From: Pseudomonadota bacterium
Lineage (GTDB): Bacteria > Desulfobacterota > Desulfobulbia > Desulfobulbales > Desulfocapsaceae
NCBI GenBank assembly: GCA_018821985.1
Contig: JAHJKP010000015.1
Location: forward strand, 1-34,637
Direction of reading: 5' to 3'
DNA length: 34,637 bases
Shown here: piece by piece, positions 1 through 34,637 of the stretch
Numbering within the stretch: position 1 is the first letter of the stretch
How the letters are laid out: the number at the start of each line of letters is the position of its first letter
Translations under genes and position numbers: made by a program
Notes under the pieces: generated by a model
What the model was told of the DNA's origin: nothing
The model's input: only the letters and a program-made list of their open reading frames with translations
Database searches by the model: none

Positions 1-291
1 AATCCGAACAACCTGTCAATATCTTTTTTCTCCAGGTCGTTCGTTTTACTGCCACTCTTTCCTCACGAGATCTGCTGCTTTTACCTCGCACCCAAGGTGC
101 CGCGGCAAACTACTCAATCAATGATTCACTGTCAATGAAAATAATGAGCTCACCATAGATTACATTCATCGCTTGACGACTCAATACGATAAGTCAAGAA
201 GTTACAATATGACATTTCCCAGGGGCCATGCAACAAAAAATGAGAATACGATGCAAGTCACACTTAAAGCGCACCCCCCTTTTCATTTTTA
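1..291. other. Left-edge stretch without a supported gene
   Basis: No reading frame with a convincing start and ribosome-binding site is present. A short hairpin (GCACC-CAA-GGTGC) sits near 89-101. On the minus strand a TTGACA hexamer occurs at 130-135 with only a poor -10 partner 17 bases further, so a leftward promoter serving a gene beyond the edge is possible but not supported. Confidence 0.4.
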
Positions 292-576
292 TTAATCGTT
301 AATCCATTTTTGCAGAGCAATAATTATCTTTTGAGCCTGCTCCTGACTTGATATATTAAATTTTGACTTGGGATAATACTCCCCCTCACGTTTCTGGTAG
401 CGACGAATGGTATACATATCTTTACTATACTCTCCTTTGCTCTTATTCCAGTTTTGATACCGGTACAGTATCGTGGTCCATGCCCCTTTGGACAAGATCT
501 CCTTATCCAACTCTTTTACCAGAAGAATGCCATCCTCTTCATAGTTGATTGTCAACTCATTCAAATCACTGCTCAT
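292..576 (-). CDS. Small conserved protein, possible PC4/YdbC-like fold
   Basis: This 94-residue soluble protein has no signal peptide, membrane segment or cysteine. A GGAAGAG ribosome-binding site lies about eight bases before the ATG. The central part (about residues 31-90) begins with a KGAW motif and continues with aromatic and basic residues (YRYQNWNK, YTIRRYQKREGEYYPKSKF). It ends in a helix-like segment (SSQEQAQKIIIALQKW). That order, strands followed by one C-terminal helix, recalls the YdbC/PC4 single-stranded DNA-binding fold, in which a GW motif precedes the strands. The resemblance is by eye and weak. It lies downstream of clpB on the same strand, but a terminator at 657-702 separates them, so it is probably transcribed on its own. 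The function is not established. Confidence 0.55.
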   Translation of the reverse strand: MSSDLNELTINYEEDGILLVKELDKEILSKGAWTTILYRYQNWNKSKGEYSKDMYTIRRYQKREGEYYPKSKFNISSQEQAQKIIIALQKWIND

Positions 577-656
577 TTCGTATCTCTTCCAGTCTGAAGT
601 GTATGGTTAGGCGCTAAAAACAAATAGATATCAATTCAAAACAACCATATCCCGCC

Positions 657-702
657 AAAAAGGTAAAGGGGAAAGGAGTGACTTCTGCCACCCTTTTCCC
701 CT
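657..702 (-). terminator. Intrinsic terminator of clpB
   Basis: On the minus strand, about 40 bases after the clpB stop codon, an AGGGGAAA arm pairs with TTTCCCCT. Inner G-C pairs flank a loop near 682-690. A T-rich tail (TTTACCTTTTT) follows. The stem has one or two bulges. Confidence 0.65.
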
Positions 703-740
703 CATAACTACCTGCTACTCAAGACGATCCGACAAAAAAC

Positions 741-3332
741 TCAAGTGCCAATATGAAGTCGCCCCTCTCGAAGATCGACCAGTATATGATCTCCCTCAAG
801 AAAACGACCACTTAGAAGCTCCATCGCCAAAGGATCTTCCAAATAACGCTGGATAGCCCTTTTCAAAGGACGTGCTCCAAACAATGGGTTAAACCCTGCA
901 TCTACCAGATACGCTTTTGCCGCATCGGTAATGGTAAATTTATACTTTCTCTCTTCCAGCCTGGCGACCAACCTTTGTAGCTGGATATCTATAATGGAGC
1001 TCATGTCTTTCCTGGACAGGCTGTGGAAGATAATCGTTTCATCCACCCTGTTCAGAAACTCTGGCTTAAACTTCTGATGAAGAAGTTCTTCGATCTGATT
1101 ACGGACCACATCATCACCGACATGCTCCTCTGCCATTTTAAGGATCAGATCACTACCAAGATTTGAGGTCATGATCAGGATTGTGTTCTTAAAATTTACA
1201 GTCCTCCCCTTACCATCAGTCATCCGCCCATCATCCAAGACTTGCAGCAGGACGTTGAAAACATCTGGATGCGCCTTTTCAATCTCGTCTAGAAGCACTA
1301 CGGAATAAGGGCGTCTACGTACCGCCTCCGTGAGATAGCCCCCCTCTTCATAACCAACATATCCAGGAGGAGCACCAATAAGTCTGGCCACGGAGTGTTT
1401 TTCCATAAACTCTGACATATCAATGCGAATCATGGCCTGCACACTATCAAAAAGAAAATCTGCAAGCGACCTGGCAAGCTCTGTTTTCCCTACTCCGGTG
1501 GGACCTAGAAAGATAAATGAGCCAAGTGGACGATCAGGGTCCTGCAAACCCGCCCGTGCCCGACGCACCGCATTGGCAACCGCCTTGATAGCGTCTTCCT
1601 GACCGACCACCTTAGCAGCAAGCGCTGATTCAACGTGTACCAGTTTGTCCTTCTCACCTTCCAAAAGCTTATCTACTGGGATACCAGTCCATTTCGCAAC
1701 TACAGCTGCAATATCTTCCGCTCCCACCTCCTCTTTCAGCATCTGGCTTTTTTCCTGAATCTGCTGCAACTTCATATTGGCTTCTTCAAGATCCTTCTGG
1801 AGTTTGATAATCCTGCCATAACGAATTTCTGCCACCTTGCTCAGATCACCAATCCGCTCAGCGCGCTGCTCCTCCATATGTGCTTCATCAATACTTGCCT
1901 TGATCTGGCGAATGCTTTGAATAACATCACGCTCGATGGTCCACTGCCCCTTCATAGCATTTAAAGAATCATTCAGTTCGCCAAGTTTTTTTCTCAGCTC
2001 CACAAGACGTTCTTTCGACGCTGAATCTTTTTCCTTTTTCAGGGCCTCCTGCTCTATTTCCAACTTTATTTTCTTGCGTTCCAGTTCATCAATCTCTGTG
2101 GGCATGGAATCAATCTCAATACGCAGGCAAGATGCGGCCTCGTCAATGAGATCAATGGCCTTATCAGGAAGAAAACGATCGGTGATATAACGACTTGATA
2201 GAATAACTGCAGCAACCGTTGCCGCATCCTGGATCCGGACTCCATGATGTACTTCATATTTTTCCTTGATGCCGCGCAGGATGGCAATGGTATCTTCCTC
2301 ACTCGGTTCCTGGATTAGAACCGGCTGGAATCTTCGCTCCAGAGCAGCATCCTTCTCGATATATTTTCTATACTCATCAAGTGTTGTGGCACCGATACAG
2401 TGCAGCTCCCCACGGGCCAGAGCAGGTTTAAGCATATTGGAGGCATCCATGGAACCTTCAGCAGCCCCAGCCCCCACCAGGGTATGAATTTCATCGATAA
2501 AGAGAATGATCTCCCCAGCCCGCTTTTCGACTTCTTTCAGCACCGCCTTCAGCCTGTCCTCAAACTCACCACGATACTTAGCTCCTGCGATCAAGGAACC
2601 TAGGTCAAGGGATACAACCTGTTTTCCCTGCAAGGTTGCTGGAATATCGCCATTTACAATGCGCTGAGCAAGACCTTCAGCGATGGCCGTTTTTCCAACC
2701 CCCGGCTCACCAATCAGAATAGGATTATTTTTAGTGCGACGGGACAGAACCTGGATCACTCGCCGTATCTCTTCATCTCTTCCTATGACGGGGTCTAGCT
2801 TTCCATTTCTGGCAATATCGGTCAGGTTGCGCGCATATTTTTCCAGGGCCTGATATTTTTCTTCAGGATACTGATCAGTAACCCGTTGATTGCCGCGAAT
2901 GGTAGTCAGAGCCGTCAGGAAGGTTTTCTCATCAACGCCCTTATTACGCAGCATCTTAGAAGTCTCAGACTTACCATCCTTGATAAGGGTGAGGAAAAGA
3001 TGTTCCTGACTGACAAATTCATCCTGCATCTGACTTGCAGTAGTGAATGCCTTGTCGAGGAGCTGTTTTAACTCGGCTGAGATATAGGCCTGACCCGCGC
3101 CACTGCCTGAGACCTGTGGAATCTTATCAATGAGTTTATTCAACTCCATCAGAATAATGGCAGGATCGACTCCCATTTTCTGGAGTACCGGCACAACAAC
3201 ACCCTCAGGTTGTTCAAGAATGGCTCTGGCCAGATGTGCTGATTGAATTTCCTGATGGGATTTATTCTGAGCGAGTTGCTGGGCCGCCTGAATCGCTTCC
3301 TGAGACTTTATGGTAAATTTATCAAACTGCAT
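741..3332 (-). CDS. clpB: ATP-dependent disaggregase ClpB
   Basis: ClpB is the Hsp100 ring ATPase that pulls polypeptides out of aggregates together with DnaK in the cytoplasm. At 863 residues it has the normal full length. The N-terminal Clp repeat domain spans about residues 1-145. The first AAA+ module carries Walker A GEPGVGKT at 208-215. The long charged coiled-coil M-domain, which separates ClpB from ClpA and ClpC, spans about 400-525. The second AAA+ module has GPTGVGKT at about 610, followed by the C-terminal D2-small domain. The start is supported by a strong AGGAGGAG site (3339-3346) five to seven bases upstream. It is monocistronic: a hairpin terminator follows it, and a heat-shock-like promoter and a terminator-like leader hairpin precede it. 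Nothing in the protein is truncated. Confidence 0.98.
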
Positions 3333-3369
3333 GAAACTCTCCTCCTGAATAGGACATTGAAGGTAAGTG

Positions 3370-3397
3370 AAAAAAACAAAAGGAGATTGCTCCTTTT
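3370..3397 (-). promoter_or_regulatory. Terminator-like hairpin in the clpB leader
   Basis: On the minus strand an eight-base-pair stem (AAAAGGAG / CTCCTTTT, four-base loop) is followed by G and seven T. It ends about 23 bases before the clpB ribosome-binding site and lies downstream of the likely promoter. If it forms, transcription should stop before clpB, so it may be an attenuator. It could also be a second terminator for the upstream gene. Confidence 0.45.
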
Positions 3398-3422
3398 ATT
3401 AAATCTTTTTTGTTGCAGTTAA

Positions 3423-3451
3423 AAATAAGGACAAGCCGACAGCGTGTCAAG
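3423..3451 (-). promoter_or_regulatory. Possible sigma-32-like promoter of clpB
   Basis: On the minus strand CTTGACA (3445-3451) and TCCTTATTT (3423-3431) are separated by 13 bases. This resembles the heat-shock layout CTTGAAA-N13/14-CCCCATNT, although the -10 element matches only partly. The predicted start of transcription would give a leader of about 85 bases. clpB is normally heat-shock controlled, which fits. The assignment is by eye. Confidence 0.35.
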
Positions 3452-3499
3452 TTTTTGACTATAAAGAAGTAGGTGCAGAAACAGAAATACTAAAGAGAG

Positions 3500-3537
3500 A
3501 AAAAAAAAGAAGCGAGCCTCAAAGAAATGAGGCTCGC
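3500..3537 (-). terminator. Intrinsic terminator of the hesB-like selenoprotein gene
   Basis: A perfect nine-base-pair stem (GCGAGCCTC / GAGGCTCGC, eight-base loop, 3512-3537) is followed on the minus strand by a long T-rich run. It lies 21 bases after the stop codon of the HesB-like gene. This is a textbook Rho-independent terminator. Confidence 0.9.
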
Positions 3538-3558
3538 CAAAGAAATCATGCCAGGTAA

Positions 3559-3903
3559 TCAGCTACAGCCGCCGGAGCTACAGGAGCCGGAGCTACAGCC
3601 GCCACCGCCACCCCCAATCGGGTTACTAGAGGTAATGCCGAACCCGGAACGTGGACCAGCATCAACATAATCGACACGAACTGTACCACAAGTAGTTAAG
3701 AGACCTTCCTCTACGAGGAACTTCAAACCACCGTTGTCAAAAATCTTATCATTATCTTTTGGCTCATCCAGAGCCAATCCCAAAGAGGGGCCTGCTCAGC
3801 CACCTTGCATCAAGGCAATACGCAAGGCAGAATCAATACTATTCTGCTCCAGGTATTCAGTAAGTTTTTGCACTGCCTGGTCAGTAACTGTAAAATCAGA
3901 CAT
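3559..3903 (-). CDS. HesB/IscA-like selenoprotein (in-frame UGA = Sec36)
   Basis: The gene starts at an ATG with an AGGAGG site upstream and reads 35 codons to a TGA at 3796-3798. It continues in the same frame for 78 more residues, 114 in total. The two halves form one HesB/IscA-type protein: MQGG-U-AGPSLGLALDE aligns with the GGC-SG motif of IscA, so the UGA replaces the first cluster-binding cysteine. A perfect seven-base-pair hairpin follows the UGA at the distance expected of a bacterial SECIS. The usual C-terminal CGC is replaced by a glycine-rich tail (CSSGSCSSGGC). HesB-like selenoproteins of this form are a known bacterial family. The role is presumably Fe-S or selenium/sulfur handling but is not established. 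Ordinary gene calling would report only the 74-residue C-terminal piece (3559-3783). Confidence 0.9.
3759..3777 (-). promoter_or_regulatory. SECIS-like element of the HesB-like selenoprotein
   Basis: On the minus strand TTGGCTC pairs perfectly with GAGCCAA across the five-base loop TGGAT. The loop begins 26 bases after the UGA and has G as its second and third bases. A lower stem (TCTT / AAGA) can extend it past a bulge. This agrees with the bacterial SECIS rule of an apical loop 16-37 bases downstream of UGA with a G among its first two bases, which SelB would bind. Confidence 0.8.
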
Positions 3904-4191
3904 ATAAATCCTCCTGTAATCTATGGTTAATTAAAAGTTATTGTATTTTCAATTGGTAATTGCTTATATATTTTCCATCTACTGACAGGGAAAATTGCCC
4001 TTCCAATCATACATAAAGATGTTACTATCTATGTTAAGTTGCAAATCTCCAGAAGTCAATCCTCATTATACAAGAAGCTGCATTGAATATATACAAAATC
4101 ACATCTTTTTTCACCAACTACAAAGAAATTTATATTTTAAGAACAAATTATGACTCTTGACTGACTGAAATTTCAAACAAGGACTACTGAT
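3904..4191. other. Divergent intergenic region between the hesB-like gene and pfk
   Basis: This AT-rich 288-base region should hold the promoters of both divergent genes. The AGGAGG site of the selenoprotein gene lies at 3910-3915 (minus), and an AAGGA site precedes pfk. No strong -35/-10 pair or operator stands out. Confidence 0.4.
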
Positions 4192-5283
4192 ATGAAAAAA
4201 ATTGTAATTTCAACAGGAGGCGGTGATGCTCCAGGGCTGAATGCGGTTATCTATGCTGTTGTTCATTCATGTTATCGGCGTGGTTGGGAGGTATACGGCA
4301 GCCGAAGCGGCTATAAAGGTTTATTAAATCTTGATGAGCTAAAGCGTCTCGGCCTAGAGGATGTTGAAGAAATTTATGCCACTGGTGGCACTATCCTCGG
4401 CTCGACAAATAAAGGGAACCCGTTCTCAATGCCTGTAGAAAATCTGGCGGGCGAGATTCAGATTGTTGATATTTCTGATAAAATAATAAACAATTTCAAA
4501 CGGATGGGATTTGACTGTCACATCGCTATTGGTGGAGATGGCAGTCTTGAGATCGCCCATCGTTTCTCTCTGAAAGGGATGCCCGTTATCGGTGTCCCCA
4601 AAACCATCGACAATGACCTTGAGGCAACAGACCGAACTTTTGGTTTTGACACGGCAGTGTCAACGGCAACAGAGGCCCTGGACAAACTGCATTCAACGGC
4701 CAAATCCCACGATCGAGTCATGGTGGTTGAGGTTATGGGACGCGATTCCGGCTGGATAGCTCTTTACTCAGGGATCTCGGGAGGTGCAGATGTAATTCTA
4801 ATACCCGAGATACCCTTTGACATGGACGCAGTATGCAAGAAGATAACAGACAATGAACTACACGGTAAAGATTACGCCATCGTAGTTGTCGCCGAAGGTG
4901 CCAGCGTCAAAGGTGGAACGGTAATCAACAAAGGCGAGGGCGAACTGGGAAGGACTGAGCTTGTTCTTGGAGGGGTCGGTGAATGGGTGGCCGCTGAGAT
5001 TCGGAAACGAATAAACAAAGATACGCGGTCTCTGGTGCTTGGCCACCTGCAGCGAGGCGGTTCGCCTACGACCTTTGATCGTTTATTGGCATTACGTTTT
5101 GGAGCCGCTGCTGTGCGCCTGGTTGAAAAGGGCATCTTTGGTCACATGGTGGCCCTGTCGGCTTCCTCCATGGTCCCGGTTCCTTTGATTAACGCCATCA
5201 AGTCTCGGAAAAAGGTAGATTTGACGAGTGACAAAGTTTTGACCGCAAGAGATATAGGTATTTGCCTAGGAGATTATTACTAA
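4192..5283 (+). CDS. pfkA: 6-phosphofructokinase (group III type)
   Basis: This cytoplasmic glycolytic enzyme phosphorylates fructose 6-phosphate to the 1,6-bisphosphate. The 363-residue protein has the N-terminal nucleotide loop (ISTGGGDAPGLNAVI, residues 6-20), GGDGS at 114-118, the catalytic PKTIDND at 136-142, and the substrate-binding MGRDSGWIA segment. ATP enzymes usually have Gly at both diagnostic sites (GGDGS and PGTIDND). Pyrophosphate enzymes have Asp and Lys. This protein combines Gly with Lys, as in the group III or mixed-substrate clade, so the phosphoryl donor cannot be read from the sequence. An AAGGA site lies eight bases before the ATG. The next gene follows after 33 bases on the same strand, suggesting co-transcription. 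Confidence 0.93.
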   Translation: MKKIVISTGGGDAPGLNAVIYAVVHSCYRRGWEVYGSRSGYKGLLNLDELKRLGLEDVEEIYATGGTILGSTNKGNPFSMPVENLAGEIQIVDISDKIINNFKRMGFDCHIAIGGDGSLEIAHRFSLKGMPVIGVPKTIDNDLEATDRTFGFDTAVSTATEALDKLHSTAKSHDRVMVVEVMGRDSGWIALYSGISGGADVILIPEIPFDMDAVCKKITDNELHGKDYAIVVVAEGASVKGGTVINKGEGELGRTELVLGGVGEWVAAEIRKRINKDTRSLVLGHLQRGGSPTTFDRLLALRFGAAAVRLVEKGIFGHMVALSASSMVPVPLINAIKSRKKVDLTSDKVLTARDIGICLGDYY

Positions 5284-5316
5284 AATTTAAGGCAAAGTGA
5301 GAGAACGAGTGAATAA

Positions 5317-5958
5317 ATGATCGAGAATAAATTCACAGAGATATACTCCCTACTTTATGAGCATTTTGGTCCACAGGGCTGGTGGCCAGGGGATTCGCCC
5401 TTTGAAATCATTGTCGGAGCGGTACTCACCCAGAATACCAACTGGGGAAACGTATGCAAGGCCATTTCCCAATTGAAAGAGGCAGGGGTACTCTCTTTTC
5501 CTGCGCTTGCGGCATTGCCCGTTGATGAACTTGCTCAGCTTATCAAACCTTCGGGTTATTTCAACATCAAATCACAACGTCTGAAGAATCTTCTGCAGAT
5601 GATAAACGAGCGATACAATGGAAATCTGGAACGCTTCCTCGCTGAAGATCTGTTTGCCGGACGGGAGGCCTTGCTCTCCGTGAAGGGAATCGGACCTGAA
5701 ACTGCGGACTCGATCCTCTTATATGCGGCCAATCATCCAATTTTTGTGGTAGACACGTATACCCATCGTATTTTTTCCCGCCACCTTCTAGTAGCCGAGG
5801 AAAGTGACTATTATTCGCTGCAGGAGGCGTTTCACGACAGATTACCTGCACAATCAGTTCTTTTTAATGAGTATCATGCCTTGATCGTGACCCTGGGAAA
5901 GGATTATTGTAGGAAAAATAATCCTCGTTGTGAGCAATGTCCGTTACAGGGAGTCTGA
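5317..5958 (+). CDS. Endonuclease III-like (HhH-GPD) DNA glycosylase
   Basis: This is a base-excision-repair glycosylase of the HhH-GPD superfamily, 213 residues. The helix-hairpin-helix is KGIGPETAD (123-131) and the catalytic aspartate is D146 in VVDTYTHR. The lysine that gives endonuclease III its lyase activity (GVGRKTA) is glutamate here (E128). A monofunctional glycosylase like the MagIII/3-methyladenine type is therefore likely. The C-terminus has three of the four Fe-S cysteines (C198, C205, C208). The fourth, expected six residues after C208, falls exactly on the TGA stop codon, followed by a small hairpin. The protein may therefore have lost the cluster ligand or be read through as a selenoprotein to 5982. 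The lesion substrate is not predictable. It probably shares a transcript with pfk. Confidence 0.88.
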   Translation: MIENKFTEIYSLLYEHFGPQGWWPGDSPFEIIVGAVLTQNTNWGNVCKAISQLKEAGVLSFPALAALPVDELAQLIKPSGYFNIKSQRLKNLLQMINERYNGNLERFLAEDLFAGREALLSVKGIGPETADSILLYAANHPIFVVDTYTHRIFSRHLLVAEESDYYSLQEAFHDRLPAQSVLFNEYHALIVTLGKDYCRKNNPRCEQCPLQGV

Positions 5959-5965
5959 AAGAATA

Positions 5966-6319
5966 TCAAGCCTTGGCTTTAATAAGGCTACCAAGCATCT
6001 CGTCAGCGACCTGCAAGGTTTTAAGATTTGCCTTGTAAAAGTGAGCATTCAAACTCATTGCAGGTAACTCTTCGCCAATATCGACGTTAGACTGCTCCAC
6101 AAATTCCATACCATTGCTGGTCTGCTCGTAAATCATGGCACCAAGGGTGTCAACCCGCTCCGTCTGAGCATTTACCCCCTGAGGTTTTGCACTAGACAGG
6201 ATTACGCGACTTTTCTTAAATCCTTCAGTACTGGCATTGGCAATATTGTTGGCATTGGAGTTTATTTTTGTGCTGTACGCTGACAAACCCGACAGAGCTG
6301 ACTGCATGGCAGAAATCAT
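5966..6319 (-). CDS. Orphan FlgC/FlgG-like flagellar rod family protein
   Basis: This 117-residue protein begins like flagellar rod and hook proteins. ALSGLSAYSTKINSNANNIAN (residues about 8-28) matches the Flg_bb_rod motif (PF00460), whose SxxANNxAN core inserts into the axial helix bundle. The end (MSLNAHFYKANLKTLQVAD) matches the C-terminal rod domain, where FlgC has an NxxxYxANxxxL pattern. The middle is short, as in FlgC (about 140 residues), but it is shorter still and no other flagellar gene lies nearby. The start is fixed by an AGGAGGG site eight bases upstream. It may be a true rod component encoded away from the main cluster or a family member reused elsewhere. It converges closely on the glycosylase gene. 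Confidence 0.8.
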   Translation of the reverse strand: MISAMQSALSGLSAYSTKINSNANNIANASTEGFKKSRVILSSAKPQGVNAQTERVDTLGAMIYEQTSNGMEFVEQSNVDIGEELPAMSLNAHFYKANLKTLQVADEMLGSLIKAKA

Positions 6320-6422
6320 AATAATACCCTCCTGAAGAGAAACAGCTTCTTAAATACTTTTTATAATAATATAGCAATAAAATACCAGTCGCGCCAGTTA
6401 CCTTATTCTTTTTTTGAAACGG

Positions 6423-7154
6423 CTAGCCCTGGAAGCGAAGAAACTGCCGGCAAATGCCGCGAATGGTGCTGGAGTCCTTAGGGCTCAGTCGCATCCTGCC
6501 AAAGAATTGACGGATATTGTTCATATAATAATCATGACTCTTGTCCTGCAGAAAATCTATGGTCGACAGGGTCTCTTCCAGAGAACGATACATCCCTTCA
6601 AGTTCAAAGCTCGTAGCAAGACGTGGAGACGAAGACATGGCTTTCTGCGAATACACAAGGCCATGATAAATCTCATAGCAGTGAATAGCCACGGACTGGG
6701 CCAGATTGAGCGAAGAAAAATCAGCCGTTGGAATAGCAGAGATCATCTGGCAGTACTTCAGGTCATCATTGGTGAGCCCCCGATCTTCCGGGCCAAAGAG
6801 AAAAGCGATCTCGTTATCGGGCAGCAAAGGCAGAAGCTCACTTACAACATCTCGAGGACTTTTTCTCTGAATACGTTGCCGGCCTCGCCTGGCAGTGGTG
6901 CCCACAACTCTGGAGAAAGGGGCAAGGGCTGTTTCAAGGCTATGATGCAACTCCATCTTCTCCAGAAGATGCGCGGCCTTATGGGTGGCCATCATGGCCA
7001 TACGTTCGGGATCAGGAGACATATTGCTCACAACAATCAAACGACTGATCCCCATATTCCAGGCTGCTCTGGCGGCCGCCCCGATATTTTCCGGGAACTT
7101 AGGTTCCATGAGAACGATGGCAATGTGATCAAGGGGGGCGGTATCAAAGGTCAT
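6423..7154 (-). CDS. trmJ: TrmJ-type tRNA/rRNA 2'-O-methyltransferase (SPOUT family)
   Basis: This is a SPOUT (trefoil-knot) RNA methyltransferase of the TrmJ/TrmH group 1 family, 243 residues. TrmJ methylates the ribose of residue 32 in the tRNA anticodon loop using S-adenosylmethionine. The three family motifs are visible: EPKFPENIGAAARA near residues 17-30, FLFGPEDRGLTNDD near 138-151, and IPTADFSSLNLAQSVAI near 161-177. The last forms the knot and cofactor pocket. The C-terminal 60 residues are helical, as in TrmJ. No strong ribosome-binding site is seen before the ATG. The minus-strand gene upstream is 194 bases away with no clear terminator between them. The substrate could be another RNA, since the family is diverse. 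Confidence 0.88.
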   Translation of the reverse strand: MTFDTAPLDHIAIVLMEPKFPENIGAAARAAWNMGISRLIVVSNMSPDPERMAMMATHKAAHLLEKMELHHSLETALAPFSRVVGTTARRGRQRIQRKSPRDVVSELLPLLPDNEIAFLFGPEDRGLTNDDLKYCQMISAIPTADFSSLNLAQSVAIHCYEIYHGLVYSQKAMSSSPRLATSFELEGMYRSLEETLSTIDFLQDKSHDYYMNNIRQFFGRMRLSPKDSSTIRGICRQFLRFQG

Positions 7155-7348
7155 AGAAAACGGGAACTAACGAAGTAAAAGAAATGGAGAGGGCGGGAAC
7201 AAGGACAGCAGAAAAGAAACGTGTACCTTACAAGCCACCCGTTTCAACTGAGAAGCCGATACAAAAGAGCAATTGTACTCTGACAATTTCCTTAGGGCTC
7301 TTATGCTTTCACCTCATTCCAATATTATGGTTATTTGTACAAGGAAGC

Positions 7349-7858
7349 TTAAGCAACAACATCATCATGCGTAATCTTGCTGATTTTTTCATATTCTTCC
7401 ACCTGCTTGTTCGTGCTGGTTGGCATCAAGCGTTTCAGCAAGGGCACAACCCCTTGTTCTGATTTTTCAAATAGCCGCTCAGCCTCCTTGAGGGTGATCT
7501 GCCAGGCAGGGGCAAAGCCCGGCGCTTTTTCAAACATGATATCAAGGGCGGTTTGATAGATATAATACTGCCTGATCTCCTTGCGGCCAGGCTTCTGATT
7601 CAATGATTGGACAGTAATGCGCAGATTATCCCGTTCCTGCCTGAGGGTAATGAGCTCCTGCTTTCTTTTTTCATTATCTGCTGAATCAATCTCCATTTTA
7701 GTGTGCAAGTGTGATTTCAACCTGTTTATTTCCTGAGAAAATTCACGGCGACGCATCCAACCACGAACATAAACAACACAGCAGAAAAATAAGCCAAGGA
7801 GTAGACCTTGGACAAAAGGAGTGGCAAGAATTCCCATGAACCAGTTCGAATTTTCCAT
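7349..7858 (-). CDS. Unknown membrane-anchored coiled-coil protein
   Basis: I do not recognise this gene. From the ATG at 7858 the product has 169 residues. A single membrane segment lies near residues 9-30 (PFVQGLLLGLFFCCVVYV), followed by a basic stretch (RGWMRRRE) that predicts a cytoplasmic body. A long heptad-rich, charged segment (about 36-95) is probably a coiled coil, and a helical C-terminal region follows. The frame is open to an earlier start at 7897, but the ATG at 7858 is preceded by GGAGG and AAGGA elements and begins just before the membrane segment, so I prefer it. It lies between trmJ and rnr on the same strand. A structural or scaffold role at the inner membrane would fit the architecture but is only a guess. 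Confidence 0.7.
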   Translation of the reverse strand: MENSNWFMGILATPFVQGLLLGLFFCCVVYVRGWMRRREFSQEINRLKSHLHTKMEIDSADNEKRKQELITLRQERDNLRITVQSLNQKPGRKEIRQYYIYQTALDIMFEKAPGFAPAWQITLKEAERLFEKSEQGVVPLLKRLMPTSTNKQVEEYEKISKITHDDVVA

Positions 7859-8012
7859 ATCCTTCAATCCTCCAAAACAACTATAAAGTGATAACACCGT
7901 TTCATATTAATACGTTGAAACATGATTCTCCCATCTCTTTATGCGAAATATGGTTTCCCGTCAAGCCTCGTTGCGTCTTCAAAAAGGCCCTTATTTTCTA
8001 ACAACCAGCCCA

Positions 8013-10217
8013 CTATTCCTTGGCTAGAGTAAAATTAATCCTGTTCTTCCGCAAGTCTACATCGAGCAGAGTCACCCGAACCAGATCACCCATCCGGTAA
8101 ACCTTTGAGCTTCTTTCTCCCACAAGGCGGTGATGTTTTTGATCATAGTTGTAATAATCATCACGCAATTCGCTAATAACCACTGCCCCACTGATAAACA
8201 GCTCAAGCAATTCCACAAAAAGGGCGAAGCCACTCACGCCTGAGATAACAGCATCAAAGCTCTCTCCTACCTTGTTCTGCATATAACGGACCTTCAACCG
8301 GTCGTTCATCTCCCTTTCAGCGCTGACGGCAAGGCGTTCCCGAGTGGAGAGAAAGGGACCGATATTTTTTAAATTTTCCGCGCTGAGATTTTTTTTATTT
8401 TCACTCGACTTGCTGATAAAATCATAAAGAGCCCGGTGAACCAGGAGATCCGGATAGCGGCGGATCGGCGAGGTGAAATGGGTATAGTCTGTTGCCGCCA
8501 AACCAAAATGACCGACATTACGCATATCATAACGCGCCTGCTGCATGGTGCGAAGGAGCAGATTATTGACCACATATTCCTTTGGGCTATTTTTAACCAT
8601 ATCCAGAACCTGGCCAAACCAGTCAGGATCCTGCCGATGCTTGGGCAAATTAAGGCCCAGGGTCTGGGCAAAGCCGGTAAACTCCTGCACCTTAATGGGA
8701 TCAGGTCGTTCATGGATACGGTAGAGCGCGTTTACAGAGTGCTCGGTAAAGGTCTCGGCCACAGCCTCGTTGGCAGAAAGCATAAACTGTTCAATGAGCT
8801 GATGGGCAAAGTTCCGCTCCGCCCTGCCAATGGAATTTATTCTGCCACTCTCATCCAGGCCGATTTCCGGTTCCGGCAGGGTAAATCCGATGGCCCCCCG
8901 CTCTTTACGCAGCTTTTGAAGAATTATTGCCAGTTCGCCTGCCCACTTGAGCGGAGTGAGAAAAGCTTTATGCTCGCTTCTCACTTCTTTGTTGTTGTCG
9001 ATGAGGATCTGACGGACCGTGGTGTAGGTAAAGCGCTTATGGCTGCGGATGATGGACTTGATAAAACGCTTCCCGGTTGTGTTTCCTTGCCGGTCAAAAT
9101 CAAGAATGGCGGTAAAGGCCAGACGGTCCTGATCGGGAATAAGACTGCACAGATTGTTGGAAATCTTCTCCGGCAGCATGGGGATAACCCTGCCGGGGAA
9201 GTAAATCGAGGTACCGCGTTCGTAGGCATCTTTGTCGAGGGCGCTTCCGGGTCTCACAAAGTGGCTGACGTCAGCAATGGAGACATAGAGCCTGAATCCT
9301 CTTTTGGTCTTTACAACGGCCACTGCATCGTCAAAATCTTTGGCTGTTTCTCCATCGATAGTGACGTGGAGGATCTCCCGCAGATCCTCCCGGCCTTTGG
9401 TCTCCGTAATCTCTTCCGATAGTTGTGCTGATTCCTGTCTGGCCTCCTCACTAAAGGCATGAGGCAGTTTGAATTTCTCAATCACCAAACGCATCTGCAC
9501 ATCAATGGAGTCTGGATCGCCAAGGACTTCTATGATCTTACCCCGGAGCCTGGCCGTATCTTCAGCAACAGCAGCAAGCTGCACGATAACGGCATATCCC
9601 TCGCTTACCTCCTCTGGAACCTTGCCATCAATCACCACAGAAAAAGGAAAATGCGGATCCTCTGGGGTTACCCGAACCTTGCCCTGCTCAAAGGAGACAA
9701 ATCCGGCCAAACGATCAGAACCTCGTTCCAGAACACTGATCACTTCTGCTTCAGGACGCCCATCTTGACGGACCTTGTACACCCGAATAAGAACGGTATC
9801 ACCATGCCTGGCGGCTCCCATATGAAACGCCTCAACAGAAGGGTCTCTGGTATAGGCCAAGCTCCCTTCCCGAACAGAGAGTCCGGTGACAAAACCAAAA
9901 CCGCGCGGATTTTGGTCAAGAACACCGGTAGCTAGATTATTTTGTTTGCCTAGAGAAAACCGATGTTTACTGGTACGGTTCAAAATTTTCTGTTCCACCA
10001 GATCCGCAAGGAGGCCGGTCAATTCTTTTTGCCCACCCTGATCAAGCTTGAGTTCTGCTCCAATATCATCTTGAGAGACAGGATGATTAGACCGATAGAC
10101 GTAAGTCAGCACGTCGCGTTCCAGTGTTTTTTCCATTCGCAATGATTTCCTGTCAATTCTACTGGCAGGGTGCCTATCCGATGGCTTTCTTGGAAAATGT
10201 TTTCTTTTTTTTCTCAT
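8013..10217 (-). CDS. rnr: Exoribonuclease R
   Basis: RNase R degrades structured RNA processively from the 3' end and takes part in rRNA quality control and mRNA decay. The 734 residues carry an N-terminal winged-helix region (about 30-90, LTYVYRSNHPVSQDDI). Cold-shock domains follow, including ATGVLDQNPRGFGFVTG near 97-113. The RNB catalytic domain has the metal-binding aspartates in DGETAKDFDDAV near 287-298, and an S1 domain closes the protein (VGESFDAVISGVSGFALF). The lysine-rich tail of E. coli RNase R is missing. A basic stretch is present at the N-terminus instead. The start is uncertain: the ATG at 10217 has an AGAGGA site 15 bases away, while MEKTLERD, 27 residues later, also looks like a natural beginning. 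Confidence 0.95.
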   Translation of the reverse strand: MRKKRKHFPRKPSDRHPASRIDRKSLRMEKTLERDVLTYVYRSNHPVSQDDIGAELKLDQGGQKELTGLLADLVEQKILNRTSKHRFSLGKQNNLATGVLDQNPRGFGFVTGLSVREGSLAYTRDPSVEAFHMGAARHGDTVLIRVYKVRQDGRPEAEVISVLERGSDRLAGFVSFEQGKVRVTPEDPHFPFSVVIDGKVPEEVSEGYAVIVQLAAVAEDTARLRGKIIEVLGDPDSIDVQMRLVIEKFKLPHAFSEEARQESAQLSEEITETKGREDLREILHVTIDGETAKDFDDAVAVVKTKRGFRLYVSIADVSHFVRPGSALDKDAYERGTSIYFPGRVIPMLPEKISNNLCSLIPDQDRLAFTAILDFDRQGNTTGKRFIKSIIRSHKRFTYTTVRQILIDNNKEVRSEHKAFLTPLKWAGELAIILQKLRKERGAIGFTLPEPEIGLDESGRINSIGRAERNFAHQLIEQFMLSANEAVAETFTEHSVNALYRIHERPDPIKVQEFTGFAQTLGLNLPKHRQDPDWFGQVLDMVKNSPKEYVVNNLLLRTMQQARYDMRNVGHFGLAATDYTHFTSPIRRYPDLLVHRALYDFISKSSENKKNLSAENLKNIGPFLSTRERLAVSAEREMNDRLKVRYMQNKVGESFDAVISGVSGFALFVELLELFISGAVVISELRDDYYNYDQKHHRLVGERSSKVYRMGDLVRVTLLDVDLRKNRINFTLAKE

Positions 10218-10610
10218 AACTGGTTTTTATTTTTCCTCTGATCGTTATTTTTTGGTAGACTAATTTAATATTCCTCTTCTCAGGCAGTTTCAAAAATGCC
10301 GGGATGAATAGGTTGGAAAGGGGAGACAGCCAGGATAGCCTCCAGACACGAATTTTAATTGATAAAAATCTTCATTTTTTTCTTCGATTCACAGCCTTCA
10401 ACCTGACAACCTGAGCAGTCAGGCCGTTGCAATAAAATAAAGGCAACATTGGAATACAGTGAACGACAGAAGGCGCCATAACGAAATGGTTAGAAATGTA
10501 ATGGTAATTTCAAAAACCCCTAAATATTTTTAATAGTATCACAGTCCTGACAGTGGGCAAAGAAATTAACAGCATCCGCCCCCTTTGCCTCTCAAATCCA
10601 CTCTCAACAA
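10218..10610. other. Divergent intergenic region between rnr and the RSH gene
   Basis: No gene is supported in these 393 bases. A small hairpin (CCTGAC / GTCAGG) lies near 10397-10420. The right end has inverted fragments around TCCTGACAGTG. Promoters for both divergent genes should be here, but I cannot point to convincing hexamers. Confidence 0.4.
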
Positions 10611-12740
10611 ATGAACCATAATAGACTGGACGATATGCAGTATAATATACCTTTTGACCTAGAAATATATCGTTCTCATATGCGGCACTTACTTGGTAAT
10701 ACCCCTGCTGCCGATGTCTTCTGGCGGGCTCTTGATTTTGCCATTGAGGCCCACGACGATCAATGGCGGCGCTCCGGTGAAGCATATATCATGCATCCCT
10801 GTTCTGTCGCCAAGATCCTGGCTGACGAGATGGATATCACCCATCCGGAGATCCTTGCCGCTGCCCTGTTACATGATACAGTGGAGGATGTTGAAGAAAT
10901 TACCACTGATTTTATCGGTGAAAAATTTGGCCATTATGTTGAGGCCATCGTGGAAGGTTGTACCAAAATCACGCAATTTAAAGGGGACAAACAGACACAG
11001 TACAAGATGATCCATCGCAAGATTTTCTCAGGGGCAGCCTTGCGCCCGGAGGTCATGCTGGTCAAACTGGCCGACAGACTGCACAATCTGCGAACTCTCA
11101 GTGCCATGCCTCAGCACAAAAGACAAAAAATTGCGGATGAAACCATTGACATCTATGCCCCACTTGCCACAGTACTTGGCCTGTTCAGCCTGAAACGTGA
11201 GATGTTCAATCTGGCTCTTTCCTATAAGTTCCCTAAACAAAGTGCCAAACTAATCAGCCATATCAAGCAGTTCGAACAAGATCCAGTAGTTCTTGATATT
11301 GTGCAACAGCTCAAAAAAAGAGCGGAAGAGGTCTGGTTTACTTGCAATGTCACCATTCGCACCAAGGGACTCTGGGCCTATTATGATGCCAACAACCACA
11401 TCCTTCGAAGACAGATAGATAATCCAGTTGAAATCCTTATTGTGGTCGAGAGCGCTCCAGCCTGTTACCAGGCCCTGGGAATCCTGAATCAGACCTTCCC
11501 CCCCATCCCCCGAACAATTCGTGATCTTATCGCCAATCCCAAAACTACCGGTTATCAGTCTCTGCACGCCCGGGCCAATATTAAAGGCAGAGAGTTTCTC
11601 TTCAAGATTCGCACCGAGGATATGACCCGCAGGGCACAACGTGGTCTGTTTAAAGGCTGGAGCTCTCAGAGCTCCAATCAACGCCGTTTTATTCGCGAGA
11701 TCCAGGAGTTGTTCAATGTCCTTGGTTCAGATGCTTCCGTCTCCTACCGTGATGTTATTGCGGCCAGGGGAAAGAAAGAAATCTACACCTACACCCCTCA
11801 GGGTGATTTAACCTATCTTCCTGTCAACTCCACCGTCCTTGACTTTGCCTTCCACGTCCACACAGATATCGGAAACACCTGCCTTGGTGCCATGATTGGT
11901 ACTAAACGGGGAGCGATTGATACCATTTTACAGGACGGAGACGTGGTACGTATTATCCGATCAGAAAACCCCATCCACTTTGATCTGAGAATGCTTGAAA
12001 TATGCAAGACACCTCGAGCCCGTGCTGAGCTGGCAAAGACCTTTAAACTCAGAAGCCAGCAGGTTGCCCAGGAGATTGGACTTTCTGTAATCAGTCAGGA
12101 GATCCGGCGTTACAACCTTTCTTCCGACCTCCTGGCCCGACCGGACTTCAAACAGATACTCGCATATTTCGACCTGAAAAACCTTGAAGAACTCTACCTT
12201 CAGATCGGAGAGGGCAAGTTAAAATTACCCACACTCATTGACCGCATCAAGACGGTGTTCCATGCAGAGACATCTTTGATCCGGCCGACAGGGGCCTTTA
12301 ATACCATTGAACTGACCACCCTGGATCCTGCATTTGTCAAAATCTCAGCCTGCTGCAAACCAAGCCCTACCGATTCCAGGCTCTATGGCCTGCTCAGTGA
12401 ACGAGGCCTGTCAGTGCACAGCATGAATTGTCCGAAGCTTGAGACTATAGCGTTACAGCGGGAGGATATTGTCTATGTACGATGGAAGCAGAAAGAGACC
12501 TTTGTTGCCAAAAAACAGACTATAATCATCATGGCAGCCACTCGCCAGAAAATGATGCTGTACGTCAGCGTGGCCCCGGCAGAAATGAAAGTTCTTGATT
12601 TGATAGCACTCTCCAAAACCCCTACCCCAACTCCTGCGTGGGAACTGATCTTCGAGATACCCAGCCTCTTTGACTTACGGCAGGTTCTCAAACATTTTGA
12701 TAAGTCAAAGTTACTCTATGAGTTTGTTCTGGAATTTTAG
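10611..12740 (+). CDS. RelA/SpoT homologue, predicted ppGpp hydrolase with degenerate synthetase site
   Basis: This long RSH protein has 709 residues. The HD hydrolase domain keeps its signatures: H62 in MHP, HD at 88-89, ED at 92-93 and DRLHN at 155-159, so it should bind manganese and degrade ppGpp. The synthetase domain (about 245-350) is recognisable by GYQSLH (314-319) and IRT. Two catalytic positions are lost: the metal-binding Asp of D-x-x-x-IR falls on Asn/Pro in NPVEILIVVES, and the Glu of EIQIRT is Leu in FLFKIRT. A TGS domain (about 395-460), a CC-containing zinc/helical segment (ACCKP) and an ACT domain follow. It looks like a mainly hydrolysing SpoT. The start is uncertain: the ATG at 10611 lacks a good ribosome-binding site, and the in-frame ATG at 10635 has GGACGAT before it. 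Confidence 0.9.
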   Translation: MNHNRLDDMQYNIPFDLEIYRSHMRHLLGNTPAADVFWRALDFAIEAHDDQWRRSGEAYIMHPCSVAKILADEMDITHPEILAAALLHDTVEDVEEITTDFIGEKFGHYVEAIVEGCTKITQFKGDKQTQYKMIHRKIFSGAALRPEVMLVKLADRLHNLRTLSAMPQHKRQKIADETIDIYAPLATVLGLFSLKREMFNLALSYKFPKQSAKLISHIKQFEQDPVVLDIVQQLKKRAEEVWFTCNVTIRTKGLWAYYDANNHILRRQIDNPVEILIVVESAPACYQALGILNQTFPPIPRTIRDLIANPKTTGYQSLHARANIKGREFLFKIRTEDMTRRAQRGLFKGWSSQSSNQRRFIREIQELFNVLGSDASVSYRDVIAARGKKEIYTYTPQGDLTYLPVNSTVLDFAFHVHTDIGNTCLGAMIGTKRGAIDTILQDGDVVRIIRSENPIHFDLRMLEICKTPRARAELAKTFKLRSQQVAQEIGLSVISQEIRRYNLSSDLLARPDFKQILAYFDLKNLEELYLQIGEGKLKLPTLIDRIKTVFHAETSLIRPTGAFNTIELTTLDPAFVKISACCKPSPTDSRLYGLLSERGLSVHSMNCPKLETIALQREDIVYVRWKQKETFVAKKQTIIIMAATRQKMMLYVSVAPAEMKVLDLIALSKTPTPTPAWELIFEIPSLFDLRQVLKHFDKSKLLYEFVLEF

Positions 12741-12877
12741 AGATGACAGATTTCAGACAGTTCTGTGATAAGATTCTAGGGACCTTTTCGGTTCACACCG
12801 ATTTCATAAAGAGCCATTCAAGGCTCGGCATTCCTGTTTAACCAACTCCAAGGACCATAACCAGAAGAATCTGTTTT

Positions 12878-13462
12878 CTATAAAGATAGCTCATTATCGT
12901 CCAGATCCTCAGCTGTCTTTTCGGGTGTTTTAATGTAACGGCTCAATACCCGAGTCAACATATCAGGAAGGTCATTTTTTTGTCTGGAACTGCGGTGTAA
13001 TTGTTTGATTGTCTTTTCAAGGGTCAGCACTTCACCAAGAAAAACATGCCTCAACACCAGAGAAACCAGGCGGGTGATCGTGGTAAGATTGGAGATACGT
13101 GACTGGAGATGGTGATCACGATCAAAGGCGGTAGAGGCAAAGATCTCGACGGGATTTCCCTTAAGCTCACTTATGGACACATACCAGGTATTGAGTTCCC
13201 GGTCTCTAGTACGATAGCGTACGGCATCAAGAACCTCGGGAAGCTCCATGGGCGCGCCGGCCGGGCATACCTGCTCACCACCATCAGAGCCATGCAGATC
13301 AGAGCGGATCAAGGTGCAGATTTTGCGTAATAATTGCGGCTCTGTTTTTATAATCCGGGCAAGCTGGCTGCACGATTCACAGAACTCATTCCCCTGCATT
13401 TCCTGCAGAAGAGCATTTCTTCCACACCCGTCACAAACATCATTGTCTTCAGAATGTATCAT
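12878..13462 (-). CDS. Stand-alone TSCPD-like domain protein with CxxC zinc motif
   Basis: The product, 194 residues from the ATG at 13462, begins with a probable zinc finger made of two CxxC pairs (CDGC and CESC). After a third cysteine (EQVCPAG) it continues with LPEVLDAVRYRT, then TWYVSISELKGNPVEIFAST, then SRISNLTTITRLVSLVLRHV. This pattern resembles the TSCPD domain found at the C-terminus of B12-dependent ribonucleotide reductases (RPEVL, then a beta hairpin with PFEVF, then ALGRLISLALR). Here it stands alone and the usual glycine loop is changed. The frame is open to 13549, but the internal ATG after GGTGG overlaps the aat stop by only 14 bases, a coupling arrangement. Assignment is by visual resemblance. 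A role with nucleotides or in regulation is unproven. Confidence 0.6.
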   Translation of the reverse strand: MIHSEDNDVCDGCGRNALLQEMQGNEFCESCSQLARIIKTEPQLLRKICTLIRSDLHGSDGGEQVCPAGAPMELPEVLDAVRYRTRDRELNTWYVSISELKGNPVEIFASTAFDRDHHLQSRISNLTTITRLVSLVLRHVFLGEVLTLEKTIKQLHRSSRQKNDLPDMLTRVLSRYIKTPEKTAEDLDDNELSL

Positions 13463-14138
13463 CGCACCATTTACCACCGGGAACAGTTGTTTGAATACAG
13501 AGTTTGAGCTGATCAAGAAATTCTGTCCCTGAAACTTCTCGCGCTCCAAAACTTAAAAGATGCCGTGTCGTCATCTGACAATCAATAAGGTGAAAATTCG
13601 TCACTTTCAATCTGGACACCAAGGCAGCAAGTGCAACTTTGGAACCATTGCTGACACGGGTGAACATGGATTCACCAAAAAAAATCCGATCAAGGGCAAT
13701 ACCGTACAAACCACCTGCCAAGACCTCACCCTGCCAGCATTCTACCGAATGGGCATAGCCCAGCTCATGCAACCGGCAATAAGCATCCTGCATTTCTCCA
13801 CTGATCCAGGTTCCCTCTCCCTGTTCTCTACGAACCTGAGCACAAGATGTTATAACCCTTTCAAACGCCAGATCAAAAGTGACCCTGAACCGCGATGCCT
13901 TAATATCTCTGGCCAGCCTTCTGCTGATTTTAAACTCATTTAAAAAAATAACCAGCCTGGGATCAATAAACCACCAGAGCAGAGGGTCTCCAGGGGAGAA
14001 CCAGGGGAATATTCCAGACCTGTAAGCGGCCACAAGTCGGTCTGGATGAAGATCTCCTCCAATAGCCAACAGCCCGTTTTTATCGGCCAAAGATGGCGGC
14101 GGAAAGATGATTGCTTTGGTTAATTGAAAAACAGACAT
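13449..14138 (-). CDS. aat: Leucyl/phenylalanyl-tRNA-protein transferase
   Basis: Aat transfers Leu or Phe from charged tRNA to proteins with N-terminal Arg or Lys, marking them for ClpS/ClpAP (N-degron pathway, cytoplasm). The 229-residue length is typical. Characteristic blocks are LAIGGDLHPDRLVAAYRSGI followed by FPWF (about 26-48), GDPLLWWFIDPR (about 51-62), EGTWISGEMQDAY (about 105-117), and SVECWQGEVLAGGLYGIALD with FGESMF (about 127-150). The reading frame ends inside the start region of the downstream TSCPD-like gene, with a 14-base overlap, so the two are probably translationally coupled. The sequence upstream of the ATG gives only a weak ribosome-binding site. Confidence 0.97.
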   Translation of the reverse strand: MSVFQLTKAIIFPPPSLADKNGLLAIGGDLHPDRLVAAYRSGIFPWFSPGDPLLWWFIDPRLVIFLNEFKISRRLARDIKASRFRVTFDLAFERVITSCAQVRREQGEGTWISGEMQDAYCRLHELGYAHSVECWQGEVLAGGLYGIALDRIFFGESMFTRVSNGSKVALAALVSRLKVTNFHLIDCQMTTRHLLSFGAREVSGTEFLDQLKLCIQTTVPGGKWCDDTF

Positions 14139-14310
14139 GACGTCACATAATACCTATCTCATGACAGGAAGTCAATCAGCCCGGCAATGCCTGAAGAGAA
14201 GCTTTGATAATAATCTCGTAATAAACCATTAAGGAGATGTCTCAGTAAAAAAACCAGATTGAGCTGCGCCAGGCAAGCGAGATCGAAATCTTCGTTTGCC
14301 TGAGCAGCCA

Positions 14311-16299
14311 TCAGCCTTCACTCTGGCTCAAGGGCAAAGTAATGATAAATTCAGCACCCTCCCCCAAGACAGCGGTGGCGCTGATAATTCCATGATGGCG
14401 TTCAACAATCTTCTTGCAGATAGAGAGACCAATACCCGTTCCTTTAAATTGTTGACGCGTATGCAATCGTTGGAAAATATCAAAGATCTTCTCCTGATAT
14501 TCTTGCTGAAACCCTATACCGTTATCCTTAATGGAAATAGATACAAAAGCGTCAGGCTCAAATCCCTCTGGCACCGGAATACGAGTAATCCGGATCTCAG
14601 GGACACGGTCAGGATGATGATATTTGAGACTGTTGCCTATAATATTCTGAAAGAGTTGCCGCATCTGCAAGGGATCCGCCATAATCGTCCCCAGATCGTC
14701 TACTGAAATGGCGGCGTCACTCTCTTCTATCATGAGAGTCAGATCTTCAAGCACTGCCTGAATGATGTTGTTCAAATGAACCAGGGTAAAAGGCTGGGAT
14801 TCCTTCTCTATTCTTGAGTAGTAGAGCAGTCCCTTGATCAGCATCTGCATACGATCTGCCGAGCTGAGAATCTGTTCAAGATAAGCCTTTCCCTTCTCTG
14901 AGAGATTCGTCAGAAAATTGGCTTGTAAACGCTGGCTGAACACCTGAATCAACATCAACGGCTCCTGCAGATCATGAGAAATGACATGCGAAAAATCCTG
15001 AAGCTCCTGGTTGCGCACGAGAAGATCCTGGGCAGCCTGTGACAGGTTTTTTTCCACATCTTTCCAACTGCTGATATCCCTTGATACCTCTATAATTCCA
15101 ATCAATTTACCGCTGGGCGCACGGAACGGGGTGGCAGTTACAACACAGGGGAAGCTGCTGCCATCGACCCGTACTTTTTTTGCCTCCACTTCCACCCGTT
15201 CAGCACCTTCAAGAATTCTGGTCAGAGTACACTCGGGAGTATGGCAGAACCGGTCGGCAAAAACCTCAAAACATTTACGCCCTATAATCGCCTCAGCACT
15301 GCCAAAACCGGTAAGAGCCATGAACGCCCTGTTGACACGAATAATTGTGAAATCCTTATCGATGATATGCATCCCATCTGGCGCACTGTTAAATATCTGA
15401 ATATATTCATCATTAATCCCAACCAGAGCTCTTTCAACCTGCTGCTGTTCCTTGATCTTGGCATCAAGGAGGGAATTGCTTCTGCTCAATTCCGCTGTTC
15501 GACTGGCAACCCTGAATTCAAGCTCTTCCTTGATCTTTACCAGTTCCTGTTCACTTTGTTTATGCTCTTCAATTTCCCGCAGAAGCCGCTGATTCATAAC
15601 CCGCAATTGTTCACTGCGAGCCTGCAACCGGATGGCAAAAAACTGTATCCCCACAAGCCCCATAATTGCCGCTCCGATATGGCTGATCAGCAGCGGCCAC
15701 GGGGATTTACGAAAACGCAGAGGCATGGAAATGGAAATACCACCTCGTATCTCCCCAGAGCTATAGCTGTCATGGCAGGGAAGGCACGCCCCTGTAACAC
15801 GTAATGGTGCCATATAACGAAAAATTTCCCCTTCGGGACTACTGACAAAGACGCTCCGTTCCTGAATTCCTTTCTCAAAATCTTTCAACCACCCCTCCTC
15901 CCAAGGCAGGGCCTTGTTCTCAGAACGGATCGGATCAAGACTTGTCAGATGAAATCGTACCTTACTCTGACGATCGGAGATCTCGGCAATTTGACGGGTC
16001 ATATAAGCTGGATTAATCCTGGTAAGACTGCGACCATCCTTGGTCACGATTCCTTGCTGATCTTCCGGCAGGTTAGGATTGAGAGGGTTTTTATCATCAG
16101 TGAAGACAAAAACCCCACCGTGCTCAGCATTCCAGGAGCGAACAGCAACAATATGAGTCAAAAAAGCCCTGGCTGTTTCAAGGGCAATGGCATTTCTTTC
16201 CCGGATATCATCAGCCTGATTCCAGAGAAGAGAGAGAAGTACAGTGAAGATCCAGATTGCACTGGCAAAGGCCCGATATTTTTTTATCGGATTAGTCAT
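14311..16299 (-). CDS. PAS histidine kinase with c-type heme sensor domain (DUF3365/Tll0287-like)
   Basis: From the ATG at 16299 the protein has 662 residues. A membrane segment (about 9-27) leads to a periplasmic domain of the DUF3365/Tll0287 type with CLPCH at 172-176, a covalent heme c motif, followed by GEIRGGISISMP. A second membrane segment lies near 204-225. A coiled coil, a PAS domain (about 298-412) and HisKA follow, with H442 in SHDLQEP as phosphoacceptor. HATPase closes the protein, with N box NIIGNSLKYH, DNGIGF and GTGIGLSICKKIV. It should sense redox state, oxygen or a small ligand through heme and phosphorylate an unidentified regulator. The stop is followed by no clear terminator. 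The same frame opens at a TTG at 16317, which is an alternative start. It sits 73 bases after the acetolactate synthase gene. Confidence 0.9.
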   Translation of the reverse strand: MTNPIKKYRAFASAIWIFTVLLSLLWNQADDIRERNAIALETARAFLTHIVAVRSWNAEHGGVFVFTDDKNPLNPNLPEDQQGIVTKDGRSLTRINPAYMTRQIAEISDRQSKVRFHLTSLDPIRSENKALPWEEGWLKDFEKGIQERSVFVSSPEGEIFRYMAPLRVTGACLPCHDSYSSGEIRGGISISMPLRFRKSPWPLLISHIGAAIMGLVGIQFFAIRLQARSEQLRVMNQRLLREIEEHKQSEQELVKIKEELEFRVASRTAELSRSNSLLDAKIKEQQQVERALVGINDEYIQIFNSAPDGMHIIDKDFTIIRVNRAFMALTGFGSAEAIIGRKCFEVFADRFCHTPECTLTRILEGAERVEVEAKKVRVDGSSFPCVVTATPFRAPSGKLIGIIEVSRDISSWKDVEKNLSQAAQDLLVRNQELQDFSHVISHDLQEPLMLIQVFSQRLQANFLTNLSEKGKAYLEQILSSADRMQMLIKGLLYYSRIEKESQPFTLVHLNNIIQAVLEDLTLMIEESDAAISVDDLGTIMADPLQMRQLFQNIIGNSLKYHHPDRVPEIRITRIPVPEGFEPDAFVSISIKDNGIGFQQEYQEKIFDIFQRLHTRQQFKGTGIGLSICKKIVERHHGIISATAVLGEGAEFIITLPLSQSEG

Positions 16300-16372
16300 G
16301 AAGATGGGAAAAGACAAATTATTACTCTTACGATAGGCATATAGTTAACATTCCATGTTGTTTTATATTTCA

Positions 16373-18013
16373 TCACAGGAGACACGTCTTGTCACGAAGC
16401 TCCCGAAAAAATATTTTTTCATTCTGCGAATAATCAACAGGGACCTCGATAAGATGAAGTCCAGGCTGCTGGAGACATACAGACAGCAGTTCTACAAGTT
16501 CGCCGGCATACGTAACACGATAGCCGTTTGCCCCATAACTCTTTGCGTATTGTATGAAATCAGGATTCAGAAAGTCAAGGCCAAAGTCAGGAAGGTTCAT
16601 ACCGCCCTGCTTCCATTTGATCATCCCATAGCCATTATCACGCAGGACGATGACGACCAGATGCAGCTTGAGACGGATAGCAGTTTCCATCTCCTGAGAG
16701 TTCATCATAAAGCCACCATCTCCGCACACAGCCACAACCTGCCTCTCCGGATACAAGAGTTTAGCGGCAATGGCCACTGGAAGGCCGGCACCCATGGAGG
16801 CCAGGGCATTATCCAGAAGCAGCGAGTCAGGCTGTGTCGCCTTAAAATTACGGGCAAACCATATCTTATACATACCATTATCAAGGGAAAGAATACTGTT
16901 ATCAGCAACCGTCTTGCGAATATCACTGACTATCCGTTGCGGGGTATCGGGGAATTGGTCATGGTTTGGCGCATAATAGACATGAGTATTGATTTCTTCA
17001 TGGATGCGCTGGAAATAATCGTTATCTGAAATAGCAGGGTCGTAAATAAGTTGCGACAACTGGCTAAGAGTGGTTCCGATATCACCTATAACTTCATGCT
17101 GGGGGAAATAAACTTCATCAATATCCGCAGGTGAATAGTTGACATGAATAACCGTCACATCCCTTTGACTCATGAAAAATGGCGGCTTTTCAACAACATC
17201 ATGACCGACATTAATAATAACATCGGCCCGTTCAATGGCGCAATGCAGGTAATCATGGTCCGAGAGAGCTGCCGTACCCAGTGAGTAAGGAGAGTACTCA
17301 TCAATAATCCCTTTGCCCATCTGGGTGGTGAAAAAGTAGATACCTGCTTTTTCAATAAGCTCTCTTGCGACCCGACACACGTCCGGTCGTTTGGCCTCGG
17401 CCCCAAAGAGAAACAAGGGATAGCGTGCCTGCTTGATAAGTCCAGCCGCAATGGCAATTGAGGCTGGATGGGCAAGGGGAGAATAGAGAGGAGTCAGAGG
17501 TAAAGGCTGTTTATCTGTTTCCTCGGCTGCAATATCCTCAGGCAGTTCCAGATGGACCGGACCGGGCTTCTCTGCTGTGGCGATACGAAACGTGTCGCGG
17601 ACCAATGGCGGGATACTTCCTGCGGTAACGATCTGTTTGGTAAATTTGGTCAAAGGCCCCATCATCCTCACCACATCAAGGATCTGAAATCGCCCCTGCT
17701 TGCTCTTTTTTATCGGCTTCTGACCAGTAATAAAGAGCACAGGCATGCCGCCAAGTAAGGCATACGAGACGGCCGTGACGAAATTGGTCGCTCCAGGCCC
17801 AAGGGTCGAAAGGCAGACCCCTGGCCTGCCGGTAAGCCTGCCATAGGTGGCCGCCATAAATCCAGCGGCCTGTTCATGACGGGTCAGAATCAAACGTATC
17901 GAGGATGTTCTCAGAGCCTCAAGAAAGACCAGATTCTCTTCACCGGGAATACCAAAAATGGTATCGACTCCCTCATTTTCAAGGCACCGCACCAATAGTT
18001 CAGCTCCATTCAT
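16373..18013 (-). CDS. alsS: Acetolactate synthase, catabolic type (TPP enzyme)
   Basis: This thiamine-diphosphate enzyme is predicted to condense two pyruvates to acetolactate. The 546 residues show the catalytic glutamate in RHEQAAGFMA (E47), the central domain, and the cofactor motif that starts GDGGFMMNSQE and ends RDNGYGMIKWKQ. No IlvN regulatory subunit is adjacent. The length and the motif pattern (RHEQAA, NGYGMI) suit a stand-alone AlsS-like enzyme rather than the anabolic IlvB. GAGGAA precedes the ATG by about six bases. It lies 46 bases behind a TauE/SafE permease and before a sensor kinase. Sulfoacetaldehyde acetyltransferase (Xsc) belongs to the same superfamily and often neighbours TauE, so that alternative was considered, but the protein is shorter than Xsc and I see no Xsc-specific feature. 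Confidence 0.8.
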   Translation of the reverse strand: MNGAELLVRCLENEGVDTIFGIPGEENLVFLEALRTSSIRLILTRHEQAAGFMAATYGRLTGRPGVCLSTLGPGATNFVTAVSYALLGGMPVLFITGQKPIKKSKQGRFQILDVVRMMGPLTKFTKQIVTAGSIPPLVRDTFRIATAEKPGPVHLELPEDIAAEETDKQPLPLTPLYSPLAHPASIAIAAGLIKQARYPLFLFGAEAKRPDVCRVARELIEKAGIYFFTTQMGKGIIDEYSPYSLGTAALSDHDYLHCAIERADVIINVGHDVVEKPPFFMSQRDVTVIHVNYSPADIDEVYFPQHEVIGDIGTTLSQLSQLIYDPAISDNDYFQRIHEEINTHVYYAPNHDQFPDTPQRIVSDIRKTVADNSILSLDNGMYKIWFARNFKATQPDSLLLDNALASMGAGLPVAIAAKLLYPERQVVAVCGDGGFMMNSQEMETAIRLKLHLVVIVLRDNGYGMIKWKQGGMNLPDFGLDFLNPDFIQYAKSYGANGYRVTYAGELVELLSVCLQQPGLHLIEVPVDYSQNEKIFFRELRDKTCLL

Positions 18014-18059
18014 GATTCTTCCTCACATCTTTTATGCTTGTTAAAAACAACTATCGGGA

Positions 18060-18782
18060 TCACCACGCAGTGACAATCATCATTGTACCCATCAGGATCA
18101 AAAAGGCAAATATCACTTTCAGATAAATAGATCTGTCTATGCGACCATAGCAGAACGAACCCAAAACCGTTCCGAGAAGAACAAAGGGGGCGGAATAAAA
18201 AAACGAAGACAGAACAGAAACAGTGGTCAGACCGCTCACGGCATGGGCGGTAGCATTGAGATACGAATTAAAGAGAAAAAATCCACTGAGAGTGGCTTTG
18301 ATCTCATCCTTATCCCAATCATTGAGTGTCGCATAAATAATCGTCGGTGGCCCGCCTGCACTGAAGGCGGCCCCAATGGCGCCGGAAGAAAATCCGGCCA
18401 GATAGGACCAGACTGGATGCAGTTTCCTTTGCCTGATCTTAATCAAAAGATTATAGCAGGCATACATGACAAGAAGAACTCCAAGCCCTATGCTGAGGTT
18501 CTCTGAGCTCACCTTTTTTAACAAGGTAACACCTACAAACATTCCGGGAATAGCAGCGATACACAGGGGGAAAATTTTTTCCCCATCCAGATGTTTTTTA
18601 AGCTTCAATGCCAGGAATGTGGTAATCACAACACTATTCAGGGTACAGAGCGGGACCGCACTTTTGACGTCAATACACAGACTCAACAGCGGCATGGCCA
18701 CAAGGGCCGAACCAAATCCGGTCATGCCCTGAACAAATCCAGCCAACAAAAAAATAAGACTTATACAGAATTGGATCAGCAT
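18060..18782 (-). CDS. TauE/SafE family permease
   Basis: This inner-membrane protein has 240 residues and seven or eight hydrophobic segments, the size and pattern of TSUP (TauE/SafE) transporters. The first helix is followed by the family motif GFVQGMTGFGSALVAMPLL (about 17-35). The second half repeats it as GFSSGAIGAAFSAGGPP (about 130-146), the internal duplication typical of the family. Such proteins export or import organosulfur compounds, sulfite or other anions. The substrate cannot be read here. It is probably the first gene of an operon with the acetolactate synthase and the heme sensor kinase, so a link to an organic acid or a sulfonate is possible. The ATG lacks a strong ribosome-binding site. 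Confidence 0.88.
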   Translation of the reverse strand: MLIQFCISLIFLLAGFVQGMTGFGSALVAMPLLSLCIDVKSAVPLCTLNSVVITTFLALKLKKHLDGEKIFPLCIAAIPGMFVGVTLLKKVSSENLSIGLGVLLVMYACYNLLIKIRQRKLHPVWSYLAGFSSGAIGAAFSAGGPPTIIYATLNDWDKDEIKATLSGFFLFNSYLNATAHAVSGLTTVSVLSSFFYSAPFVLLGTVLGSFCYGRIDRSIYLKVIFAFLILMGTMMIVTAW

Positions 18783-19159
18783 GATATATTATTTTCTTGA
18801 ACAGGGACGCTGTTCTGTTTAAATTTTAGAGTCAAAAGAGAAATAAATCTGCAATGAGTCCACGAGACTGGTACCCATTTTTCACCACAAGATTATACCA
18901 GATTCCCCCAGGCTCGTAACAAAATTGAGCATAGGTCCCTAAACGTTTCTTTTGTAAAATAGGAAGATGCCAGGGAAATCAAGTATGCACAGGTCATTTG
19001 TTATGGTATATCCATTTTTAAATATTACCCCACTATCCGGGCATATTACAAAAATCAAACTATTCATTCATTGAAACGACTTGACCGTTTAACGAGTCCA
19101 AGGCGCGCTCCCGCAGTGATCGGGGAGCGGAATGATACTACATATTGGAAACAGGACAG
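18783..19159. other. Divergent intergenic region before the DamX-like gene
   Basis: These 377 bases hold no supported gene. A hairpin, GCTCCCG / CGGGGAGC with one bulged base, lies near 19108-19129, about 30 bases before the start of the plus-strand gene. It lacks a T-run and could be an operator or a leader structure. Confidence 0.4.
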
Positions 19160-20932
19160 ATGCAAGAGGAACAATATATCAACCACCAGTCTCCTTTTGA
19201 CCATGGGTTGTTTTTTCCTGATAGCGGCCGGAGCTCTACCCTTGATGCATTAAGAAACGCTGTAGCAGGATCTGCCAGCCTGATCACCTGTATTGGCGAT
19301 GAGGGCCATGGAAAAACCATGCTCTGCAAAATACTGGAAAAAGATCTCCCTGAACCTTATATTGTAATCTCCTTTCCCTACTCCGTTGAATCCTTTGACC
19401 ATGTCCTCCAGATCATTGCCTTGAAGCTTAATCTGGATTTTTCAATGGAAGATAACGCCCTGGGAAGCGATCATATCCTGATGGAAATCGCTCAAGTCCT
19501 GCGGGAACGAGGGAAACGACTCCTGATCCTTTTTGATGAGGGGGAAAAACTTTATCTGGCGACGCTGGAACGTGTTCGCAAGATGATTGATCTGACAAAC
19601 GAAAACGGGGTTTTACTCCAGATTGTCCTGTTTGGAAGAATAGGATTACAATCACATATTGAGCAACTAGCCTTATGCACTTTTAAAAATGCGCAAGAGT
19701 TGCATCTCTCTCTGCCGCCATTAACAGAGGAAGATACGTTCCAATATCTGAATTTTTGCATGCAGCAGACCCCAGGTTCAGAGAAAAAAGATATATTCAG
19801 CCGGGAAGTGGCTGCGAAAATCCTTGCCATGTCCCATGGGAATTTCAGAAAGATCAACAGCCTGGCAGGAGATTCTCTGCGTTCATCATCCTATAGAGCC
19901 GATAATACTTCTTTCATGGTACTGCTCGAACATGTCCGGGATTCAGACGACATGGTAGTAGGGGAACCCCCTGCTTCTCGGCTACCAGGCCTGCTTATGC
20001 AGAAAAAAACAATACTTGGGGCTGGCGCTCTTCTCATAGTCCTGCTTCTGATTTTATTGGTAAAGAGAGAAGAACAAAAACCTGCCACACCTTCTTCCAT
20101 ACCTGCTAGTACACAGGTTACACCTCATATCAAAACACAACAAATCGTAACAGATAAAAAGAATACGATCACTGAATTAGTCCATCCAGCTCCAGTGACA
20201 GAGGCAGAACCAATCGCCAAGACTGCCCCACCTGCCCCGGTAGCAATGAAAGAGCCAGTCGTACAACCGGCCCAACCGGCTCTCCAGATAGCGGAAGTGC
20301 CGAGTATTAAATCTGGCCAACCAGCCCCAGCAGTGGTGGAAGAATCGAGCACAAAATCGGTCCAGCCTGCTCCCGTGACAGAAGAAGTGCCAGTTGCTAA
20401 ATCAGTTCAGCCATCTCCAGCGGTGGCAGACAAGCCAGTCACACAACCAATCTCAGTTGAGATTGCACCTCTGGTTGAAAAGAAATCTACAGACATTCAG
20501 GTGGTCGCTGCTGACAAACTTCCTAAAAAGAATACCATAATTCCGCTTTTAGCCCCTGAGCATCTCACGAAAAACAACAAGCTGAAATTAACCATCGCCC
20601 AGCAACTTCCTCGAAAAAGTTTTGAAGCCGGTCAGCGATGGTTGGCTGGCGAAAAAAATGATCACTTTACCCTGCAGGTCATGGTTCTTGCTGCGGATCA
20701 GGCCAGAAAAAAATTGCAAGGGATAGTGCGCGAGGAAGAAAAGCAGAAAGGATCAGGGAAATTTATCGTACTCCAGAAATCAACTTCTCCGGCAACATTC
20801 ATACTTTTTTATGGTGAATATCCCAGCCTGGATGCCGCCAGAAATGCCCGCAACAATCTGCCACCATCCCTGCAAAAATATACGCCCTATCCTCTACCTG
20901 TCAAACAGGCTGTGGAAAAATCAAAACGGTAG
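19160..20932 (+). CDS. DamX/ExeA-like AAA ATPase with SPOR domain
   Basis: From the ATG at 19160 (AGGA four bases upstream; an in-frame TTG at 19145 is less likely) the protein has 590 residues. An ExeA/GspA-type AAA domain fills about 1-255, with Walker A GDEGHGKT at 46-53 and Walker B LLILFDEGE at 121-129. One membrane helix lies at about 285-302. A proline-rich linker of six 15-residue repeats spans 343-432. A SPOR domain at about 505-590 would bind denuded septal peptidoglycan. The order cytoplasmic ATPase, helix, periplasmic SPOR is that of DamX, a cell-division protein, and of related ExeA-SPOR proteins. A division or envelope role is inferred. It converges on the site-2 protease gene with a gap of only 12 bases. 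Confidence 0.85.
   Translation: MQEEQYINHQSPFDHGLFFPDSGRSSTLDALRNAVAGSASLITCIGDEGHGKTMLCKILEKDLPEPYIVISFPYSVESFDHVLQIIALKLNLDFSMEDNALGSDHILMEIAQVLRERGKRLLILFDEGEKLYLATLERVRKMIDLTNENGVLLQIVLFGRIGLQSHIEQLALCTFKNAQELHLSLPPLTEEDTFQYLNFCMQQTPGSEKKDIFSREVAAKILAMSHGNFRKINSLAGDSLRSSSYRADNTSFMVLLEHVRDSDDMVVGEPPASRLPGLLMQKKTILGAGALLIVLLLILLVKREEQKPATPSSIPASTQVTPHIKTQQIVTDKKNTITELVHPAPVTEAEPIAKTAPPAPVAMKEPVVQPAQPALQIAEVPSIKSGQPAPAVVEESSTKSVQPAPVTEEVPVAKSVQPSPAVADKPVTQPISVEIAPLVEKKSTDIQVVAADKLPKKNTIIPLLAPEHLTKNNKLKLTIAQQLPRKSFEAGQRWLAGEKNDHFTLQVMVLAADQARKKLQGIVREEEKQKGSGKFIVLQKSTSPATFILFYGEYPSLDAARNARNNLPPSLQKYTPYPLPVKQAVEKSKR
20186..20455 (+). repeat. Six 45-base tandem repeats inside the DamX-like gene
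   Basis: Six successive units of 15 codons encode variants of PAPVTEAEPIAKTAP, each beginning PAP, PAL or PSP and ending in Q, P or S. They form the stretched periplasmic linker between the membrane helix and the SPOR domain. Units four and five are the most alike, indicating recent duplication. Confidence 0.8.
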
Positions 20933-20944
20933 CCCACATAAACT

Positions 20945-21577
20945 TCAGGAAAGCAGCAGACTGTTGGCAAAATCAATCAGCGGGATGATCAGTTTAGACA
21001 GAACACCAGTAGCGGCCAGGATAATAAGAAAGATAAAACCATATCGTTCAATGGAGGCATAGGAACGAGCCAGATCAGGGGGCAGAATCCCAGCAAGGAT
21101 CCGGCTGCCATCCAGCGGGGGAACGGGAAGAAAATTAAAAATGCAGAGCACCAGATTGATCCAGACACTGGCTATCAAGGTGCTATTCAACGGAACCAGA
21201 ACTGCCTCTGTCAGAGCTGAATAAGGAATGATCTTGGCCAGCAACCAGAGCATCCTGGTCATCAAAGCACTGATTACCGCCATAATAAGATTGGTCGCCG
21301 GACCGGCCAGGGCCACCCAGAGCATATCCTTTTGAGGATTTTTAAAATAAGATGGATTCACCGGCACCGGTTTGGCCCAACCAATATGAAAGACAAAAAA
21401 AGCTATAGTTCCCAAGGGATCCAAATGCTTGAGCGGATTCAATGTAAGACGCCCCAATGCCTTGGCCGTTGGGTCTCCCAGCCGGAATGCCACATAGCCA
21501 TGGGCAAATTCATGGACCGTCAGGGCCAGCAACAGAGGCGGGGCCAATATAATAAACTGCAGAATGGTATCATTCAT
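20945..21577 (-). CDS. Site-2 protease family (M50) membrane peptidase
   Basis: This polytopic membrane metalloprotease has 210 residues. The zinc motif HEFAH (residues 23-27, in LTVHEFAHGYVAFRLGDPTA) lies in the first hydrophobic segment. The third zinc ligand lies in NFLPVPPLDGSRIL (about 148-161). The PTAKALGRLTLNPLKHLDP block is characteristic of the short YwhC/FtsH-neighbour-like clade. This clade lacks the PDZ domain of RseP, and its substrates are generally unknown. Four to five membrane spans are visible. Intramembrane cleavage of a regulator is the family activity, but nothing nearby indicates the target. Confidence 0.92.
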   Translation of the reverse strand: MNDTILQFIILAPPLLLALTVHEFAHGYVAFRLGDPTAKALGRLTLNPLKHLDPLGTIAFFVFHIGWAKPVPVNPSYFKNPQKDMLWVALAGPATNLIMAVISALMTRMLWLLAKIIPYSALTEAVLVPLNSTLIASVWINLVLCIFNFLPVPPLDGSRILAGILPPDLARSYASIERYGFIFLIILAATGVLSKLIIPLIDFANSLLLS

Positions 21578-21887
21578 AAAAGAGATCCCAAGGAAAACAT
21601 AGCACTGACAATCAAGGCCAGATAATCATCCCATAACGGATTTTGATAATAAGCATGGTTACATAAAGACGCAACCGCATCATATATGCAGCAGCTTGAA
21701 GTTGAGTCCGAAGTCAAAACAAGGTGACAAAAGATAACAAGGCCTTCTCTATGGCAGCACATCTACCTCTCATCCAAACCCTTTGTGTGGAGTCCAACTT
21801 ACTCTTTGGGCGAGAATTGCCGCCCAAAGCCAGTGCGCCAACAGAAAGGATCATACCAGAAAAAATAAACACCGGGAATAAACGGGC
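21578..21887. other. Intergenic region upstream of tRNA-Arg
   Basis: No gene is supported. A perfect nine-base-pair inverted repeat (CTTTGGGCG / CGCCCAAAG, eight-base loop) lies at 21804-21829 without a T-run on either strand. It may be a remnant or a binding site. Confidence 0.35.
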
Positions 21888-21916
21888 TTGAGGAAACAAA
21901 GAAACTAGGGTATATA
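21888..21916 (+). promoter_or_regulatory. Sigma-70-type promoter of tRNA-Arg
   Basis: TTGAGG (21888-21893) and TATATA (21911-21916) are separated by 17 bases. The -10 box ends 14 bases before the first base of the tRNA, leaving a short 5' leader, as is usual for single tRNA genes. Confidence 0.7.
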
Positions 21917-21930
21917 GACACATCTTTCCT

Positions 21931-22007
21931 GCACCAGTAGCTCAGCTGGATAGAGCAACGGACTACGAATCCGTAGGTCGGGGGTTCGAATCCCTCCTGG
22001 TGCACCA
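21931..22007 (+). tRNA. tRNA-Arg (anticodon ACG)
   Basis: The 77-base gene folds into a full cloverleaf: a seven-base-pair acceptor stem (GCACCAG / CTGGTGC), a D arm GCTC/GAGC, an anticodon stem ACGGA/TCCGT with loop CTACGAA, and a T arm with GGTTCGAATCC. The discriminator A and CCA are encoded. Anticodon ACG, normally modified to ICG, reads CGU, CGC and CGA. It has its own promoter and terminator. The DNA beyond its 3' end looks like the trace of an integrated element. Confidence 0.98.
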
Positions 22008-22015
22008 GTAAATTC

Positions 22016-22050
22016 AAGCACTTAACTCAATTTGAGTTAGGTGCTTTTTG
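22016..22050 (+). terminator. Intrinsic terminator of tRNA-Arg
   Basis: A 14-base arm (AGCACTTAACTCAA) pairs with TTGAGTTAGGTGCT with only one G-T wobble and a minimal loop. TTTTTGTTTTT follows. It starts about ten bases after the tRNA. Confidence 0.92.
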
Positions 22051-22063
22051 TTTTTCAGCCTAT

Positions 22064-22085
22064 TTTTGCCAAAATTTTGCCAAAA
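22064..22085 (+). repeat. Perfect tandem 11-bp repeat TTTTGCCAAAA
   Basis: Two adjacent copies of TTTTGCCAAAA lie 57 bases after the tRNA-Arg gene. Short repeats of this kind are common around integrase attachment sites at tRNA 3' ends. An attachment-site origin is an inference, since the matching second site is not in the window. Confidence 0.55.
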
Positions 22086-22086
22086 G

Positions 22087-22152
22087 CTGTAGCCTTGCGC
22101 GCGCTTTGAAACCAGTTTGCGCGAGGTTTGGAACCTCGCACAAACGCTACAG
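22087..22152. repeat. 66-bp imperfect palindromic element with CTGTAGC/GCTACAG ends
   Basis: The ends CTGTAGC (22087-22093) and GCTACAG (22146-22152) are inverted repeats. Inside, GTTTG-C-GCGAGGTT (22115-22128) pairs with AACCTCGC-A-CAAAC (22132-22145) around a three-base loop with one mismatch. A second GC-rich stretch (CTTGCGCGCGCTTTGAAACCA) fills the left side. This resembles a REP-like or miniature mobile repeat. Confidence 0.6.
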
Positions 22153-22329
22153 GGCAATTCCAGATTTTCGACATTGTAAATTCATTGCTGTGGGGCGTAT
22201 ATGTACACAAACAGACTGCCTCCCTCTCGACAGAAAAAACGCTCTATTTGTGGATAGAGTTATGTGAACTTTTACTTCCCTACCTCCCATGTATCCATTG
22301 CCAGCCCGAAATGACGTCAACTACACCTG

Positions 22330-22598
22330 TTATTTCTTCTTCGCCTTGCCGGCCTTGCATCCACAACCACAACTAGACCTGACCTTGACACACACTGAAT
22401 CCTTCAGCGTCTTAGCAACCTTGAATTTCACAACTTTCTTCTCGGCAATCTTAATTTCCTTGCCAACCAGTCCTAATGATGACCGGGGCAACCTCTATTT
22501 GCCAGTGCCTTAGCACCGACCTCCAGCACTGTTTTCAGGGCAGCCAAAGTCAAGGTCAGTAAACAGAGGAGCCAAGAACTATGATCTTCTGCCGGCAT
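22330..22598 (-). pseudogene. Broken HU/IHF-family DNA-binding protein
   Basis: Two minus-strand frames together spell an HU-like protein. From an ATG at 22598 the first frame gives LAALKTVLEVGAKALANR, matching the second helix region of HU, and stops at 22473. The second frame (about 22494 to the TAA at 22330) gives GKEIKIAEKKVVKFKVAKTL, the diagnostic C-terminal strand and helix of HU (TGKEIKI..KKVVKFK..K.LKD). The DNA-binding arm between them, normally some 20 residues, is largely deleted. An in-frame stop lies at 22495-22497, so the gene is dead. The tail CVKVRSSCGCGCKAGKAKKK is unusual, joining a cysteine cluster to a lysine-rich end. It sits in the debris between tRNA-Arg and the sensor kinase. 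The N-terminal boundary is uncertain. Confidence 0.65.
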
Positions 22599-22981
22599 TC
22601 TACATTTTTATCAAAAAAATTATACAATTAATCAAGTGAGTCATGGTCTGGCCGCGTCTGTTTGGTTGGCGGGCGGTTTTGCTGTTATGTTGCCGACGAC
22701 GATCGATCGCTACTCAATATGATCCTGGCAATAGCAGATTGGATGTGATACCTTTTTCAAAAAGGTTCATTTGTTACGCTATGTTCTCACTCTTTGACAA
22801 CTAAGAATGGACGTAACTTCTGAGCCAAGTTGGCTCAACCGGAAAAAGCGTTGAACTCTAACCACGCCCTGAGGGTATGGCTCTCTACATTAGAATAAAA
22901 TCTATTGTTTTTTGCTTGTTTTTGTTGCATGACAACTGGTGGAATGGCCGAGAAGTCGTATACACGGAGGTTTAATTCAAG
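22599..22981. other. Gene-free leader region before the PAS/GAF kinase
   Basis: No coding frame is convincing. Two separate 17-base palindromes are present: ACCTTTTT-C-AAAAAGGT at 22750-22766 and TGAGCCAA-G-TTGGCTCA at 22821-22837. A GGAGG ribosome-binding site lies about eleven bases before the kinase ATG. No -35/-10 pair stands out. Confidence 0.5.
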
Positions 22982-25450
22982 ATGGGAAGGGCTGGAGGGT
23001 ACAAATCACTTGCTCCTGACGAGGATATTTCCTTAATCCACGAATTGCGTATGCATCAGATCAAACTGGAGGTGCAAAATGAGGAGCTGTGCCGCGCCCA
23101 GGATGTGTTGATCGCCAAAAATAAGCGTATTCAAGATCTTTATGATCAGGACCCAATCGGCTATTTCTCTCTCAGTGACCAGTATCTGATTCTCGATGCC
23201 AATAGTACTGCCCATACTCTGCTTGGCAGGGACAGAGGGAAGCTGCTTCATCAGCCATTTACCCGTTTTATCCTTCCCGAAGAACAAGACCTCTTTTCCC
23301 TCTTCCGAACACGACTTATTGAAACGAATAATTCAGAGAACCTTGATGTGCGTATGGTGCGCGCTGACGGTTCCTCAGTTTGGGTACGTTTGAACGTGAA
23401 GTGTATCCAGCCCTACGATAACAACGACATACAATTTTATCGCGCCGCAATAACTGATATCAGCGATATGAAGCAGATCGAGGAGACACTCCTCTTTCTC
23501 GCGCATCATATCCCCGGTGAATCTTTTTTTACCTCGCTGGCGCGACACCTGGCGCAAGCGCTGAATATAGACTTTGTCTGCATCAACTCGCTTGATGGCG
23601 ATGGTTTGAGCGCCCAAACCTTGGCCGTCTATCACAATGGAGAATTCAAGAATAACGTACGACATGCCTTGAAAGATACCCCCTGCGGCGAAGTGGTGGG
23701 CAAGGAGATCTGCTGTTTTCCCGCCGATGTCTGCCACTCGTTCCCGCAGGATGAGTTCCTCAAAGATCTTCGGGCTGAGAGTTTTGTCGGAGTTACACTC
23801 TGGAGTAGCTCCGGTCAACCGATTGGCCTGATCGCAGTCATTGACCACCAGCCCCTGGCAAACCAGTCTCAGGTGGAAGCCATGCTGAAACTGGTGGCGG
23901 TCCGTGCGGCAGGCGAACTCGAACGATTGACGATAACGAATGCCCTGATGGCAAGCGAGAAGCTGTATGCGCTGACCTGTTCTGCTGTCAACGACGGTCT
24001 CTGGGAATGGCCTATCCCGAGCGGAAAGGGTTTTTTCAGCACCCGCTATTACGAGATGCTCGGCTATAATGACGGCGAGTTCCCGGCTGACTATGCGACG
24101 TGGCGAACACTGGTTCATCCCCAAGATATCGACAGGGTAGAAGAAGAGTTATGGCAGAATGTCGAGATGGGAAAAAGATTTTTATTCGACCTCCGAATAA
24201 AGAAGAAATCTGGTGAGTGGTTGTGGGTCTGCTCCCGCGGCAAAGTCATAGAACAAGATAGTGCGGGAAAAGGTCTGCGGATGTTAGGAACGATGACCGA
24301 TATCACCAACCGCAAGGAAGCGGAACATGCGCTGCAGAAACACAATGAAACCTATCGGGATATCCTGTCGACTGCCTTCGATGGCTTCTGGCTCGTCGAT
24401 TTTCAAGGTAATATCCTTGACGTCAATGAAAGTTACTGTCGTCAGTCCGGATATTCGCGGGAGGAACTGCTTAGCATGCACCCCTACGAGCTGGACGTAA
24501 CTGAAACTGAAGCAGACACCGCAGACCACATTAGACGTATCATTGAAAGCGGCACACAGTCTATGTTCGAAACGATTCACCGCCGCAAGGACGGATCGAC
24601 CTGGAACGTTGAGATCAGCGTCGGCCTGAGCAATAAAGCAGGTGGCCAGTTCGTCGCCTTCCTGCGCGATATTACTGCCCGCAAGATGGCTGAGAAGATG
24701 ATAGTCCGTTCGCTGCAGGAAAAGAAGGTATTGGTTCAGGAGCTCCGCAAGCGGATTAAAGTTCACGTACGAGTAATCGAGGACGTGATCTCTCTCCAGG
24801 CCAGTCTGGCCCGTTCGCTGCAGGAGAAGAAGGTGCTGTTGCAGGAGGTCCATCATCGGGTGAAAAACAACCTGCAGGTGGTCCACAGCGTACTCTCCCT
24901 CCAGGCCAGACGAGTTGCAGATTCCGAGACCCGCCTCCTGTTTGATGGGAGTATAAACCGAATTCACACCATGTCCCTGCTTCATGAGAGACTCTGCCAT
25001 GCTAAAGACCTGGGCAGCATCGACTTCAATAATTACCTGAAATCGCTTATTGACGTTATTGTGTCGACCTATCCTTATCCCCATATTACCTGTGTCGTGG
25101 AGACGGAACCAGTTTTTCTTGATCTGACAACCGGTACCCCCTGCGGCCTGATTGCCCATGAGCTGATCACGAACAGCATCATCCACGCCTTTCCTGATGG
25201 GAGGGTTGGGACGATTAGTGTCGGTATGCATAAGCCCAGCCCAGGATTTATTGTCTTGACGGTCGAAGATAACGGCATTGGTTTCCGGCCGAATTTTAAA
25301 GCCAGCAGCAGCTCGTCGCTGGGGATGCAAATCGTCAACGGACTCACAACACAAATCCACGGGACGATAGACTACTCCACGGCCGATGGCACTAAAGTGT
25401 GCGTAAGCTTTCCTGAAAAGTTTGCACGAAATTATGGAGTGACCATATAA
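22982..25450 (+). CDS. Multi-PAS/GAF sensor histidine kinase (HisKA_2 type)
   Basis: This soluble kinase has 822 residues and no membrane segment. An N-terminal coiled coil (about 18-55) leads to PAS1 (about 55-165), a GAF domain (about 170-315), PAS2 of the PAS_3 kind (about 325-448) and PAS3 (about 455-568). A phosphoacceptor region of the HisKA_2 family follows, with HHRVKNN at 624-630, then HATPase with HELITNSIIHAF, VEDNGIGF and SLGMQIVNGLTTQ. Residues 576-610 are a tandem, degenerate copy of the phosphoacceptor helix (611-645) in which the HH is RK. The gene ends two bases before the response regulator at 25453, so the two form a two-component pair. The sensed signal is likely cytoplasmic but not identifiable. 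Confidence 0.95.
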   Translation: MGRAGGYKSLAPDEDISLIHELRMHQIKLEVQNEELCRAQDVLIAKNKRIQDLYDQDPIGYFSLSDQYLILDANSTAHTLLGRDRGKLLHQPFTRFILPEEQDLFSLFRTRLIETNNSENLDVRMVRADGSSVWVRLNVKCIQPYDNNDIQFYRAAITDISDMKQIEETLLFLAHHIPGESFFTSLARHLAQALNIDFVCINSLDGDGLSAQTLAVYHNGEFKNNVRHALKDTPCGEVVGKEICCFPADVCHSFPQDEFLKDLRAESFVGVTLWSSSGQPIGLIAVIDHQPLANQSQVEAMLKLVAVRAAGELERLTITNALMASEKLYALTCSAVNDGLWEWPIPSGKGFFSTRYYEMLGYNDGEFPADYATWRTLVHPQDIDRVEEELWQNVEMGKRFLFDLRIKKKSGEWLWVCSRGKVIEQDSAGKGLRMLGTMTDITNRKEAEHALQKHNETYRDILSTAFDGFWLVDFQGNILDVNESYCRQSGYSREELLSMHPYELDVTETEADTADHIRRIIESGTQSMFETIHRRKDGSTWNVEISVGLSNKAGGQFVAFLRDITARKMAEKMIVRSLQEKKVLVQELRKRIKVHVRVIEDVISLQASLARSLQEKKVLLQEVHHRVKNNLQVVHSVLSLQARRVADSETRLLFDGSINRIHTMSLLHERLCHAKDLGSIDFNNYLKSLIDVIVSTYPYPHITCVVETEPVFLDLTTGTPCGLIAHELITNSIIHAFPDGRVGTISVGMHKPSPGFIVLTVEDNGIGFRPNFKASSSSSLGMQIVNGLTTQIHGTIDYSTADGTKVCVSFPEKFARNYGVTI
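24707..24916 (+). repeat. Tandem 105-bp duplication within the kinase gene
   Basis: Bases 24707-24811 and 24812-24916 are similar 35-codon units. Both begin CGTTCGCTGCAGGA and both contain CTCTCCCTCCAGGCCAG or a close variant. They encode RSLQEKKVL(V/L)QE, then a variable core, then SLQA. The duplication is in frame and exactly adjacent. Confidence 0.85.
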
Positions 25451-25452
25451 CT

Positions 25453-26385
25453 ATGCAAGCAACTGAGACAACTTCTTTCCAATCAATAAGCGGATCTCTT
25501 CCCACCAATGACTCAAACAAAAAACAAATCCCCAAGATATTGGTGGTGGAAGATGAATTTTTAACTGCCTTGAATATCCAGGAAGATTTGATACTGTCCG
25601 GCTACGAAGTCCCTGCCCTGGCAAAAAGTGGGGAGGAGGCGATCCGTCTGGCAACGGAGCTGCAGCCGGACCTGATTTTGATGGACATCCTGCTTGATGG
25701 TTCCATGACCGGGATAGAGGCGGCAACTGAGATACGAAAGACTCACCCCATCCCCATGATCTATCTGACCGCCCATAGTAGCTCCGATATGCTCAATCAG
25801 GCAAAATTAACCGAGCCCTTCGGCTATCTTTCTAAACCCTGTTCCCAGGCGACCCTGAAGAGCATGATAGAGATGGCGCTTCACAAAAATTTTATAGATT
25901 CAAACAAACAGGAATTAGAAAAACAACAGTTTGAGACTGAGCTGTCAAAAACGGTCTTCAAAGTACAGGAAGCAAATACGGCGATAAAGGTCTTACTGGA
26001 GCACAGAAATCTGGAAATCCAAGAACTTGAGCAAAACATTCAAACGAATGCCTCCAAATTGATCCTGCCCGTTCTGGAGGCACTAGAAAACAGTGAGTTA
26101 ACCGAAAATCAAAGAATAATGGCGGAGTCCATAAGGGTAAATCTGCAATCGCTTACCAAGTCCCATACATCTCACATTGGTCAGGACATCACTCAACTCA
26201 GTAGCACTGAAATACAAGTGGCAAATTTTGTGAAGGCAGGAAAAAGCACCAAAGAGATTTGCCAATTTCTCCATATTTGCGCCAGCACTGTTAATACCCA
26301 TCGGGATAATATCAGAAAAAAACTGGGGATAAAGAACACAAAAATGAATCTCAAAAAAGCACTCCAGCAACTGCTGCAATATTGA
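25453..26385 (+). CDS. Response regulator with LuxR-type DNA-binding domain
   Basis: This 310-residue regulator is the likely partner of the upstream kinase. An N-terminal tail of about 27 residues precedes a REC domain (about 28-145), with acidic VVEDE at 31-35, phosphoacceptor D78 in LILMDILLDG, T106 and K128 in YLSKP. A predicted coiled coil (about 145-200) and a helical segment join it to a LuxR/GerE helix-turn-helix at about 240-305 (LSSTEIQVANFVKAGKSTKE). The long helical linker is unlike ordinary NarL-type regulators, where REC and HTH are closer together. It starts two bases after the kinase stop, so coupled translation is likely. Its DNA targets are unknown; the inverted repeats just downstream are candidates. 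Confidence 0.93.
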   Translation: MQATETTSFQSISGSLPTNDSNKKQIPKILVVEDEFLTALNIQEDLILSGYEVPALAKSGEEAIRLATELQPDLILMDILLDGSMTGIEAATEIRKTHPIPMIYLTAHSSSDMLNQAKLTEPFGYLSKPCSQATLKSMIEMALHKNFIDSNKQELEKQQFETELSKTVFKVQEANTAIKVLLEHRNLEIQELEQNIQTNASKLILPVLEALENSELTENQRIMAESIRVNLQSLTKSHTSHIGQDITQLSSTEIQVANFVKAGKSTKEICQFLHICASTVNTHRDNIRKKLGIKNTKMNLKKALQQLLQY

Positions 26386-26888
26386 GTAGATATTCATCTG
26401 CCGTCCCCCCTCCTTCGTTGTTTTTTCCTGCTGCACAACTCCCTCTTCGACATACCCCAGGGAGTCTATTTAAACTGAACATTCTCATTAGAGGATATTA
26501 CGTTAGACTCCCTGTCGTAACTGATATGAATGTTTTACACGTATCAACCTTCCGGACAAATGGGTAGACATAGCCAGTGGAACGGGCTGTGGCTGTGTCT
26601 GGAGGCAGTTATTTTTAAATATCCTCGCCACGATGTGGCATAATAATATCGTACAAATATGGACAAAACAGAGAAAGCTAAGTTCTTCATGACTGCCAGG
26701 ATATTTAATATTTATGGAGCCTCCCCTCCCTCCTCCATCCATAAAATTAAATTTGCTTTTCCATCAAGATAATTAGAAGATTAAACTTAAGCTGCTCGCT
26801 GAACTTGCCCTGTTCGATAACGAACCTTAGCGAACATCTTCTCCTGGTTACCCCATGTGTCATTATTCTAACCTTAAAGAGTGCAGAG
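26386..26888. other. Long intergenic region rich in inverted repeats
   Basis: These 503 bases have no supported gene. AGGGAGT (26459-26465) can pair either with ACTCCCT at 26438-26444 or, as part of a perfect 11-base repeat CAGGGAGTCTA / TAGACTCCCTG, with 26504-26514. Further right, GGAGGC and AAATATCC (26601-26624) are inverted as GGATATTT and GCCTCC (26699-26724). The region separates the two-component pair from the c-di-GMP/chemosensory block. Confidence 0.55.
26601..26724. repeat. 124-bp segment with inverted-repeat ends
   Basis: The left end GGAGGC...AAATATCC is mirrored by the right end GGATATTT...GCCTCC with similar AT-rich spacing. About 75 bases lie between them. It could be a non-coding miniature element or a pair of protein-binding sites. 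No target-site duplication was identified. Confidence 0.4.
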
Positions 26889-28415
26889 ATGAATCAACAA
26901 TACACAATCCTCTGTGTTGATGACGAACCCATCAACCTCGCGCTGCTGAAGGCGGTGTTGGAACCTAAGGGTTACCAGACCGTGCTGGTGCATGATGGGG
27001 AGGCGGCTCTGGCCAAACTTCATAGCGAACAAATCGACTTGGTGTTGCTGGATGTGATGATGCCGGGGATGGATGGTTTTGAGGTCTGCCGCCGGATCAA
27101 GGCGGATGAGGTGCTCCGCAACATCCCGGTGGTGATGATCACCGGCTATGCCGCCAGGGAGCAGCGGATCCGGGGAATCGAGGCCGGGGCCGAAGATTTC
27201 CTTGCCAAACCCTTTGACAGCACCGAGGTGCTGGCCCGCATTACCATGCTGCTCAAGGTCAAGAGCTTAAACGACCAACTCGCCACCTCCTATCAGCACA
27301 TCAACAGCCTGATCTGCCATGGACAGCAGCTTACTGCCAGCTTCGACCCACTCCATTATGATGTCATGGCCGGAATTACCTCTGTCATCAAGCTCCTGCT
27401 CTCTGCCGCACCTCAGCCCGCTAACAACCCGCAAGCGGTGTTGCTCCGCTTGCAGGGGCAGGACCAGATCTGGCTTTTTTCTTGTCGTGAGAAGACGGAC
27501 TGCACCCTGGTGTGGCGCCCGATTCCGGATTATATCTACCTGGCCCTGAAGACGCTTATCGGTGATCTGCAGATAACCTGGCTAAACCAGACCGACCTGG
27601 ACACCGGCAACGGGGCGCTGCTGGTGGCTGCCATGGCCGAGCTAGGAGTGGTTCCTCTCAACCTGGTCTGCCACCAGAGCGAGGCCATTACTCTCTGCGC
27701 CATGAATTATGGCCGGGAAACCTCCCATTATGACGCTGAGATCCTCAACAGTGTGGCAACGCAAAGTATTTTCCTGACCTCACAGGCGAGTCTAGTCAGG
27801 GAAACCGAGGATGCTTTTGCCTACACGGTCTATGCCCTGGCCAGGGCGGCCGAGTTTAACGATGAAGATACCGGTGACCATATCCTGCGGGTGGGCGAAT
27901 ACTGCGCCTTGCTGGCCCAGCGGATAGGGATGTCTGAGCAGTTTGTTTCCCTGATCCGCTTGCAGGGGATTATGCATGACGTTGGCAAGATCCACATTCC
28001 CTCGGATCTTCTCAGGAAGCCGGGACGGCTGGAACCAGAGGAGTTCAGGCTTATGCAGCAGCATACTGTAGCCGGGCTGGAGATCATTGGTGATCATGTC
28101 CGGCTGACCATGGCCAGAAATATCGCTCACTGCCATCACGAACGCTTCGACGGCACAGGCTATCCACGTGGCCTGCGTGGTGATCAGATCCCGTTTGAGG
28201 CCCGTATCCTTAACCTGGCCGACCAGTACGACGCCCTGCGTAATAAACGCTGCTACAAACCGGCCTTTGACCACGACACCACCTGTCGGATTATCCTTGA
28301 AGGGGATGGCCGCACCCTCCCCCAGCATTTCGATCAACGGGTGCTCGGGGCTTTCAAGGAAATACACGGAATGTTCGCGGAGATCTTCGAGAAGAGTGTG
28401 AAGGATGCCATTTGA
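26889..28415 (+). CDS. Response regulator with GAF-like and HD-GYP domains (c-di-GMP phosphodiesterase)
   Basis: From the ATG at 26889 (the frame opens earlier at a TTG at 26805 without support) the protein has 508 residues. REC spans about 5-125, with D55 in LVLLDVMMPGMDG and K107 in LAKPFD. A GAF-like domain spans about 145-300. An HD-GYP domain spans about 305-500, with HDVGKIH (HD at 363-364), HHERFDGTGYP (416-426) and the aspartates after ILNLADQYDAL. All HD-GYP signature residues are present, so hydrolysis of cyclic-di-GMP to GMP is expected, under control of phosphorylation. It heads the chemosensory block and is 156 bases from the CheW gene. Codon use is noticeably GC-richer than in the two-component pair upstream. 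Confidence 0.95.
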   Translation: MNQQYTILCVDDEPINLALLKAVLEPKGYQTVLVHDGEAALAKLHSEQIDLVLLDVMMPGMDGFEVCRRIKADEVLRNIPVVMITGYAAREQRIRGIEAGAEDFLAKPFDSTEVLARITMLLKVKSLNDQLATSYQHINSLICHGQQLTASFDPLHYDVMAGITSVIKLLLSAAPQPANNPQAVLLRLQGQDQIWLFSCREKTDCTLVWRPIPDYIYLALKTLIGDLQITWLNQTDLDTGNGALLVAAMAELGVVPLNLVCHQSEAITLCAMNYGRETSHYDAEILNSVATQSIFLTSQASLVRETEDAFAYTVYALARAAEFNDEDTGDHILRVGEYCALLAQRIGMSEQFVSLIRLQGIMHDVGKIHIPSDLLRKPGRLEPEEFRLMQQHTVAGLEIIGDHVRLTMARNIAHCHHERFDGTGYPRGLRGDQIPFEARILNLADQYDALRNKRCYKPAFDHDTTCRIILEGDGRTLPQHFDQRVLGAFKEIHGMFAEIFEKSVKDAI

Positions 28416-28571
28416 CCACGCAATAGAAAGCCAACCTCATTAGGGCCAAGTTGCCTGGCGTAGTCAAAACCAAACGTGTTAATCAACAGCTTTCCCACCT
28501 TATCTTTCCCGAAGATCGGGAGCGCTGCTATCTCTATCAAAATGGCCTCACCCCTAAAGGGAGGAGATGAA

Positions 28572-29084
28572 ATGACCTCGAAAAAGATAGCCGCGGGGCA
28601 ACATTGCATGCCTACGCCCCGGCAACTGCTTATTTTTACAATTGACGGTAAAAAGTATGCGATCCACCTGCAGGCGGTCGAACGGGTTGTCCTTGCCGTC
28701 GAGATCACCCCCCTGCCTGAGGAGATGACCATGGTCACCGGAGTGATCAATGTTCAGGGTCAGGTCGTCCCAATATTTAACATCCGCAGAAAATTAAGAC
28801 TGCCCGAACGCGCCATCGATCTGGACGACAACATTGTCATGGTCAAAGGAGAAAAAGGGGTTGTTGCTTTTGTGGTTGACGCGGTGACAGGGGTGATTGA
28901 GCGAAGAGAGGAGGAGATCATCCCTGCCGGCGGCATACTGCCGGAGATGGAATACACCGAAGGGGCGATAACGATAGACGACGATATCGTTTTTCTGCAT
29001 AATATCGACAAGGCTCTCTCTTTTGAGGAAAAAATCCAGCTTACAACTGCTCTGGAAAAAGGGTCAGCGGTCCCCGACAATTAG
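28572..29084 (+). CDS. cheW: CheW-like chemosensory coupling protein 1
   Basis: This 170-residue coupling protein contains one CheW domain (about 15-160): LLIFTIDGKKYAIHLQAVER, then VTGVINVQGQVVPIFNIRRK, the classic CheW core that bridges receptor and CheA. The start is set by AGGGAGG seven bases before an ATG. An upstream in-frame ATG at 28476 lacks a site. It is the first of two different CheW proteins in the block, as in Wsp-type systems (WspB and WspD). Similarity to the second is limited to the core, so they probably occupy different positions in the array. The next gene, a diguanylate cyclase, follows after 88 bases. Confidence 0.93.
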   Translation: MTSKKIAAGQHCMPTPRQLLIFTIDGKKYAIHLQAVERVVLAVEITPLPEEMTMVTGVINVQGQVVPIFNIRRKLRLPERAIDLDDNIVMVKGEKGVVAFVVDAVTGVIERREEEIIPAGGILPEMEYTEGAITIDDDIVFLHNIDKALSFEEKIQLTTALEKGSAVPDN

Positions 29085-29172
29085 GCAATTGCAAGATGAA
29101 TCAAAACGTGCGGATTTCACCCGCCCCTATTTTTAAAATAAGAGATTTTATGTAACCATTGAGGGATAGTGA

Positions 29173-30741
29173 ATGAGGGATCCAACACATGGCAGCCTTT
29201 CAATCCTGATTGCGGAAGACAGTCGTACCCAGGCAGAACAGTTACGGTTTATTCTTGAAAACAATGGCTATGAGGTCCGGCTTGCCCTCAACGGCAGAGA
29301 GGCCCTGGCCATGCTGGCTGAGCAAATACCTGAACTGGTGATCAGCGATATCAACATGCCTGAGATGGATGGCTACGAGCTCTGCACGCAGATCAAGTCT
29401 GACCGCACTCTGGCGGAGATTCCGGTGATTCTCGTAACCGCACTTTCCGAGACCAGGGATCTGTTACAGGGTCTGGAGTGCGGGGCTGATTCTTATATTA
29501 CCAAGCCCTATGATGAAGCAGACCTTATAAAAGGCATCAAACAGGTAGTGGAGGGTGAAAAACTATTGCTGGAGAACAACTCTCTTATGGTTCCTTTCCA
29601 TGGAGAAAGCTATAGGATCAACAACAATGCCTCGAATATCCTCAATTTTCTCATAACGACCTATGACCTGGCGGTAAAGAAAAATATCTTCCTGGCCGCG
29701 GCCAATGTCCTGCTCTATGACGAGATCGCCGAGCGAAAGAGTGTTGAAGAGAGGATCCTCCGGAACAACGAGTTCCTCACCATACTGCACAAAATTTCCA
29801 TTGTGGCCAGCGAAACGATAGAGTTGGACCTGCTTATTCCGGAAATAATGAAGGCCGTTACCGTTATCGGCATGCTGAAATGCGAGCCCAAGGGCACCAT
29901 CTTCCTTGCCGGGGAAGATGGCCTCCATCTCGCCTGTGGGATTGGACATTCACAGGAATTTAAGGAAAAACATCGCCTCGTTCCCTACGGGACATGCCTG
30001 TGCGGTCTTTCCGCCAAAACAGGGGAGGTGGTCATTTCCATGAACTCCGAGACAGACAGTCGTCACACGCTCCAATCCTGTGGCATGGATCCACATGGCC
30101 ATATCATTATCCCGCTGAAAGCAAAAAACAGACTGGTCGGGGTCTTGAGCCTGTCTCTTGCTCTAGAGGACATTCAATTGGAAATAGACAGTCAGATGTC
30201 AGCCTTGCTTGCGGCACTTGGCCAGCAAGTAGGTCTGGCCATTGATAATGCCAGGCTCTATGAGCAAACCAGAATATCTTCTCTGCACGATCCGCTCACC
30301 GGGATTGCCAACAGGAGGATGATGGAAATTCTCCTGAACAAGCAGTTCTCCCTGAGCAAGAGGAATAACAACCCGCTTTCTCTCCTCATGTTTGATATTG
30401 ACCATTTCAAAAGGTACAATGACACTATGGGGCATGTCGAGGGCGATAAGGTCCTTGTCGTCATCGCTCAGATCGCCGCAGAGGAGATCAGGGAAACAGA
30501 CACTGTATTCAGGTATGGCGGAGAGGAGTTTCTTATCCTGTTGCCGGGGGAACCTCTGTCTAGCGCGCTCGTAATTGCGGAAAGGCTAAGAAGCGCCGTC
30601 GAACGGCAAACCCCAGTTACCATAAGCCTTGGAGCTGCGTCCTATGTTCAGGGCATGGAACAAATTGAAGAATTTGTTGTGAAGACCGATGATGCCCTGT
30701 ACCGGGCAAAGCAGAATGGCCGAAACCGTGTGGAATCATGA
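29173..30741 (+). CDS. Response regulator diguanylate cyclase (REC-GAF-GGDEF), WspR-like output
   Basis: This 522-residue protein makes cyclic-di-GMP. REC spans about 9-125 (D59 in VISDINMPEMDG, K111 in YITKPYD). A helical linker (about 130-200) contains the motif FHGESYRINNN seen in other delta-proteobacterial REC hybrids. A GAF domain lies at about 205-360 and the GGDEF domain at about 365-520 with DPLTGIANRR and GGEEF at 449-453. The inhibitory site RETD at 440-443 lies five residues before GGEEF, so product inhibition is likely. WspR is REC-GGDEF; the extra GAF domain sets this one apart. It is flanked by CheW and CheR genes, which makes it the probable output of the chemosensory pathway and the counterpart of the HD-GYP enzyme upstream. 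Confidence 0.95.
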   Translation: MRDPTHGSLSILIAEDSRTQAEQLRFILENNGYEVRLALNGREALAMLAEQIPELVISDINMPEMDGYELCTQIKSDRTLAEIPVILVTALSETRDLLQGLECGADSYITKPYDEADLIKGIKQVVEGEKLLLENNSLMVPFHGESYRINNNASNILNFLITTYDLAVKKNIFLAAANVLLYDEIAERKSVEERILRNNEFLTILHKISIVASETIELDLLIPEIMKAVTVIGMLKCEPKGTIFLAGEDGLHLACGIGHSQEFKEKHRLVPYGTCLCGLSAKTGEVVISMNSETDSRHTLQSCGMDPHGHIIIPLKAKNRLVGVLSLSLALEDIQLEIDSQMSALLAALGQQVGLAIDNARLYEQTRISSLHDPLTGIANRRMMEILLNKQFSLSKRNNNPLSLLMFDIDHFKRYNDTMGHVEGDKVLVVIAQIAAEEIRETDTVFRYGGEEFLILLPGEPLSSALVIAERLRSAVERQTPVTISLGAASYVQGMEQIEEFVVKTDDALYRAKQNGRNRVES

Positions 30742-30770
30742 AACCAGGGTCTGAAGGATGATATCCTAAC

Positions 30771-32264
30771 ATGGGTAAGAGGATAACGGACGATTTACTC
30801 GCAGAGTTCAGCAGCTTTGTTGAAATTCGTATGGGGCTGAGTTTTCCCAAAGAGAAGTGGGCTGACCTGGAAAAAGGTCTGCACACTGCCTATGCGCAAT
30901 TCGGCTGTGATAATGAAGAGAGCTTTGTCCGGCATGTCATGTCAAGCTCCATTTCCAAGAGGCAGATAGAAATGCTCGCCTCAGTCCTGACCGTGGGTGA
31001 GACCTATTTTTTCAGGGAAAAGAAGGCGCTTGATGTCTTTGAGCATATCGTTCATTCCAAGGCGGTCGGACCCCGCAGCAGTAAGGATCGGAATTTGCGG
31101 ATCTGGAGCGCCGGCTGCGCCAGCGGGGAAGAACCTTATACCATTGCCATGATGCTGAAAATGCTGCTCCCAGACCTGAAGGAGTGGAATATCTCCATTC
31201 TGGCAACCGATATCAATCCTCTCTTCATGGAAAAGGCCAGGAAAGGCACTTATACACAATGGTCTTTTCGCGAGGTCCCCGAGCCAATCATCAACCGATT
31301 TTTTATAAAACGGGCAGGAGAGCTGGAGATACTGCCCGAGATCAAAGAGATGGTCACCTTTTCTTACCTGAACCTGATGGAGGATGGCTACCCTTCCCTG
31401 CTGAACAACACCAACGCCATGGATGTGATATTCTGCCGCAATGTCCTTATGTACTTTGCCCCGGAGACCATAAAACAAGTGACGCAGAGATTCCACCAAT
31501 GCCTGACGGACGGCGGTCGGCTGATCGTCAGCCAGACAGAAATCAACGATGAATATTTTCAAGGCTTCGAGAAGGCGAGCCATGCGCATGCCCTGATTTT
31601 TAGAAAGGCAACGGCAAAAGTTGAGAACAAGCAATATCGGTGGCCGTCAGCGGCAGATCTGCCGGAGGCCGGAAAAACTCAGAGTGAGGAGACTCACAAG
31701 CCCCCCCCTGCCCTGGCGGCAGAGAAGAGGAGCAAAGGGGAAATCTGCACAGGAGTTGAAGCAGCGAACCTTTATGAGATGGCAGAAAAGGCCTGCAAAC
31801 AGGGGGAATATGGCCGGGCCGAAGAGCTTCTGCTGAGACTGCGTGCAGAGATCTCGCCCCATGCCGAGGTATTAACGCTTTTCGCCAGGATATGTGCCAA
31901 CTTGGGGCGGCTTGATGAAGGTCTCCATCATATTGAACAGGCGATCAGAGTGGACACCATGAATCCGGGCCGCCATTTTCTGCACGCCGCCATTCTGCAG
32001 GAATTGGGGCAGAAACAGCAGGCAATGACAGCATTAAGAAAGGCGGTCTACCTGGATGCCGATTTTGCCCTTGCCTACTTTTCCATGGGCAATATCGCCC
32101 TTAGCTCCGGCAAGATGAGGGAAGCCGAGCGCCATTTCAACAGTGCACTGCTGCTATTGCGCAGGCACGGTCATGACGACATCCTGCCGGAGTCCGAAGG
32201 GATGACCGCCGGCAGGCTTATAGAGCTAATAGAGTCGATGAAATGGAGAAAGACTGAGAGATGA
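30771..32264 (+). CDS. cheR: CheR methyltransferase with C-terminal TPR repeats (WspC-like)
   Basis: CheR methylates glutamates of chemoreceptors with S-adenosylmethionine. In this 497-residue protein the N-terminal helical domain (about 1-80) and the methyltransferase domain (about 85-280) are intact. The S-adenosylmethionine motif SAGCASGEEPYTIAMML and ILATDINPLFMEKARKGTY are clear, as is DVIFCRNVLMYF. After a linker of about 50 residues rich in Pro, Glu and Lys come three or four TPR motifs (about 325-470), ending in a charged helix. CheR-TPR proteins are typical of alternative chemosensory pathways such as WspC or FrzF, where the TPR region limits receptor binding. It begins 29 bases after the cyclase stop, so it shares that transcript. 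Confidence 0.95.
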   Translation: MGKRITDDLLAEFSSFVEIRMGLSFPKEKWADLEKGLHTAYAQFGCDNEESFVRHVMSSSISKRQIEMLASVLTVGETYFFREKKALDVFEHIVHSKAVGPRSSKDRNLRIWSAGCASGEEPYTIAMMLKMLLPDLKEWNISILATDINPLFMEKARKGTYTQWSFREVPEPIINRFFIKRAGELEILPEIKEMVTFSYLNLMEDGYPSLLNNTNAMDVIFCRNVLMYFAPETIKQVTQRFHQCLTDGGRLIVSQTEINDEYFQGFEKASHAHALIFRKATAKVENKQYRWPSAADLPEAGKTQSEETHKPPPALAAEKRSKGEICTGVEAANLYEMAEKACKQGEYGRAEELLLRLRAEISPHAEVLTLFARICANLGRLDEGLHHIEQAIRVDTMNPGRHFLHAAILQELGQKQQAMTALRKAVYLDADFALAYFSMGNIALSSGKMREAERHFNSALLLLRRHGHDDILPESEGMTAGRLIELIESMKWRKTER

Positions 32265-32350
32265 GGGACGAGGGATGAAGGATGATAGTCATTTTGCTTT
32301 TACGTCCCTCGTCTTAGTGAGCAAAACGAATGATCGTCCCTCGTCCTTCG
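32263..32350. repeat. Multi-arm inverted repeat between cheR and the second cheW
   Basis: GACGAGGGATGA (32267-32278) pairs with TCGTCCCTCGTC (32334-32345) with one G-T. An internal copy GTCCCTCGTC (32304-32313) competes for the same arm. TCATTTTGC (32289-32297) pairs with part of 32321-32333. The GAGGGACGA unit therefore occurs once or twice on one strand and twice inverted. No T-run follows, so it is not an ordinary terminator. Confidence 0.6.
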
Positions 32351-32386
32351 CTTTTGGGTCGTGGATCTTGACTAACATAGAGGAAA

Positions 32387-32917
32387 ATGATGGAAGATTC
32401 TGAAAAACAAAAAATACTCAGGGAAAGGGCCAGGAAGCTCGCCATTGAGGGCAAGAATGAGGACACAGGCAATGTGAAGTTTGAGATCGTGGAATTCATG
32501 CTCTCCGGGGAGAGATACGGCATGGAGTCAACATACATCCGCGAGGTATACCCGCTGGGGGATTTCACTCCCATTCCCTGCACCCCCTCCTTTGTACTGG
32601 GCGTTATCAATATCCGGGGGCAGGTCTTGTCTATCATTGACATCGGAACCTTCTTCGACCTTCCCCGCCAGGGGGTAACCGACCTGAACATGGTCATCGT
32701 CCTCAGTTCCGGCACCCTGGAGTTCGGTATCCTGGCCGACGATATCCTCGGTGTGCGCATGGTCGCGGTGCAGGACATACAGGAATCGCTGCCGACATTA
32801 ACCGGCATCAGAGCCGAATACCTGAAAGGGGTGACCAATGACAGGATCACGGTACTGGATGCCAGAAAGATACTGGCAGGCACGAAACTGATCGTCCATC
32901 AGGAAGTGACGTTATGA
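32387..32917 (+). CDS. cheW: CheW-like chemosensory coupling protein 2
   Basis: This second coupling protein has 176 residues. An N-terminal extension of about 25 charged residues (SEKQKILRERARKLAIEGKN) precedes the CheW domain (about 28-170), with VEFMLSGERYGMESTYIREV and FVLGVINIRGQVLSIIDIG. The extension is characteristic of the CheW type often placed next to receptors in Wsp-like clusters (compare WspD). Two adjacent ATGs are possible starts. AGAGG stands three bases before the first and six before the second, so the second is equally plausible. It ends 28 bases before the chemoreceptor gene, implying co-transcription, whereas a structured repeat lies between it and cheR. Confidence 0.93.
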   Translation: MMEDSEKQKILRERARKLAIEGKNEDTGNVKFEIVEFMLSGERYGMESTYIREVYPLGDFTPIPCTPSFVLGVINIRGQVLSIIDIGTFFDLPRQGVTDLNMVIVLSSGTLEFGILADDILGVRMVAVQDIQESLPTLTGIRAEYLKGVTNDRITVLDARKILAGTKLIVHQEVTL

Positions 32918-32945
32918 GACCATCGTCAAAAAGGAGAATAATGCA

Positions 32946-34637
32946 ATGCTGAAAAATATGAAGATTGGCCTGCGTATGGGATTGGGGTTTGCTGTTCTTC
33001 TTGCGGTCATGGCAGCCCTGATCGGGGTAAGTTTGCATCAGATAACGGTCAGTCATGATAAGCTTCGGCGTATTGTCGAAATCAACAATGTCCGCCTTCA
33101 TTTGGCCAACGATATGTCAGATGATGCGCGAGAAACTGCCTTGGCTGTCAAGACTATCGTGCTGGAAAAATACAGAAAGCAGACTAATGAGAACATCCAA
33201 AAGATCTTCGATGATCTCGCCGCAAGCAGGCTCTGTTACAAAGAAAATATAGAAGATTTCAAAAAACTAATCCCGAATGAGGATACCAAGGGACTTGATC
33301 TGTTCAGCAAGATGGAGGCTTTGGGAGATACGAGTCGACAGTTACAAGACCAGGTGATTGAATTGGCCCTGACCGACAAATCCGATCAGGGAAACGATCT
33401 TATTGAGAAAAAAGCCGACCCCACCGTCAAGCAATGGATAAATGGTCTGAACGACCTTATCCGTTACAATGAAGAGTATAATGCAATGCGCTATCAACAG
33501 GCCAATGAGGCACAGGCCGCTGCGCGTACATTCATGTTCTCCCTGGGTGCTCTTGCCCTGGTGCTGGCAGCGGCCATAGGCATATTTCTGACCCAGGGTA
33601 TTGTCCGCCCGCTCCAGGGGATGGCCCAGATAGCGCTCAAGGTCGGTAACGGCGACCTAAGCAGCAAGACCGGATACAACTCGGCAGACGAGATTGGTGA
33701 TCTCTCCAGCTCATTTGACCTGATGATCGACAAGCTCAAAGCAGCTGGAGAGAATGTAGTGCAACGGCAGCAGGAGATGGAAGAGGTGCAGAAAGAGATC
33801 AGGGCGGCGGTGAACACGCTGGCCTCCTCCTCCAACCAGATAGTAGCCCTGACTGCCCAGCTTGCCACCAGCTCAACAGAGACCGCCACTTCCATATCTG
33901 AAACGACCACGACCATGGAAGAGGTGAAGCAGACTTCGCAGCAGATGAGCCAGCGGGCCACGGCAGTATCGGAGGCGGCGCAGACCACTGCCCAGGCCTC
34001 CGAGGAGGGCAGACGATCGGTGGCAGAGACCATTATTGGTATGGGCAGGATCAGGGAACAGATGGACCTGGTCGCCGACAACATCGTCAGGCTGAGCGAG
34101 CAGAGTCAGGCCATCGGCCAGATCATCTCCACAGTCAATGACCTGGCAACCCAGTCAAACCTGCTGGCAGTCAACGCCTCGATTGAGGCGGCAAAGGCCG
34201 GGGAGGAGGGCAAGGGCTTTGCGGTGGTGGCCCAGGAGGTGCGAAGCCTGGCGGAGCAGTCAAAGGAGGCCACCAATCAAGTCCGGGTCATCCTGGGTGA
34301 GATCCAGAAGGCGGTCAGCGGCGCGGTGATGGCAACCGATCAGGGCGCCAAGGTGGTTGAGGCCGGGCTGATGCAATCACAGCAAGCCGGAAATTCCATC
34401 ACCAGGATGGCGGAAGATATCGTCAAGGCGGCCCAGGCGGCCCTGCAGATATCTGTGGGCACCAACGAACAGGTGGTCGGCATAGATCAGGTATCCTTCG
34501 CCATGGAGAATATCAAGAAGGCCACCGCCCAGATCGTAATCAGTACCCGCCAGTCGGAAGAGTCGGCCAAGAACCTGCATGAACTCGGCACGAAACTGAA
34601 ACAACTGGTTGAAAAGACAGGGGGGAAAGACAGGGGG
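32946..34637 (+). CDS. Methyl-accepting chemotaxis protein (3' end beyond window)
   Basis: This chemoreceptor is open from the ATG at 32946 to the window edge, 564 codons without a stop. AGGAG stands about nine bases upstream; an ATG five bases earlier is out of frame and closes at once. Membrane helices lie at about 8-28 and 197-217. They flank a periplasmic four-helix-bundle ligand domain of about 165 residues. HAMP (about 215-270) and the long cytoplasmic coiled coil follow, with the hairpin tip QSNLLAVNASIEAAKAGEEG near 401-420 and the family sequence GFAVVAQEVRSLAEQS. The nearly complete C-terminus suggests only the end is missing. As the receptor of a Wsp-like block it may sense envelope or surface stress, but the ligand is unknown. 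CheA and CheB are expected downstream. Confidence 0.95.
   Translation, partial: MLKNMKIGLRMGLGFAVLLAVMAALIGVSLHQITVSHDKLRRIVEINNVRLHLANDMSDDARETALAVKTIVLEKYRKQTNENIQKIFDDLAASRLCYKENIEDFKKLIPNEDTKGLDLFSKMEALGDTSRQLQDQVIELALTDKSDQGNDLIEKKADPTVKQWINGLNDLIRYNEEYNAMRYQQANEAQAAARTFMFSLGALALVLAAAIGIFLTQGIVRPLQGMAQIALKVGNGDLSSKTGYNSADEIGDLSSSFDLMIDKLKAAGENVVQRQQEMEEVQKEIRAAVNTLASSSNQIVALTAQLATSSTETATSISETTTTMEEVKQTSQQMSQRATAVSEAAQTTAQASEEGRRSVAETIIGMGRIREQMDLVADNIVRLSEQSQAIGQIISTVNDLATQSNLLAVNASIEAAKAGEEGKGFAVVAQEVRSLAEQSKEATNQVRVILGEIQKAVSGAVMATDQGAKVVEAGLMQSQQAGNSITRMAEDIVKAAQAALQISVGTNEQVVGIDQVSFAMENIKKATAQIVISTRQSEESAKNLHELGTKLKQLVEKTGGKDRG

Follow-up and report, generated by a model that had tools for sequence, protein, structure and literature searches.

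The window, a stretch of 34,637 nucleotides, carries on its minus strand a short frame that runs from 3903 to 3559 and comprises 114 codons when an in-frame TGA is translated as selenocysteine (Sec), which gives U36 (Table 1). A first-pass annotation had described this frame, its TGA and its strong ribosome-binding site just as we find them, with no mention of the strand, and the terminator that it placed downstream agrees with a terminator-like site that has 11 pairs and then a run of T; two terminator-like sites were found in the region against 0.7 expected. Its further statement, that ordinary annotation would truncate the gene, is right for a stop-to-stop ORF caller (the sole entry for this gene in the mechanical ORF list is a fragment of 74 aa at 3559-3783) and goes too far in general, since NCBI already has a model of the family.

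Table 1. Coordinates of the features at the locus, in positions of the window
Feature	Position	Strand	Remarks
Predicted hesB/iscA-like selenoprotein gene	3559..3903	minus	114 residues, Sec36; stop is the second TGA, 3561-3559
Ribosome-binding site AGGAGG	3910..3915	minus	6 nt before ATG, read from the sequence
In-frame TGA, codon 36 (predicted Sec)	3796..3798	minus	present in 45/45 close genes
SECIS-like hairpin TTGGCTC-TGGAT-GAGCCAA, bacterial type	3759..3777	minus	
Gly/Ser/Cys tail, residues 98-114	3562..3612	minus	Cys103 3597-3595, Cys108 3582-3580, Cys113 3567-3565
Terminator-like site	3511..3538	minus	11 pairs, T run after
ClpB-like gene, downstream, same strand	741..3332	minus	neighbour in 39/44 related loci
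6-Phosphofructokinase-like gene, divergent	4192..5283	plus	neighbour in 39/44 related loci

From their sequences, the two flanking genes are tentatively called ClpB-like and 6-phosphofructokinase-like (Pfk-like). Together they are missed ten times among the related loci, and six of these misses fall at contig ends (ClpB in L017 and L024; Pfk in L005, L009, L010 and L034), leaving four away from contig ends (ClpB in L032, L034 and L046; Pfk in L035). Although both flanks are conserved, a terminator-like site lies between the selenoprotein gene and clpB, and thus we claim no functional link. Elsewhere in the window, positions 22982-32264 hold a series of sensor kinase, response regulator, HD-domain, GGDEF and CheR genes by Pfam.

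Decoding of the in-frame TGA

The genome to which the window belongs (99.85% complete, 3.3 Mb) contains SelA (547.5 bits), SelB (391.5 bits), SelD (380 bits) and tRNA-Sec (58.7 bits against a gathering score of 47, with an aligned anticodon loop CUUCAAA), and all four exceed their curated cut-offs. In 14 control genomes searched at E 0.001, the SelB, SelD and tRNA-Sec searches gave matches in every genome, of which those above the curated cut-off were confined to 2, 2 and 5 genomes, respectively, and SelA matched in 2 of the 14. The tRNA-Sec is detected by Rfam and missed by ARAGORN. It lies on contig 6 (L071:1866-1964) between HdrA-like and MvhD/VhuD-like ORFs, both below their model cut-offs, and the SelD gene (L072, contig 39) has an in-frame TGA near its N-terminus, so that by its sequence it is itself a selenoprotein. 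The tRNA-Sec also stands 0.8 kb before a Cys-containing paralogue of the present gene; this proximity may be due to chance, because the 1.8-2.0 kb around two Cys genes (L115 and L116) of a same-genus genome gave zero Rfam matches.

Scanning genome contigs with degenerate peptide patterns returned 46 loci. In 44 of them (L005-L048) codon 36 is TGA, among these L043 of Desulfogranum marinum DSM 2058 and L042 of Desulforhopalus vacuolatus DSM 9700, whereas the remaining two, more distant (L049 and L050), have a Cys codon there. Hence the TGA is kept in all 45 close genes, counting that of the window. The patterns touch the codons of the hairpin described below (43-49) only at codon 49, and one of them demands a Cys codon at position 36, thus the scan did not favour TGA. 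A wider search with NCBIfam model NF038090 matched in 220 of 395 genomes of the phylum, 168 of them above cut-off, compared with 8 of the 14 control genomes, none above cut-off; among the best 30 loci, 27 have one in-frame TGA and three have none. The protein is conserved on either side of the TGA among homologues, and Cys-containing homologues carry cysteine at its position. Two outcomes had been named in the first-pass annotation as speaking against a selenoprotein, namely absence of selA, selB, selC and selD from the genome, and homologues with a stop or unrelated sequence at this position and no conservation after it; the decoding genes are present, as described above, and the homologues align past the TGA.

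Just 3′ of the TGA, at 19-37 nt past it, lies a SECIS-like hairpin of seven Watson-Crick pairs whose 5-nt loop (UGGAU) begins at +26. The seven-pair stem, five-base loop and G at the second loop position had all been recognized in the first pass, and a further G occupies position 3. When the 20 codons after the TGA were redrawn synonymously, with codon usage taken from five genes of the window, only 18 of 20000 redraws gave at least seven pairs at a suitable distance. The folding energy is ordinary (z −0.96; 34 of 200 shuffles fold equally well), so we rely on the position and conservation of the hairpin and leave thermodynamic stability out as evidence. An Rfam search of 3480-3960 gave no match to the hairpin; the sole hit in this interval up to E 1 was between the terminator region and CyaR, at 19.3 bits against a gathering score of 47.

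Because the hairpin overlaps a conserved peptide, and its conservation is therefore partly driven by the protein, we controlled for this with synonymous variation and with Cys genes. Across the 45 genes, synonymous variation at codons 43-49 reached 0.16 of the level predicted by their own codon use, compared with 0.90 at 38 codons outside the hairpin (p = 2.9e-5, which overstates independence since many members of this set are closely related). Ala44, Leu45 and Glu47 are each written with one single codon in all 45, and constrained codons also occur outside the hairpin (Gly35 0.24, Ser25 0.31 and Gly38 0.46).

The second control compared 74 Sec genes, which represent only 16 distinct stems, with 21 Cys relatives whose peptide is similar: the inner six stem pairs were intact in 70 of the former and in not one of the latter. 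Of the 74 Sec genes, 19 depart from standard pairing at the outermost pair (55 conform) and 4 at the second pair (70 conform), and one stem pair has changed from G-C to G-T in 13 Sec genes; the Cys genes of L076 and L105 form 6 of the 7 pairs, with a mismatch within the stem. In the Sec gene of L110 (G358:C57:17798-18103) a stem Ala codon has become Val and GAG in the opposite arm has become GAA, so that a C-G pair is replaced by T-A and pairing is kept; this is one compensatory event, not many. A simpler count gave the same direction: all 28 Sec genes and none of the 16 Cys genes have GGCTCTGG inside the stretch where the hairpin starts, once the six of 54 rows dropped by a motif filter (L110a, L110b, L113a, L114a, L119a and L120a) and the Sec duplicates L086, L088, L090 and L100 are set aside. 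A fuller count by eye gives 29 of 30 Sec genes, because L110a, with its double change, lacks the exact string and L122 has it in its Sec gene; the Cys gene of L122 contains GGCTCTGG six bases too early. The count of 74 and 21 genes includes the six filtered rows and excludes the same four duplicates, as well as L049 and L050, both Cys genes, and the Sec gene of L122, in which by eye the five inner pairs are kept and the two outer ones are absent. Separately, in the Cys gene of L123 (G206:C1:85377-85682) the SECIS stem still forms five inner pairs, perhaps as a remnant of a Sec ancestor.

Because selection has maintained the SECIS-like hairpin and the genome has the genes for decoding, we read UGA 36 as a codon that is almost certainly decoded as selenocysteine, as far as comparative sequence data can tell. 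That the TGA instead truly ends the protein, or is an error of sequencing or assembly, with a pseudogene after it, as the end of the plain ORF at this codon might suggest, is extremely improbable given the identical TGA in all close genes, the 44 relatives conserved beyond it, the full inner stem that distinguishes Sec from Cys genes, and the selA, selB, selD and tRNA-Sec genes, and pseudogene and assembly error were rejected on the first two of these grounds.

Family membership, tail cysteines and tandem Sec/Cys pairs

The protein scores 135 bits against NF038090 (IscA_HesB_Se, ‘IscA/HesB family protein’; cut-off 85), with residues 4-105 aligned on model positions 2-101, and the gene is a new member of this already described family. 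The first-pass assignment to HesB/IscA-like proteins was thus right and is refined here. Membership in the broader A-type carrier superfamily is indicated by PF01521 (34 bits against a gathering cut-off of 26.3) together with an IscA fold. More specific models fall below their cut-offs: HesB_rel_seleno TIGR01911 gives 43.6 bits against 66.35 and covers residues 1-77 only, the IscA equivalog TIGR02011 gives 42.9 against 150.6, the general model TIGR00049 gives 54.9 against 58.8, and the SufA and ErpA equivalog models are likewise not reached. The Cys-x-Cys C-terminus of IscA is absent, and the tail reads CSSGSCSSGGCS. In alignment with E. coli IscA, U36 falls on a conserved cysteine, Cys35, where the first-pass annotation had placed the first cysteine of the IscA/HesB motif. 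An AlphaFold2 model has a mean pLDDT of 80.8, with residues 98-114 below 50 and the tail unplaced. Its best PDB fold match is IscA (1r94, TM 0.68), and the ten matches at E of at most 0.001 comprise IscA (four chains), SufA (two), AQ_1857, HI1723, DsrR and one integrative model.

HesB-like selenoproteins had been called a known family, and the literature bears this out: 11 members were tabulated in 2006 (PMC1794560), besides the existence of the NCBIfam model, and Table 1 of a 2026 paper lists the HesB-like selenoprotein as UxGP (PMC13188914). The HesB-like selenoprotein of M. maripaludis was identified by mutagenesis and 75Se labelling, and a 2024 paper calls its function ‘not clear’ and mentions, as an unpublished observation, that nitrogen fixation was unimpaired in a disruption mutant (PMC11097638). 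Among the titles listed in literature searches, none concerned tandem Sec/Cys hesB pairs or a four-ligand tail.

We aligned 36 hand-chosen sequences (33 Sec, with that of the window among them, and three Cys, namely two relatives and the paralogue from the same genome), and the columns A10, R28, U/C36, G38, L41, L45, E47, D52, G87, F88, C103, C108 and C113 were invariant. The first-pass annotation had supposed that a glycine- and cysteine-rich tail replaces the normal CGC end; the C-terminal cysteines have not been lost, three of them being invariant in the 36, and some short tails keep C-x-C. Because some short-tailed members terminate in C-x3-C-x-C, the C-x-C pair of IscA has plausibly moved apart to become the last two cysteines of the tail, with C103 as an extra ligand, in an alignment that is gappy over the tail. 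Moreover, the tail cysteines are common to Sec and Cys members, thus the tail goes with either residue and not with selenium in particular.

The Cys paralogue on contig 6 of the same genome shares 51% identity with the selenoprotein and scores 112.9 bits with NF038090; a PF01521 search of the genome did not find it. In at least ten genomes of the phylum (L104-L112 and L122) a Sec and a Cys gene adjoin on the same strand, with Sec first in seven and Cys first in three; these pairs were taken from the matches listed, not from a census, and that of L122 was found by reading the sequence. A tree of 65 rows (44 Sec and 21 Cys), built from 95 columns only and with several long branches, requires 10 changes between Sec and Cys, or at least eight as judged by its well-supported branches. 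The pairs of L110, L111 and L122 each group with themselves on starred branches, that of L108 does not, and the Sec and Cys genes of three further genomes (L105/L077, L106/L076 and L107/L085) form sister groups, also on starred branches. This pattern of sequence relationships points to at least four independent tandem duplications, or to gene conversion.

Candidate role and relation to known carriers

In the mechanism that we propose, the ribosome would pass UGA 36 with Sec by means of the SECIS-like hairpin and yield a 114-residue protein of IscA-like fold, in which Sec36 would stand in for the first cluster-binding cysteine of IscA. Sec36 could then join Cys103, Cys108 and Cys113 of the flexible tail in a selenolate/thiolate site, which may take up either an Fe-S cluster or a soft metal, to hand it on or to protect it. 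Overall, the best explanation is that the locus very probably encodes a Sec-decoded HesB/IscA-like selenoprotein and putative Fe-S or soft-metal carrier; for the carrier or metal-site role by itself, we would put the chances at about even. Against a carrier role, the ClpB-like and Pfk-like neighbours include no Fe-S assembly genes, and the unimpaired nitrogen fixation of the M. maripaludis mutant likewise counts against it. Because a further gene of the genome, on contig 36, is of the conventional IscA type and has a CGCG motif, the selenoprotein is likely a specialised carrier rather than a housekeeping one.

Other functions are conceivable for a protein of this composition. Sec36 might form a selenenylsulfide with the tail cysteines and reduce a small oxidant or a disulfide, in which case the protein would be a selenol redox enzyme instead of carrying clusters. 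Most uncharacterised selenoproteins are considered likely redox proteins in a 2026 paper (PMC13188914), and the low-confidence segment of the model that bears the tail cysteines is perhaps a flexible arm within reach of Sec36. However, the fold matches IscA and SufA, Sec aligns to a conserved IscA cysteine, and the motif is UxGP and not UxxC or CxxU, which leaves redox catalysis an unlikely alternative, with perhaps one chance in several. Sequestration or sensing of a toxic soft metal such as mercury through the selenolate and thiolates would agree with four invariant soft ligands in 36 sequences and with the metal binding by Sec suggested in the same paper for other families (PMC13188914), but the conserved neighbours are not resistance genes, and we regard this reading as distinctly improbable.

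Returning to the carrier, its features can be combined in a broader and speculative proposal. The family may represent a four-ligand class of A-type carriers (Sec/Cys36 plus three tail cysteines, making a complete site in each subunit), distinct from the three-cysteine IscA; the genes of this class would have been duplicated repeatedly, side by side, as Sec and Cys copies in several lineages of the phylum, and their products would form a mixed selenolate/thiolate oligomer or act as a selenium-dependent switch. Taken as a whole this is a tentative and rather unlikely suggestion. A Sec-containing member of the Fe-S carrier superfamily poses the question of what selenium contributes to cluster chemistry, and four conserved soft ligands, tandem Sec/Cys pairs and a conserved genomic place offer handles on the function of the family; we single out the four-ligand tail and the recurrent tandem pairs as worth following.

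Compared with known systems, the closest likeness is to NF038090, by score and by the occurrence of both Sec and Cys members in the phylum, with the tail of the window's protein extending nine residues past the matched stretch. With the HesB-like selenoproteins of TIGR01911 it shares Sec and the UxGP motif (here U-A-G-P), whereas its score stays below the cut-off of that model. With the A-type carriers IscA, SufA and ErpA it shares the fold, the aligned cysteine position and PF01521, and it differs from them in having Sec for the first cysteine and three more widely spaced tail cysteines instead of C-x-C, such that the three ligands of IscA compare with four invariant soft ligands in the family described here.
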